Program-made: the position numbers and the translations under genes | The notes under the pieces: model-generated | Told to the model about the DNA's origin: nothing | Database searches by the model: none | Seen by the model: only the letters and a program-made list of their open reading frames with translations | Assembly: GCA_949317995.1 (NCBI GenBank) | Contig: OX439042.1 | Coordinates: 12,627,174 to 12,691,173, forward strand | Length of the DNA: 64,000 bases | Origin: Acholoe squamosa | Taxonomy: Eukaryota; Annelida; Polychaeta; Phyllodocida; Polynoidae | Direction: 5' to 3' | Shown: piece by piece, positions 1-64,000 of the stretch | Layout: every line of letters begins with the position of its first letter | How positions within the stretch are numbered: position 1 is the first letter of the stretch

Positions 1-2158
1 AGCCTCGGTCCAAGACAGAACGGGATGTCTGATATGGTATGCTTGTCGCAGAGTGTTTTCAGACTGCAGAAACTGACACAATGATGTGACGATGAACCTG
101 ATTGGCTACTCTGTGTATGGCTTCTATTGGCTGCTGCTGGGATCCAGCCGACTATAGTATGGATGATGAATTACTGTAAGGCGGTTCATCCATTTTCATA
201 TCACCTCCACTCTAAGAAATGCCAGTTGAATCAATCTAGCATCCCAGGAATCTTCACACCAACTTACGGTATTTGCGATGCAGTCAATCAGTGTAATTTC
301 TACAATGAAGTCCCAGTAAAACACAGTATTTCATGGGATCTCTATGAAATTAATTATGAAAGCTTAGTCATCATTTTGACAGGATATTCAAACAGAGTGA
401 ACAAAATGCTTTCCTGATAGACAGTAAATTAGGCTCAGTGATGCGCTTTCCCTAGAGTATAACAGATATTGCAATAGCTGTCTGACAAGTGCAGAGTTTC
501 ACATGTGTCTTGACCACGTGAGTTGGCTTGATATCATGGCCATTTCTTAAAATGGCCGCTAGTGACTTGGACATTTTTGAAAATGGATTTGGGAGGTACT
601 TGTTATGGTATAGACTTCCCCATCATCCAGGGACCTTGGCATGGTTTTAAAAATGTATGAAATACTGACATATTGGCATACCGGAATATTTCATTGTGAT
701 GTGCTCATGTGAAAAGACGGGCCTGCCTTATTGCTGCACTTCAGAATGATTAAAATCATGGACCGATAATCCTGACCAGGAATTGTTGCAGATCATTTGG
801 TCTTTATAGCGTCAAAATATCAAGGATACCCCCCCCCCACCCACCCCCACAGAAAAAGAAATGTTCAAAGGTTTTCTCAGTGGGTTTGTGAAAATCACGA
901 GGGTCAACTTTTTCGCCCTTAAGTGTAGGAAATCCCACAGGTGTAGGAGAAATCACATACCTGTAATAGCATCCACAAGAGACCGCCTTTCAAATTCTAT
1001 AAGGTTCAAATGTTTCTTTGGAACTTCTTGCATGCTAGGCTGAAGCTCTTGGCTTAAAAACATAAGAGTGTGCTCCAAAATCACTATGCACGCTTATTTC
1101 TAACTGCATAGCTTCAACCCTCAGTTGGAGCATTTGACTTTCAACTATTGGTTTATTGAATCTCTAGTTGAGGAATACAATTGATGTCAATGTTAGATAC
1201 AATAATAATTATATATGATACTGTTCTGACTTTGTACCATGCAATGGTATCTCCAAATCTGTTGTCAATGTGATATGATGTAAATGCTTAATCCAATTAT
1301 GTATTTTCATGTACTGAATTAGTCTTATTTATTTGTAACAATCCACAACCATTACTTAATTGACAATGCTTAGTGAATTACCAAAATATAGCAGCAACTT
1401 TGATTAGGCCTAGCTCTCTCTGACATGTGATGATGAGGACAGGAGACACATTTTGCTCTTCCTCCGTAGAAATCTGAATGAATTATAGTGGTTGTAGGCC
1501 GCTTGGCACTTATAAGAATGTAAATATTGTAAATATCATTGTAAAAAACATTATCAATAAACACCTACTTTACAGCTTGTTGTTATATATTGTATTCATG
1601 AATCACACTGACAAAGTGCAGTTGCTGCTTAATCTATCTTTAAGTCACCTTTTGAGGGAAATCATTGCTGTTTTGACAATGTAACAGCTCGGGACTTCAC
1701 TCTGGGGAAAATCTTTCTGCATACTTTTTTCCGGAGTGATTCTCTGATACTCAACATTCAGATAAAGCAAAAGGCGATGAGTTTTGTATTATTTAACATA
1801 ATATTCCATGTAGAAGACACTTCCGAAATAAGACCATACCTAAAATGCACAACTGAATTTTGGTCACTTTAGTATATGTATAAGGTGCATCACCGACTTC
1901 AGCTGACAGGATATGGCATAGTAAGCACTGCAGATATATTTAAAGTGGCATTGTCGATTTTCTTTTATCTTTCAAATATCAGCCTAATTATGAGGATGAG
2001 AGCCAATAAAGTGGTCACCATAGGAAGAATGATCTATGTGAACATCCTGGTTCATTTTGGAGAAGATTGATTTTATTTTGTCCCCAACTATAGGACTATG
2101 CCACTTTAAGCACAATGTCAATATAAAGCATGCGTAAGTGTTGAGTATTTTAATCTTA
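1..2158. other. Intergenic stretch, no gene recognised
   Basis: I see no recognisable protein domain, RNA gene or long repeat here. The longest open frames are under 100 codons and have no family resemblance. An AATAAA lies near 1556 on the plus strand and could end a gene that begins outside the window, but nothing coding supports that. Confidence 0.5.
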
Positions 2159-2476
2159 GGGAGTGATCATTTTTTAACAACAGGGGGGGCTGGTGGGTTT
2201 GAGGGGGGGGGTCAGAATTTTTTCAACCCCTTGACCAGGGGGAGTCAGAATTTTTTCAATACCTCTGATGGGGGGGTCAGAATAAATTCACCTGTTTTCA
2301 GTGGAAAACCCCGCGCGTTACTATAGGCTAAAAGGGGACGTTCGCGTGCGATTTTTGTCTCTTATGGGGGGGTCGAAAAAATTTTACCCCCTCCAGAGGG
2401 GGGGTCGAAATTTTTTTCACGTGTCCGCGCGCAAACCCACCAGGCCCCCCCCTGTTGTTAAAAAATGATCACTCCC
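2159..2476. mobile_element. MITE, 318 bp, TTA target duplication (copy 1)
   Basis: Both ends read GGGAGTGATCATTTTTTAA inward as a near-perfect terminal inverted repeat (TIR) extending into G-rich or C-rich tracts. The element is flanked by TTA on both sides (2156-2158 and 2477-2479). The inside is low complexity with GGGTCAGAATTTTTTC-like words and no transposase. A 3-bp TWA duplication is the habit of PIF/Harbinger-type elements, so this is probably a non-autonomous member. A second copy of identical length is at 12424-12741. Confidence 0.85.
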
Positions 2477-2540
2477 TTAGTCTGAACTATGTCAGAGAAG
2501 ACCAGACAATGTAGCTCAGGTTAGTGCAATCGGCACATAG

Positions 2541-2546
2541 TTTATT
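2541..2546 (-). terminator. Poly(A) signal of the ankyrin gene
   Basis: TTTATT on the plus strand is AATAAA on the minus strand. It lies about 370 bp past the stop codon at 2918, which gives a normal-sized 3' UTR. Confidence 0.55.
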
Positions 2547-2917
2547 CAGGTATTACATAAAGTTCAAAGTAGGACTGCCTAAGGTGGCACCTGTATTAGT
2601 CCTACCTTAACACTGTCCAAGGCTAGACTAACTCCTTACAGGGCCCATATGTAGAAGCTGGAGTCTAGTGCTGCCACCACCCCAGCGGGCAGAGATCGAG
2701 GCTAGTTCTGGTCCTACTAATAGTGACCACACTACTCAGACTGCCCTCTCGAGTAAGGAGCTTAACACTGTATGACATGCTACGAGCACCTACACATGTT
2801 TGCAATCCCACCGAGTTAATCGATATGATTCTTATTGTACAATACCAAATTGCGGCCACATGAAAAGGTCCCAAGAGGCCTATTTCCTTAATCAAGACAG
2901 TATAACTTTCAGCATCG

Positions 2918-4405
2918 CTATTCCCCACCGTCCTCTCTTATTATTGCTAAACCTCCACCATCCTTCTGGTCCTCAGTGAGTATGCGGCTTCGCCGTACTA
3001 CCTTAGATACAGTACCTGAGCGTTTATTTGATGAAGCTGCTGCCTCCTTTCGAATCTTGATGAAATTCGCGACATCTTTGTCGATGGGCAATAACTTAAT
3101 CCGCTCCTTGGGTTTTTGAATACCAGCAGCTCTCTGTTCTGCCATTACACCTAGAAGCTGGGATATGTTAACCACTGGGCCAGGCTTTTTAATTCCTGGC
3201 ACTTTCTCAACTGTTTTGATCTGAGAATCAATGATCTTCTCCACCTTTCTTTTCTTCCATATCTCGCTGGATGATGGTGGGTACCAGTGCTCTTTCCGGA
3301 TGCTTGGTGATCTGCTCTGTGATCTGCTTGGTGACTTTGTATCATGTCTTGGGCTTTCACAATCATTGTCCTTGGTGGGAAGATTCGGCATTGATTTAGT
3401 GTACCGCATGACTGGCTGCACTGGGGGCAGATTTTGCCTTGCACTATACAGATCCACATCATTTACTTGTATTCTAATTTGTGGCACATCTGGTCTATAA
3501 AAACTGAATTCTCGATCAGATAACCGAGCGTTAATCTTTATATCAGATTTTGACTTTGTTAAGGCCTTTGCCTCATATATCGCTTGTAGTTCCTTACTCA
3601 GTCTATCATGATATGTTAATGGTTTATTTTCTTTGGTATTAGGAGCGCTCCATGGTCGATGACTTCTCCCCTCATACATGACTCTGGCTAAACCTTTTTC
3701 ATGCCTTGATGCAATGACCTTGACCTTGCTTGGTTTAAAGTTAGCGTCATGGAGTTGGGACATCCTGCCTAGCGCTTTGAGAGCTATTACTTTCTTTGCC
3801 TTCAAGCATTTATCAATATGCTCCATTTCTTTCTGGCCTTCAGTACTCCAGCTGTCGGCCATCTTGAATTCTGATGTATCAAACTGGTGAATACTCGCTC
3901 TTCCATCCCTCTTTAGCACCTCGACACAATCAGAATGTCCTAAGCGCTTGGCCAGAATATAAGGCGTAAACCCATCTTTGTTTGCAACATCAACATTAAG
4001 CCCAATCTTAACTATTGCCTGACATAGGATCTTACAAGTGTCACGATTACCGTTCATGACAACATAATGAAGGCCGGTGTATCCGCCATTGTCCTGTTTG
4101 CAAAGGTCAAGGCCACTCATTCCCTCCTGCAAAATGAGTTTGACCTCTTCATGTCGGTTCAACACACATGCCCAGAGTAACACATCCCGCTCAGTGGTCG
4201 GGTCCACATTGAAAACATTTGTGCCTTTCCGGAGTAACATCCTAAACATGTGGTTCCTACGTTTAGGATCCTGAACCATGAGTGCAGCCACTAGCAAATT
4301 CTGACCCTTGTCATTCTTAATGTTGACATTGAGGCCAGACCGTAGAAGGAGTTTCAACTGTTTGGTCAACCCGGCCGAGGCAGTCTGGAACGCTGTCCCC
4401 ACCAT
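2918..4405 (-). CDS. Ankyrin-repeat protein, 495 aa, single coding exon
   Basis: The N-terminal third carries about five ankyrin-type helix-turn-helix repeats (roughly residues 4-32, 33-66, 71-104, 107-140 and 144-166). The typical signatures GLNVNIKNDKGQNLL, GGYTGLHYVVMNGN and GLNVDVANKDGFTPYILA are visible. The rest is basic and poorly ordered, with a Ser/Arg-rich patch near residues 350-375 and Lys/Arg-rich tails. No catalytic domain, signal peptide or membrane segment is seen, so it is probably a cytosolic or nuclear scaffold. The start is firm: an in-frame TGA (4409-4411) lies two codons upstream and a splice acceptor lies at 4428-4429, so a 5' UTR intron precedes it. The plan loosely recalls ANKRD34-type proteins, but I cannot assign an orthologue. 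Confidence 0.85.
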   Translation of the reverse strand: MVGTAFQTASAGLTKQLKLLLRSGLNVNIKNDKGQNLLVAALMVQDPKRRNHMFRMLLRKGTNVFNVDPTTERDVLLWACVLNRHEEVKLILQEGMSGLDLCKQDNGGYTGLHYVVMNGNRDTCKILCQAIVKIGLNVDVANKDGFTPYILAKRLGHSDCVEVLKRDGRASIHQFDTSEFKMADSWSTEGQKEMEHIDKCLKAKKVIALKALGRMSQLHDANFKPSKVKVIASRHEKGLARVMYEGRSHRPWSAPNTKENKPLTYHDRLSKELQAIYEAKALTKSKSDIKINARLSDREFSFYRPDVPQIRIQVNDVDLYSARQNLPPVQPVMRYTKSMPNLPTKDNDCESPRHDTKSPSRSQSRSPSIRKEHWYPPSSSEIWKKRKVEKIIDSQIKTVEKVPGIKKPGPVVNISQLLGVMAEQRAAGIQKPKERIKLLPIDKDVANFIKIRKEAAASSNKRSGTVSKVVRRSRILTEDQKDGGGLAIIREDGGE

Positions 4406-4427
4406 TCTTCAGGTACCTCTGCCAAGT

Positions 4428-4429
4428 CT
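4428..4429 (-). other. Splice acceptor of the ankyrin gene 5' UTR intron
   Basis: On the minus strand a T-rich tract ends in TTATGTTTTTAG just before the exon that carries the start codon. The upstream non-coding exon and the promoter were not located. Confidence 0.6.
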
Positions 4430-4930
4430 AAAAACATAATAAGAAATTCATTTTCTTTTGTACAAAACTAGCATAACCCAGTGGGAACAGAATTTGTGAA
4501 CAGATTTGTCAATGTTGAATCAACCATATCAATTTTAATGTTGATGCAACATTAAGGGAGCATTCAACAATTATGTCACAAGTATTTAGGCATTTTTCAG
4601 GACTCACCCACCCCACTTGTCACTGTTTTTGTATGGAACATATAGAGGAACCCAAAGACCTCCCCATCCCCTAAGCAGTGACGTAATTGTTGAACGCTCT
4701 CTAATTCAATATTGAATTGTCAACATTGACGTGTCAACTAATTATCAGCATTGAAACAATGTTGAAACAACATTGAATCAACATAGAAATAAAAACGTTG
4801 AATCACAGCTGATTTGGTTATGTTATGTCATCTTCCAAATTCAACCATATATGTCAATCCTGAATCAACTGTTTACATGCAAACATGCTGACATTGATTC
4901 AACGTTGAATCAGTGTTGATGTGCTCAGTG
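4430..4930. repeat. Degenerate CAATGTTGAATCAAC repeat block
   Basis: Words such as CAATGTTGAATCAAC and CAACGTTGAATC recur in both orientations between about 4500 and 4915. The edges are CCCAGTGGGAA near 4480 and CTCAGTGGGAA near 4925. It looks like an old palindrome-rich DNA element that was later invaded by the MITE at 4556-4701. Confidence 0.55.
4556..4701. mobile_element. MITE, 146 bp, TAA target duplication
   Basis: The termini GGGAGCATTCAACAATTATG and (from the right end, reverse strand) GAGAGCGTTCAACAATTACG are inverted copies of about 24 bp. TAA flanks both ends (4553-4555 and 4702-4704). It has no coding capacity and is inserted in the CAATGTTGAATC repeat. The GGGAG start and TWA duplication match the 318-bp MITE family in this window. 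Confidence 0.75.
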
Positions 4931-5616
4931 GGAAATATCAACAACAATTAGCATTCAACAATAGTGAATCTTTAGTATTATAATTGAAATACAGATGATG
5001 ATAAGTAGTTTTTCTTGGGAAATTTCAATGTCAGCATTTGGCCCTATCCGATCATCTGTTAAATGGCTATTAGCCTGATTAAAATACATCGAATCTCACT
5101 GCCATTGACTCTTGGCTATCTATAGTCCGTTTGTACGTTAAACATGTATATGTAATTTATACCACTTTACCCAATCTATAGTCCTGTATATTTTATTCTC
5201 ATCTTTCGATACGGGCATATACACATGAATTGATTGAGTATCAGCTGATTAGAGTGAATTAAAGTTGGGTCTACCTGACGGCTACTGCTCAAATTGTGTT
5301 AAACGATGTGAGCACGGACTATCCTTAGTTGTTGCTTTTTTTTTGGACACCTACTCTACTTGTTTTCATCTCCATAATGTTCCTGCTACAAGCACACGTT
5401 TAGCTTGCAAACACTCCTGGGACATAAATTTTGTTGAAATTATCATCCTATATAGCTCAACATTAGAGGTATTTTCACGAATAGATGCTGTTCTCCCCTC
5501 CAAGGCGACTAAGACTTTCAGGATAGTTAACCAAAATAACACAACTTTATTTCTTCTGTGAACTGGGTACACGATAGCTTTTATTAACATGCACATGCGG
5601 TAGCTTTTATTAACAG

Positions 5617-6381
5617 ATGCATATGCTCAAATGTATGGATGTATTCGACACGACGAAAGAGACATCATGGCAGGACATAGAGAAAAAGAGTCAGCTGCCG
5701 AATGATGAGCTTAACTGGAACCAAGGGTAAGAGCCCATTCACATTTACATGACCTACACTTGTACGCAAAGTGATAAGATTGTTGCTTGGCCAGCAGAAA
5801 GTAAAGTGGCCATCAGTCCAGACTTTTGTTGTGACCAAATACTACTTTCATCGATTTGATCTTTTGGGTTATTTTCCACTATTCATCATGGTGCCAGAAA
5901 GACCACAAAAGATCGGGGATCCAAACATAAATCCAATTTAAGCTTTAGACTGAGTCCAACTCTACTCAGCAGGGGGCAGCACACTTTATGTAATACAACT
6001 CTAAATGTATATGTGATAAATATGAATTACACCATAACCATCGCACTACTGTATTTAAAAACTTCTTTTTTTTCACTTTGTCAGTTTGCATTCCCCGACT
6101 GAGAAAATGCTATTTTATAACCCTGCTGGAAATAACATTTTGAATGACAGAAATCTAATAGTATGTGATAGTAGAAGAATCTATAGACTTTTCGTCAGAT
6201 TATAAAGTCATTCTAAACAGGAAAATAAATATGAGGACATGCACATTAACTTGCTTTTCTTTGCAAATCACTAATTGCCTTTTTACTATATTCTAGGTTG
6301 GGACCCTTTGATGGTAATGCAACTGTTGATTCAATAGAGGAAATTATATATCAATTGATGTTCTCCGGTTGCTCATTATGA
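5617..6381 (+). pseudogene. Candidate two-exon gene of unknown family, frame-broken
   Basis: An exon at 5617-5726 follows the acceptor TATTAACAG and ends at the donor GG|GTAAGA. It reads ...DVFDTTKETSWQDIEKK... with no stop. A second exon starts at 6297 after ATTCTAG, keeps frame (...LGPFDGNATVDSIEEII...) and meets TGA at 6379-6381. Just past that, another frame reads AHYDPDESDMQLMQEMGGTK and ends in TAA overlapping AATAAA near 6454. Both halves look like real coding sequence, so a one-base deletion or two-base insertion near 6360-6370 may have broken the gene, or it is a short 3' end. I do not recognise the family. Confidence 0.35.
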
Positions 6382-6469
6382 CCCGGATGAATCAGATATG
6401 CAGTTAATGCAGGAAATGGGAGGCACCAAATTAGAGGTGATCACAAGAAAATAAACTTTATATTGACTG

Positions 6470-7316
6470 GAAACATGCCAGTCAAGGGGCATGTATGCAT
6501 GCAATAGCAATTCTATTGCATTCATTCCAGCTTTAGCCATTGGGTGATATCAGTCACAATTCGCCAATATTAAGACGATACTCAGTCAACATTTACCGGG
6601 GAGCCTTTTTCGCCTTTGTTACAAATACCTGTATCATTTAGGTCTTTTTAAAAACAAGGAACAGCTACCTCGCTCAGTCATAAACTCACTAAATACTTTG
6701 TACAAAGGCCGCACGTCTGCCCCACCCTGACTTAGTACACCCAAAGGTTCAGATGGTCTGAAATGGTCTATTTAAAATAAAAGCTGCAGCTGATACATAG
6801 GGCAATTTATAAAAATATAACAAAATTCAACTTACCAATAATGGGTATACCTTTACCGTAGACCTACATCCCACATTCTGGGCCCATGTCCATGATTCAC
6901 AATTATTCCAGTGAAGAAGGCTTAGATTACAGAACACATAGACATATACAACAGTGTAGCTGTACTATACACAACTACACACAGTAACTTGTACAGATTC
7001 ACGCTTGTACATACACAGATTCTCTACAACTGGTCTGTATGTGTGGTACTGTGGTGTGCAGGTGGTGGTACAATGGGTGTACAGTCAACTGCAGTCTCCT
7101 CCAATCGGGATTCAGGGAACTCCCTCTCTCATGTTTGGGGATTGTGGGTCCCCATATTCTGGAGAATATTACTACGCATTAAACCTGCCTACATTTTACC
7201 ACTACAGCAACCAGCTGCCAGAACTACTTTTACCCATAAACGCTTGTAGCCAGAGACGACTCACGCTAGTGGTCGAGCTGGGGCCAGATTGCAGTCAAAT
7301 GTGTATAGGGACGTGC
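6470..7316. other. Intergenic stretch
   Basis: No gene or clear repeat is seen. Overlapping short plus-strand frames at 6989-7328 have no recognisable domains and end in the repeat that follows. Confidence 0.4.
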
Positions 7317-7543
7317 TTAACCCATTAAGGGCCGCTGGTGAATCAATGCATCCTGCCCATTGTTTGACATGATGCATGTCATTCATGCAGCTCATCGGCC
7401 ATATAGGATTGATACAGTCCCAGAGGGTCGGAATGATGCTCCAATGAAGTGCTGGCGAGCAGACTCGCCAGTACTTCATTGGTAAATCGTGACGACCAAT
7501 CGCCATGATGAATCAATGCATTAGCGCCCCTTAAAGGATTAAG
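7317..7543. mobile_element. Inverted-repeat element, TTAACCC...GATGCA family
   Basis: The left end (CTTAACCCATTAAGGGCCGC, then GAATCAATGCAT) is mirrored at the right end (ATGAATCAATGCATTAGCGC, then CCCTTAAAGGATTAAGG). The middle has GGATTGATACAGTCCCAGAGGG, which recurs as GGTTGATACACTCCC in related copies at 34990-36100 and 39383-39553. It is a non-autonomous DNA element; no transposase is seen. Confidence 0.6.
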
Positions 7544-8272
7544 GATTTTTTATAGCAGATTCATAGAATTATGGATTTTTGGCCATTCAATGGGCAAGGC
7601 AGTGACAGGAGTATGGTTAGAATTTAACGACGAAATACTATGTAATAGATGACATTTGTGCAAAATTAGGAAATTTCCCTTTTCTGTTCAATGCCTATCG
7701 GCCAACCGATATCTTCACTGACCGATTGGCAATTTTACTTACACTGTTGCAAAGGATCCATTGTGCCAATGGCACAAATGTTGATGTCTGATCCTGACAA
7801 AGCCTGGTTACAATAATTATATGAAAGAATGTTCCTGCAGTGGATCTCACGTTTGTGCAAGGTCCAACATAATTTTCAAAAATCCGTAATTTCTTTTTTG
7901 TAATGTCAACTGCCGCACACCAGTTGGAAATAAATGTTTGCAAGGAGAAACAGACCAGTGAATTAGACAACCGTGTGCTGTAGACCATCTGTAAATATCA
8001 GTGCAACACAGAGATTCTATTCTATGCCTATACCCTGCAGCCTACTACTACCAGTAGTTTCCCACTGCCCCACTAGGGGGCTTTCCAACAGGTGTTTGCG
8101 GCTCAAATACGACGTTTCAGCTCAGTGTCACCATAACAAAATGAAAAAGGTCCAGTTTACATTATCCAAAGATTTATTTTCTGGTGAATGCAGATATCAT
8201 TCTAAGTATTACTGTGGCAGGCACTAAGCATCCCTGGAAACGGTATCTACAGTGACCAAGTGTATTTGTAAA

Positions 8273-8568
8273 AACAATGAAGCAGTGCGATTTCTACAAT
8301 GAAGCGCCGTAAAGAAATGCAGTATACGTCAATATTTATGCTGGGAAACAATGAAGCAGTGCGATTTCTACAATGAAGCCCCATAAAGAAATGCAGTATA
8401 CGTAAATATTTGTGCTGGGAAACAATGAAGCAGTGCGATTTCTACAATGAAGCCCCATAAAGAAATGCAGCATACGTAAACATTTATGCTGGGAAACAAT
8501 GAAGGAGTGCGATTTCTACAATGAAGCCCCATAAAGAAATGCAGTATACGTAAATATGTATGCTAGGA
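8273..8568 (+). repeat. Tandem repeat, 4 copies of 74 bp
   Basis: Units start at 8273, 8347, 8421 and 8495. Each begins AACAATGAAGCAGTGCGATT and contains AAGAAATGCAGTATACGT. The copies differ by only a few bases, so the expansion is recent. Confidence 0.9.
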
Positions 8569-10890
8569 GGAATCTCCATAAAGATTATGGTGAATGCTTT
8601 GCCCCAAAGCCGCTGGAAAACAATTGTAGTTTTGACAGCATCTTTGTTTACAGTGAATCATTTGTCCGTGTCATGTAGATTACTAATCCATTTTGTCTTG
8701 AAGTAAGTCGACTCTATTTAGATTCTCTCCTCTACATGGAGGAAGAGGACATCCACAGGGAATTCCCCATTATACGGTGCTTATATTGCCAGTTCTCTAC
8801 ACAAAACAGCAGCAATTGGTTTAAAGTTAAAGTCCTCTCAGGTGCATGGAATTATGCACCTGCTGCTGCTGCATTAATCTATGGATTTAACTCTGATAAC
8901 TATAACTCCCAGACCACGTGACCCTGGTAAGCACTTTCTAATCCAGTTAGAGATTAGGATGTTAACCCTTTAAGGCCAGCATGATGCTTCCAATGTCATA
9001 TTTTGATGTTTCTTTGATGTATGAAAGCAGGGTCAGTATGGTATTCTTGATTGGCATTGCGGTATTGGTGTATCAAGCTCTTTTGCAGGTCTCAAACTCA
9101 TAAGGTTACCATGGTGCATGTATGACGCCAGCGTAAGCCGTTTTACCAGTTTTGCCTCAATGCATGCATCGTGTCGGAAATTGGATTAGTATGATAAAAC
9201 CCCGCATATTAAGCCTTTGTACAAGGCGCATCTTAAAAACCAATAAGTTGCAAAAAGGTTCTAATTTCGGTAATGTTGGTACTTTTCTATTATCTACCCC
9301 CATGCTTACTAAGGCTTTCAGGGGGATGCTAAGAAATGTCCTCTGTTAATACAGCGTAGCTTATAATGCGAGGCTTTTCAATGATTGAAGTATTTAAGCA
9401 CTACGTGGTCCATGAGGGGTTCAGAGTTAGAGTGCTGCAGTATAGTAGATAATGTAAATGTTATTGTTATTTCTTAGTTACCTGGTACTCTTATATCATA
9501 ACACATGGCAAAATATGTATTGTTAGTTAATGTCCTCCATGTAGATGTTGACAAAGGTCACTATGAAATATATCATCCCCCCTAGATGGAGTAATGAATG
9601 TGCCTCTAACATTAAAATATTAAAAAAAAAAAAAAAGAAAGAAAAAAAAAGACTGACGATATCGCTAAGGTAGTAGGACTATAGAATCTTATTTTTGATT
9701 TCATTTAGACCATTACTGTATTAATATTTATTGCATTGTGATTTTATTTAATCATTTATTTATACTGGCGTTATAAGGCTAAACGCCTGGGCAACTAAAC
9801 ACTAGACTTATGTAACAAATGTAACAAGGGACACTTGTAAATATACATTATTTAGTTAATTCATCAGAATTAGCTGATGTAATTTGGCTCCCCTCATCAT
9901 ATACGCAAGTCTTCCGAGTCTATCCCCCAGACTCTACAGCCGACATAGGATTTATGGATTACTAGTAGGTATGCCAACGTCAATAGTTTAGTCCAAAGCC
10001 TATGGGACAGGGAGGGGGAGGGGAGTAGTACTCGGCAGTTAACGTCAAGCCTTTGATGCAGTTCTGACATTCTGTGACAGTTCACTTATACTTGTCACAG
10101 GAGGTTCATTTTGAATGAAAAAAAAAACATCTAACAATTTATGACTTATCAAGGGAATGAATATTATTTCATGTTGAGACGGAGAGTGCTTATAGCAAAG
10201 CATATGAATTGCAGAAGTGTACTTTTTTTCTCTTTAATCATTAATTTATTTATCATGATTTTTAGGAGGCTCGTGAGAACGTATCATACCCAACAATTTC
10301 ATCACCATGTGAGGTTCACCGCCGCCTGTGGCAATAGAATGATAAGCAGCCCATCCTATAAATTATCAAAAAGAAGATTTTGACTGTTAATTCAATTTAC
10401 TGTAATGTCGTACTCCCTTTGCTCTATATTGTGTTATTGCTGTTGGACTCTCTGCAGTTCTAGGCAAATACAACACATAGCTGCAATAAATCACACATCG
10501 AGGTATCTGGTCTGAATTCCTGAAGCCAGCCGTAAATTGCATGCGATACACACAAATGTATTTATACTTTTTTTTAATATCGAGTTATTTTGTAAACTTT
10601 ACGATCAATACATGAGGCTTTTCAGGGAATATCTTCTGACCGAAAATGACACAGAAAACTTCCCTTGAAAACTCTCAAAAGGGATTTGAAAACGAAAACC
10701 ACCGTTAGCCAATGTCAAAATATACTATTACTAGGCGATCTGGTTGAACTTCCACCAAAAAATACAATAAAATAGACACGAGTGGGAGGTAAAATCAAGG
10801 TCACCATGGGCTTGTGGCCAGAATAAGTGAAGGTTGATGGATGCAATTAAGTCTGTTACAGGTACGACTGAGGGAATTCAAGGTCAACCA
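8569..10890. other. Intergenic stretch, no gene recognised
   Basis: Open frames at 8736-8921, 9152-9349 and 10141-10383 show no domain or splice support. A short TTAACCCTTTAAGGCC...GCATGATGC scrap near 8963 belongs to the dispersed family seen at 7317. An A-rich tract lies near 9630. Confidence 0.4.
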
Positions 10891-10904
10891 AATCAATCAC
10901 TGTC

Positions 10905-11195
10905 CATGTGACGTCACGAAGTGAAAGCAGCGCATTATGGGATGTGTTCTCGTGTATCCAGGTCCAGGTCACGTGTGTCTCTTATGTGTGACGTCACAGA
11001 GTCTCAATGATGAAATGACAGGACGTCGCTTTGACAATAATGAGGATAAAACCTGGTTAGTTGAGGGAGTTTGGTCTAAAGTAACTGCGGTTGTGTATGT
11101 TGATGTGCTGTAAATTACAATCATCTACTGGCAAAGGTGGAGTATTTTGTACAGGGACTGTAGAAGGAAAACCTCAAGTATCACAGATCAGGGAG
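10905..11195 (+). promoter_or_regulatory. Candidate promoter with two CREs and a 5' UTR exon
   Basis: Two perfect CRE palindromes (TGACGTCA at 10909-10916 and 10989-10996) and an E-box CACGTG (10970-10975) sit within 90 bp. About 200 bp further on, a strong donor CAGGGAG|GTAAGTAC ends at 11195 with no good reading frame before it, as expected for a non-coding first exon. The peroxidase start exon at 27756 has an acceptor and so needs an upstream exon; this could be it, across a 16.5-kb intron. That link is inference. Confidence 0.35.
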
Positions 11196-11199
11196 GTAA

Positions 11200-12423
11200 G
11201 TACAACTATTTTTGCACCAATTGCATCAGCAAGAAGAATAATGGCTGCTGGGAGACACAAATAAATTCAACATGTTGACAACTGGCTATATGAGCTGTAG
11301 GCCGTTTATCAACGCTGAATCCAATTTTCACATCTTAATCTTATTTCAAAATTCCGATCACCAACAGTAGGCTAAATTGATCAGTTGAATGCCACATCAC
11401 GCCTTCATGCCCCTATGAATCCATGGTATTTCATTAAAACAAGAAATGCGGTTATGACCGCGTAAAAAAACGCCTCCCGCCGTTAATGTCGGTATACCAG
11501 TGTTTGATGACATGTCTCATGAAAGCAGACATTTCACAATTTTCAATTTCTCTATTCAGTAATTTTGTATTGTGAGACCTCATCACATGGGGCAAATGCA
11601 ATCATCATAGCGCACTCCCGTACCGCTTCGGGGTACCGCCGCTACACGGCGTGGGAGGCGCTAAAAAAAAACAACCTCAGCCTCAGGTGATTCGGTCTGG
11701 GATATATAGGGAACATGGGTAGATTATTTAAAAGATAAATCTTACTCGGGTCCCTGAATTTCATCAGAGTGAACAAATAGGCCACGGGGACGACTCACAA
11801 ATCATATCTACCACTTCCTCTCACAAAATCAACCCAAACATTGACCTAAATGTAGGCTGAAATATATATAGCATTTATACTTGAATCAAAATCTCAAGGA
11901 TTAGCACCGTTTTTGTCAATTGCACATGGGCTACCTGTCATAGGGTTTTAGGCCTAAATACAACTAGAGTTTGTTTTGATCAAGAGACCCCTCAACATTG
12001 GCTCTGGCTTTTCCCTCATTGCAATTTGCTTTCCCTCGCCTGTGCACGGTGAATAAATAGATAATGCCAGAGCCGAGTGAAAATTTAAAGACAAAACATG
12101 TTGGGAACTTAATTGTGTATCTAATCAGTTCTCATCAGTACATGCGACCAAAATCTCGTTTTGAGGAGGTGTTTTGAGCCTATACCCTGCATGCATATAT
12201 ATAAGCTACACCCTGTGTATGAGACGCACCCTGCGTTCAGGAACAATGTATTAGACACACCCAATGTTATATTTTGATCATTTTAGTATTAGTTCTATAG
12301 TATAGTATCGCACATATGGCATATACGTACCACTAACTTTGTGTGCTCCAATAAGGTGCACCAGAGCTCTATCATTGTGTAAAGGCTGTGTCTCATACAT
12401 TAGAGAGATATCTTATAATATAA
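11200..12423. other. Non-coding stretch
   Basis: No coding exon, RNA gene or clear repeat is seen between the candidate first exon and the MITE at 12424. Confidence 0.4.
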
Positions 12424-12741
12424 GGCAGTGATCATATTTTAACAACAGGGGGGCTTTGGGTTTGCGTGCTGATGCGCGAAATAAATTCTGTCGCCCCCCT
12501 CTCAAGGGGTCAAAATTTACTTGACTCCTGGAGGCCCGAAAATCACATGCAAATGCGCCCTTTTAACCTATAGTAATGCACGGGCTTTTTCGCTGAAAAC
12601 TTATGAAATTATTTTGAGCCCCCGGGTCAAGGGGTCAGGGAATCCTGACCGCCCTGGTCAAGGGGTTGAAAAAGTTCTGACCCCCCCCCCCTCAAACCCA
12701 TCAGCCCTCCCCGCCCCCGTTGTTAAAACATGATCACTCCC
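12424..12741. mobile_element. MITE, 318 bp, TAA target duplication (copy 2)
   Basis: It has the same length and ends as the element at 2159: GGCAGTGATCATATTTTAAC at the left and TGATCACTCCC at the right. TAA flanks both sides (12421-12423 and 12742-12744). The interior is again G- and C-run rich and non-coding. Confidence 0.85.
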
Positions 12742-13088
12742 TAACCAAATTCATATAACCCCGTCAGCGCACTCACACCAATTGTGTCTGCATCATTCAA
12801 AATCACGATACCGGGCTGTCATTTCAATGAGCTGTCATTGTGGGATGAACTCTCTATAAAAAGGCGTTGATTTGTAGGGTTTACTTGGGAGTGAGCCTTT
12901 TTAATTTACACTCCACTGTCACTGAACAATTAAAGTATACATTACGTGTGACCCATAACTGTCTGAATGCTATGTACGTGAAGACATGTGCACAAGGCAC
13001 CTGAATAGGACTGTAACATTACCAGTAGGCCATAGGAGATGACTTAAGGGCTGGTTCCACAGTGTCAGTCATGTCCATTCTTTGCTAA

Positions 13089-13272
13089 GGGCCGTTTTCC
13101 ACCACCCGATATGGTCCCTTAATCGGCCGACAGCTACACCACACCACCACCTAGTCCGACTTGGCTGCCACAGGATTCAATGGAGAGGCATGGCCTCTGC
13201 CAGCCGACGGTAGCATCCACATGGGGTCTGTCGGCAGATAGAGGGGCCATATCGGGTGGTGGAAAATGGGCT
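13089..13272. mobile_element. Inverted-repeat element around CCACCACCCGATATGG
   Basis: Left arm TTTTCCACCACCCGATATGG through CGGCCGACAG is mirrored by CTGTCGGCAG through CCATATCGGGTGGTGGAAAA. It lies inside a larger TTAAGGGCTGGTTCCAC... repeat that starts near 13045 and resembles the element at 32941-33108. Confidence 0.65.
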
Positions 13273-13317
13273 ATAGAAAATATCATCGGGTAGTAGAAAA
13301 TGGACCCGACTGCCGCA

Positions 13318-13470
13318 GTGCACTGCAAAAAAGGTTTTTAAAGATACACACCAAATTTTCTCAACACCCGCATTTAAACACCTAAACACTTGAAGTGTTT
13401 AGGTGTTTAGCTTTTGCACACTAGTACTTAAACGTCTAAACACCGAAGTGCTTAAGTGTTAACCAGCCCT
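13318..13470. repeat. CACTGCAAAAAAGG / GTGTTTAGGTGTTTA repeat, partial copy
   Basis: It starts CACTGCAAAAAAGG, like the fuller copy at 34342-34646, then has back-to-back TAAACACCTAAACAC and GTGTTTAGGTGTTTA words that form hairpins. The right end is truncated. Confidence 0.6.
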
Positions 13471-13479
13471 CAAATTGTA

Positions 13480-15480
13480 ATCGCTGTCATAAGTATTATG
13501 TATTAGCAGAGCTTCTCTAGGAATAGGGTGTGTTTCTTGTGAAACACTCTTTCCTTTGTTCTGTTTGCGTGTATTCACGTTTGGCATTTAACAGACAAGC
13601 AGAAAGAATCTGTTATGTGATGCATCTGATAAAATGGGAATAAAGCAAACAGAACGCTGACCGCAAGTGGAGCTCTGGCTATAGGCGGTTCTACATATTG
13701 GTGCAATGTGAGGCAAAGTTCATCACTTAATTATGCCGGAGATCCATGGCAACTCCATTAGAGTATCTTTTCCACTTGTGTTCTCAATGCCAAATGTGAA
13801 TAAGAGCAAACAGAAGAAAGGAATAACCAGATAACACACAAAAGAAAAGAAGTGGGTTGCAGGTAATATAGACACCCATGTGCTACAAGCGAAGACCTGT
13901 CTCCTGGGGGTCAGCCCCCCCCCCTTTGGTTCACCCATGACATATTCAAATGGGGGTCCCTGAAGGTGGACCCCCCTTTTGGCCCCCCAAGATGTCCAAT
14001 TTGTATACCCCTATTCATGACCCCTATTTCTCTTTGATATGTTTTTTATTGTTTGCAAATTGTACAATTTATGACTCAGTACCTAAAAATTTAAAAAATT
14101 TCTTTAAGATTTTCTACCCTGAGCCAATCCAGAAAAATGAACTATCACATTGTACATATATGTAGATAATGCTTGGCTTAGGCCTATATAGGCATAGCTT
14201 GTACCGTAAACCCATCCCGGGTGAGCCATATAGGTTGAGTTTGAGTGGTATAGGCTGGGGTACAGGAATGGGTCAGGGATGTAGGGTATAATTACATTAG
14301 ATTAGGGTAATCTATCAAAAATCATCTCCAATGTGCACCAGTGACCAAATAGGCATCTAGGCATCGGATCTGCCTTATGCATGGGATACTTTTTCTTATC
14401 AGATTTAAATCTAATTTATTCATCACTTGGGGTGCATCAAAATACTTTAAACAATGCATTGCCATTTTTTTGGTGAAATTTCAAAGTTTTCTTGATCGTA
14501 CGTAGGCTCCAAATCACTTTCAAATAAAATGAAAAGATTCACACCCAATGATACTGAAATTCCTTTATAGATGCTTGGACTACGGTGTTTGAAACCAATA
14601 TTCAAAAATTCCTTGGGGGACGAGCTGTCAAAACTCCTTTATCAAAGAACAATGTACGGTATCAGGACATAAATGTGCATCCCTTGCCTATCCTAAAATG
14701 TAGTTTTGATGATTAAGTTATAAGACTTTCTTTGGGAATGACCCAAAACTCCCTTAATCGGTGCATAAACATACTCCTGAGGGTACACCAAAAATGTTCA
14801 AGGTTTGACATCAATTTTTCAACAAATTTCCCAGGGGTGGGGCCAGGCCCCCACACCCCCTTAAGCAACAATATCTAAACATACTATGTTCACATCTGAG
14901 GCTAGTTGAAGCCCTTGAACTCAACTATATTTCAAAATTCTTCTTGAGGAACCAGCCCCCAAAACCTGGTACTAAGCATTACCACATGAGATTTGTATCT
15001 CCTTTATGGAAACCCTACGCACCCCAGGATTACACCAAAATGCACTTGCGACGTCGTGGGCCTGCACTTGTAGCATTACCCACATAGACCCAGGGTAGCC
15101 CCCCCCCCCTTTTTTTTTAAATCCTGGATCCGCCCCTGATACTGTGTGGCTTATGCACGAGAATAGACCCTTGCTGTACCTTACAGAATCTGAGTGGACC
15201 TTATATGTATGCGAGCTGTGCCTTTTGCATAAGGTATCATGGTAGGCATTGTTAACGTGGTAGTTCTAGTTGTGGTTACTAGTTGACCAGATGGCGCAGC
15301 GATCAGAGACAGTCCATGGCTGACAGCCATAACTGTCATATCTGACCAATGAGATTGGGGTATAGAGGTATATCAGGTTTTTCTTTTTTTTTTTTTTTTG
15401 AACAAACATATGCAAGCAGTGTCAAAAAAACATAGATAAGGCGCACCCGATCTTAGAACCAGTCTCTATAGGGACATTTT
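13480..15480. other. Non-coding stretch with old transposon ends
   Basis: No gene is seen. Near 15120-15141 the text AATCCTGGATCCGCCCCTG is the inward end of a CAGTGGCGGATCCAGG-type DNA element, a hAT-like end; its partner was not found. Poly-C and poly-T runs are common. Confidence 0.35.
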
Positions 15481-15739
15481 AGGTCACCTCAGTATGGTTC
15501 TATATGCCCTTATCATCATGTACAAGCTACACTATCAACCTTTTGCTGACATTATGAGGCGTAGTAGAGTTCTATATTCGTGTATAAGACATCCATTTTA
15601 TGCAGGATATTACGGCAATGTTGAACCTTTGCTATCACCATACGATCTAGACCCTGTGCCCCATTCCCAAACAAAGTCCATGAAGCCTCCTGACAAAGGC
15701 CAATCTGAAGATTCAGGCAATACAATAGTTATATTTTGA
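15477..15739 (+). CDS. Candidate terminal exon of unknown protein
   Basis: After the possible acceptor GACATTTTAG the frame is open for about 85 codons to TGA at 15737-15739. It reads HLSMVLYALIIMYKL, then a basic stretch (MRRSRVLYS) and an acidic, polar tail ending in NTIVIF. One hydrophobic segment followed by positive residues resembles the end of a membrane protein. An alternative acceptor (TTTTATGCAG near 15606) would give a shorter exon. No upstream exons were found and no family is recognised, so this may be chance. Confidence 0.25.
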
Positions 15740-17164
15740 CAAGGAGAAAGGGTATCAGATCCTACATCTACTTGGTCCTATCAAGCAAACATGGCACAAA
15801 GAAAATACCAATGCATGAGATAAAGGTGACAACAATACAGCATGATAAATTTGGTAGGTGTGTTTGGGGACGAGTCATCTATTGCCAGGTTGGGTTTATT
15901 CTATTAAATGTCTAAGTCCAATAGGGGTGAGCTGTGCTGCAAGTGGTAGGTTGCAGAGAGGTGTAAAGTCTGCCTATATAAAATATGAATTGTTGTAGAT
16001 GTAGAAGTACTGGAAAAGGCACACGAGTAGCTGCTGTTTGATGTTTTATTCGCAACTAAAGGAATAGAGAACAAATTTTAATTCATATGTCGTACTGGCT
16101 ACATATATGTTGTATAAATAATATAGCTAATATATATCACTAGGAGGTGTACATTCCATATATAAACCTATGGATAAATTATTCTTGGTAGAGCCTTTGC
16201 ATACAAAATGACCCACCAATGTTTTAGGGAGGTAGGCACTTTTGCAACAGACCACAGAAATATTTGACTGGCTTGCAAAAATCCACTAAGCCCACCCCCA
16301 CCCCAGCTGTCAATAAAGGAGTCATCCCTTAGACGTGAGGGAGGTTGGATTCAGAGAAAGTCCTTGTGTCGGTGCAGGTCTGTTGTTCATGAATGCCTTC
16401 TGTTGATTCACCTTTGTACTATATGGAATTCATATATGTTGACTACAATATACAAAATAACAACAGAAACTAATGAAGAGGTATGTTGACCTACTGGTCA
16501 ACTGTCTGGTCAACACTACTACAAACAGAGGGCTGATGGGGAGACTATATGCATACAACCTGCGTTATCATATGAGTGTCACACCATGCTTAACCCTTGA
16601 AAGACTGACTGTGCATTAATGTAGTGGCCCGCTTAACCCTTTAACTCCCTGTACTGCATATATGCAGTACTATAGCACTGTATTTGGGAAACACAGAGAC
16701 AGGGAGGGTTAAGTGCCAGAGCCCACATTGATTCCAATACCCCTCTAACACCGCCCTTATTTCAGACCGATGCTTATGTGATTACTGTCTAAAGTGCTGT
16801 CTTGATTACTGTCTTAAACTTTCAATTAAATGCTTCTGGTGTGCTTACCGTGCACTGTAAGAAGTTTATGTTTTATAACAGAGATGTATCTTGTAAGCTC
16901 ACAGGGGAAAGTGCTGTACTCTCAAATACTGTGACTCTTACTGTAACACCAAGGGTTTGCAGGTGTAGATATATGTGTACAGTGAGTGATCCTGTATAAT
17001 TACTCTGGGTGCAGTATGCCCAAGCCAGCCAATCACCCTAGTGGCCCTTCAAAGGGTTTACCAAAATAGCCTTACATGTACTTTCCCCCACTGGAGGCCA
17101 GTAGTATACCATATGTGTAGTATGAATAGTCTTATATTGCACACCTGAATCCAATATATTCCCC
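15740..17164. other. Non-coding stretch with hairpin repeats
   Basis: No gene is seen. Between about 16608 and 17055 there are nested TTAACCC...GGGTTAA inverted repeats, for example AACTCCCTGT...ACAGGGAGGGTTAA around TGCATATATGCA near 16655, related to the dispersed TTAACCC family. Confidence 0.4.
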
Positions 17165-17941
17165 AGGAGGTTAATTCAAAACATCCTGGGATCGCAACCC
17201 AACGATCTTAGGAATTATTCTACCTTATCCTATTAAGCGATCTTAAGATCAGACTGCATTCACATTTCCTAGCCAGCATTAAGATCGCATCGATCTTAGC
17301 CTCAGCCCTCCTACACTATTCCAAGAAGTACTGACTAGGCACAGGGGTAAGAGTCCCAAAATAAAGGAATAGCTGTGGAGTTACTATTCTTCACAAGAGT
17401 GCTTATACCATCGTTCCCTGTCCCCATATGGGCTAAGAAATATATTATATTCCATCTGTAAATGAGGTAACGTTAATGCAAATGTTCAAACAGGATAAAA
17501 TAAAAACATCTTACCTCAATAGAGAGAGACAGATGAAATTCCCCGAAGACAGAGTCTGGCTTGCAGCAAGAGGATACCAAAGGGAGTGGGTTAGGACTTT
17601 ACTTCAAAACTTGAGAAGGAAGAATTACTTTAGAGTGCCCTTAACCCATGAGTAGGCCTAAGGGCCCTCAAGGACTCTCAGTAAACGTCCCCCCTCCCCT
17701 GTTTATGTATATGCAGCAGGCTATTCACTCTTTCAATCAGGAGTGTTCCCTGTAAGTGCTCTTGTACTCAGGTGAAACCACTATGCATGCGATCTTAGTG
17801 CTGGAAAAGGAACAGTGAAGTGATCCCAGAACTTACTATTCCTGACAGGCCTGCAACCACCGCATTATATAGGGTAGACTGGCCAGGCCTACACTAAGAT
17901 TGCTGGGGTTGCGATCCCAGGATGTTTTGAATTAAGCTCCT
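17165..17941. mobile_element. Inverted-repeat DNA element, 777 bp
   Basis: The left end AGGAGGTTAATTC through AAAACATCCTGGGATCGCAA is matched inverted at the right end (TTGCGATCCCAGGATGTTTT through GAATTAAGCTCCT). The TIR is about 45 bp. The interior has no long frame, so it is non-autonomous. Confidence 0.75.
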
Positions 17942-18136
17942 GAGCTAATAATGAACTGCAATATGATATTAACCTCAACAGGTCCAATCTAGCATTGTGC
18001 ACCAATGATATTCTACAAGGTTGCCTGAGAAGAAACTAGGAACAACCAATTATATGCCAACATGACACCATAACTGTGTCTAAATCTGAAATACAAGTCC
18101 CTGCACTCTAAGGTTGAAGCTAACATGGCCCTACCT

Positions 18137-19784
18137 GGCCAATGATATACGCACGAGGGGCTCATGCGTATAGCGCCACTATATGCACAAGGAAAAGGTG
18201 GTCACAGGACTACCTTATGGGGTGGTCACAGGACTACCTTATGGGGTGGTCACAGGACAACATGAGGAAAAGGTGGTCACAGGACAAACTGGGATGAGGT
18301 AGTCACAGGACTGCATGAGGAAAGGGTGATCACAGGACTACATCCTTATGGGGTAGTCACAGGACTGCATCCTTATGGGGTAGTCACAGGACTGCATGAG
18401 GAAAGGGTGGTCACATGACTACATCCTTATGGGGTAGTCACAGGACTGCATCCTTATGGGGTAGTCACAGGACTGCATGAGGAAAGGGTGGTCACAGGAC
18501 TACATCCTTATGGGGTGGTCACAGGACTGCATGAGGAAAGGGTGGTCACAGGAAAACATATACTTATGGGGTAGTCACAGGACTGCATGAGGAAAGGGTG
18601 GTCACAGGACAACATATACTTATGGGGTAGTCACAGGACTGTATCCTTATGGGTAGTCACAGGACTGCATGAGGAAAGGGTGGTCACAGGACTACATCCT
18701 TATGGGGTGGTCACAGGACTGCATGAGGAAAGGGTGGTCACAGGACAACATATACTTATGGGGTAGTCACAGGACTGCATCCTTATGGGGTAGTCACAGG
18801 ACTGCATGAGGAAAGGGTGGTCACAGGACAACATATACTTATTGGGTAGTCACAGGACTGCATCCTTATGGGGTAGTCACAGGACTGCATGAGGAAAGGG
18901 TGGTCACAGGACTACATCCTTATGGGGTGGTCACAGGACTGCATGAGGAAAGGGTGGTCACAGGACAACATATACTTATTGGGTAGTCACAGGACTGCAT
19001 CCTTATGGGGTAGTCACAGGACTGCATGAGGAAAGGGTGGTCACAGGACTACATCCTTATGGGGTGGTCACAGGACTGCATGAGGAAAGGGTGGTCACAA
19101 GACTACATCCTTATGGGGTGGTCACAGGACTGCATGAGGAAAGGGTGGTCACAGGACAACACGAGAGAGGGGTGGTCACAGGACCAAATTGCTACATAGC
19201 ATTTCGGTATGGTCTTTACTGGGTTGTGACCACCCCTGTATCTATGTCCTGTGACCATCCCTCCTTTTGTGTCCTGTAACCACCCCTCACTGTGTGTCCT
19301 GTAACCATCCCTCTTTTTGTGTCCTGTAACCACCCCAGTGTGTGTCCAGGAACCACCCCTACTTTTGTGTCCTGTAACCACCCCCTCCTTGTGTGTCCTG
19401 TAACTACCCTGTGTGTGTCCAGTAACCATCCCTCCTTTTGTGTCCTGTAACCACCCCTCACTGTGTGTCCTGTAACCATCCCTCTTTTTGTGACCTGTAA
19501 CCACCCCAGTGTGTGTCCAGGAACCACCCCTACTTTTGTGTCCTGTAACCATCCCTCTTTTTGTGTCCTGTAACCACCCCAGTGTGTGTCCAGTAACTAC
19601 CCCTACTTTTGTGTCCTGTAACCACCCCCTCCTTGTGTGTCCTGTAACTACCCCCGTGTGTGTCCAGTAACCATCCCTACTTTTGAGTCCTGTAACCCCC
19701 CCCCCTGTTGTCCTGTGACCTCCTTTTCCTCGTGCATACAGTGACACTCCATGCACGAGGGGCTCCTTCATATATCGCTGGCCA
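18137..19784. mobile_element. Foldback element with inverted minisatellite arms
   Basis: The outer ends GGCCAATGATATACG (left) and CATATATCGCTGGCC (right) are inverted. Inside each end sits GCACGAGGGGCTC and then AAGGAAAAGGTGGTCACAGG or its reverse complement. The left arm (18199-19180) is an array of 27-bp units GTGGTCACAGGACTGCATG and close variants. The right arm (19224-19716) is an array of the reversed word GTCCTGTAACCACCCC. A short unique centre is near 19185-19220. This is the plan of foldback transposons, where long TIRs are built of subterminal repeats. No transposase is present. Confidence 0.8.
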
Positions 19785-19909
19785 TCAAGGCCTGCATGGA
19801 GCACACACATAAATGATATTATGGTGATGATTACCATGAACTGACCCCGATAGCAGAGTATATAGCAGTGTCTTTTATAACATATCTGTATATACAATAC
19901 ATTTGTTGT

Positions 19910-20315
19910 TGATTAACAGAACTCCTTGCTGTAATTCTACGATTCAAGTTTCTGTAATTTTACAGCAATAGTTGCTGGAACCTCAGTTGCCAGCAAGGGT
20001 TTCTGTAAATTTACAGTATATTTTATTGTTCATTTATAGGAGAATTTGCTGTCTATTAACAGAAAATGTTGCTGTTTATTTACAAAACATTTCTCTGTAA
20101 TTTTACAACACATTTTGCTGTTAATTTACAGCATATGTTTCTGTAAAACTGATTTATCTTGCTGTATGGTCACAGTGACTGTTACTGTATGATTACTCTG
20201 AATTCTTCTGTAAAATTACAGTGATTCACCTCCTGTAGATTTACAGAAAAAGGTACTGGAACCAAAGTTGCCAATGGATTTTGCTGTAAAATAACCCTGC
20301 GTACTTCTTACAGTG
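19910..20315. repeat. Degenerate array of CTGTAAATTTACAG palindromes
   Basis: More than a dozen imperfect palindromes such as CTGTAATTTTACAG and CTGTAAAATTACAG occur with 15-30 bp spacing. The outer segments carry CTGGAACCTCAGTTGCCA (left) and CTGGAACCAAAGTTGCCA (right) in the same orientation. It follows the foldback element at once. Confidence 0.65.
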
Positions 20316-20881
20316 TGAGTCTACTCATGTGTCATACCAATTTATGGACATCCAAATTGTAAAAATGACACATGAATGCAGCATACATATTAGAACCAAG
20401 AGACAGAATGCCCATACCCACTTTTGAGGGTGTTGAATTTTATCTTTTCCAAATCACATGTCTCCCTGATTGTTTAACTAAGCACCTGTGTAGATAAGTT
20501 TAATATAAGAAAAATTAAAATTAGCTTCATATGTTTACACACCCATGTGTAGATGTCCTTGTATACATGTATGCAGGGCCTACATGTAATGATAAGATGA
20601 GCAGATGAGACGGAGAAGCCTGCCAGATAGGGTTAGAGTGTTTTTGTTTGCCTTTCTTTTTTTTTCTTTTTCTTTTCTTTTCCGTTTTGTCTCTGGATCC
20701 CCTGTTTCTTGTGTCTTTCCGCAGCTTGGGTGAGTTAATATTTAGTTTGACACTTTCTTCCCCCTAACTTCCATCTCTAAACTCCAACAGCTTCTAGGTT
20801 ACATGTCGTTGCTCAGTTCTTTGCCATTTCTTATAGGTGGGCTTTTGTCTGCAGAAATGTCGCTTGCCTCTGCTATGTATA

Positions 20882-21009
20882 GGGCTGCGTCCACTGCGAC
20901 GGATGGACCATCCGTCTCCCTTCATCCGTCTATTTCTCCATAGAATTCAGTGATAAATGGGACGGATGAAATCGACGGATGGTCCATCCGTCGGCAGTGG
21001 ATGCACCCC
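20882..21009. mobile_element. Mini-MITE, GGGCTGC...CCACTGC family (copy 1)
   Basis: GGGCTGCGTCCACTGCGACG and CATCCGTCGGCAGTGGATGC are inverted ends around a 60-bp centre, with inner GATGGACCATCCGTC arms. It is a sister of the cleaner copy at 47579-47709. The flanks (TATA / TTAT) have diverged from TTAA. Confidence 0.7.
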
Positions 21010-21189
21010 TTATGACCACAATATGCCCGACAATATGCCATCAGCATATACATCTAGTCTAGCAGCTAGTAATTCAACTCTCAGACAAGGTTTTCTCATG
21101 TACAAGGTCTAGACTATAACAAGAGCATTTCCCTGAAAAGTCTCACAACAGGTTTCCTGCTCATCCTACATGACAATGTAGCTTTTGAA

Positions 21190-21900
21190 ACCTTGATCTT
21201 AGAGAGTGAGTGGTAATTTTTTCAAAAATATGGGGGGGGGGGGTTGAGAATATTGACATGACAGTAAGCCATCAATGTTTTATATCAGAGTTCCAATATT
21301 GATTCATACCAGTTTCACAGCTCATGTGACTTACTGTGTCTAAGTTATCGATTCTAGAACGCTTATCAAATCAAACGGCGTGACATACAAGGAAGATCCA
21401 ACAGAAAACTACCAGGACTGTCACGCGCAAATCCCCAATCTTTAGGCCGGATTTTTTTTTTCATTTTTTGTGAAGGTTTCATTTTCCCTACCTCGGAGGA
21501 GTCTACCTCCTGTCCAATATAGGCATGTTATATAACAAAAGAAACGTAATTTCAAGGCGACTTTCAGAGGACATGTTGCTACAAAGTGTACTGGTTTGGT
21601 CCTAGTTAAGCTAAGGCATAAGGGAGTGGTCATTATTTATCAAAGGAGAAATGGTGTTTTTTTTTTTTTCGCGTGGATGTGTGAACATTTTTTACGCCTC
21701 CACCTTGATGACAATTTTTTTTTTAAAAGTCAAAAGTTTTTAAGCCGTGGCTTGTACCAGAACCCAACCCACGAGGGTAGAAGGAAGGAGGGGGTAGGGT
21801 CAGATATTTCCAATATTTTCCCAACTGTTCCAGCACCACAGGGGTGGAGGGGGGTCCTAGGGTGCCCTTAGGATCTCATAGCTTTGTGAATTTTGAAGAT
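21190..21900. repeat. Partial copies of the GGGAGTGGTCATT MITE family
   Basis: At 21622, after TAA, the text GGGAGTGGTCATTATTTATC matches the left end of the 28782 element, but no partner end was found within 300 bp. Near 21205 a weaker AGTGAGTGGTAATTTTTTC plus G-run looks like another decayed end. No gene is seen. Confidence 0.45.
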
Positions 21901-22938
21901 CCATTCATAAGAACCAGCGCCTGCGGCGCTGCAATAATGATGGGCCGCGGGAAAGTGCCGCCAGCGTTCACAGCGTATGTCAGACTCATGATAATGATGT
22001 ATGCTGGGACTGCCTGAATGAGCATAAAGTGAGACTGACACTTAGGCCCAAAACCAACTATCAGGCTGTCAAATACCTGTTATTATTTCTTTCCTCTTAA
22101 ATAGATGACAAATTCAGATAGAAATACATGCAGGGTTGAGAGAAAAGAAGAATGGGTGGATTGAAAGTGAATAATTATAGAGATGTCTTGATAAAAGCAG
22201 TCACGTCAGTGCGTGAAAATAGCAGACGAACAGACAGACTCGAGTCCACGTAAATCTGAAGTGGGGGAGGTTTCATAGATGAGGGGGGTAAAAAAAAAGT
22301 TATTTTTAGAATTTGTTCACCAACCCAGGGCCGGGGGCATACGAGGGTGCGGCTTACGCAAGATAATTCATGGTGACGATCATATATCTGCCATGACTGA
22401 AAAAGGTTGTTGGTTAATCCTATGAAGGATTTATATCTACCATGAAGTAATTCCTAGGTATGAAATACATGCAGTAAACACAGTTAGTCGTGGGCCTGGT
22501 CAAGCCCAGAAGCCAGGCCCTGGCAGTTTTGCATTGTTCTGCAAACAAGAAAAATGTGGCAAGAACCAGGGATAGGAGTTGCCACTCTGCGGCCGACGTG
22601 TGACGATTTTGGGCAATTTTGCAAATCGAGCGGCGCATGTCGATTGGCGATTGGCACTGATTAGTGGATAGCGCGGAACAAGGACCCTTACCTAGTTCTT
22701 AGACTAGAGTATATCAAACCCATAAAACGAACCCCAAATGCCTCACCTAGCATTTTGTGTGTGACGTCATGTCATGATGTACACTAACCGGACATGACCC
22801 ACCACGGCTGCCTCACCGTGCCATCTAACGGACATAACATTCACCACACCAGATGGCGCCAGCACAGCTGTGGGCATGGGTCCGGTACAGAGGTTTGGGC
22901 CAACCTGGCGGCGGGTAGGAGAACTAAAAAGTAATGGT

Positions 22939-23177
22939 ACTGCCGTAAAATCCTGCATGTAAGCCGCAGCTTATAGGCCATTTCAAACCCCTGGTGCAGC
23001 TTATAGCATCTCCAGGAACTCGGGGTGCGGCTTATACAAGGGGGTTTTACTTATATAGACTAAAGGAAGGAATGGGGACTATTTCAGAACTCTGGTGCGG
23101 CTTAGGCCTACAGCACAGCCCTGAACTCAGGGTGCGGCTTATACACGGGTGTGGCTTATACGCGGAGTTTTACCGTA
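22939..23177. mobile_element. MITE of the CCGTAAAATCC/GCGTATAAGC family
   Basis: GCCGTAAAATCCTGCATGTAAGCCGC at the left (given here by its first 17 bases as key part) pairs with GCTTATACGCGGAGTTTTACC at the right. Inner GGTGCGGCTTATA words repeat several times. It belongs with the copies at 54700, 59741 and 60434. Confidence 0.6.
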
Positions 23178-23884
23178 TACCCAAAAACTTAAAGTACCTG
23201 GTTGGATATATAGCTGGGGAATGGAGGTGGGTGAGTGTTCAGTGTGTGTGTTGACAGTGGATAGATCAGAGGGACCATAGTACCTGTAGGGGGTGACAGA
23301 CAGGGACTCCTTACCTGAGAAGAGGAGAATACATTATTTTGTGGGACTACCAGCATCTTGAGAAGGGAGGAAATACCTTGAGAGTCCGATAGCTGGTTTC
23401 AAGATATTAGCATACAAACGGGCTTGCAGAGGTGAGACAATAGTGAAACAAAGGTAAACTGAAAAAAAAAAATGTTGCAATGAATTTCTACATTTTAGGG
23501 TTTCTGGCTGCCATGCTGGGACCTTTTTCATGCATGAGACAATGTTTGATTGTTGTCATCTTCAATGCATCTAATCCTCAGTACTCTTATGTTCTGGTAT
23601 AAACTGTCTTTGTCATTCTCTCTGTTTCATAATGTGAATTTATATTCACCCCACGCCCTGACAATTCAAAAGATCAAACTGTCTGCCACCAAGGTCAGTA
23701 GTATAGTGGAGCCATTACATACCAGCCAAAAATATGGTTTGAAATATCAATTTACAAAGTTATCGGCTTATCAGTATAGCAATAATGATCGACGTGTGCC
23801 TTGGTTGTAAAAATGTGAACCCAGTCTAACAAGTGATATAGAGGTATAATGAATATAGAGCACTGAAATCTCTAAATCAATTTA

Positions 23885-24396
23885 CAGTGGCGGATAGAGG
23901 ATTTTGAAAACGAGGGGCTCGCCCTTTGTTTGGTAATTTTGGCTTATTTTGGGGGTTAAAAGGGGCAAATAAACTTTTAACTATACGCAAAATGGATAGG
24001 GTCTAAACCATCCACCACTGCCCCAGCCACATTGAGGGAAATGGAAAAGATGTGCAGAAAAAACTGCACACTGTCAAATTTAAAACCTGCCACCTGGGGC
24101 TTTTTGTAAAAACTACACTGGTTCACTGCTATAGGCCGTGTGTTCGCAGACATGATCCACCCATCTCACATTTTACCGTGAGAAAGTGGCCAGCCTTGCA
24201 TTAACGCTATGCTTTGTACATTTCAAGAACAGCAGCACAGCAAGACTTTGACACCGCTTTGGCTGGGAATGGGGAGTGGCATGTTGATTTCAACACCAGA
24301 AGGCGGGGGCGTACCCCCTATTCTGAGCAAATTTTGGGATCCAAAATATCTAATTAAACTCTTGGGGAAAATTGCCCCCCTCGAAATCGGCCACTG
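23885..24396. mobile_element. Inverted-repeat element with hAT-like CAGTGGCGGAT end
   Basis: The left end is CAGTGGCGGATAGAGG and the right end reads TCGAAATCGGCCACTG, its imperfect reverse complement. CAGTGGCGGATCCAGG-type ends are common on hAT-like elements of marine animals. No transposase frame and no clear 8-bp target duplication remain. Confidence 0.5.
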
Positions 24397-24479
24397 AATA
24401 ATGGAGTGCTATTTTAAGTCATTGAGCCTAAAAGATGTAGATCTACATACAATTTGTGGGGGTGTGGATGGGGGGTCCC

Positions 24480-24700
24480 CCATGTCACATGTCGATTTTA
24501 AGAAATGGTCATGTCACATGTCACTTGGATCCCTATGTCCCATGTCACCTCTAAGAACCTATCATGTCCCATGTCGATTTTAAGAAAGCACCTATGTCAT
24601 GTCCCTAATATTTTGCGTCATGTCACTAAGGCCCATGTTACATGTTGATTTTAAGAAATGGCCATGTCACCATGTCGAATTTGTTGGTCCACACCCATAT
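24480..24700 (+). repeat. GTCATGTC..GTCGATTTTAAGAAA dispersed repeat (copy)
   Basis: The word TGTCGATTTTAAGAAA recurs four times, spaced by ATGTCCCATGTCAC-like text. The reverse-strand version TTTCTTAAAATCGACA recurs at 39770-39930, 62700-63150 and 63530-63745. Confidence 0.65.
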
Positions 24701-24943
24701 TTGTCTCATGTCAAAAGCTGTCACCTTGATGGGAGACTTGTGAGAACGTATGGCACGTGCCACGGCTATTGTGTTCGCTACAGCTGGCTAACGCCCAAAC
24801 ATATGTCAAATACTCATCTGTTATTTTTTAATATCTATGTTTTCTAGGATATGTAGCAGCAATTGCGTTTTGTAAGGTCCATAATTTAACCATTGGTGAT
24901 ACATATATGCTTTTGTATTTAGGTAGTCCCATAAAAGGTCCTA

Positions 24944-26159
24944 CCCAGCAAACACGCCTGTACCGGGCCAGTACTGACATTGTAATGGCATGTAATGGCA
25001 GTAACAGGCCAGTACTGCCAGTACCTATAGCTATAGCCATTACATTACCGCTCGATTAGTTTCCAACCACACCACAAGATGTCCCCAGTGCTTGTATTAC
25101 AATAATATGGTATTGAGATGTATAACTTTTCTTTATGAGTATATGGCCAAAAACTTCTCTGCTTAGGACAAACTTGTTTAGCATGGAACAAATTTCATTG
25201 GAAACGTACTGGGCTTTAAGTTTAAAACCAAATATCGTAAACAATGGTAGGATAGAAAGCATGTCATTCCAAACACCTTGTGTGTGTCTGAAACAGATCA
25301 CATAAACCACAAACTCTGAGATAGATGGCCAAGTCGGGAGGCGTGGTGCAGTCGGTAGCGCGTCCGCTCACAGGCCGTAAGGTCGTGGGTTCGGTTCCCG
25401 GCCCGGCCGGGGCATAGTGGTGGTTCCAAAAGTCGCCGTAAGGTGTCGGTTGAGTTCCTCCCTGCTCTGGCTAGGCTGTGCTGGAAAGTCTCTCGGCGGT
25501 CATGGCAGACAAATGACTTGAAACAGGCCTGTCCATCTCTCACTATGCCTATGTAGTGACGGATGTTAAAGAACCATTGCCTTGGTAAATGTGTAGGGGC
25601 GTGATTTCTACCTTCCCATAGATGCGGTCACTATCATCCCCCTCCCCATTAGACTAGGGTCCGGGCATGCAACGCCACAAGGGTAATCTCACTTCGGTGT
25701 GGATACAACCCGCGGGACCTCTCACCCTTGAGTGTCGGCCGCAAGGAAGGCACGAGGTGAGATAAAATTCGTAAGTAAAGTAATAGATGGCCAACTTTAA
25801 TACACACTGCATCTGGGCTCTTCCCCAATAGGGTAGAATGTGAAGGAAAGCCTTAATGTGGGGCCTTTAAATGTGCTGAACTATGATAATTATACACTTT
25901 TCATTTTACATTGCATATATCATACCTATATATTGGCATACACAATCGGGCCAACACTGGGCCTGTGCTGGCATGCCAGCATAAAGCCAGTACTGGCCCT
26001 TAAATAGCCCAGTACTGGGCCAGTCATGTTTGCCAGTTGTGGCCCGGAAGAAAGCCATATTGCACTTTTTTACTGGGCCAGTACCGTATTGCCAGTAGTG
26101 GCCCAATACTGTTGCCATTATTGGCCCAGTACCGGTCCAGTACAGGCGTGTTTGCTGGG
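24944..26159. mobile_element. TIR element with TA duplication, split by a SINE
   Basis: The left end CCCAGCAAACACGCCTGTAC and the right end GTACAGGCGTGTTTGCTGGG are perfect inverted copies. TA flanks both (24942-24943 and 26160-26161). Subterminal GGCCAGTACTG / CAGTACTGGCC words repeat several times at both ends. The SINE at 25333-25782 is inserted within it, so the element was about 750 bp before that event. No transposase is seen. Confidence 0.8.
25333..25782 (+). mobile_element. tRNA-derived SINE, full length, 12-bp target duplication
   Basis: The A box TGGTGCAGTCGG (25344-25355) and B box GGTTCGGTTCC (25388-25398) form an internal RNA polymerase III promoter in a tRNA-like head. A tRNA-unrelated body of about 350 bp follows. 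Perfect direct repeats ATAGATGGCCAA flank it (25321-25332 and 25783-25794), proving insertion by target-primed retroposition. The tail is AT-rich without a pure A-run. Confidence 0.9.
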
Positions 26160-27755
26160 TATACATCTCAAGGTGTCACAGCAGTATTCTGCCCCAGTAA
26201 ACCTAGGACAGCTAAATAGTCCTAACTAAAAACAGTGTTTTGCTTGGCATAATCAGTGCCAGGGGGCCTTATTTTTATCACAGATTAATAATTTTGGTAC
26301 CAGAAGAAAGGTAACGATTTGGGGGGGGGGGAGTTGCAAAAAAATGTTTGGTCACCATGGAAACCTATTGTGTCAGAGAGGGGTCCAAGGTCACATTTGT
26401 GACCTGTCAGGGGCGCCTGTATCATTTAATTTATTCAACATGGTGGTTTCCATGGCAACTGGTGCAGTTGTATTTGCAAAGGATCTGACTCTGTTATGGT
26501 TGACCATGCTAAAAAAAATCAAGAATGATTTCAGCTTTAATTTAAGCCTTTATTTATGAAGCCATCAAATTAGAACCCGATTGACGCCAGTTTTATGGTG
26601 GAAGATGGGGGGAAATCAGAACATCCTTGGCCCTATTAGTGCCGTGACACCTCAAGAGAGCCCTCCTGTCATCATTTTGTTATGGACTATATATAATGCT
26701 TGGCGCATGCACTGTATGAGGTGTGTTTAGGTTCTGAATATGTTTTAGGTCTAGACATATTTGAGGTGTATACATACATATTGGCTGCTGGTCGCATATG
26801 TTGAACTATAGCCAATGCTCCAGTTTTGGTGCATGTTGCCTGCGATAAAGCTTTTCCATATTGTTCTATTGACGCAGGTCCACTTTGCAACATAGGGTGC
26901 AATCTTGAGCTAGTTGCATAAAAATAGATGCACATGGAGGGAGTTGTATGGTCTGTTGCATAGTGGACCCTATTATAGAGATCATCGTTCCTGAAATCGC
27001 TTGAAAAGCAAAATTTGATGTGATCCGCTAAAAGGGGTTTTATTGCAGAGTACAATAAGGCCCCCTTTCCCAGTACATGTCATATGATTATCATCCATGA
27101 TTTAGTCTGATGCAACTGCAAACCCAGTGCAATCTCAAGTTGCAAAAAGGTTTAGTCTCACAGTGGACTTTGGCCTTATCTGATAATGCTTACATTTGGT
27201 GTTGAGGAGACAAACATAAAGATACCACAATGCAGTTCAAAATGTAAACAATAGCACTGAGCACTGCAAGTGGAGCCCCGGCTAAAGGCCTATAGGACTG
27301 CAGTAAGCTATTAGACTATTATTTCTAGGGGGTTGATTCTTATTGACCCTTCCAAATCTGATCTGAAAAAGGTGCTGATTAAAGAATTCAATAATTCTAT
27401 TTGTTTTCCTTCAGGGCTATATATTTATCACAAAAGAAAAAAGATCCAAAGTAGCTGCCAAAATCTCAGAATCCCATCTCCCATGTTTTAAACATTGCTT
27501 GAAATTCAGTTTTAACTTCACATACCCCACTTATGAATGAGAACTACACTCTGTAATGATACTGATATTACTTAAAGTTGACAGTCAAGAGGTATTGTTA
27601 ATTTCCCTGCTCTATTATTGAAACAAATAGTTGAATAATTCTAGATGTCTAGCAACACAGTGAGTAATATGCTACATGCTTATAATTGCAGTCTCAAATA
27701 TTTGATATGTGTGTGATTTAAACCTGTGAATAACTGATAAAATGTATAATTTCAG

Positions 27756-27805
27756 CACCATGTGGATAATAGCAGTGGTGGCGCTGGCTGTGGTCCTGGT
27801 ATCAG
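27756..27805 (+). CDS. Peroxidase coding exon 1: start and signal peptide
   Basis: Acceptor TTTCAG precedes CACC-ATG (27760). It codes MWIIAVVALAVVLVS, a hydrophobic secretion signal, and ends in phase 1 at GTAAGG. The acceptor shows that a non-coding exon lies upstream. Confidence 0.85.
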
Positions 27806-30800
27806 GTAAGGACTTTATGATACTTTTTTTGCTGAATTGTTTTATTCAAGAGGATGTTTCATGCTATGCTGGACATGTACGGGATTAGGTATAGTCTGAT
27901 AGCTTCAGTATCCTTTAAACAGTGCATCCCCGTTTTGTCCATCTGATTTCTTTAAAAGTGGTTATTTGTAAATTAGATAATCTCCTCCTGAAGATTATAC
28001 TGTCATAGCACATAAATTGCAGAACCACTTTTATTAACATTATCATAGTAGGCAGGAGCAATGCCTTGGGGGATAATTACCAATTACTTTGGTGAACCTT
28101 AATAGGATACAATATAGATAATGAGATAATAACCAGGACACCTGGTGCATGACAACGGTACTACAACTTCTGCCTCTAGGCCATACTAGCAGCCAGCACA
28201 GATTGGCTGAAATCCTTCACTGGTACTGTGGGAATTTGGGTCTGGTGTGACCTATATCTGACTAGATTTTTCTACCTACGCCGCAGTGCGGGGAAAATGG
28301 TGAAAGTAGTCCTGGCCAACAACCCCACTGTGTCACAGAAGGATTTGCCCGAGAATACAAGCTGGGGTTAGTTTGGTTTTAGGCCTTCACCGAAGCTGAA
28401 AAAGAAGGGGGGGGGGCAAATTCCTGAAAACTGAAATTATAACCCCCTAAACTTCATTTAGGTCCATGTCAAAGGTGAAGGCAGAATAATATGGCGAGGT
28501 AGTTGTATCTAAATAGATTAATCATTTATTCCATCTGAGGACTGTACATTGCCTTTAATAGAGAAACAATTGACATGATGAGTTCTGAAAATGGACAAAC
28601 AAAATAATTTTCTCATTTATTCGTGGAGATCTTAAACTCTGTTGGGGGGATGAATCAGCCAGTGGGACCTCTTAAAGGTCTTTGCTCTTTGCAATATTAA
28701 TATACAATATCAGTACCTGAATGCATCTCACTGAGTAATTCTCGGGCATATTGCCTCCAAGGCCATGCTCCTTCGTTATAAGGGAGAAGTCATTGCTTAT
28801 CAACAGGGGGAGTGGTAGGTTTTTTTTCGATCGGAAGCCCAACATTTTTTAAACCCCATTGTAAACAGCGGTCAGAATCTTTTGTGACCCCCCACCCCCA
28901 TGCTGAAGGCGCAGATAAATTGAAGCACCTCTTTGATCTGTAGTAGCATGCTGGCTTATTTTGCCCCTAAGGAGGGGTCAAAGGTTTTTCCATCCCTCAA
29001 ACCCATTACCCCCTGTTAATAAATAATGACCACTTCCTAATGATGCAAAGCAATACAGTGAGGGTGAGCAACTAGGCAGAACTGCATTCAAGTATCAAGG
29101 TGACCCTTATAGGGCCTTGAACAGCCCTATACGTTGGTATACATACATCCCTAGTGACTACGATTTGATGATCTATACTTCATCTCCCACCAGGTGGCAT
29201 AATGAGTCATTCCCTATCTCTCCTCAGGTGCATCAGACGAGCTGCCATCTGACTACTGCTCAGACCAGCGAGCCGGGAGTTACAAGCGACATCCCAATGA
29301 CTGTTCACGATACGTCAGCTGTTGGTCGCCCACTAACTTCTTTATCCAGTCTTGTCAGCCTGGATTGTTATATGATGAACGCTCTGGTCTATGTAACTAT
29401 GCCAGTCTCGTGAACTGTGAGAGTTCTCCAAGACCACCCCTGCCACCAACGAGGCGCCCTCCAGCGGTGTCGCAGAGGAGTAATTTCCTCAATGAAGTGT
29501 CAGTGACCCATCGCAGGACGACACCAAGAAAACCAGATGTGGTGAGGAATATACCAGGAATGATGCATGCGGTGCATCAGGACGATCTGTCACGCTTCGT
29601 TCGGCCGGTCACAGCCCCACCTCCAAGCGCAAGGGTGAACAACGGTTAGTATCATGATCAAAGATATTATATAGGGAGTTAATAAAGCATGTCAAAGAGT
29701 TATGGAAATGCATTGCTGAAAAAAAAGTGAAATTGAATTCAGATACTTATAGTTTTCAACTCCAAAATGTATAGAATGAATCGGTTGGGGGGGGGGTCAC
29801 TCACTACCTTTTCCATGTATGAACAAACCCTCATGAACAGATGAAGGAAAATTTGGTTACCCTTCTAGTATAAAAGGCAAAATAACTCCAGAAAGTGTTA
29901 TTCAGGGAATATTCCTGAAATCCCTGAAAATACCATAACTGCATTCATGCATCACGACGAGCAATGGGCATGATGCATTAATGCATCAGCAGCCCTTAAA
30001 GGGCGAACCTTTCCAAACATTATAAGTACCTTTTTACCAAGTGGGATACCTGCTGTTGCACAATGCTGCTATCTTGGTGAGTTCTACAGCTCCACTCAAC
30101 ACATGAACAAACAATACACTAACCAGGCTTAGTCACACTGAGTCACACAAAAGTCCAAAACAACTAACTATATAATTTGCCCATTTATACAGATTTACTG
30201 CAATAAGAGCTCTCCTAACCTTGATGACTGGAATATCGACAAAATCAGGAAAAGGTCTTAAAAAATGCCCTAAAAATGCAAATTATTTGAAGGAGACATC
30301 AACTACGGTCATATGTGTAGAGGCAGGGAGAAAGGGTGCTCCATGCTAAAAGTCATCTTTAAAATTCAAATCACTAGCTTTACAGTGATAAATTGGATGA
30401 GAAGATACTCCTGTTAGTTTTGGAGGAATGGCTTGCTAAATATGAGATATATAGCTAATTAGCATAATTTATGCTAATTAGCTAAATTAGCATAATCTTT
30501 TATTCTTTTGCCCATAACATTTGATCTAGAAATGGTATTTTCATTCTGTTTTCACCATTGTAAACCTTGTGGAATGTTCCTTCAAATTTATTTTCCTATT
30601 TAGAATGAACATCATGTTTCCCTGGTAAAAGAGATAAACAAAAATGCCTATTTTGGCCCAAAATCATTCTTTTTCACATGCCAAATTTGGAACCTTTTGA
30701 ACCAAAATACAACGTTTTATCCAAAGCCACTAAATTCTCCATCAAAAAGTAGCCTTAAAGCTGTAGCTCTTGGACCATTTCAGGTCCTGATGGGTAGCTA

Positions 30801-33800
30801 TCTTCTTTGGAGAGGTGGGTTCAACCTTCCCCAAGGAAACCCGATGAACCTAATTTGACAGATGCATTGATCAGAACCAAAGTCATGTCTTTTTTAATAT
30901 TCAGGTGACTTATAGTATCTGTCAAAGTTGGGTGTAATGCCTAAACAAGGGTGCTGCTTATACACTTAAGCGGAAAACAAACATAGCGCGTCGCGTGCAA
31001 GCGGAGGGCAGTAACCATGCCAATGTACGCGTCAGAAAACCCCTACCAGGCATTATCTGATGCGTGCACGCGTGGGTCCGCGCGTCAGGAAACGCGCTTT
31101 GTTTGTTTTGCGCTTTAGTTTTACAATATATCCATTATCGTGTGATTTCTTTCTCTTGTCATTGGCCCAGACACTTTTCAGTACCTGTATCGTATAGTAA
31201 ACCTAACAATATTTTAAGAACCCCAAATCACTTTGTGATACATGTGGGCTGTCCAGCTCAGCGTCGGAATCCTGCAAGATGCACAGCAGCATTGACTAGC
31301 TATTGGCAATAACATTGATACCCAACACCATACCAAGAGGCCAGTAGGTGATTTGCAACTTCTGCCAATGCTTCAACATTACCCTATTATCATATTCTCC
31401 TATATAATTATGCTAAGCTGGGCAGAACAGATACCCAGCAAAATGAGTTTGGTTCCCCATGCTTTTAGCTATCCAAAAAAGCAGTGTCTGGTTTACTCTC
31501 CAAGATTGGTATTCAGACTTGATTTGGGCCCAAAGACTATTCTACAATTATAATGTGATATCTTACATCCTTTCCTATACCAGGACCAGACTGCAGGAGA
31601 GACGGTTTATACCCCGATACCTCAGATTGTAGTCGGTACTACATCTGTTCCTATGGCCGCGCTCACAAATTTAGGTGTCCTGGAGGAACTTACTTCCATC
31701 CCGAGCTACTCCGCTGTGAATTCCTCTCCGGGTTTGGAAACCATGTATGTGCTGGTCTCAACCAGAGTCCACAAACACCCACTCGCAGGCAGCCACTGAC
31801 ACGCAGACCAACACCAACTCGTAGTAGACCAACATCTACTCATAGTAGGCCAGCGACCCGCCCGGCAGCAAAGGCCACTCATACTAGGCCATCTGGTAGG
31901 GTCACATCTGGTGGTAGGCATCAACATTTTTATTTTTTTTTTACTTCTTGTTTTCTGTTGTTGTTTTTTGTATTTCTTTGTGAATCCTTCTCAATCTGTC
32001 TACTAGGAAGTCTGATAAGCTTAGATTCCTCATAAGAAGGTCAATTCACAAGATCACAGATAATAATAGTATTTTGAATTCCTGCTTCATAATTGAGATG
32101 GCCATTTGGGAGTTATTCCTTAACATACTACGACCACAAGCTGTACAAAGGAATCTCACTGGCATTTGAAATCGTTGAGCTGTGCGTGATTGCATTGAAA
32201 TGACCTCCTGGGGATTTCTATTACAGGACTCTTCAGAGCAGTCGTAGCAGTGTAGGTGACAGCAACTGAATTGCTGCTGTTATCTGGCTATCAGACCTTG
32301 TGAACAAAAATCCTGCATGGCATCATCACCAATGCTACAAGCATAGGGGCCCTCGTTGATTTCATCCAGGCCATAGCTATGCCTCTTGAATACTCAAGAC
32401 AGTCACTCACTCAAGACTTTCATTAAGTAGATTCTGAATGCTTGCAAGGACTTTCCAGCAAGCAATGCATGTGGTACTCATGGACATCGGCAATATTAGA
32501 TCCATGCTTTTTGATTATCATCTATAACCTTCATAAGCATGTTATCTGTACCAAAACTGTGGAAACTAAAAAGACAGACTATTAACCCACTGTAATTCAA
32601 AAAAGAGTTGAATGCTTCTCTCTCAAAAAACCCCACATTTTTTTTCTATTTTTATCAGATATGTTGGGTGCGATTGCTGACTTCATGTCGGAGAGTATAA
32701 AAATGGCCAAGGACAAAGTGAAAAAGGCGGTTAAGATGGAGGCCATGACAGCCGGAGGACGAGGTAAGGACAAACTTTAGTTGCAGATTTAGATGTAGGG
32801 CAGAGTAGTCCATGTAGTCTAAAGCTTATTTATCTGTTTTAACCTAGAATTTAGCCATAATTATGGGATAGATAAGCAGCGTGTCCCCTCCTTTTCAAAA
32901 TCCTGAAACGTGTAAAAGGAAAAACAGATAGTCATGTTAAGGGCTGATTCCACTAAGTCAGTCACTTCCATTTGCTGCTGAAAGTGCTAGCTGCACTGTG
33001 TGGAACAAGTCTATTTTCAAGAGCTGAATAATTTCTACGTGGTCAATGTATGGAAACAATTGTCTGGTTAACAGAAAATGGGCCTGACCGACGAAGTGGA
33101 ACCATCCCTTAATCTAACGATTTTTGCCCACACAAAAGGAAAATCCGTCTAATAAGCAAAAAATGGTGTAAATGCTATTGACCAGTTCCTCTCTCCTATA
33201 TCTATCCATTAGCTGGTCAATCTGCATTCAGCGGTGTTGCGGGTTTTCTCGGCTCTAACAAGGTTGTTAAGAAGATGTCGTTGGCTGCAGAGGAACAGCT
33301 TGAAGTGCTCAAAATTATCAAGGATGAGTAAGTATATGGAATAGAACTTTAGTTATGTGCAGATTGAATTAGAATTCAAACGTCTGACCATGTTATACTG
33401 CCATAGCACTTTATGACTCACATTTTGTCATCCTGGTACGTGAACGGAGGAAAGCTCACTCCCCATGTGCACAGCTGCAATTGTGTATCATGCTTCTTTA
33501 TGGAGAGGAAACATACAGTCCTGAAGATTTGACATGATGGACCAAAGCAGTGCTAGAAAGCATAACGAGTACTGCAGTGCATCGTGACAATAAATGAACA
33601 AAATAAGTCTGCAGGCATTATAAGCTATCAGAAGATTAATAAGCATAGAAATAACCATAACCCTAAGGAATGGCACTATTATAAGTCATACAAACTAGGA
33701 ATGTTCAGTAAATTTCGCTGAGCTGCCTTTTGCATGCTTGGTGGCTCTTTATCAAGGAAAAGACGTACCTTGCTTAGCAAATTATGTGACCATCCACTGA

Positions 33801-36800
33801 CCAATAAGGGCACCGCAAACTTTTCGGTGGGTCCCCCAAATTCATTGACAATCATGTTGAAATTCACCGTGCTAGCCCCCCTTTAAGCAAGTCAAATGAT
33901 TTCCAGCTGACCTGAAGGCCAAATTACACCAACTGCTTTATCATTACCATATTCACCATTTTCCTATTCCAGGTTCCACTTGTCTAAAGATGAAGTGAAG
34001 CAGGTGATGGACAAGATGCATTCCCCTCTCGGCACCAACCCATCACGTGTCGTTCCGGACACACCTCGTGAACGAATCAAGATGGACCTGGATACGTGCC
34101 CATACCCTAATGAGGACCGCCGTTCCAGGTGTCAATCCTCCTCCCGCTACCGCACCATTGACGGCTCTTGTAACAACATCCAGCACCCCCTCTGGGGCCG
34201 CTCCATGACTCCGTTTGCACGATTCTTGGATCCTGACTACTGTGACAGTGAGTTTTAATCATTTCTGCATTATCCAACCCTTAAAAGAGGCCTCCATAAT
34301 GTCCAAAAGACCCTGTTTCTAGAGACCCATAAGGCAAAACACACTGCAAAAAAGGTGTTTAAAGATACACACCAAATTTTCTCAACACCAACATTTAAAC
34401 ATCTAAACACTGGAAGTGTTTAGGTGTTTAGCTTTTAAACACTTATTCTCAAACACCTAAACACTGAAGTGTTTAAGTGTTTAGCATTTAAACACTTGGT
34501 TAAACACTTCCTAGTTAAACATGTTTAAAATTGAACGCGTTTAACACTTAAGAAGCGTTGAGAAAAATGGGACAAATAAGTGTTTAACCAAGTGTTTAAC
34601 TTCTAAACACCAGTGTTTAATCCCTAAACACTGTTTTTACAGTGCAGGGTAGCTTTTTATGAAAAAAAAAAAAATTGTGTTTTTTAGGGCCAATTATGGT
34701 GAAACGTACATTAACCTTGCCTGTGCTGTCCACACGTCCAAAATCATTTCCTTCTCGAGATTTACAAGGCAATTCTTAGTGAAATGATGTGGGTAACATC
34801 CAGTGTAATTTGCATTCTCCTTACTTTAACCACCAAAGGTCCATAAACTCTATCATCAAAGTCTCTGAAAAGTCACCATTTCTTGCTGTATTGGTTTCTA
34901 GGTGAAACCTGCTGGCCCTTAGGGAATGTATGAGCCTGGTAGGGTAAGATAGCCCTGGTGAGTAACTTACATTAATGCAGAATAATGTCCTTTAACCTTT
35001 AAAGGCCAAAACTATATTACTGCATCATACCCATTGGTTCGCATGATGCACGAATGCAGGAACCCACCAGGGCTACACTCATACATTATGCCGACCCTAT
35101 GGGGTTGATACACTCCCTGAAACTAGGTATGATGCTCCAATCCCACCAGGGCTACACTCATACATTATGCCGACCCTATGGGGTTGATACACTCCCTGAA
35201 GGGAGGTATGATGCTCCAATCCCACCAGGGCTACACTCATACATTATGCCGACCCTATGGGGTTGATACACTCCCTGAAACTAGGTATGATGCTCCAATC
35301 CCACCAGGGCTACACTCATACATTATGCCGACCCTATGGGGTTGATACACTCCCTGAAACTAGGTATGATGCTCCAATCCCACCAGGGCTACACTCATAC
35401 ATTATGCCGACCCTATGGGGTTGATACACTCCCAGAAGGGAGGTATGATGCTCCAATCTCACCAGGGCTACACTCATACATTATGCCGACCCTATGGGGT
35501 TGATACACTCCCAGAAGGGAGGTATGATGCTCCAATCCCACCAGGGCTACACTCATACATTATGCCGACCCTATGGGGTTGATACACTCCCAGAAGGGAG
35601 GTATGATGCTCCAATCCCACCAGGGCTACACTCATACATTATGCCGACCCTATGGGGTTGATACACTCCCTGAAACTAGGTATGATGCTCCAATCCCACC
35701 AGGGCTACACTCATACATTATGCCGACCCTATGGGGTTGATACACTCCCTGAAACTAGGTATGATGCTCCAATCCCACCAGGGCTACACTCATACATTAT
35801 GCCGACCCTATGGGGTTGATACACTCCCAGAAGGGAGGTATGATGCTCCAATCTCACCAGGGCTACACTCATACATTATGCCGACCCTATGGGGTTGATA
35901 CACTCCCAGAAGGGAGGTATGATGCTCCAATCCCACCAGGGCTACACTCATACATTATGCCGACCCTATGGGGTTGATACACTCCCAGAAGGGAGGTATG
36001 ATGCTCCAATCCCACCAGGGCTACACTCATACATTATGCCGACCCTATGGGGTTGATACACTCCCTGAAACTAGGTATGATGCTCCAATCGGAATGATGT
36101 AATGTCCTTTTGTTGTCATGATGCCAAGGACAAATCATAGAATGGAGTGTAGCAATACAACATAAACTATTAAAACGCACCAGTAATATTCAACTTTTAC
36201 AGGATCCAAGTTATCTCAACTTTGGGATTAGAGGTACATCAATATGCATCAGAGTATATTGCATACGTTGAAACATAGTCATGGGGTCTTTACGATGGAG
36301 TACATACACTTAACATATCATTCCCTCTTCACTACATGAACATTTTACCTGCAGATGGCTCGTACCGTAATCAATCACCACGACTGTCCTATAATATGCA
36401 TGCCAATGTCAGTTTCATGACACTATGTTGGTATCCTCCATATCAAAGACATTGACTGATCGATAATGGCATCCTCCCCACAATCTGTGTAGAGAGTCTG
36501 GCCAGTCAGATCCCATGTTAAAGAATGTGTGTACATCCGATTCCCGAATCCATATCTGTCGTATCCTCCAAAAGCGATTTATCATCTGTGCTTTTCAGCA
36601 ATTAACATTGACGTGTACATTTCCTTCACTATTTGACTTCAGAACATGAAGAGGGATGCTACTTTAATTTTTTTTTTTCAATGCAACACAAAATTTTGAC
36701 ACTCAAGATTTACATCAAGGTTTCATGTACTTGATTCCATGACGATGTACTTGATTCCATGTACATTCCATCACACATATTGCCCATGTCCATTGTCAAA

Positions 36801-39800
36801 CAAAGCCAGAGCCCTGTTTTTTTCCCCAGGAGATTTGATAAGTCTACATCCAATTCCATTACGTCCAAACACACCTAGAGTCACATACGTACGACCAGGC
36901 TAAGGAAAGTGCATCCAATTCCCCATTCCAAATCCTTTGTATCCTCTGAAAAATACTCATCGCCACTTCTTATCAATGCTCAATGATCATATTTCCTCCA
37001 CTTCAGATCATGCAGAGGTATCCTCCCTTCACAAAGCTAAGACATCCACGCATAGTTTCACACTTTATGGCTATGTCTCATATAAGTGATGCAAATGTAG
37101 AATGGTTGTTTCTAACCTTTTTCTATGGGTTTCCCACCATTTCTTACCAGCTGCACTACTATATGGAGCTGTAGATTGATTTTTTTTTTCGAGGAATTCC
37201 ACTAGCTGTTTCCTGCATCTTCATCTCCAGTGAGAAACTGATGGTTAACCGCCCGGCCAGAAACCTTCAAACTTAAACTTGCGGCACAGTTGTGAGACAT
37301 AGCCATATGTATATATAGGTCACAGCTTCATATGTGGTTTCTTTAATCTGTATCTTCTTCCTACAGATATTGGGTGCCCGCGTCGTGGCCGCCATAACAA
37401 CACTCTCCCTGCAGCGCGCATGGTAAGCCGGAACCTGTTCACCTCCAAGCCCGCCCAGAGCCATGTCCATACCACCATGTTGATGACTGCCGGACAGTTC
37501 CTGGACCATGACCTCACCAAGACTGCGCTCTCCATGATATCCACTGATGCCGAAGGTACAAGATCATCAGGTCAGCAGTCAGCCAATCAGCAGTCACTCC
37601 TGTAGTCTTTTATAAGCCTTTAAAGGATGCTAGTTATATTAATGCCCTTATATGGCAAATTGGCATTGTACAGTGTACAGGTCTCATACTGCAGTTCAAG
37701 GGTTAAGTGAGGTTTATGTAATTCTCTAAACTGGGATATATTATTGTTATATAGTACCAGGAATAACTCCTCCTTATTTAATTAGTCTAAATCGTATGTT
37801 AATCATTTTATCATCAAGTTTATTTGTTCACTAGAGTTGTACTCAGATTGATTAAGTAAATAAATTTCAAATATCTCACAACATTTTGGAACATCTAGCG
37901 ATTACTAACTACACAATTGGTGTTCCTTTACATAATTCCTGTACTAATCTAACCTAAGTGCTCACTATGAATGGAATCTTAGCTTACAGACTAGAGTCAA
38001 ACATATTCATGAATTGCTCAATCATGTTATTATTATTGACATGCCTATGTTCTCATTCAAGCATTGACCAGACAATGACAAAATAACTCGGACAACGTCT
38101 GACTCAAAGCGGAGGTTCCTTGGAAGTCCTCTCTGACCGTAACTTGTGAGACACTCCAACCAACAACTATCCTAGTAGTTTTTGTTATAAAGTGGTTATA
38201 GAACTATTCAATAAAAAATCAACTTACCTGTGGTACACCTATTATCAAAGATAAATTATGAATGAGAGAAATCATAAATCATTAATCTCATGATCAATCA
38301 AAAATATGTCAGAAGTACCAAAAAATGTTTACTTCAACAAGGGATTTATAAAAGAAATTCTCAATGGGAGAATCCAATTCAATCAATCAGTCTTTTAGAT
38401 ATAGATCTGGTTTGACCTGCAAATTAATAGGCTGATTTGTACATCCCTGACTCTGGAGTGGACAAACTGATTGGCTGACGCACACTTTGTTGTTGGTATG
38501 ACTTGAAATGTGGATCCTAGGCCTCTGATCATTCTAAAACATTCCCTCCACCATTCCCACGTCCCCCTGGAATTGAATAGTTCAAGGAGGTGTTTCTTTT
38601 CCCAACACATCTCAGAACTCATAACACCCTTTTGGTGGTATTGCTTGAGAAATTTGATTGACATAGCCTTTCCAAATTTAAATGATCTATTGGTAACCAG
38701 GACCCTTCCCGGACCATCCACTGTACTCCTGGGTATAAAGGGCCATAATCTGACGTGAGTGTTCAGAGGCCTATCACCAAGAACTGCCATTAGAATATTC
38801 TCAGATATTCAACCATACATATATTAACACTATTTAACACAGTTTACACATCAGACTTTCTGGCTTTCTCCACTGCATTTGAACTGTACAATTTATGTAA
38901 CCAGCTACTTGACTATTGACAACCAAAATTATCCTAGGCTCTAATTGAGCAATGTGTCCCTGTGTATGACAGAGGCATCAATTACGCATAGTTGCTCTCA
39001 TTATCCAGTAAAGCTGATCCTCTGTGAAAATATCTTTTATTCTCACTTCTTAGCTAGCATCTGATGACTTAAGACTTAACGACAGAAAAACAGCAAAATC
39101 TAGAGTATTAATCAACTGTGAGCATTACCAACCTTACAACATACATCCTCTGTGCCCCATATGACTTCATGTACGTTTCTCCCACCAGGTGGCGGTAAGT
39201 TGTCAGAAGTGACCTGTGGGAGCGATGGCTGTTCCACAGAGGGGGAGGAGAACAGGGCGTGTTGGCCCATAGAGATCCCACCAGGGGATCCAGCCTTTGG
39301 CTCCCTCAGGTGTCTCATGTTTGTTAGAACACAGGAGGTGCCACAACTTAACTGTCAACTTGGTAAGTTTGATTTAGTAGTTTAACCCTTCAAGGCATGA
39401 CCCTTTAAACGCTGCTAATGCATTCATGTATCATGAGTGCATGACGACCCTTTGGGGTTGATACACTCCCACAGGGTCGGCATGGTGCTCCACTTCATTT
39501 GGTGCATCATGACAACCAATGGGCATGATGCACTCCTGTGGCCCTTAGGTTTAAAGCATCAGCCCCTATGACCGTTATTGCATGAATCCGAGCTTGGCAA
39601 CTAGCCATTGTAATGACCTATGAGGTTGACATGTACATTGTATTGGAGCATCACTGCCACTCATATATAATTATCTGGAAGAGGTAACATACCCTTATGG
39701 GTTCAAGGATGACCCTGTGTCGATCAATATCAACATCTATGGCTCTAGACTCCTAAATTCGACCTGGCGACATGGGCATTTTTGAGCTTAGTGACATGGG

Positions 39801-42800
39801 ACATTGGCATTTTCTTAAAATCGACATGGGGACATGACCTTTTCTTAAAATCGACACAGTGACATGGACATATCTTAAAATCGACACAGTGACATGATCA
39901 TTTCTTAAAATCGACATGGGAAATTGGGGACCCCCCATAAAGGGCCCCACATCTCTCTTGACAGTGGGTCAGCATGATGCTTGAATGCAGCCTCGGAATG
40001 CAGCCCAGCATGAATGCAGCTAGTGTAATCAAATTCCTCAAAAAGCTCTATTCACGGGTAATTATGGCAAAATCAGGTTTGCATGATGGAATTCACTACA
40101 AAATAGTATTTGTAACAATTCATTGCTGCATTCATGCATCATACCGCCCCCTTCATGTTTGATACACTGCCCATAATGTAGCAATACTGCATAAGTGGTA
40201 TGATTCATGATTTACACTCGCCCACACGAGACATGATATTGTCCTTAGACAAGTTGACCTCCCCTACACCATCTGCCACCTATATGTGAATGCCAGCTCC
40301 CATTCTGAACTCACAATCCACACGCTTCAATCACATACCTTGGTCTACCTCTATCTTTGGGCCATACCTTATAACTGCTTGGAGAGTATGGCCTGTGAGG
40401 ATCGTTTTCTGCGCATGCCCAGGTGTTGGTTACAGGTGGGTTTGACCTTGAGCTTGACCTTGGTAGTGACATATGGTGTGAAGGTCAGAGTATGTTAAGG
40501 TATTCTGTAAGCAGGATCTCTGACTGGATTTGTGGCCTAGAAGCTTGTCTCAAAATAGAATTTCTAGGTTTTAAATTTTAGTCTACACTTTGGCTTTGGT
40601 TGCAAGTAGAGGAGAATGTTACCATAATCGAAAAGGAAATCTGATATACTACATATTTTAGATTATATGTACCGGTACTAGTACCTTGAAAACTGGTCAT
40701 TACCTTAAGTGAAAGGCCCGGGAGAAAGGCAGCCAACTTTGGCAGTTCTGTCTTGAACTTTGAGAAACCTAGGGTGCTAGTTTATTTGCTTCTTTTAGAA
40801 CCTGATTTAGCCAAAATTTATATAAAGAATAACACGACTCTATTTTTCCAAATCATGTATCCACCATAATTGACAACATACATTACCTCTATCTGCAGGA
40901 CCCCGACAGCAGTTGAACCAGCTCACCCACTACATGGACGCCTCCATGATCTATGGCTCCACCAAGGAGGAAGCCGAGAGCCTGCGCCACAGTGATAGAA
41001 GTTAGTATGGTTTGTTTTATGGACTTAATTACTAGCCAATTGGATAATTCTAACTTTTCACTGTGGCCCTCTTGGGGGCCAACTGGTACCATCTGATGGG
41101 CCTTATCAGTAGAACTCGCTGGTAACAAGCTGATGATAATAATAGACCAAGGAGGATACAAGAACCTGCTTTGTTACACATGTTATGTGTATATTAACAA
41201 GATAAGTATCTGGAGGAATTTCTTTCTGTGTCTGTTTGATGACAAAAGAAAGTTGACTATGAACATCAGGAGCCCCTTATAATCAAAGGGCTCAAGCTTC
41301 AAAGGTTTAGCATATAAGTTATAACATGTACTAGTTTGGTTTTTATATATTTGCAGGTCGCGGTATGCTGAGGATGTCAAGGAACCCAGACCCCCACTAC
41401 AAACCACTGTTACCTCAAACAGAGAACAACGAGTGTCGCGATATCAACTCCACCATCCGCTGCTTTAAGGCAGGTATGTAAGAAATTATTGGAACATACT
41501 GAACATTATGGAGAGCATTCTCTATAGGCCTATATATGTATAAGTTGAACTATTGCCAATGGTTATATTTCAGAAGCTTTTCATTCATACCAACTGACCA
41601 GACTAGAATTATCAGAACAAAATGTATTCATGATTGTGACCCTTCAGACGTAGACCAATTTCCATTGAGATATGTTCAGCCTGTCCCTACAATTATTTAC
41701 CAAAGGAAACCTTTGTATCAATATGCACTTACTGATATGTGCAGAAGATTCAGCTGGTTTTCGATTGATCAATACACTACATATTTCCAATGTGCAATTT
41801 TTCCATAACCTGATCCCCAAGTCCAGCACATTTATAATCTGCTCTTTGATCCAGGTGATGACCGTGTCAATGAGAACGTGCCGCTGACTGGTCTACATGT
41901 AGTATTTGCGCGTGCACATAATGGTATCGAGGCTGGTCTCCATAAGGTTAACCCTCAGTGGGGAGGGGAGCGCTTGTACCAGGAAACCAGACGTATTGTG
42001 GGGGCAGTATGGCAGCATATAGTGTACAACGAGTACCTCCCTATAATCTTGGGACCTCAGGCGATGAGTCGAAATGGTCTGACCCTACAGCGGGCAGGGT
42101 ATAGCTCAGGTAGGCAGTTTTTTCCTCAGTTTAATTTCCTCGGAATTCTAATACAGTAAGGCTGAACAATTCTGAACACGTTCTTTTTCCTTTTAGTAAT
42201 TCAATATATTAAAGATAGAATGGACAATTCAATCAACAATGGATATCAAGGCAGCAGATGTTTTAGCTATAGCGATGTACCTGCTACAACTACACTTTGG
42301 CTCAAAATACATTTTTTCTTCCAAAAAAGGTTTGGGAGTGGAGGAGTTTCAGACAAATAACAATGATATCTCAATATGTCACTCAAACAACAAACTTTAC
42401 TTTGCTCATACCTTAGAATAACTAAGGAAACTCTACCCAGGCCATGTATCATGAATTCAATTTTTAATCGTCTGGCTTCATTTTTCCCTTCAGTGTATGA
42501 CACATCAGTGAGTGCGGAGGCGGCTAACGTGTTTGCGACAGCTGCTTTCCGGTTCTCCCACAGCATGATTCCTGACACTATGGTGTTCAGTGACAAGAGG
42601 TATAAGATGAGGGAGAGCAAGCCTCTGAGTGAGGTGAGTATTACCGGTATTGTATTGATATTTATTCATAGTGTAGGTGGCCTGGTAGGCCCTATATTAA
42701 GGTCAACCTAATAAGTGTAACAGATATGGTGCATGGTCAGCCCCATCAAACCCCCATACCCAAATCCATAATATCACAGCAGGTTCTATCCCATGCTTTA

Positions 42801-45800
42801 ATAGGTCAGGGGTCAGGGGACTCTCTCTCTCTGGTCAGAATCTCTTGCTGAAGTCTGTAGACCTACCTTGTTTGAAATAGGACAAAATCACTGCCAGGCC
42901 GGCAGAAGTTGCCAAGCTGCCAGACCAATTGTCGGGCAGTAATCAGGGACTCTTAGGCTACATTTAATTTTTTACAGCTTGCAAATTACACAATTATTAA
43001 TGGTTTTACAAAAAGCACAAGTGTTTGTTAAATTTCAAAGAATTACATTATTAAAACTAATGAGATGTGCAGGACTGAATGGCCTGCGAGGGGAAAAACT
43101 TCTCATATTGACAGGTAGGAAAGTAATTAATGAACTAACTATTTAGCATTTGATCTTTCACTTTAGGTGTTGCGTCGTCCCTATGAGGTATACAACAATG
43201 CACATACACAGGGGTCTGCAGTGGATGCCATTATGCACGGTATCATGTCCCAGAGTGCAATGCACATTGACCGTCACTTCTCCAAACAAGTCACCCAACA
43301 TCTCTTTGCAGAAAACCCTCCACATGGACCTGGTATGTTCATAACCAGCAATATTACAAAGTTTTTAAAGTTATTTTGTCATCATTATATTTATATGCTT
43401 GGATGTACCATGGTAACAAATGTGCGAAAAGGTGAACTGAAAAAGAATGAACAGTCAAGTTGCATTGCTTTCATAAGGACAAAAGATGAAATCCAGGAAA
43501 GGTGTAAACAGTCCAAAAAGTCCTGCCACAATAATGTAAGCGAAACCTGGGGAGTAAAATTGAAATGATAAAAGGGAAAAAAGTGCCATCAATCATTATG
43601 TTCAACTATCTGTATTTCTATATTGATATTCCAGGAACTGACCTGGCATCTATCAATATTCAGCGTGGGCGTGACCATGGATTGCCATGTAAGTTCGGAA
43701 TCTGTGTTGCATTCATCAGATCTATAGCGTCCTTACATATTCTTGGGTACAGTCTACGAAACAGCTGTTTAATCTATGTGGCATTCCCCTAAACTGTAAA
43801 GTTAAGCAGTCCCAGCAAATTGTCGTGACTCCTTGTCAACCTGTGTGAAGTGGCTTACACATGTCGCTAGATGGAACACGACGTCGCTATAGCACAAGAT
43901 CACCAGAAATAGCAATGGTGGTGATCACATGGCCTCACCTCAGATGGCGAGGATGGTGATCACTCATCCTCACCACGGATGGCGACATGAGTGATCACTC
44001 ATCCTCACCACGGATGGCGACATGAGTGATCACTCACTTCGCTAGATGAGACGCACACTACGTCATAATGCACATTCACCACGGATGGCAAGGATTGTGA
44101 TCAGTCACCTCACTAGATAAAATGCGTACCTCATGATAGCACAGGTTCACCACAGATGGTGAGGATCTTGATCACCCACACTCACCAGGGATGGTGACAC
44201 GAGTGATCACTTACCTCGCTAGATGAAACGCACACCATGTCATAGCGCATGTTCACCACGGTTGGCGAGGATCGTGATGACTCACAGTCACCAGGGATGG
44301 CAAGGCGGTTGATCACTCACCTCGCTAGATGAAACGCGCACCACGTCATAGCGCAGGTTCACCATGGATGGCGAGAGTGGTGATCACTCAGACTCACCAG
44401 TGATGGCAATGCTGGTGATCACTCACCTTGTTAGATGAAAAGCTCATGATCATCGACATTGGTAATCATGCAGCCTCACATCTGCCAGATCAAAGTATGT
44501 TTTGCCAAAGAAGGTATTGCCATATGTATCTTCCCTCTAACCACAGACAAGGTGTTCATGTTGATATTTCCCTATGTATTTTTTTTCCTGTAACCAGAGA
44601 AAAGGTGTTTATGGATAGTTGCTTTCATTTTAGAGATACCTCTATCTAAATTCAATTGATATTCTCTCTATATAATCTTGTTTGATTCAATTCTAAAGTA
44701 TTACATGGAAATCAGTGTGAAACAAAGCACATTTGATACATATGGGACTTATACTTCATGCCCACACTTCCTAGATAGGCTACATTTTGAACAGTGGTGC
44801 TGTCTCAACAACTTTGGCAATGGTGGTGATAAGTTGCCATTCTGAGTGAGAGTGAGTGACAGATGATGCAATCCTCAGAGAGCATTGACTTGGAGTGACA
44901 CAAATTCACGTATTGAGTGAGACCAATGTTGGCAATGGTGGTGATAAGTCGCCATTTTGAGAGAAGATAACTAGGAGTGATACAAACTCACGCAGTGAGT
45001 GAGAGCCATGTGGCAATGCAGGTGAAAAGTTGCCATTCTGAATGAGAGTTGACAAACAGTGGCACATATTGACGGAGTGAGTGAGATCCATGTTGGCGAT
45101 GGTGGTGATAAGCTGCCATTCTGAGTGAGAGTTGACTGGGAGTGGCACATAATCACGCAGGGAGTGAGATCCATATTAGCGATGTTGGTGATAAGTCGCC
45201 ATTCTGGGTGAGAACTGACTGGGAGTGGCACATAATCACACAATGAGTCAGATCCATGTTGGCGATGGTTGGGATAAGTCACAATGCTTTGTGAGGGATG
45301 ACAAGGGGTGGCACATACTCACGCAGTGAGTGAGATCATGTTGGCAACTGAAGTGATAAATCGCCATGCCATGTGAGACTGACACACAGTGGCAAAAGAT
45401 GACGCAGTGAGTTATCACTCAGAAAGGAGTCACCATTGATGACCAATCATGGCGACAGATAACGACAATTTGCTGGGGTGTAATTTCTCCTATCAAGTAG
45501 TCTCATATGTAGTGTACTAAAGCTCGGTATTACAAGGAATATCTGAACATAGATGTAATGCAAGTTTTTCCAACTTTCCTATCATAAATCTTTTCAGCAT
45601 ACAACAGTTGGAGGAAGTGGTGTGGTCTGAAAGTTGCTCGCACATTTGATGAATTGGTTGACCTTCCTGAAGAAGATAAACGAACACTGGAGAGCGTTTA
45701 TGAGTGAGCATCTTTTTATATATCAATCTTGATATACATTCACTTACATTTTGCAATGTATAGGACTATGAAAAAAAATCTACTTTTTAATTCACATGAT

Positions 45801-48129
45801 ATTCCCTTACATGTCCATCACTCTTGGTTCTTTAAGTAATCTTGAGATTTATTCCCATTCTGATGCCTATGCTTTAGGCAGCTATCCAGATGAAATGAGA
45901 TAAGGGTCCAACTTCTGCCCACCAAAACAGTTTTTATAAGTGCATATCTTGCTGTTACCAGATAAAGCAATGGTGCTGCTCATTAGTGAATACAGTAAAG
46001 GGGAATATAGCTTGTCTATTCTTCACCCTTCTTCCCCCTTTCCATTCATCCCACTGCACTTCTCTTCAAACTCTGTACTTCCTGATATGCCCTGTTCTAT
46101 ATTTCAGCCATCCAGATGACATTGATGTGTTTGCTGCCTCGGTCTGCGAGAGGAATGTGGCGGGCGGTATGGTTGGTCCCACCTTTGCGTGTATCCTTGG
46201 ACGTCAGTTCAGGAATCTCAAAGTTGGAGACCGTTTCTGGCACGAGAACAGGGACTCCAAGGTTGGCTTCACCCAAGGTTAGTTCATGTTATGCAAATCT
46301 AAGTCTACTTAAAGATCCCTGGTTCAGAGAATTGACACCTTCTAGCTGACTTGACCACGGAGGTAAAATTCCTGACTTAATACTGGTGGAGAACTCAATT
46401 GAAATTACAAGCTTCTTAATATTGGTGGAGAACCCTTTTATGGTGGAGAACCCAGATGAACATACCACTGACTATCAACAGACTGTCAGTCGAGAGGTAT
46501 CTGAGTAAATGAATCTGAACACAGTGTAAGTGGCACATTGAAAAGGTAAAATTTTCATCTGGTGAATTTCAGGCCGGTTTTTACATCCTAAATGCTTTAT
46601 ACTTCCAAAACAGGAGCCGTGCATTCTAGTGCCCCTTACATGATCTGCCCTAATACCACTTAAGTAAACAGACAAAATTCAAATATGATTTGTCGTTTCA
46701 GGCTTTTTCCTCATTTGTTGCCAGGCTGTCTCCCCCAAAGCCTACAGCATTGGGATAGACAGCTTGATTGCCAGAAGTGATGAAGTAACAGCCTTGATCA
46801 ACTGACCTTATTTGAACTCTATATATATAATTTATCTCATGTCTTGCAGGTAAAAGAGCCCTCAGAAATCACCTAAAATGTGTTAAAATATGATCTGTAT
46901 AATATTTCTTAAGTCTTTGGTTATCTAAAATGATTATTTCTATTCCTGTCAGAAACCAACACCATCTGTATGCTGCAGAGGTTTGTTTGTCCTTGACCTT
47001 ACACACTGAATACAACATGGCTACCCAGAGCAGATCCCAGACCTAGCTGTCTTGCATTGTCTCTGTAAATACCTGACTCCCAAGAGTTGAGGGGTTGGAG
47101 GCTATTTTGATGACGTCGCAATGGAGAATGGGGCTGTGGAGAATGGAATTCAGTTTCTCCACGTCCCTGTGAAGAATGGGGTTTTCCCATACAGTCCTAG
47201 GGTAAGACTCATTGTCAACATGAAATAAGCTTATGTCTTCCTTCTATTTCAGGTCAGCTGAAGGAGATCCGTAAGATGACGCTGTCCAAACTGGTGTGTA
47301 AGGCATCTGACCTCAGTCCTTCTGAGTCTATGGTACAGAAGTATGCCATGCTCCGCCCAATCAGCGAGGCATTCAAGGAACTGGGGTAAGTACTTTTCCC
47401 ATATGAATCATTGGTTCCACTGCTGCTATTCAGGCAATTTATAATATTGCAAAAGTATAGAAACATTCAGTCTAATTAGCAAAAGGTCGCCCGACCAACG
47501 GCACTGGAACAGTTGGTGCTTTATTCAGTGACATTGGACTCTTTTTGTTCAATTACTTAGGATCCTCAAATGCCTTAAGGTCTGCATCCACTGCCGATGG
47601 ATGGACCATCAATCTCCCTTCATCCGTTTTTTTTTCTGCATAGAAATAAATGATAGATAAAACGGATGAAACTGACGGATGGTCCATCTGTCGGCAGTGG
47701 ATGCAGCCCTTAATCTTTAATGGCTCCTTTTCAATAGGCTCTACACATTGGTTTTGAGAAGCTTTATATCATGATTTTTAAGGCTTACGCCAAATAAAAG
47801 CAAACAGATGTTGCTGATTTGCTGTGAATGATTGATAGTTACAGTATTGAGCTGTGATTCATATCTATAGTTATCTAGCTCAAAGGTGATCTAAACCTTG
47901 CAAACACATACACAGGAATTGATTTTAAATAAATCAGAGGTGCAACTTTACTGAAAGGAATAAATATAGCAATGTTTCTTATGTTAACATGATTTGTTTT
48001 CTTTCTCGCCGCAGAAAAAGGAATTATGCGGAGGTGTACAGCATGGTCAGTCTGTACCATGGTGAACAGAATGAACGCAGACCCTGCAACACTCTACCAG
48101 ACCTCGACCTGTCCGAGTGGAGACAATGA
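27760..48129 (+). CDS. Secreted chitin-binding heme peroxidase, 18 coding exons, 1002 aa
   Basis: This is the whole gene span; exons are listed separately and sum to 3009 nt with frame kept at all 17 junctions. Order: signal peptide (1-18); peritrophin-A/CBM14 domain (Cys 26,41,47,58,71,79); Pro/Arg linker; second CBM14 (Cys 158,170,176,186,199,210); Thr/Arg/Pro linker to about 264; Lys-rich segment; animal heme-peroxidase domain (about 380-1002). Active-site residues by analogy with myeloperoxidase: distal Gln473, Asp476 and His477; Ca-site Asp478 with Thr560, Tyr562, Asp564, Ser566; Arg627 and heme-ester Glu630; proximal His731; Asn818 in NIQRGRDHG. The family uses H2O2 to oxidise halides or tyrosines. 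The CBM14 pair should anchor it on chitin outside the cell, for example for matrix cross-linking or surface defence (inference). The Met that makes the third heme bond in myeloperoxidase is Asn631. Introns carry a 79-bp array and a foldback element. Confidence 0.93.
28782..29037. mobile_element. MITE, 256 bp, TAA duplication (family of 2159/12424)
   Basis: GGGAGAAGTCATTGCTTATC and the reverse-strand right end GGAAGTGGTCATTATTTATT are inverted, and both continue into AACAGGGGG. TAA flanks both ends (28779-28781 and 29038-29040). It sits in the first coding intron of the peroxidase. Confidence 0.75.
29228..29644 (+). CDS. Peroxidase coding exon 2: first CBM14 domain
   Basis: 417 nt, phase 1 to phase 1. 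It codes residues 16-154: six cysteines with spacing 14-5-10-12-7 and the aromatic YVSCW core of a peritrophin-A domain, then a Pro/Arg-rich linker (RPPLPPTRRPPAV). Confidence 0.9.
31584..31913 (+). CDS. Peroxidase coding exon 3: second CBM14 domain
   Basis: 330 nt, phase 1 to phase 1. It codes residues 155-264: a second six-cysteine domain (spacing 11-5-9-12-10, CSRYYIC core), then a linker rich in Thr, Arg, Pro and Ser with repeated TRSRPTST / THSRPAT words, likely O-glycosylated. Confidence 0.9.
32659..32763 (+). CDS. Peroxidase coding exon 4: Lys-rich helix
   Basis: 105 nt, phase 1 to 1. It codes an amphipathic Lys/Met-rich stretch (SIKMAKDKVKKAVKMEAM) between the linker and the catalytic domain, perhaps a propeptide-like or surface-contact segment. 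Confidence 0.85.
32941..33108. mobile_element. Mini-MITE, 168 bp, TTAA duplication
   Basis: GGGCTGATTCCACTAAGTCAG and the reverse of CGACGAAGTGGAACCATCCC are inverted ends. TTAA flanks both (32937-32940 and 33109-33112). A TTAA duplication is the habit of piggyBac-type elements. It lies in the intron before coding exon 5. Confidence 0.7.
33213..33327 (+). CDS. Peroxidase coding exon 5
   Basis: 115 nt, entering in phase 1 and leaving in phase 2. It codes AGQSAFSGVAGFLGSNK through VLKIIKDE, the pre-domain region. Confidence 0.85.
33973..34247 (+). CDS. Peroxidase coding exon 6: start of catalytic domain
   Basis: 275 nt. It contains YRTIDGSCNN and WGRSMTPFARFLDPDY, the standard opening of animal heme-peroxidase domains (conserved Cys391/Cys404 and the N-P-x-W-G type turn). 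Confidence 0.92.
34342..34646. mobile_element. CACTGCAAAAA...TTTTTACAGTG element with TAAACAC core
   Basis: The ends CACTGCAAAAAAGGTGTTTA and TAAACACTGTTTTTACAGTG are inverted. The body is made of GTGTTTAGGTGTTTA and TAAACACTTAAACAC words in both directions. A shorter sister copy is at 13318-13470. Confidence 0.65.
34990..36105. repeat. Dispersed element containing a 13-copy, 79-bp tandem array
   Basis: TTAACCTTTAAAGGCC at the left leads into GCATGATGCACGAATGCAGG and then about 13 tandem units of 79 bp (35064 to about 36088), each holding CCACCAGGGCTACACTCATA and GGGGTTGATACACTCCC. Units differ at only a few sites (CTGAAACTA versus CAGAAGGGA). The same segment is present once in the related copy at 39383-39553, so the array is an internal expansion of that repeat. 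It lies in the intron between peroxidase coding exons 6 and 7. Confidence 0.9.
37367..37555 (+). CDS. Peroxidase coding exon 7: distal heme pocket
   Basis: 189 nt, phase 1 to 1. It ends in TAGQFLDHDLTKT, which holds the distal Gln473, the heme-ester Asp476, the distal His477 and the calcium ligand Asp478. Confidence 0.93.
39189..39362 (+). CDS. Peroxidase coding exon 8
   Basis: 174 nt, phase 1 to 1. It codes a Cys-rich loop and CWPIEIPPGDPAFGS then CLMFVRTQ, the conserved C-x-P-I-x-I-P-x-x-D-P block of the family. Confidence 0.9.
39383..39553. mobile_element. Single-unit copy of the TTAACCC...GATGCA element
   Basis: TTAACCCTTCAAGGC at the left and GTGGCCCTTAGG at the right enclose one GGGGTTGATACACTCCC unit and inverted GCATTCATG / GGGCATGATGCA arms. 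It shows the ancestral form of the array at 34990-36105. Confidence 0.55.
39765..39935 (-). repeat. TTTCTTAAAATCGACA dispersed repeat (copy)
   Basis: Four TTCTTAAAATCGACA words are separated by GTGACATGG-like text. It is the reverse-strand version of the repeat at 24480-24700. Confidence 0.6.
40899..41000 (+). CDS. Peroxidase coding exon 9: calcium-binding loop
   Basis: 102 nt, phase 1 to 1. LTHYMDASMIYGS carries the calcium ligands Thr560, Tyr562 (backbone), Asp564 and Ser566 and the DASxxYGS motif of all animal heme peroxidases. Confidence 0.92.
41357..41473 (+). CDS. Peroxidase coding exon 10
   Basis: 117 nt, phase 1 to 1. It codes SRGMLRMSRNPDPHY to CRDINSTIRCFKA, the surface loop before the active-site arginine. 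Confidence 0.88.
41855..42109 (+). CDS. Peroxidase coding exon 11: catalytic Arg and heme Glu
   Basis: 255 nt, phase 1 to 1. GDDRVNENVPLT gives Arg627 and the heme-ester Glu630, with Asn631 in the place of the sulfonium-forming Met of myeloperoxidase. The usual REHN motif is RAHN here. NPQWGGERLYQETRRIVGA follows as expected. Confidence 0.93.
42494..42633 (+). CDS. Peroxidase coding exon 12: proximal histidine
   Basis: 140 nt, entering in phase 1 and leaving in phase 0. ANVFATAAFRFSHSMIPD contains the proximal heme ligand His731. Confidence 0.93.
43167..43332 (+). CDS. Peroxidase coding exon 13
   Basis: 166 nt, entering in phase 0 and leaving in phase 1. It codes VLRRPYEVYNN through GIMSQSAMHIDRHFS and HLFAENPPHGPG, the helical core behind the proximal side. 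Confidence 0.9.
43635..43688 (+). CDS. Peroxidase coding exon 14: NIQRGRDHG motif
   Basis: 54 nt, phase 1 to 1. TDLASINIQRGRDHGLP is the family hallmark and contains Asn818, which should hold the proximal His. Confidence 0.93.
43811..45477. mobile_element. Foldback-like element with two minisatellite arms
   Basis: The ends CCCAGCAAATTGTCGT and (reverse strand, right) CCCAGCAAATTGTCGT are identical inverted repeats. The left arm (about 43900-44440) is an array of roughly 105-bp units with GTGATCACTCACCTCGCTAG and CACCACGGATGGCGAGGAT. The right arm (about 44820-45400) is an array of 81-83-bp units with GGTGGTGATAAGTCGCCATT. The middle is unique sequence. It fills most of the intron between peroxidase coding exons 14 and 15. 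No transposase is seen. Confidence 0.75.
45598..45703 (+). CDS. Peroxidase coding exon 15
   Basis: 106 nt, phase 1 to 2. YNSWRKWCGLKVARTFDEL is the block that always follows the RDHGLP motif in this family. Confidence 0.92.
46108..46277 (+). CDS. Peroxidase coding exon 16
   Basis: 170 nt, phase 2 to 1. It codes DHPDDIDVFAASVCERN to GPTFACILGRQF and GDRFWHEN, conserved family blocks (D-x-D-x-F, GPT, GDRFW-E). Confidence 0.92.
47253..47385 (+). CDS. Peroxidase coding exon 17
   Basis: 133 nt, phase 1 to 2. GQLKEIRKMTLSKLVC is the usual last helix region of the heme-peroxidase fold. Confidence 0.9.
47579..47709. mobile_element. Mini-MITE, 131 bp, TTAA duplication (copy 2)
   Basis: GGTCTGCATCCACTGCCGAT and ATCTGTCGGCAGTGGATGC are inverted ends, with inner GATGGACCATC arms. 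TTAA flanks both sides (47575-47578 and 47710-47713). It lies in the last peroxidase intron; the sister copy is at 20882. Confidence 0.8.
48015..48129 (+). CDS. Peroxidase coding exon 18: C-terminus and stop
   Basis: 115 nt from phase 2 to TGA (48127-48129). It codes KRNYAEVYSMVSLYHG through RRPCNTLPDLDLSEWRQ. There is no membrane anchor, so the protein should be secreted. Confidence 0.92.
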
Positions 48130-48295
48130 ACAAATCAACACTAAATGTTAAATGTTGTGTCCAACTTTGTCCATTTATTTCATTCTGCCCCTTGTCAAAC
48201 TGTTGCTGGTACCTTGCACGTATTGAGGACATATACCTGCAGGCCGTGTCTGATGACATTTTCCCCCATATTTTTGGGAAATAGTTCACTTGAAC

Positions 48296-48712
48296 TGCAC
48301 TCCCGGGGGGGCACTTCATATGTGTTGGTACCACATATGTGCGGCTGGCAAGGTCACTTTTTGGCCAAAATCTCCCTAACAAGGGTCCTATTTTAAAGAA
48401 AAATCTCCCTAACAAGGGTCTACTTTTAAGAAAATCTCCCTAACAAGGGTCTACTTTTGGGCAAAAAGCCCGCGGATCAGGCAAAGTTTGCTGTTTTTTC
48501 AACTACTAGACATTTTTGAGTCAATTTTCAAAATGTGATTTCATTGATCAGATTTTCCTTCCAAAACATGGAGTTTTTGGCTGAAAATTCCCTAACAAGG
48601 GTGGACTTTCGAGGGTAAAATCTCCCTAACAAGGGTAAGAGCTGTCAGAGGCCCAGCCGCACACCCCCGTCAAAATAAATTCAAGTGCCCCCCCCCCCCA
48701 GGACTGCACTAG
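48296..48712. mobile_element. Inverted-repeat element with CTCCCTAACAAGGGT repeats
   Basis: The ends (GCACTCCCGGGGGGGCACTT and, inverted, AAGTGCCCCCC...AGGACTGC) pair, with an inner GTGCGGCTGGC / GCCAGC-type pair. Between them CTCCCTAACAAGGGT recurs five times. It lies in or just past the peroxidase 3' UTR. Confidence 0.6.
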
Positions 48713-49170
48713 ATGGGAGTTTTAGATCTCCAATCACAGTTTATATTCCAAACGTCTGTACTGGAGAGACAGTTACAACATTGGGGTGAAGGGGTGCCCT
48801 CTTGTGAGTGAGTGTGTAAACAGCGGATGATTGACTGGTAACTTTTTAGGCATGGCCTGCCTATATCATGTCCCCAGTATGCGGACAGGTTGCCAACGAA
48901 TGCAAAACTATCTCTCCTTGTGTTATTCCTATAGGCCCTACGTTAATTTTGAGTCAATTATATCCCAATCTGTATATGGAAAAAGTAATGGGATCGTATT
49001 TTGAGTCTAAAATCGAAAAGTATAAAAATCAGACATAGACCAGTAGGCCTATGCAATATTCCTTAGAGAGCATAAAATAGTTGTCTTTCAGAAGTCGCCT
49101 TTTTTCTAAAGGGTATTGAAATTTGAACAGAAAACAGCACACAACTGTTGTTAACTGACTTTGTCAGGTA

Positions 49171-49176
49171 AATAAA
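49171..49176 (+). terminator. Possible poly(A) signal of the peroxidase
   Basis: AATAAA lies 1.04 kb past the stop. Another AATAAA lies inside the repeat near 48674. Which is used cannot be told. Confidence 0.35.
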
Positions 49177-49199
49177 AGTTTAGACATTCTGATATGGAT

Positions 49200-52100
49200 G
49201 GGTAAAGTGGGACACAAGTATTGTCCATATGCAGCTCAAAAACAGACCTTGCCATGGCCATTGTACAATTATTTTGTTAAAGCTTTCAGAGTAAATCTTT
49301 ATGATTGGGCACATAGTGTGTTCATATAATATCAGTACGCTCACTGTGTGAGATTTTGAATCTATCCGATTCTATTATGTCGGGATAGATTCAAATAATA
49401 TTACTCCCAATCGCCACCTTATTGCAAGAAGGTTGTAACCGACATTTTGGCAAAAATGAGCTTTCTTCTGTTCTGACATGTATTAACCCTCATCTACCTA
49501 CTATAGAAGTAATGAAGCTCTGTCTAGGATATGTGTGCCTGCAGGCTCCATTGTAATATTGCTGTATCCTCTTGGTGCTATATATAGTAACACATCTTTA
49601 GCCTCTCCTGCAAATGTTGAAAAATGCAGTTATACCCTTCTTCCCGACAGAATAATGTAATATCAACGTGCTACTTTAATGTGATGTTACAAAGAAATAA
49701 TATTGGAAATAACTGCCCAATCCTTTTTTGAGTACTCAATAATTCTAAAATATTGATTGATCTTTCGCTCTTAATGTGGTATGCATAAGAAAATGTAGAA
49801 AAAAAGTAGGATGGGTGCATCAAGCCATAAATCAAGTCTCGATACCTTTGTTTCAAATATTCCTGAATCAGTCTGTAAGCTGAATCAGAGATACATACAA
49901 AGGTCATCTTCAGATTTGTTCAGTTATCTGGTAAGTAAGGGAGACAACTGATTTATTCAAGACCAAAATAAAGAGAGCTGACTGTGTCGGAGTGCACGCA
50001 TGGTGCATAAATGTAGTCTGGGTAGACAGGGCTTCTTTCATGAAACTAAATATATATGCAGTAAACTCTTTATGGTATGGTCCGGGGTAACTTATAAACA
50101 TAGATGCCACTATCTGAACAAAAAAATGGGAATCTATAATTTTGGTGAGCTTTTCCCATGAAAATGACATAATTTAATACAAAAGTCTCTCGGTAAAAAT
50201 CAGGAATTCCTGGTGATCAAAGAAAGGTGGGTTCGCTGTGAATAATTGCAGCTTGATTCTATGCTGCAAGACATGGTTGGTGATGTGTATAATTTTGTGA
50301 AAGATTGACAATCGATGGCACAAAACCATTATAAACAATGAAAAAGCTGAAAACATAGTTCCACTGATATGTAGCCTACCACTCATTATGCCAAAGATTT
50401 ACTGGGAACAGGCGCAGAAAGATGGAGCTTAAGTAACTTCTTCACCAGGGATAGGCGTCTAAGTTGTTTATTGGCTTATTTTGGAACTTAAATATGTTCA
50501 AAAGAAGAGACTGCTCTCCCTCCTAAAAATCAAACTCCCTGGTCACTGTTTCAGTAGTGTATGCTTAATCCAGAATAAAACTGAATTGGATTGTTCTTCT
50601 TGGTGTGAATGTTGAAATCCTACATAATATATCTACTGCACTGGACAAATAGGGTCAACAATGTGAGCAACAAAAGGTAAATGAGGTAAAACAAGTCTAA
50701 TCTAACTTTTCAGACCTACCATAGACTCTTCATATCGACAACTTCTCTGCCTATGTTGTATTACAGGTAGGGTCATTTGCCTGGGCTATTGAAGGTTAAG
50801 ATGAAGAGTTTGCAGCAGAGCTGACAGGTTAAATTTGAGAAGTTGAACTCCTTCATTCTATACTCTTCAATTAGAAGGCCATACTGACTAGATTTTCTTC
50901 ATGCATGAAAAAAAAGAAGAATTTACTGGGTCTATATAGTGACTATTTACGTAATACTATTCAGCCATTTATAGTTGGTATTAACTAGGAACTTTCAAAT
51001 GGGAATTAAGTCCTGTGTTAACTGAATATATCACTGTGTTCACTCATATATTCCTCCTCCCCACAGAAAAAGGTAATTCTCTCAATAGATTATTATACAC
51101 CTAAGATATATCTTATCTACAGGATTTTATGCCCCTCGATAGGTCTACACAATGAAAAGAATAATAACCATACAAAAATGAAAAGCCTTTACTGGGAAAT
51201 CTCATGTTTATCTATTGTGCAGCTCAAGCGAAATCCTGGTGGGTAATGCCTCTGGTCCTTGTGTATGGCCTTTTCGTTATAAAGCCACAGTCAAACTACT
51301 AGTAAACGTTTGTAAGAACAGTAGCCTATGCATTATATGGGCAAATGAGGTTACCATGTCAGCCAGCAACAGCTACCTCCCATCATGAAACATGAAAGAA
51401 GTGGGGGGAAAGAAGAACTAGTACAATTGGAACAGTGATGTTTTTTGCACTTGACCCATGTTCAAGCTTCCCTAGACATCACTTTGTGCATCTTGCCAAT
51501 CCTTTTGGGGGTTCATCAATCATGTTAGTTGGGTAGTAGGGCTGTTTAAAAACCTAGCAGGGACATCTAATGAGTACAACCTCAAGTTAGGGTACAGCTT
51601 GGCCATATTAGGCTTACCATATGCTGCCAACCTGATACCAGGTGTCACTACCTCACTCGTAGTAACCCCTGGTCGTCTGCACCATGTATTGCGGGATAGA
51701 GCCTGTACAGGCTAATGAGATGCAGTATCATTGGGCTAGGTGTGATGGGGTTTGTACTGCAGCCAATAAAGTAGAGCCAAGCTATTTAATGGAATCTTTG
51801 TTTAAGCTATGCTGGTACCATGCTTATCAGAAATGTGTCAAATTTCTTTTCAGCAAGTTGATTCAACATTCAGTAGAGGGCAATAATGTGTATTTCCCAA
51901 AGGTAGACTGTTTGGTCTTTGAATGATTAGTCATTATTTTGGAATTTCGGAATCAGACTTTCACTTTTCCCCTCAGACTTCAACTGGACGTAATAGGGTA
52001 GTGGTTAGAGCATTTGACTCACAATGAGGGGACCCTGAGTTCAAATCCCCAAGGCTGTCATATACCACAGTACAGAAGGCATTTGGTGTTTTATCAAAGT

Positions 52101-53600
52101 GCTGAAGCTTGTTTATAGCCACACTATTAAAAAAGTGAGATTGACCAGGACAGGAACTCATAGCCTTCAGATTACAAGTCACACATCTTGCCAATAGGAC
52201 ATGAAGGCTGCTTCTCTTGTAGGCATATCAAAGTTAATACTTAAAGCCATATACAGCAGTGCCTGTCATGCTGCACCTCCCTCTGGTGTCTACATCTATC
52301 AACAGGCACTACTTTAGGACCACTTCCCATCAGACATAGGGCAGAAGACCAGAGTCTAGGACGCTGGTACTGAACTCTGGGCCTTGTTGTTAAAGCATTG
52401 CTTCCTGGAAGATGGCACACATTGAATATGTATCCAAAACAAGTGGTATGAGTTTTCCAAGTGTCTGATCAAGACACCACACAATGTACCATGGAAGTGT
52501 TCACAAAGAAAAGAAAAACTAAATCTTGCAGACATTTCACATTTATTGACAGATCTTTAAATTCAGCTTGAAAACAGTAAGCTTCTTGCCTTGTTTACAT
52601 ACCCGTTGATAATTGTTATAATACCTGTGTGATTTCAGCGCAATCTAATTACATATATACACATAGGCATATACAATGTATACAGACAATCAGCTTTATG
52701 ATGCAACCTAAACAATTGGAATGAATTTCTTTGAGTTTTTTTTCTATCAAAAGTTAAATTCCAAAAAGAGAATCAAAATAGAACAACTGTGTGACAGGCT
52801 AAATGGAGCTCACTTAGAAATTTACCTCTTTTCTTGTTTGTCTTTTGTTGGCTCTCTGATGAATAGAAATAAGTCCCCTTTTGGCTTTTATATAAATAAC
52901 CAAGCAAAGAAGGGTAGATCAGACTTACCTAGGCAGGAATTATTTTTGCCAAAAGAAAAGTAATATTGATACAACACCACTGGGTTATTCAGATTATGTA
53001 GTGTATGGACTAGACTTAGTATTCGACCTATGTCCTTAGCGACTAAACGAGTCTGAATTTGGCAGATGGCTGTACATTCCTACTTCTATTACAAGATTTA
53101 AGCTTAACCCAGGTGGCTCTACAGGAGATCAGCTTTTAGAGGAGATTGACTTTTGGTAAAATGCAAACGCATTCACTATCAGCTTACTGCGCTTTTAATA
53201 GGAATGCTTTTCATTCACAATATTGCACTCTATATAGTAACACTATTGTTACAGGCACCAAAATGACAGAAGATGTTGAACAATTATTAGCCAAAGAGTT
53301 ATGGCACGTTTTTAATGACAATATTCTAATACAATTCTATTTTCACTAGCCTCACAATTAAGCACTTTGTTGGCCAAATTTGTTCCAGTGGTTTAGTCTA
53401 ATGTTTGATATATCTGATGAAAAAAAGACTTACAATAATTTAATGGAATGAACTCTTTAAATAACATTTTATGAATGTAATCGAAGATGCACAGTTACAC
53501 ACAAATATAAATTATTCACTGTTTCTTTGTAGGGTGCTACCTTTGTGACAATATAACATCAACTCAATAAAAGAAACATGACCAGAAGCCTGAGACCATC
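49200..53600. other. Intergenic stretch between convergent genes
   Basis: No recognised gene. Minus-strand open frames at 49671-49907, 49910-50170 and 50174-50386 lie end to end and are rich in Phe, Ile and Leu, but show no family motif. The frames at 51684 and 52721 are likewise unrecognised. A small hairpin GAATCTATCCGA...GGGATAGATTC lies near 49358-49395. A SINE is listed separately. Confidence 0.45.
51990..52200 (+). mobile_element. tRNA-derived SINE, older copy
   Basis: The A box TAGTGGTTAGAG (51999-52010) and B box GAGTTCAAATCC (52037-52048) have the spacing of a tRNA promoter. The following body is not tRNA-like. Target duplications were not identified, so the ends are approximate. 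Confidence 0.65.
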
Positions 53601-53636
53601 TTATATAAGCCCATTTGGGGCAAGTTTTAGATCAGG

Positions 53637-53642
53637 TTTATT
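53637..53642 (-). terminator. Poly(A) signal of the UCHL3-type gene
   Basis: TTTATT on the plus strand reads AATAAA on the minus strand, about 380 bp past the stop codon at 54020. Confidence 0.5.
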
Positions 53643-54019
53643 TTCATCTAGACAAGAATGTAGACATGCCTGCCTCACAAACACTGTCAGTTAGCATGCA
53701 TTAGATGACCTGTTAACCAGCCTGCAAATCAACATTTCTGATTTTTCCTCAATACCCAGTTGTGGCTTACAGTTTTGCTTCTAGTGGCTGAGACTGAGTG
53801 GAAAATTTACATTTTGAGCACTTCAGTCAGGGAGTGAAGGGTGCTGGTGATGACAGCTTTTAAGTAAAACATGTCGAAAGAAAATCAGTTTTTCTCTGTT
53901 TGCAACAACGGCACATCAATCACACCTGACACTGTGGTAGCAGGGCTATGACAATCACAAAGTAGAGCGAGCGGGTGGAGCACCCGGGGGAGGCATGCAC
54001 GGCATGTCAAATTGCCTTC

Positions 54020-54103
54020 TCAGGCCTTCGACAGTGCCACCATGGTGAAGTTAAGGTTCTCTGGGTCCCGCTCCATGAACTTCTTAACAACCGCGCAGGC
54101 ATC
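54020..54103 (-). CDS. UCHL3: UCHL3 last coding exon
   Basis: 84 nt, phase 0 to TGA (54022-54020). It codes [18 protein letters not shown] and ends VALSKA, matching the C-terminal helix and strand of UCHL3. Confidence 0.93.
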   Translation of the reverse strand, partial: DACAVVKKFMERDPENLNFTMVALSKA

Positions 54104-57100
54104 CTGAAATGGCCAATGAGTAACATATTAAAGCTAAATACATGTGAAGATGAAGTGCAGTACATCTGGTGCCACAATTTTGGGTGATTTATGATTTCAA
54201 AGTTGGAACTCCCAGGACAAGAAAAAGGAAAATTCTTTACTACTAAGAAATTTTCCCTATGTGATAACCTCTGAAACCCAGAATGGAATGACATCGTTGG
54301 GATTTCCAGTGTTGCCACATGCTCTTGACCAAAATAAAATATTGGCACATTCAACTTAAAGTATGTATGAAAGTAAAATAAAGTATGAATAAAGTATAAT
54401 CATGTCTTCTGAAATGCTGTATTTCTATGAGATTTAAGTAATTTCTAAGTTGTTTGCTAGGGTTTCACCTTAGTGGTGAAAGTGTGAAGAGAATTTTAAG
54501 TGAATTTGCGCGTGTCAGTGCGGAAAAAAAATTCATTCCTCATTAGGCTGAAAGTTTGGCAAGGTGTGCTTGCTGAAAATAACTGTTAAGATTCTAGAAT
54601 GTTGCAACTTTTATTGAAATTAAAGCATCAATTTCTAAGATCCTCCAAAATCCTCTCAAATTTCTCCATTTTTCTTGAAAATAAAGTATAAATAAAGTAC
54701 TGTAATATCCCGCGTATAAGGCGCAGCTCGCATATAAGGCGCCCCCCAACTCACAGGGGGGCTGTTTCGCATATAAGGCACCCCCCCTGAGGGGAGATTT
54801 TTGTCAATTTAGTACTGTTCTATAGTAAAAAATACTCCCCCTATAAGGCGAACCCCAAACTCAAGGCAATTTACCTCCCACGTATAAGACCCAGCAGCAT
54901 TTTGTTTGGCATATAAGACGCGCCTTATACGCAGGAGATTACGGTATCTGATAAAATTAAAGTATTAATAAAGTATAAATTTGCAAAAATGATAAAATAA
55001 AGTATTTAATTTAATTAAAGTACAATGTGGCAACACTGGATTTCCTATTTCCAGAAAAAGCCTGCCTGAATCAACTATGTAGCCCTCAAATGCTATGTAA
55101 GTTAAGAAAGTTGAGTTTACCTCGAGTAAGGTATCATTGGTGGTTTTCCCATGCTGTACAGGACCATCTTTCCTGCCATCTGTAAACATGAATATTGAGG
55201 AATGTAAATATATCAGTATGGTCATGCTAACATCAACAGTCTCTAATTGACAGCTTTAAAATCTAATCTTTCAGGGGCTTTATGTTTATCCACTATTCAA
55301 ATCTATTTTAAAACATCAGTTTTCCACTCACCTAATTCATAAAGGCTGCCCTCCTTGTGGATGAAACAAATGAAGTGGAAGTTGGTCTTCTCGTCACGAT
55401 CTGGTGCCTGAAGGAAATGGTATGATTTGAAGCACTACAATATGCAAATAAATGCCTGCAAGCTCCAGACGAGGTAACGAGCGTTTTTGTTTGAAAAAGC
55501 AGTAGGATAATGTGATTATAGGGCGGGGTCTGTGGTGTATCATCCCTGGGGCCCAAGAAAATTTGCAAATCTATAGGCCAAATCTATAAGATGAATTTTG
55601 GTGATTTTTGAGGATGTCTCTGTTTGGAATTTTTCTAAGACCCTCCTCAATATGAATGTTAAAATGATCTCAATTTATCTGGGTGAATCGCAAGATTGAC
55701 CCAGGTAGATCTAAAAATAAGTATGAAATAGGATCAAATATTTCAATATTATGGTAATGTACTTACAGCAGTCTGACCCTCATTAGCACTTGACTCATGG
55801 GCAGCTCCCAGTGCCTGAAAATAAAGCATTTCCATATTTACAAACAACTGGATTACTTATGGGGAAATGATTATTTCCTTTTTTGTTTGTGCACTCTAAA
55901 AAAAAATGCAAGAGAAAGATGACATCTGATATCTCTATTTTTTTCTCTTCTAAACTATACTGAAGCAACTGTACAGACTTTAGTATAGAGGATATGTATT
56001 GATCACCTCAGCATGAAATAAAACATCAATCAATCATTTAAGCAATGTTGGTAATTCAAAGTTCTTGGTCAACCTTTTGCTGGAAATTTATAGTGTAAAT
56101 ATGGGAAATGCATCCCTGGGATATTTTGAACTAAAATTACTTAAAAAGGGCAGGTGCGAAGTTTCAGTGAGAGCAATCTGCAATAAGGAATGAGTGAGGC
56201 AAAGGTTTGATCACTAACTTTGTCTGTCTCCATGTAGGCCGCACGCTCTGCTGGGCTCATCTCCTTGGTTGCTTCATAAAACTTACCAAAGTGAGCATCA
56301 GCTGGGAGGAGAGTAAAATTGAAGAATTTCTTTAAATCGTGACAGACAGAGGGATCTACATATGGGATGCAGGACTTCATGTCTTGTTGCAATAATTTCA
56401 GAATGTTGGTGTAATAGATTATCTACTCAGTAGTCAAATGCATACATAGATTGTCTGTTCAATTCACCCCTCAATTTATAAGCTCAAACTCATATGGTAC
56501 ATCATAGCACATCTCCCTAACTTTGCAGATGAAGCAGTTCTACTACAGTACTTTTATTTCCTGAAAGAGCCTCAGCTATGAGGTAGGACATGGGCATAAC
56601 TAACCTGTGATGTTGAGCTGTTCCCTGTTGTTGATAACAGCGTGCAGCAGTCCGATGGTGCCACATGCATTACCAATGGTCTGCTTCATGAAATAAAGAC
56701 CATCACCTGGTGAGGTCTTAGAACCAAGGGGTTCCGACTCCGACTAAGGGCAGAAAGTGAATAAGAGCGATAACATAGGAATGCAGAGTAATGAAACATT
56801 TGGAAGGCAAGCATACTATAGGGTTGCTTTTTAAATTCTGTCAATTTTATTCCATGATCAATAAATTTGGGCATACAGAGGAAGTCAAGACTATTGATTT
56901 CTGAAAGATGGGAATTATACATGAAAATTTTAGGAATCTAAGTTGCATATATTGTTAGTCTACATTTACTTCGGATCAGAAAATAATTGGTAGAAATTAC
57001 ATATACAACTATTGAAATGTGACATATTTAATCTTTATATAAATGTTAAGTTTTAGCCATTAGATGTGTACAGGACACTTGCTCAAGCATGAATGTTTAT

Positions 57101-60100
57101 AGTCTACATCACAGAACCTCAGTGTGGCTGCACTTATAAACATAGGTTTTATTTGGGAAACTGTCATTCTATAATAATCTTAATAATCACGGTCTAAATA
57201 TTTCAGCACAACTGAAGTTCAATTAAGGATACTTTTTTTGAATATCTGATACAGGTTTTAGTTTTACATTGTTGACTACAAGAGGACACAGTGTGCACAT
57301 TGACTATGTAAAACACTTATGGGGCCGCATGATACCTCATCTTCCTTAATTATCTTGATGCAGCAATATGGCAAGTGCCTTATGGCCTTATCATAACTGC
57401 ATGAATCGAGCACCAGTGAGTAACTCACCAAGCACCACTGGTGAGTAACTCACCAGACAGCACCGGTAACTTACCATGACTGCTGCAATTATGCATCCTA
57501 TTGACAAAAAATTACATTAATGCACCATGATGCCCTTAATAGTCTGAAGGGGTTAGAGACAGGGAATGCCACAATGTGAAAATGTTCCAAAACCAGCAAA
57601 TTATGTCAGTAACCACCATTGGATAAAGTAGCAGTAGCAAAATGCCAATCATGTCTTGGTGAATTTAGATCAGTTTTGATTTATCAGTCATTTGTTTTTT
57701 TTTATCTATGATTGAGAAATTTTGAACGCAGGTATTATGATTTGTTAACACTTCCTTTAGGTTGAATCTAAATTCACTTTCAAAAGGCGTTGCGACTCCA
57801 CACAAAGCATACGATATAAAGGCAAACCAGGGAGAGCCAAACCAATGCATGATAATCCTCTTGAGGGATTTGGAATAACCAGAAAGGTCCCTCTTTCTCC
57901 TCTCCCCTCTGATTTAAGAAAAATCAGTAAACCTGGATGTTACGCCATTTTTACCTTTTCTGTGATGGGGTAGAGCAGCATGACAGCGGCGACAGGACGG
58001 GGTACCATCATGAGTAGGTCAGGATCTAGGCCGTAGATATCGGTGAACTGCCATTTGTCGGTGCTCATACCCAGGCCTGCCACATACTGCATCCAACAAC
58101 GACATGGGAATACAAGCGTCATGCAGCGCAAATCATACAGTGTACTGGTACGCATAGGCCACACAATGCCAGCATGGTCTGTACATATCACATTCAAAAT
58201 AGGTTTTCAACTCTTTTTTTTTCTTTTAAAATATAACTTTACTGAATTTTTCTTTTCATGAAATAGTAATTTAAAGAGGCTGGCAGAGTCGGCACTCTTA
58301 ATGCCCCAGAACATAAGGCAAATTACTATGAACAAAAAAGAGTTGATGAGGACATCCAAAGACCAACTTCAGAAGATTGCATGGCCTCCCACAAATAAAG
58401 AACAGCACATTTGCCAAACATATACCAATTGGAAGCCTGTCAAAGCTAGCCTTTCTAATAACTGACCACCTATACCCATCACATGTATGACAGTTCTACA
58501 AGCTAATTCCCTGATTTAATGCTCTTAATGAAGACATTCCCATATCCAGGCTAGCTTTGAGAAAAGCGGGACATCTATAGAGGAGGGTGCCTGACAGTTT
58601 ATCGACATTGAGGTGTGGGACGTTGCAGCGTCCAAAATCAAAACCCTCTGACAGTTTAATGGTGGCAGGGTGCACTAAGTCTGCATCTTTTACTGTCATC
58701 ATGAATGCACCAATGCAGAACTGACATCACATTTACCACCACTGGTTTGGTGAATCAGTTCTTTTCATAGAATATGTATCAAGCCCCCAGGGTTGGAATC
58801 AATGTGGTCTAGGAAGGTGACGTCAGAGCTGCATTCTCATATCATGACAATGAGAAATCAAACTAAGCACATTGAAGCACTATGCTGCCTTCAAAAGTCA
58901 GGGATTGGTGTCTTTTTTATTCAGAGCACCTTAATAGTGGAAGGCTGTGAGACTGGTCACCACACATCCTTGTAGGGTAATACCTGTTCTGCTTTAGGGG
59001 ACAGTAACATGAGTGCCAGGACGGGCCGGGGCACTGATTTGAGTCCTTCCTCAGTCAGATCATAAAGATCGACAAACTGGTAGTCCTCCGTCACACCCAG
59101 GTTTTGGATGTACTGAGGATAAACCCAGCAAGCAGCAGTATAAGGGAAAACCATTCAGAAAAAGAGTCAGAAGTCACCAAAATCAGTAGCATAGATTTGT
59201 AGATTTCATGTTTTCTGTTTTTATTTTGTTTTCTTTTTATCAGATCTAAATGTTCACACACTAGCAGGTACAATGAGACTCTAAACCTGCTGGTGATAAA
59301 TGCCCAAAGAAATCCAGAATTTGACACCACTCCTGCTCTATCAAAGAGCAGGACTGATGGACATTTAAATAAGTCAAAGTAATTCTATGAATGTGAAACT
59401 ATACAAAAAGTGAAATGCTCATACTTGCAATGATGCCGGTGTGGCATTAGATAAGTTCCGGGGTGGAAATAAGTTCCAGGAGTAGGGTTCTATAAATTTA
59501 AGTTTTGTTATGATGATTTTGATATAATGATCACTTTTCCTATGTATAATGGACCTATTCTACAAAAGTATTCAGAGTTACCGCGCCAAGCTATTTACAG
59601 CACTTTGCTTTTTTTAGAAAACAGTAAGAAGTGCTGTCAGTACAAACCTGATGACTCTACTACAGTTAATAGTCCTGTACCCAGTACACGACAATGTCCT
59701 GTATATTTATAATCGGGGCTCAGAGTGTATACAGGAACTACCGTAATCTCCCGCGTATAAGACGCACCTAGAGTTTTGGATTATGCCCAAAAGAATGAAA
59801 TATTCATAACTTTTCTTCTACTGAATGGATTTTCAAAATTTAAAAAGCTATGTGTAGCTCTGGCCTCCCAGACACCACTGGAGCCATCTATGTCATAATA
59901 TGACTTAGGGGGAGTGTAATATATCAAAACGAAGCTCTTGGTGTCCCCCTTGTGGATCCAGGGAGAACCAAAACCTCATGTATAAGACGCGTCTTATACG
60001 CGGGAGATTACGGTATTGCGCAAAAATATATTGAAATTTATTGATGAAAGAACAGGTGTCAAAATTTGCATATAGGCGGGGAGAGGGCTGTCAGATTTAA

Positions 60101-62450
60101 CCTCCCCTTTGGCCTATTTCCTTTCTCTCTGTGTCCCGTCGGTACCATGAACTAGTTGTATCATAAAATGTCACTGAATCTTAATTTATCTTTGTTTATT
60201 ATGTGCTATATATATGAAAAGAGTGGATCTAATGTTAAAATTGTCATAGCATAGCTGTGTGCAGAATACTACCCCGGAACTTAATTGTACCCGGAACTTA
60301 TTTTAAGGTACGCCGGCGAAGAATTGTAATGGCTGGCGTAGGACCTTGGGACGCAGGCCAGAATGGCCTGGCATGACCTCAGCTTTCTAATGGTGAAAGA
60401 ATTTTTCAAATCGGCCTATTAGAAAAAAAGATACCGTAAACTCCCGCGTATAAGACGCGTCCTCTACGCCAAACAAAATGCTGGGGAGTCTTATAGGATT
60501 TTTTCAAGTTGGGGGGGCGTCTTATACGAGGGGTAATTTTACTATAGAAATGTATTGAATTTACAAATATCAGCATTAAAATGTGCGTCTTATACGCGAA
60601 AATGCATGTGCTGAGTTTGGGGTGCGTCTTATACGCGCAGCGCGTCTTCTACGCGGGAGTTTACGGTAGCAGAATTTTTGTGAATTTGTTTTATTTTCAA
60701 CAAATTTCCTCTTTCTTTGAGTTTATAAATATGGGTACATATGGCCTGCGTGAGAGGGAAATGGCCTGTGTAAGATGCCATGACACAGGCCACTCTGGCC
60801 TGCTTTAATAAAAAGTTTTCAGCAACACTGTACTTGGGATAAAAAAAATGGGAAGATTCAATTACAAATTTGATCTCTCCCTTAAACTGAGTCTCGTTTT
60901 TTAATGTGTCCCAATTTGTTTTCATGGAGGAAATGATACATTTCTATATTAGTATACACACATGGCTAATGTAATGTTATGGTGATGGTACCAGTGGCAA
61001 AATGCCTGTGTGACTTATGTCGCAGGGGAATGGTCAATGATTAGCTCTGTTGTATTGATTACCAGTACCAGATGATCCACTGTCCCAATAACCATAATCC
61101 AACATGCATGATTACCGTATTCGACCTAATAAGCACCCTCCAGCCAATGAGCGCCCCCCCAACTCCCCGGAGTCCTTTAGGAGCCTTTTACAGACCTAGA
61201 AAAAGGCATAATTTTCACGATTTTGGAGGCAGTTAAACATACTAAACTACAGTAAAAATAATTTGCAAGTGCCCTGTGTGCTTATTAGGTCGAACACTAC
61301 CCAATTTTCATGATACCGTATTTTAATGACCTTTCCCTCAAATAAAAAGATTCTGTTATGATTATTGAAATGTGTACAACTATAGAGGAGAGCAGCAGGT
61401 TTATCTGCTGCATCTGATGACATCACGATTGATCAAAAAGGCCATCAAAAAACGGTATCATGAAAATTGGGTAGGGAATGTTTCTGGAATACACCCTCTT
61501 AGTCAATGTTAGCATACCTGGTAATAGGGCATAGACCTAAATAGGCTGAAAATTACTTCTTCGAGACGGATCTAGTATTGATGCAAATTTTCAATTTTTG
61601 TATTAATCTTTTTCTTTAAATTACATTCATTTAATTGAAAGGGAAGGCCCCTCTTATAGATGGGGACAAAAATTCTTGTTCCCCCTCCCCCCCCCCCCCC
61701 ACGAGAGAACTGGACTTGGGTCTCCTGCCCAAAAAGGCCAAATCCACTAAACCCCGCCCCTTTGCCAGGCTTTGGCTTTGTTAAAAAAAAATAACCACTT
61801 GCATTCTAATCTACCGGTATTCTTTATGTAAAATATACTAATTCAAGGGATCCGCCTCATTTTTAATCAGATTTGAAAAGTCACAGCATTCATCAGACAC
61901 AATTGCCAAAATCAAGGCCAAGAGAAGTTAAGTCTAATTTTACTCCTTAGGAAGGGTAAGACTCCGGTAGTACTACTAGTAGTAGGGGGCTGCTTGTTGG
62001 TTTCCCCTGCCCTCCCCTTCCCCCCCCCCCCCCCCTTTCATTCGTCGCATTCCTCTTTTACAAAAACTATTAGAGTGATCAAACCATAATCCCCATGTTA
62101 CATCACACAGTGACAGTGGAGTGGTGCCTGGATTGTGTTTTATGATAATTAACAAGCCCAGAGACGGTTCCAGACCAGTGTCGTGACTCAGAGCTCGCGT
62201 CAGCAGGCGTCTTCAGTAAAGCCGGCACCGAGTGAGACCGAGAAAGACGCCGGCCGGCGTCACGCCACCGAGTGTCACCCACCTTGTTAATGACCTGAAA
62301 AACAAAAACAACAAAATTAAACACACACATCGCGAGGTATATTATTCACAGACATGGTGCGACAGAAGTGACGGTTGTAGCGGGTTAAATAATGCGGTAA
62401 TGCCTTACGTCTGGGTTAGATTCGAGCGGGAGCCACCTTATTCCTGCCAT
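54020..62450 (-). CDS. UCHL3: Ubiquitin C-terminal hydrolase, UCHL3 type, 224 aa with one version of the duplicated exon
   Basis: This is the whole gene span; exons are listed separately. It is a peptidase C12 cysteine protease that removes small adducts from the C-terminus of ubiquitin and NEDD8 in the cytosol and nucleus. The order of conserved parts is [18 protein letters not shown], a duplicated exon, then oxyanion Gln83 and nucleophile Cys89 in [13 protein letters not shown], catalytic His163 in NFHFI, and Asp178 in ELDGRK. The coding sum is 675 nt with the 57955 version or 672 nt with the 58984 version, all in frame. Human UCHL3 has 230 residues with Cys95, His169 and Asp184; the uniform shortfall of six lies in the acidic linker just before the Cys exon. 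Sequence favours UCHL3 over UCHL1 (MVPRPV, ELDGRK), though invertebrates often have one gene for both. Confidence 0.95.
54700..54944. mobile_element. MITE, CCCGCGTATAAG family, TA duplication
   Basis: CTGTAATATCCCGCGTATAAG at the left (key part) pairs with CGCAGGAGATTACGG at the right. TA flanks both (54698-54699 and 54945-54946). Inner ATATAAGGCGCCCCCC words repeat. It lies in the last intron of the UCHL3 gene. Confidence 0.75.
55121..55179 (-). CDS. UCHL3: UCHL3 exon with catalytic Asp
   Basis: 59 nt, phase 1 to 0. With the split codon it reads [20 protein letters not shown]; the first residue is the catalytic Asp178. Confidence 0.94.
55332..55407 (-). CDS. UCHL3: UCHL3 exon with catalytic His
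   Basis: 76 nt, phase 0 to 1. It reads [18 protein letters not shown] then EGSLYEL; His163 in NFHFI is the catalytic base. Confidence 0.94.
55767..55814 (-). CDS. UCHL3: UCHL3 exon, crossover-loop part
   Basis: 48 nt, phase 0 to 0. It reads [16 protein letters not shown], the segment of the active-site crossover loop that limits substrate size in this family. Confidence 0.93.
56219..56301 (-). CDS. UCHL3: UCHL3 exon, [14 protein letters not shown]
   Basis: 83 nt, phase 1 to 0, with acceptor CTCCCAG and donor AAA|GTTAGT. It reads [18 protein letters not shown] and then RAAYMETDK, matching the MSPEERA helix of UCHL3. Confidence 0.93.
56605..56743 (-). CDS. UCHL3: UCHL3 exon with nucleophile Cys
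   Basis: 139 nt, phase 0 to 1. The acceptor TTAG itself provides an in-frame TAG just upstream, so the exon start is firm. It reads [15 protein letters not shown], then [20 protein letters not shown] with Gln83 and Cys89. Confidence 0.95.
57336..57353 (-). CDS. Possible 18-nt micro-exon of UCHL3
   Basis: An AG | 18 nt | GTATCA segment, phase 0 to 0, codes IIKEDE. Including it would extend the acidic linker and bring Cys, His and Asp to positions 95, 169 and 184, as in human UCHL3. The acceptor (CATCAAG) is weak and the site lies beside repeat DNA, so this is only a candidate. Confidence 0.25.
57955..58086 (-). CDS. UCHL3: UCHL3 duplicated exon, version B (canonical-like)
   Basis: 132 nt, phase 0 to 0. 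It reads [19 protein letters not shown], then [19 protein letters not shown] and YPITEK, close to the usual UCHL3 sequence of this region. Acceptor GGATGCAG, donor AAG|GTAAAA. Confidence 0.93.
58984..59112 (-). CDS. UCHL3: UCHL3 duplicated exon, version A (divergent)
   Basis: 129 nt, phase 0 to 0, 897 bp upstream of version B. It reads [18 protein letters not shown], then [19 protein letters not shown] and SPKAEQ. It keeps the fold-defining residues (LG, QF, D-Y, VPRPV, MLL-P) but differs elsewhere, and the intron just before both versions is similar (GTTTTCCC / GTATTCCC). The two are probably spliced in a mutually exclusive way; using both would duplicate a structural unit. Confidence 0.9.
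59741..60013. mobile_element. MITE, CCGTAATCTCCCGCGTATAAG family, TA duplication
   Basis: Near-perfect TIRs start CCGTAATCTCCCGCGTATAA and end TTATACGCGGGAGATTACGG. TA flanks both (59739-59740 and 60014-60015). It is non-coding. Confidence 0.85.
60434..60666. mobile_element. MITE, CCGTAAACTCCCGCGTATAAG variant, TA duplication
   Basis: It starts CCGTAAACTCCCGCGTATAA and ends CTACGCGGGAGTTTACGG, flanked by TA (60432-60433 and 60667-60668). Inner GCGTCTTATACGCG words recur. It is a close relative of the copy 420 bp upstream. Confidence 0.85.
61118..61297. mobile_element. Inverted-repeat element, GTATTCGACCTAATAAGCAC ends
   Basis: GTATTCGACCTAATAAGCAC at the left and GTGCTTATTAGGTCGAACAC at the right are inverted. 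The interior is non-coding. It abuts the next element. Confidence 0.7.
61300..61471. mobile_element. Inverted-repeat element, CCCAATTTTCATGATACCG ends, TA duplication
   Basis: CCCAATTTTCATGATACCGT and ACGGTATCATGAAAATTGGG are perfect inverted ends. TA flanks both sides (61298-61299 and 61472-61473). Confidence 0.8.
62283..62294 (-). CDS. UCHL3: UCHL3 12-nt micro-exon
   Basis: The exon GTCATTAACAAG codes VINK, phase 0 to 0, between a long T-rich acceptor (TTTTTCAG) and the donor GTGGGT. It fits exactly between NPD of exon 1 and the Y that opens the duplicated exon, as in the family. Confidence 0.88.
62409..62450 (-). CDS. UCHL3: UCHL3 first coding exon
   Basis: ATG at 62450-62448. 42 nt code [14 protein letters not shown], the standard N-terminus of UCHL3, ending at the donor GAC|GTAAGG. 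Confidence 0.94.
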
Positions 62451-62560
62451 CTTGAATGTTGGAGTGACCTGCCGACAGCAAGCACTTCCGGGTCACGTCT
62501 GTCGCTATTACTGCCGCCGTCTGACGGCAAACGCCGGAACTAAGTGAATGTGTCCAGGTG
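62451..62560 (-). promoter_or_regulatory. UCHL3 5' UTR and core promoter region
   Basis: This stretch is CpG- and GC-rich compared with its surroundings. ACTTCCGGG (62484-62492), on the minus strand CCCGGAAGT, is a consensus ETS site, followed by TCACGTC. This is the pattern of a TATA-less housekeeping promoter, which fits a UCH gene. Confidence 0.5.
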
Positions 62561-62689
62561 ACAGTTTGTTATGTTAACTCGTGTCATGGGGGCATTCTGG
62601 TAACGGATGGGTTGGGCGCGGATTCACCGTCCGCCGCGTCCGCCCCGGGCGTCCGCCAGCAATTCCAACCCGCTCTCCCCCCTTATATG

Positions 62690-63175
62690 GGTCTAGACGC
62701 CTAAAATCGACAGTGTGACATGGCCTTTTCTTAAAATCGACAAAGGACAAGGAGCTTCTAGGGACAAGGACATGGGACAAAAAAGATAGTGTAGTGGTCA
62801 GCGGAAAATGTCATGGAGAAACCGGGACTCGAAGTCGAACCCGGGACCCTCCAACTTCGAAGCGGCTGGTCTTCCTCTGAGCTATTTCCCCTGGCCTGAC
62901 ATTTCCACTTTCCATCCACACCTGGATCGGTATGATACACACTAGGGGGGGCAGTGATTACCCGGAGACCCGCCCCTGGGGGTCTGCCACCGAGTACAGG
63001 GAATTACTGCCCCTACAATAGTAACAGGGGACATGGACTTTTCTTAAAATCGACATGTGACATGGAGCTTAGTGACAAGGACAGAGGAAAATACAAATTT
63101 AGTGACATTTGACATGGGCTTTTCTTAAAATCGACAAGGGACATGGGGACCCCCCATCTAGACCCCCCCCCCCCC
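62690..63175 (-). repeat. TTTCTTAAAATCGACA repeat, copy A (filled by a SINE-like insert)
   Basis: It matches copy B at 63519-63750 nearly base for base, apart from one insertion at 62791-63017. TTTCTTAAAATCGACA words are separated by GGGACATGG text. Confidence 0.85.
62791..63017 (-). mobile_element. tRNA-related SINE-like insert, ATAGT duplication
   Basis: ATAGT flanks it on both sides (62786-62790 and 63018-63022), and copy B at 63600-63630 is the empty site. On the minus strand an A box TAGCTCAGAGG (62874-62884) and B box GGTTCGACTTC (about 62831-62841) mark a tRNA-like unit, itself flanked by inverted GTGGAAATGTCA / TGACATTTTCC words. The T-loop region has extra bases, so it is not a functional tRNA. 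Confidence 0.75.
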
Positions 63176-63342
63176 CCCCTTATGGTAGGGTGGACGGAGC
63201 ATATTTTTAAAACGATATGATTTATTAATGCCCAGGTTACAACTAATTAAAAACACCTCACTACTGAACCCTTTCAGGTTTCAGACAGATCTGAGTCTCC
63301 ATATTGGAACTTGCATGTTGAACATAACCCAGCTATGGCGGT

Positions 63343-63418
63343 GTCCCTGTGTATAATATGATCAAATAATTCACATATATGTCCCTGTGTATAATATGAT
63401 CAAATAATTCACATATAT
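63343..63418 (+). repeat. Direct duplication, 2 x 38 bp
   Basis: GTCCCTGTGTATAATATGAT... is repeated exactly at 63343 and 63381. Confidence 0.9.
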
Positions 63419-63518
63419 TTGTTATAGAATGAATGTTTACATATTGTTGACTGCTTATGGAGCATGTTTGGTGTATTTTAGCACAAGTTTGGAGGTGTTA
63501 GAGCCACAATAACCAAAT

Positions 63519-63750
63519 GGGTCTAGACCCCTAAAATCGACAGTGTGACATGGCCTTTTCTTAAAATCGACAAAGGACATGGAGCTTCTAGGGACAAGGA
63601 CATGGGACAAAAAAGATAGTGACAGGGGACATGGACTTTTCTTAAAATCGACATGTGACATGGAGCTTAGTGACAAGGACAGAGGAAAATACAAATTTAG
63701 TGACATTTGACATGGGCTTTTCTTAAAATATATATCGACAAGGGACATCT
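63519..63750 (-). repeat. TTTCTTAAAATCGACA repeat, copy B (empty site)
   Basis: It has the same text as copy A without the insert. It reads AAAAAGATAGTGACAGGGG across the insertion point. A short TATATA expansion lies near 63728. Confidence 0.85.
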
Positions 63751-64000
63751 AGACCCCCAACCAATGCCTACCCACTGAGGCAGTGTGTGTAGCCCTGTGG
63801 GGTGGGTGCCTGGGGATTAGCTATGACACCAAAACATTCTGCACTATAATTTAATGTAACTCATGCACCCATAAAAGTGGAATTTCACCTTTCAAACACT
63901 TCAAATCACTCAAAATCATGAAGAGGCACATTTTCCCCCTCTCTGGGTGCCAGATCCAGACGTCGTTCACCAACCCAGTTTTTCTGTACGAGCATATGTT

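Follow-up and report, generated by a model that had tools for sequence, protein, structure and literature searches.

The question raised by this locus is whether a single deubiquitinase gene in the annelid Acholoe squamosa specifies two enzymes by choosing between two versions of one exon. The stretch of DNA analysed, referred to here as the window, is 64,000 nucleotides long, and its minus strand holds a complete gene of the UCHL1/UCHL3 type, with nine exons per transcript and GT-AG borders at all introns. Exon 3 of this gene is present in two versions, termed A and B. The best explanation, to which we assign a probability of about 0.75, is an old duplication of exon 3, with one version taken by each transcript and two predicted enzymes as the outcome. 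There is good support for substitution between tandem homologous exons of a UCHL3-type enzyme; expression of both exons, strict exclusivity and a biochemical difference between the products are what we infer in addition.

Organization and Identity of the Gene

Exon 1 carries the start codon (62450-62409, minus strand, as are all features of the gene) and aligns with UCHL3 residues 1-14. Exon 2 is a microexon of 12 nt (62294-62283) with GT-AG borders, and it encodes VINK at the place of UCHL3 residues 15-18, VTNQ. This microexon, which lies directly 5' of the duplicated exon, is needed for the alignment with UCHL3. Exon 3A (59112-58984) is 129 nt in length, is of phase 0-0 and encodes 43 amino acids that correspond to UCHL3 residues 19-61. 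An intron of 897 nt (58983-58087) separates it from exon 3B (58086-57955), which is also of phase 0-0 and encodes 44 amino acids in 132 nt. The remaining exons are exon 4 (56743-56605), which carries the catalytic Gln and Cys; exon 5 (56301-56219); exon 6 (55814-55767); exon 7 (55407-55332), with the catalytic His in the motif NFHFICF; exon 8 (55179-55121), with the catalytic Asp in the motif ELDGR, its codon being split with exon 7; and exon 9 (54103-54020), in which the coding sequence ends with the stop codon TGA (54022-54020). The coordinates, lengths, spacing, phase and GT-AG borders that the first-pass annotation had given for the exon pair are all exact, and the partners it had named, VINK upstream and position 56743 downstream, agree with this gene model.

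The predicted isoforms, of 223 amino acids with A and 224 with B, are both complete and in frame. Aligned end to end with human UCHL3, isoform A scores 240.8 bits and isoform B 264.3 bits, and the alignments with human UCHL1 are weaker (189.8 and 189.2 bits, respectively). Against Pfam PF01088 (peptidase C12), for which the cut-off is 27, the full isoforms score 225.3 bits (A) and 230.0 bits (B). Both carry residues aligned with UCHL3 Q89, C95, H169 and D184, which we take to be the catalytic residues of that enzyme. For C95 this role is described in PMC5665613. Both isoforms also stop level with the C-terminus of UCHL3, without a long extension of the UCHL5 or BAP1 kind. By these features the predicted enzyme is a peptidase C12 (UCH) of the UCHL1/UCHL3 subtype.

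The splice sites of the duplicated exons had been described as good, and this holds in part. GT-AG borders are present at both exons, but both donors, CAG/GTATTA for A and AAG/GTAAAA for B (the slash marks the exon border), lack the G at +5 that is found in six of the seven other donors, and the pyrimidine tract before B is weak, at 12/20, although values of 11 and 13 occur at two other acceptors. The U1 pairing energies of the A and B donors, -7.2 and -6.8, fall within the range of the other donors (-1.2 to -10.1). The further claim that the introns preceding the two exons are similar is not supported by comparison with dinucleotide shuffles. For the last 60 nt upstream of A and B, 131 of 200 shuffles reach the best local alignment, and for the last 890 nt 92 of 200 do so. 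Only the last 200 nt come near to standing out, marginally and through an A-rich run (11 of 200 shuffles reach the score), and for the 200 nt downstream of the exons 145 of 200 shuffles reach the score observed. BLAST of one entire intron against the other gave at best a match of 61 percent over 88 nt (E = 0.061), located about 2.1 kb before exon A.

Constraint on Exon A and the Age of the Duplication

Of 43 aligned residues, versions A and B have 21 in common and differ at the other 22, and the alignment has a gap of one codon; as had been proposed, B is the canonical, UCHL3-like version. Each exon on its own is recognized by PF01088, with 35.3 bits for A and 40.1 for B over the same cut-off of 27, and A alone matches human UCHL3 at E = 1.2e-5 in a set of 177,635 PDB sequences. 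In a neutral simulation, B was mutated to the 53 differences observed in 129 nt; among 20,000 runs, 31 percent (6156) ended free of stop codons. In none of these 6156 stop-free sequences did the score to UCHL3 rise above 83, against 98 for A, or the score to UCHL1 above 62, against 91 for A, and six reached the identity of A to B. Nei-Gojobori estimates for the pair are dN 0.47 and dS 1.20, which are rough values given that there are 31 synonymous sites. The VPRPV core is common to A and B, and of the 22 positions at which human UCHL1 and UCHL3 are identical A keeps 14 and B 15; A is therefore about as constrained as B at these shared positions. The Pfam score, the neutral simulations, the excess of dS over dN and the shared residues kept all argue that A is constrained as a protein segment. 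Judged by these measures, it has been under protein-level constraint for most of its history and is not old debris.

Age can be judged from the codons and the introns. The same codon is used at 9 of the 21 residues identical in A and B, and 8.6 would be expected from the codon usage of the gene, so the synonymous sites are near saturation. This saturation is incomplete, because the third positions of A and B are still more alike than when shuffled (19 versus 11.2, a value reached by 26 of 5000 shuffles). With such codons, and with flanking introns that resemble each other hardly more than shuffles do, the duplication of exon 3 is old.

Copy Number in the Genome

The organism's own genome (1.48 Gb in 63 contigs) was searched for the C12 family, and all 10 of the 10 first-look candidates were scored. 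Seven matches were obtained, of which three lie within the UCHL3-type gene and four at two further loci, on C1 and C12. Translations from there include "IPNSCATHALLSVLLNC" and "INNVCATQAILASLMNS", and by their motifs we take these two loci to resemble BAP1 and UCHL5. The locus described here thus appears to be the sole UCHL1/UCHL3-type gene of the genome. Among the best candidates scored from the 1.48 Gb, neither a retrocopy nor a third genomic copy of the exon was found, and the matches to A are A and B only. Within the window, a six-frame profile search gave no third copy above noise among the best matches listed, the next-best match after A and B scoring 6 bits; the profile included A and B themselves, so their own E-values are circular and are not used. 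Searches of prokaryote genomes and of viral contigs confirmed no relatives; given what these sets contain, the result is uninformative on conservation.

Protein Consequences

All of the catalytic residues, together with D33, Y35 and the VPRPV core, are common to the two isoforms. In the ubiquitin-recognition loop (UCHL3 residues 34-43) A and B differ at 7 of 10 residues. The differences are not significantly concentrated there, given 15 of 33 over the rest of the segment (p = 0.28). The changes in the loop of A include G36D (as in BAP1), D38T, P39E and L41G, along with a Lys at position 43. Version A departs from residues common to UCHL1, UCHL3 and B at W29Y, G36D and T59A, and it further differs from UCHL3 by F56S and I58K.

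Residues 34 and 37 are among the ubiquitin contacts, and in PfUCHL3 the binding of a peptide to the recognition site affects positions 38, 39, 40 and 43 (PMC11126973). A and B differ at contact 34 itself and around both contacts. The first-pass annotation had guessed that alternative use of the exons could change ubiquitin/NEDD8 preference or activity. The structural half of this guess stands, in that the segment includes contacts 34 and 37 and that residue 34 and its surroundings differ; the suggested NEDD8 preference finds no such footing, with D33 in both versions. In UCH37 the counterpart of D33 lies near ubiquitin R72/Nedd8 A72, and the identity of this residue as D or E uncouples the two activities, although D33E in PfUCHL3 has a mild effect and does not select between Ub and Nedd8 (PMC6837540). 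A NEDD8 switch through D33 is unsupported, the residue being Asp in A as in B. An altered grip on ubiquitin, or an altered turnover, would be likelier than a NEDD8 switch.

The direction of such a change can be approached through BAP1. Version A has the tripeptide Y-D-L, as do BAP1 and calypso, and isoform A scores higher than isoform B against both calypso 6cga (45.4 versus 38.6) and BAP1 8svf (40.9 versus 34). Y33 of BAP1 corresponds to Y35 of UCHL3, and the Km for Ub-AMC is 2.9 uM for BAP1N as against 0.02 for UCHL3 (PMC5665613). It is a fair prediction that A would handle ubiquitin more weakly or more slowly. The annelid isoforms differ from BAP1 and calypso in lacking a C-terminal domain, and the genome has its separate BAP1-like and UCHL5-like loci.

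Exclusive Use and the Competing Explanations

The gene, apparently the only one of the UCHL1/UCHL3 type, would have gained two interchangeable exons when its exon 3 was duplicated in tandem long ago, and each transcript most likely takes one of them to yield two full-length deubiquitinases. The reading frame does not enforce exclusivity, since both exon lengths are multiples of three: the product with both exons (267 amino acids) and that with neither (180 amino acids) are in frame, with UCHL3 residues 19-61 duplicated or deleted. Steric blocking is unlikely because the intron between A and B is 897 nt long. With this spacing a donor-to-branch-point distance below 50 nt is improbable, and neither a frame break nor a mixture of U2 and U12 introns was found in the gene, all introns being GT-AG. 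The absence of these three safeguards is common, as taking out the frame, steric and U12 classes leaves 484 human clusters to other mechanisms (PMC5740500).

Pairing of the docking/selector kind was sought in approximately 900 nt of each of the three introns. The best pairings observed were equalled or bettered in 8, 2 and 2 of the 23 shuffles, so that with these few shuffles no significant competing RNA structure was found in the part searched. The intronic flanks contain one UGCAUG, which we take to be an RBFOX-type motif. It lies 33 nt upstream of exon B (58125-58120) and is the single match in four flanks of 250 nt, with 0.1 expected per 250 nt; as a possible regulatory signal it is a hint only. 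On this proposal one exon would be repressed in a regulated manner to make the pair exclusive, as with the tandem exons of U2AF1 (PMC5224494). The candidate handles for repression are the weak donors of both exons and, before B, the weak pyrimidine tract and the UGCAUG. Selection against proteins with both segments or with neither would assist. Some caution comes from human surveys: neighbouring exons may be highly similar and yet, in many cases, not be subject to exclusive splicing (PMC5740500), and tandem duplication is common while exclusive splicing of the duplicates is rare by comparison (PMC9741552). Half of the 236 human substitutions between tandem-duplicated exons are internal exclusive exons, and the vast majority of these substitutions are of ancient origin, with 80.6 percent of their predicted ligand residues retained (PMC9741552).

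If exclusivity does not hold, both exons could be constitutive, or A could be a cassette added to B, and the 267-residue protein would contain the segment twice. The lengths permit this, the A-B junction is in frame without a stop, and an always-included duplicated exon has precedent in the vertebrate COE genes (PMC2394523). We nevertheless regard double inclusion as very unlikely, for it would insert 43-44 residues between UCHL3 residues 18 and 62, inside a compact fold, and each exon alone retains roughly two thirds of the positions at which UCHL1 and UCHL3 agree (14/22 and 15/22), as would be expected for use in the same slot. The UCH fold is both compact and knotted, and UCH-L5 has been described as topologically knotted. 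The border of A and B possibly lies, we presume, in the first helix of this fold. The argument would then apply that a segment with its ends inside secondary structure cannot be a cassette (PMC5740500). A different objection is that A, functional for most of its existence, has recently fallen silent and is now a relic left out of every transcript. The weak donor of A and its greater divergence (a BLOSUM score to UCHL3 of 98, versus 148 for B) fit this explanation, which we hold to be unlikely given that A has kept an open frame, intact splice signals and the core residues despite high synonymous divergence, when just 31 percent of neutral simulations taken to the divergence of A remain without stops. 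A loss recent enough to have left no trace in the sequence would be compatible with these features.

Other explanations would deny A any part in a second enzyme. Many alternative exons are known to control output, and A might be a regulatory or poison exon that, for example, diverts mRNA. It adds neither a stop nor a frameshift, however, and it keeps the residues of the protein family, which makes this highly improbable. It is barely credible that A is an artefact of assembly or a stray exon of another gene, an idea for which no favourable evidence was found: A is identical to B at 21 of 43 residues and has an intron context of its own, no match to it was found elsewhere in the assembly among the best candidates scored, and both exons are on one contig of 84 Mb. 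An old duplication with one version used per transcript remains our preferred reading.

A Possible Parallel with UCHL1 and UCHL3

UCHL3 is a fast hydrolase, and UCHL1 is a tight binder with slow turnover. Through the A/B pair, splicing may achieve the division of labour for which jawed vertebrates have these two genes, a suggestion that we offer only tentatively and consider quite unlikely. Over the 43 residues the two pairs are about equally far apart, with 21 residues in common for A and B and 22 for UCHL1 and UCHL3. B has 27 identities to UCHL3 and 16 to UCHL1, and A has 19 and 20, respectively. Among the 22 sites at which A and B differ, A matches UCHL1 at 7, where 2.3 are expected (P ~ 0.004 under a rough BLOSUM null), and among the 24 sites at which A and UCHL3 differ it does so at 6, where 1.8 are expected (P ~ 0.005). 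At two of the seven UCHL1-like sites (32 and 40) the residue is also that of UCHL3, and because A's residue there is common to both proteins it is B that has changed. The other UCHL1-like residues of A may be ancestral. The BLOSUM score places A nearer to UCHL3 (98) than to UCHL1 (91), which counts against a UCHL1-like reading. A is also not simply UCHL1, since UCHL1 is described as specific to jawed vertebrates (PMC7542113). If the parallel is true, the same split would have been reached along two routes, once by duplicating an exon and once by duplicating a gene.

Other Features of the Window and the Mitochondrial Contig

Palindromic elements built on GCGTATAAGACGC are found at 59753-60654 and 54712-54932, in introns 2 and 8 of the gene, and at 23134-23163. 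The window has 17 matches to GCGTATAAGACGC with at most two mismatches, where 0.27 are expected, and the arms are inverted; the elements resemble short inverted-repeat transposons. Direct repeats of 105 and 114 nt, with copies 98 and 99 percent identical, lie at 62687-63729, immediately upstream of exon 1, and one of these copies is seemingly interrupted at about 62800-63010 by a stretch that, by eye, is tRNA-like and SINE-looking. ARAGORN found no tRNA genes in the window. Farther away, at 2918-4405 on the minus strand, an open reading frame of 495 amino acids has N-terminal ankyrin repeats (Pfam Ank_2, E = 2.2e-16).

The mitochondrial contig (L011) reads well with code 5, and its genes, recognised by eye, are all on one strand. 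Their order is nad4L-nad4, an rRNA-sized gap, and then nad1-nad3-nad2-cox1-cox2-cox3-nad6-cob-atp6, with nad5 presumed at the contig end, which fits the four derived annelid positions of PMC2639372. The gap between nad4 and nad1 contains, at 4368-4870, a long tandem repeat of a short unit that reads Met-Tyr on both strands.

Comparison with Known Systems

Human UCHL3 (1UCH, 1XD3) and UCHL1 belong to the same length class as the annelid isoforms, without a C-terminal extension and with the same catalytic residues. The annelid gene and human UCHL1 both have nine exons per transcript (the count for UCHL1 being from PMC7542113). Unlike its human counterparts in this comparison, the annelid gene has two versions of exon 3. 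If both are used, an apparently single-copy deubiquitinase would have two ubiquitin-binding faces selected by splicing, and it would provide a natural experiment on the loop residues of UCHL1/UCHL3 that set affinity and turnover. A family that diverged by gene duplication in vertebrates could then diverge at the level of the exon too.

In searches of PubMed Central, no mutually exclusive exon pair in UCHL3 or another UCH gene was encountered among the papers listed. Neither UCHL nor ubiquitin occurs as a term in the main text of PMC5740500, nor does UCH in that of PMC9741552. A survey in beetles lists the enzyme family among alternatively spliced loci, and the part of it drawn on here holds no exclusive-exon case for the family (PMC12599511).

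As a type, the pair resembles the entries of the human catalogues (PMC5740500 and PMC9741552) in that its exons are adjacent, internal, homologous, of the same phase, of near-equal length and old, and most likely also in that ligand-contact residues are partly kept. In U2AF1, the tandem homologous exons Ab and 3 are chosen by unequal splice signals together with repression; the branch points there have been mapped, and a stem loop flanked by long inverted repeats is conserved (PMC5224494). In the introns around A and B, by contrast, no significant structure was found in the part searched. A parallel in annelids is COQ2, where tandem homologous exclusive exons are used one at a time, as is proposed for A and B (PMC12403961). 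COQ2 is a different enzyme, and its exons are supported by transcript evidence from alvinellids. Tandem exons that substitute for each other, as the two versions of exon 3 are predicted to do, are thus a known kind of arrangement, with an annelid example in COQ2 (PMC12403961).
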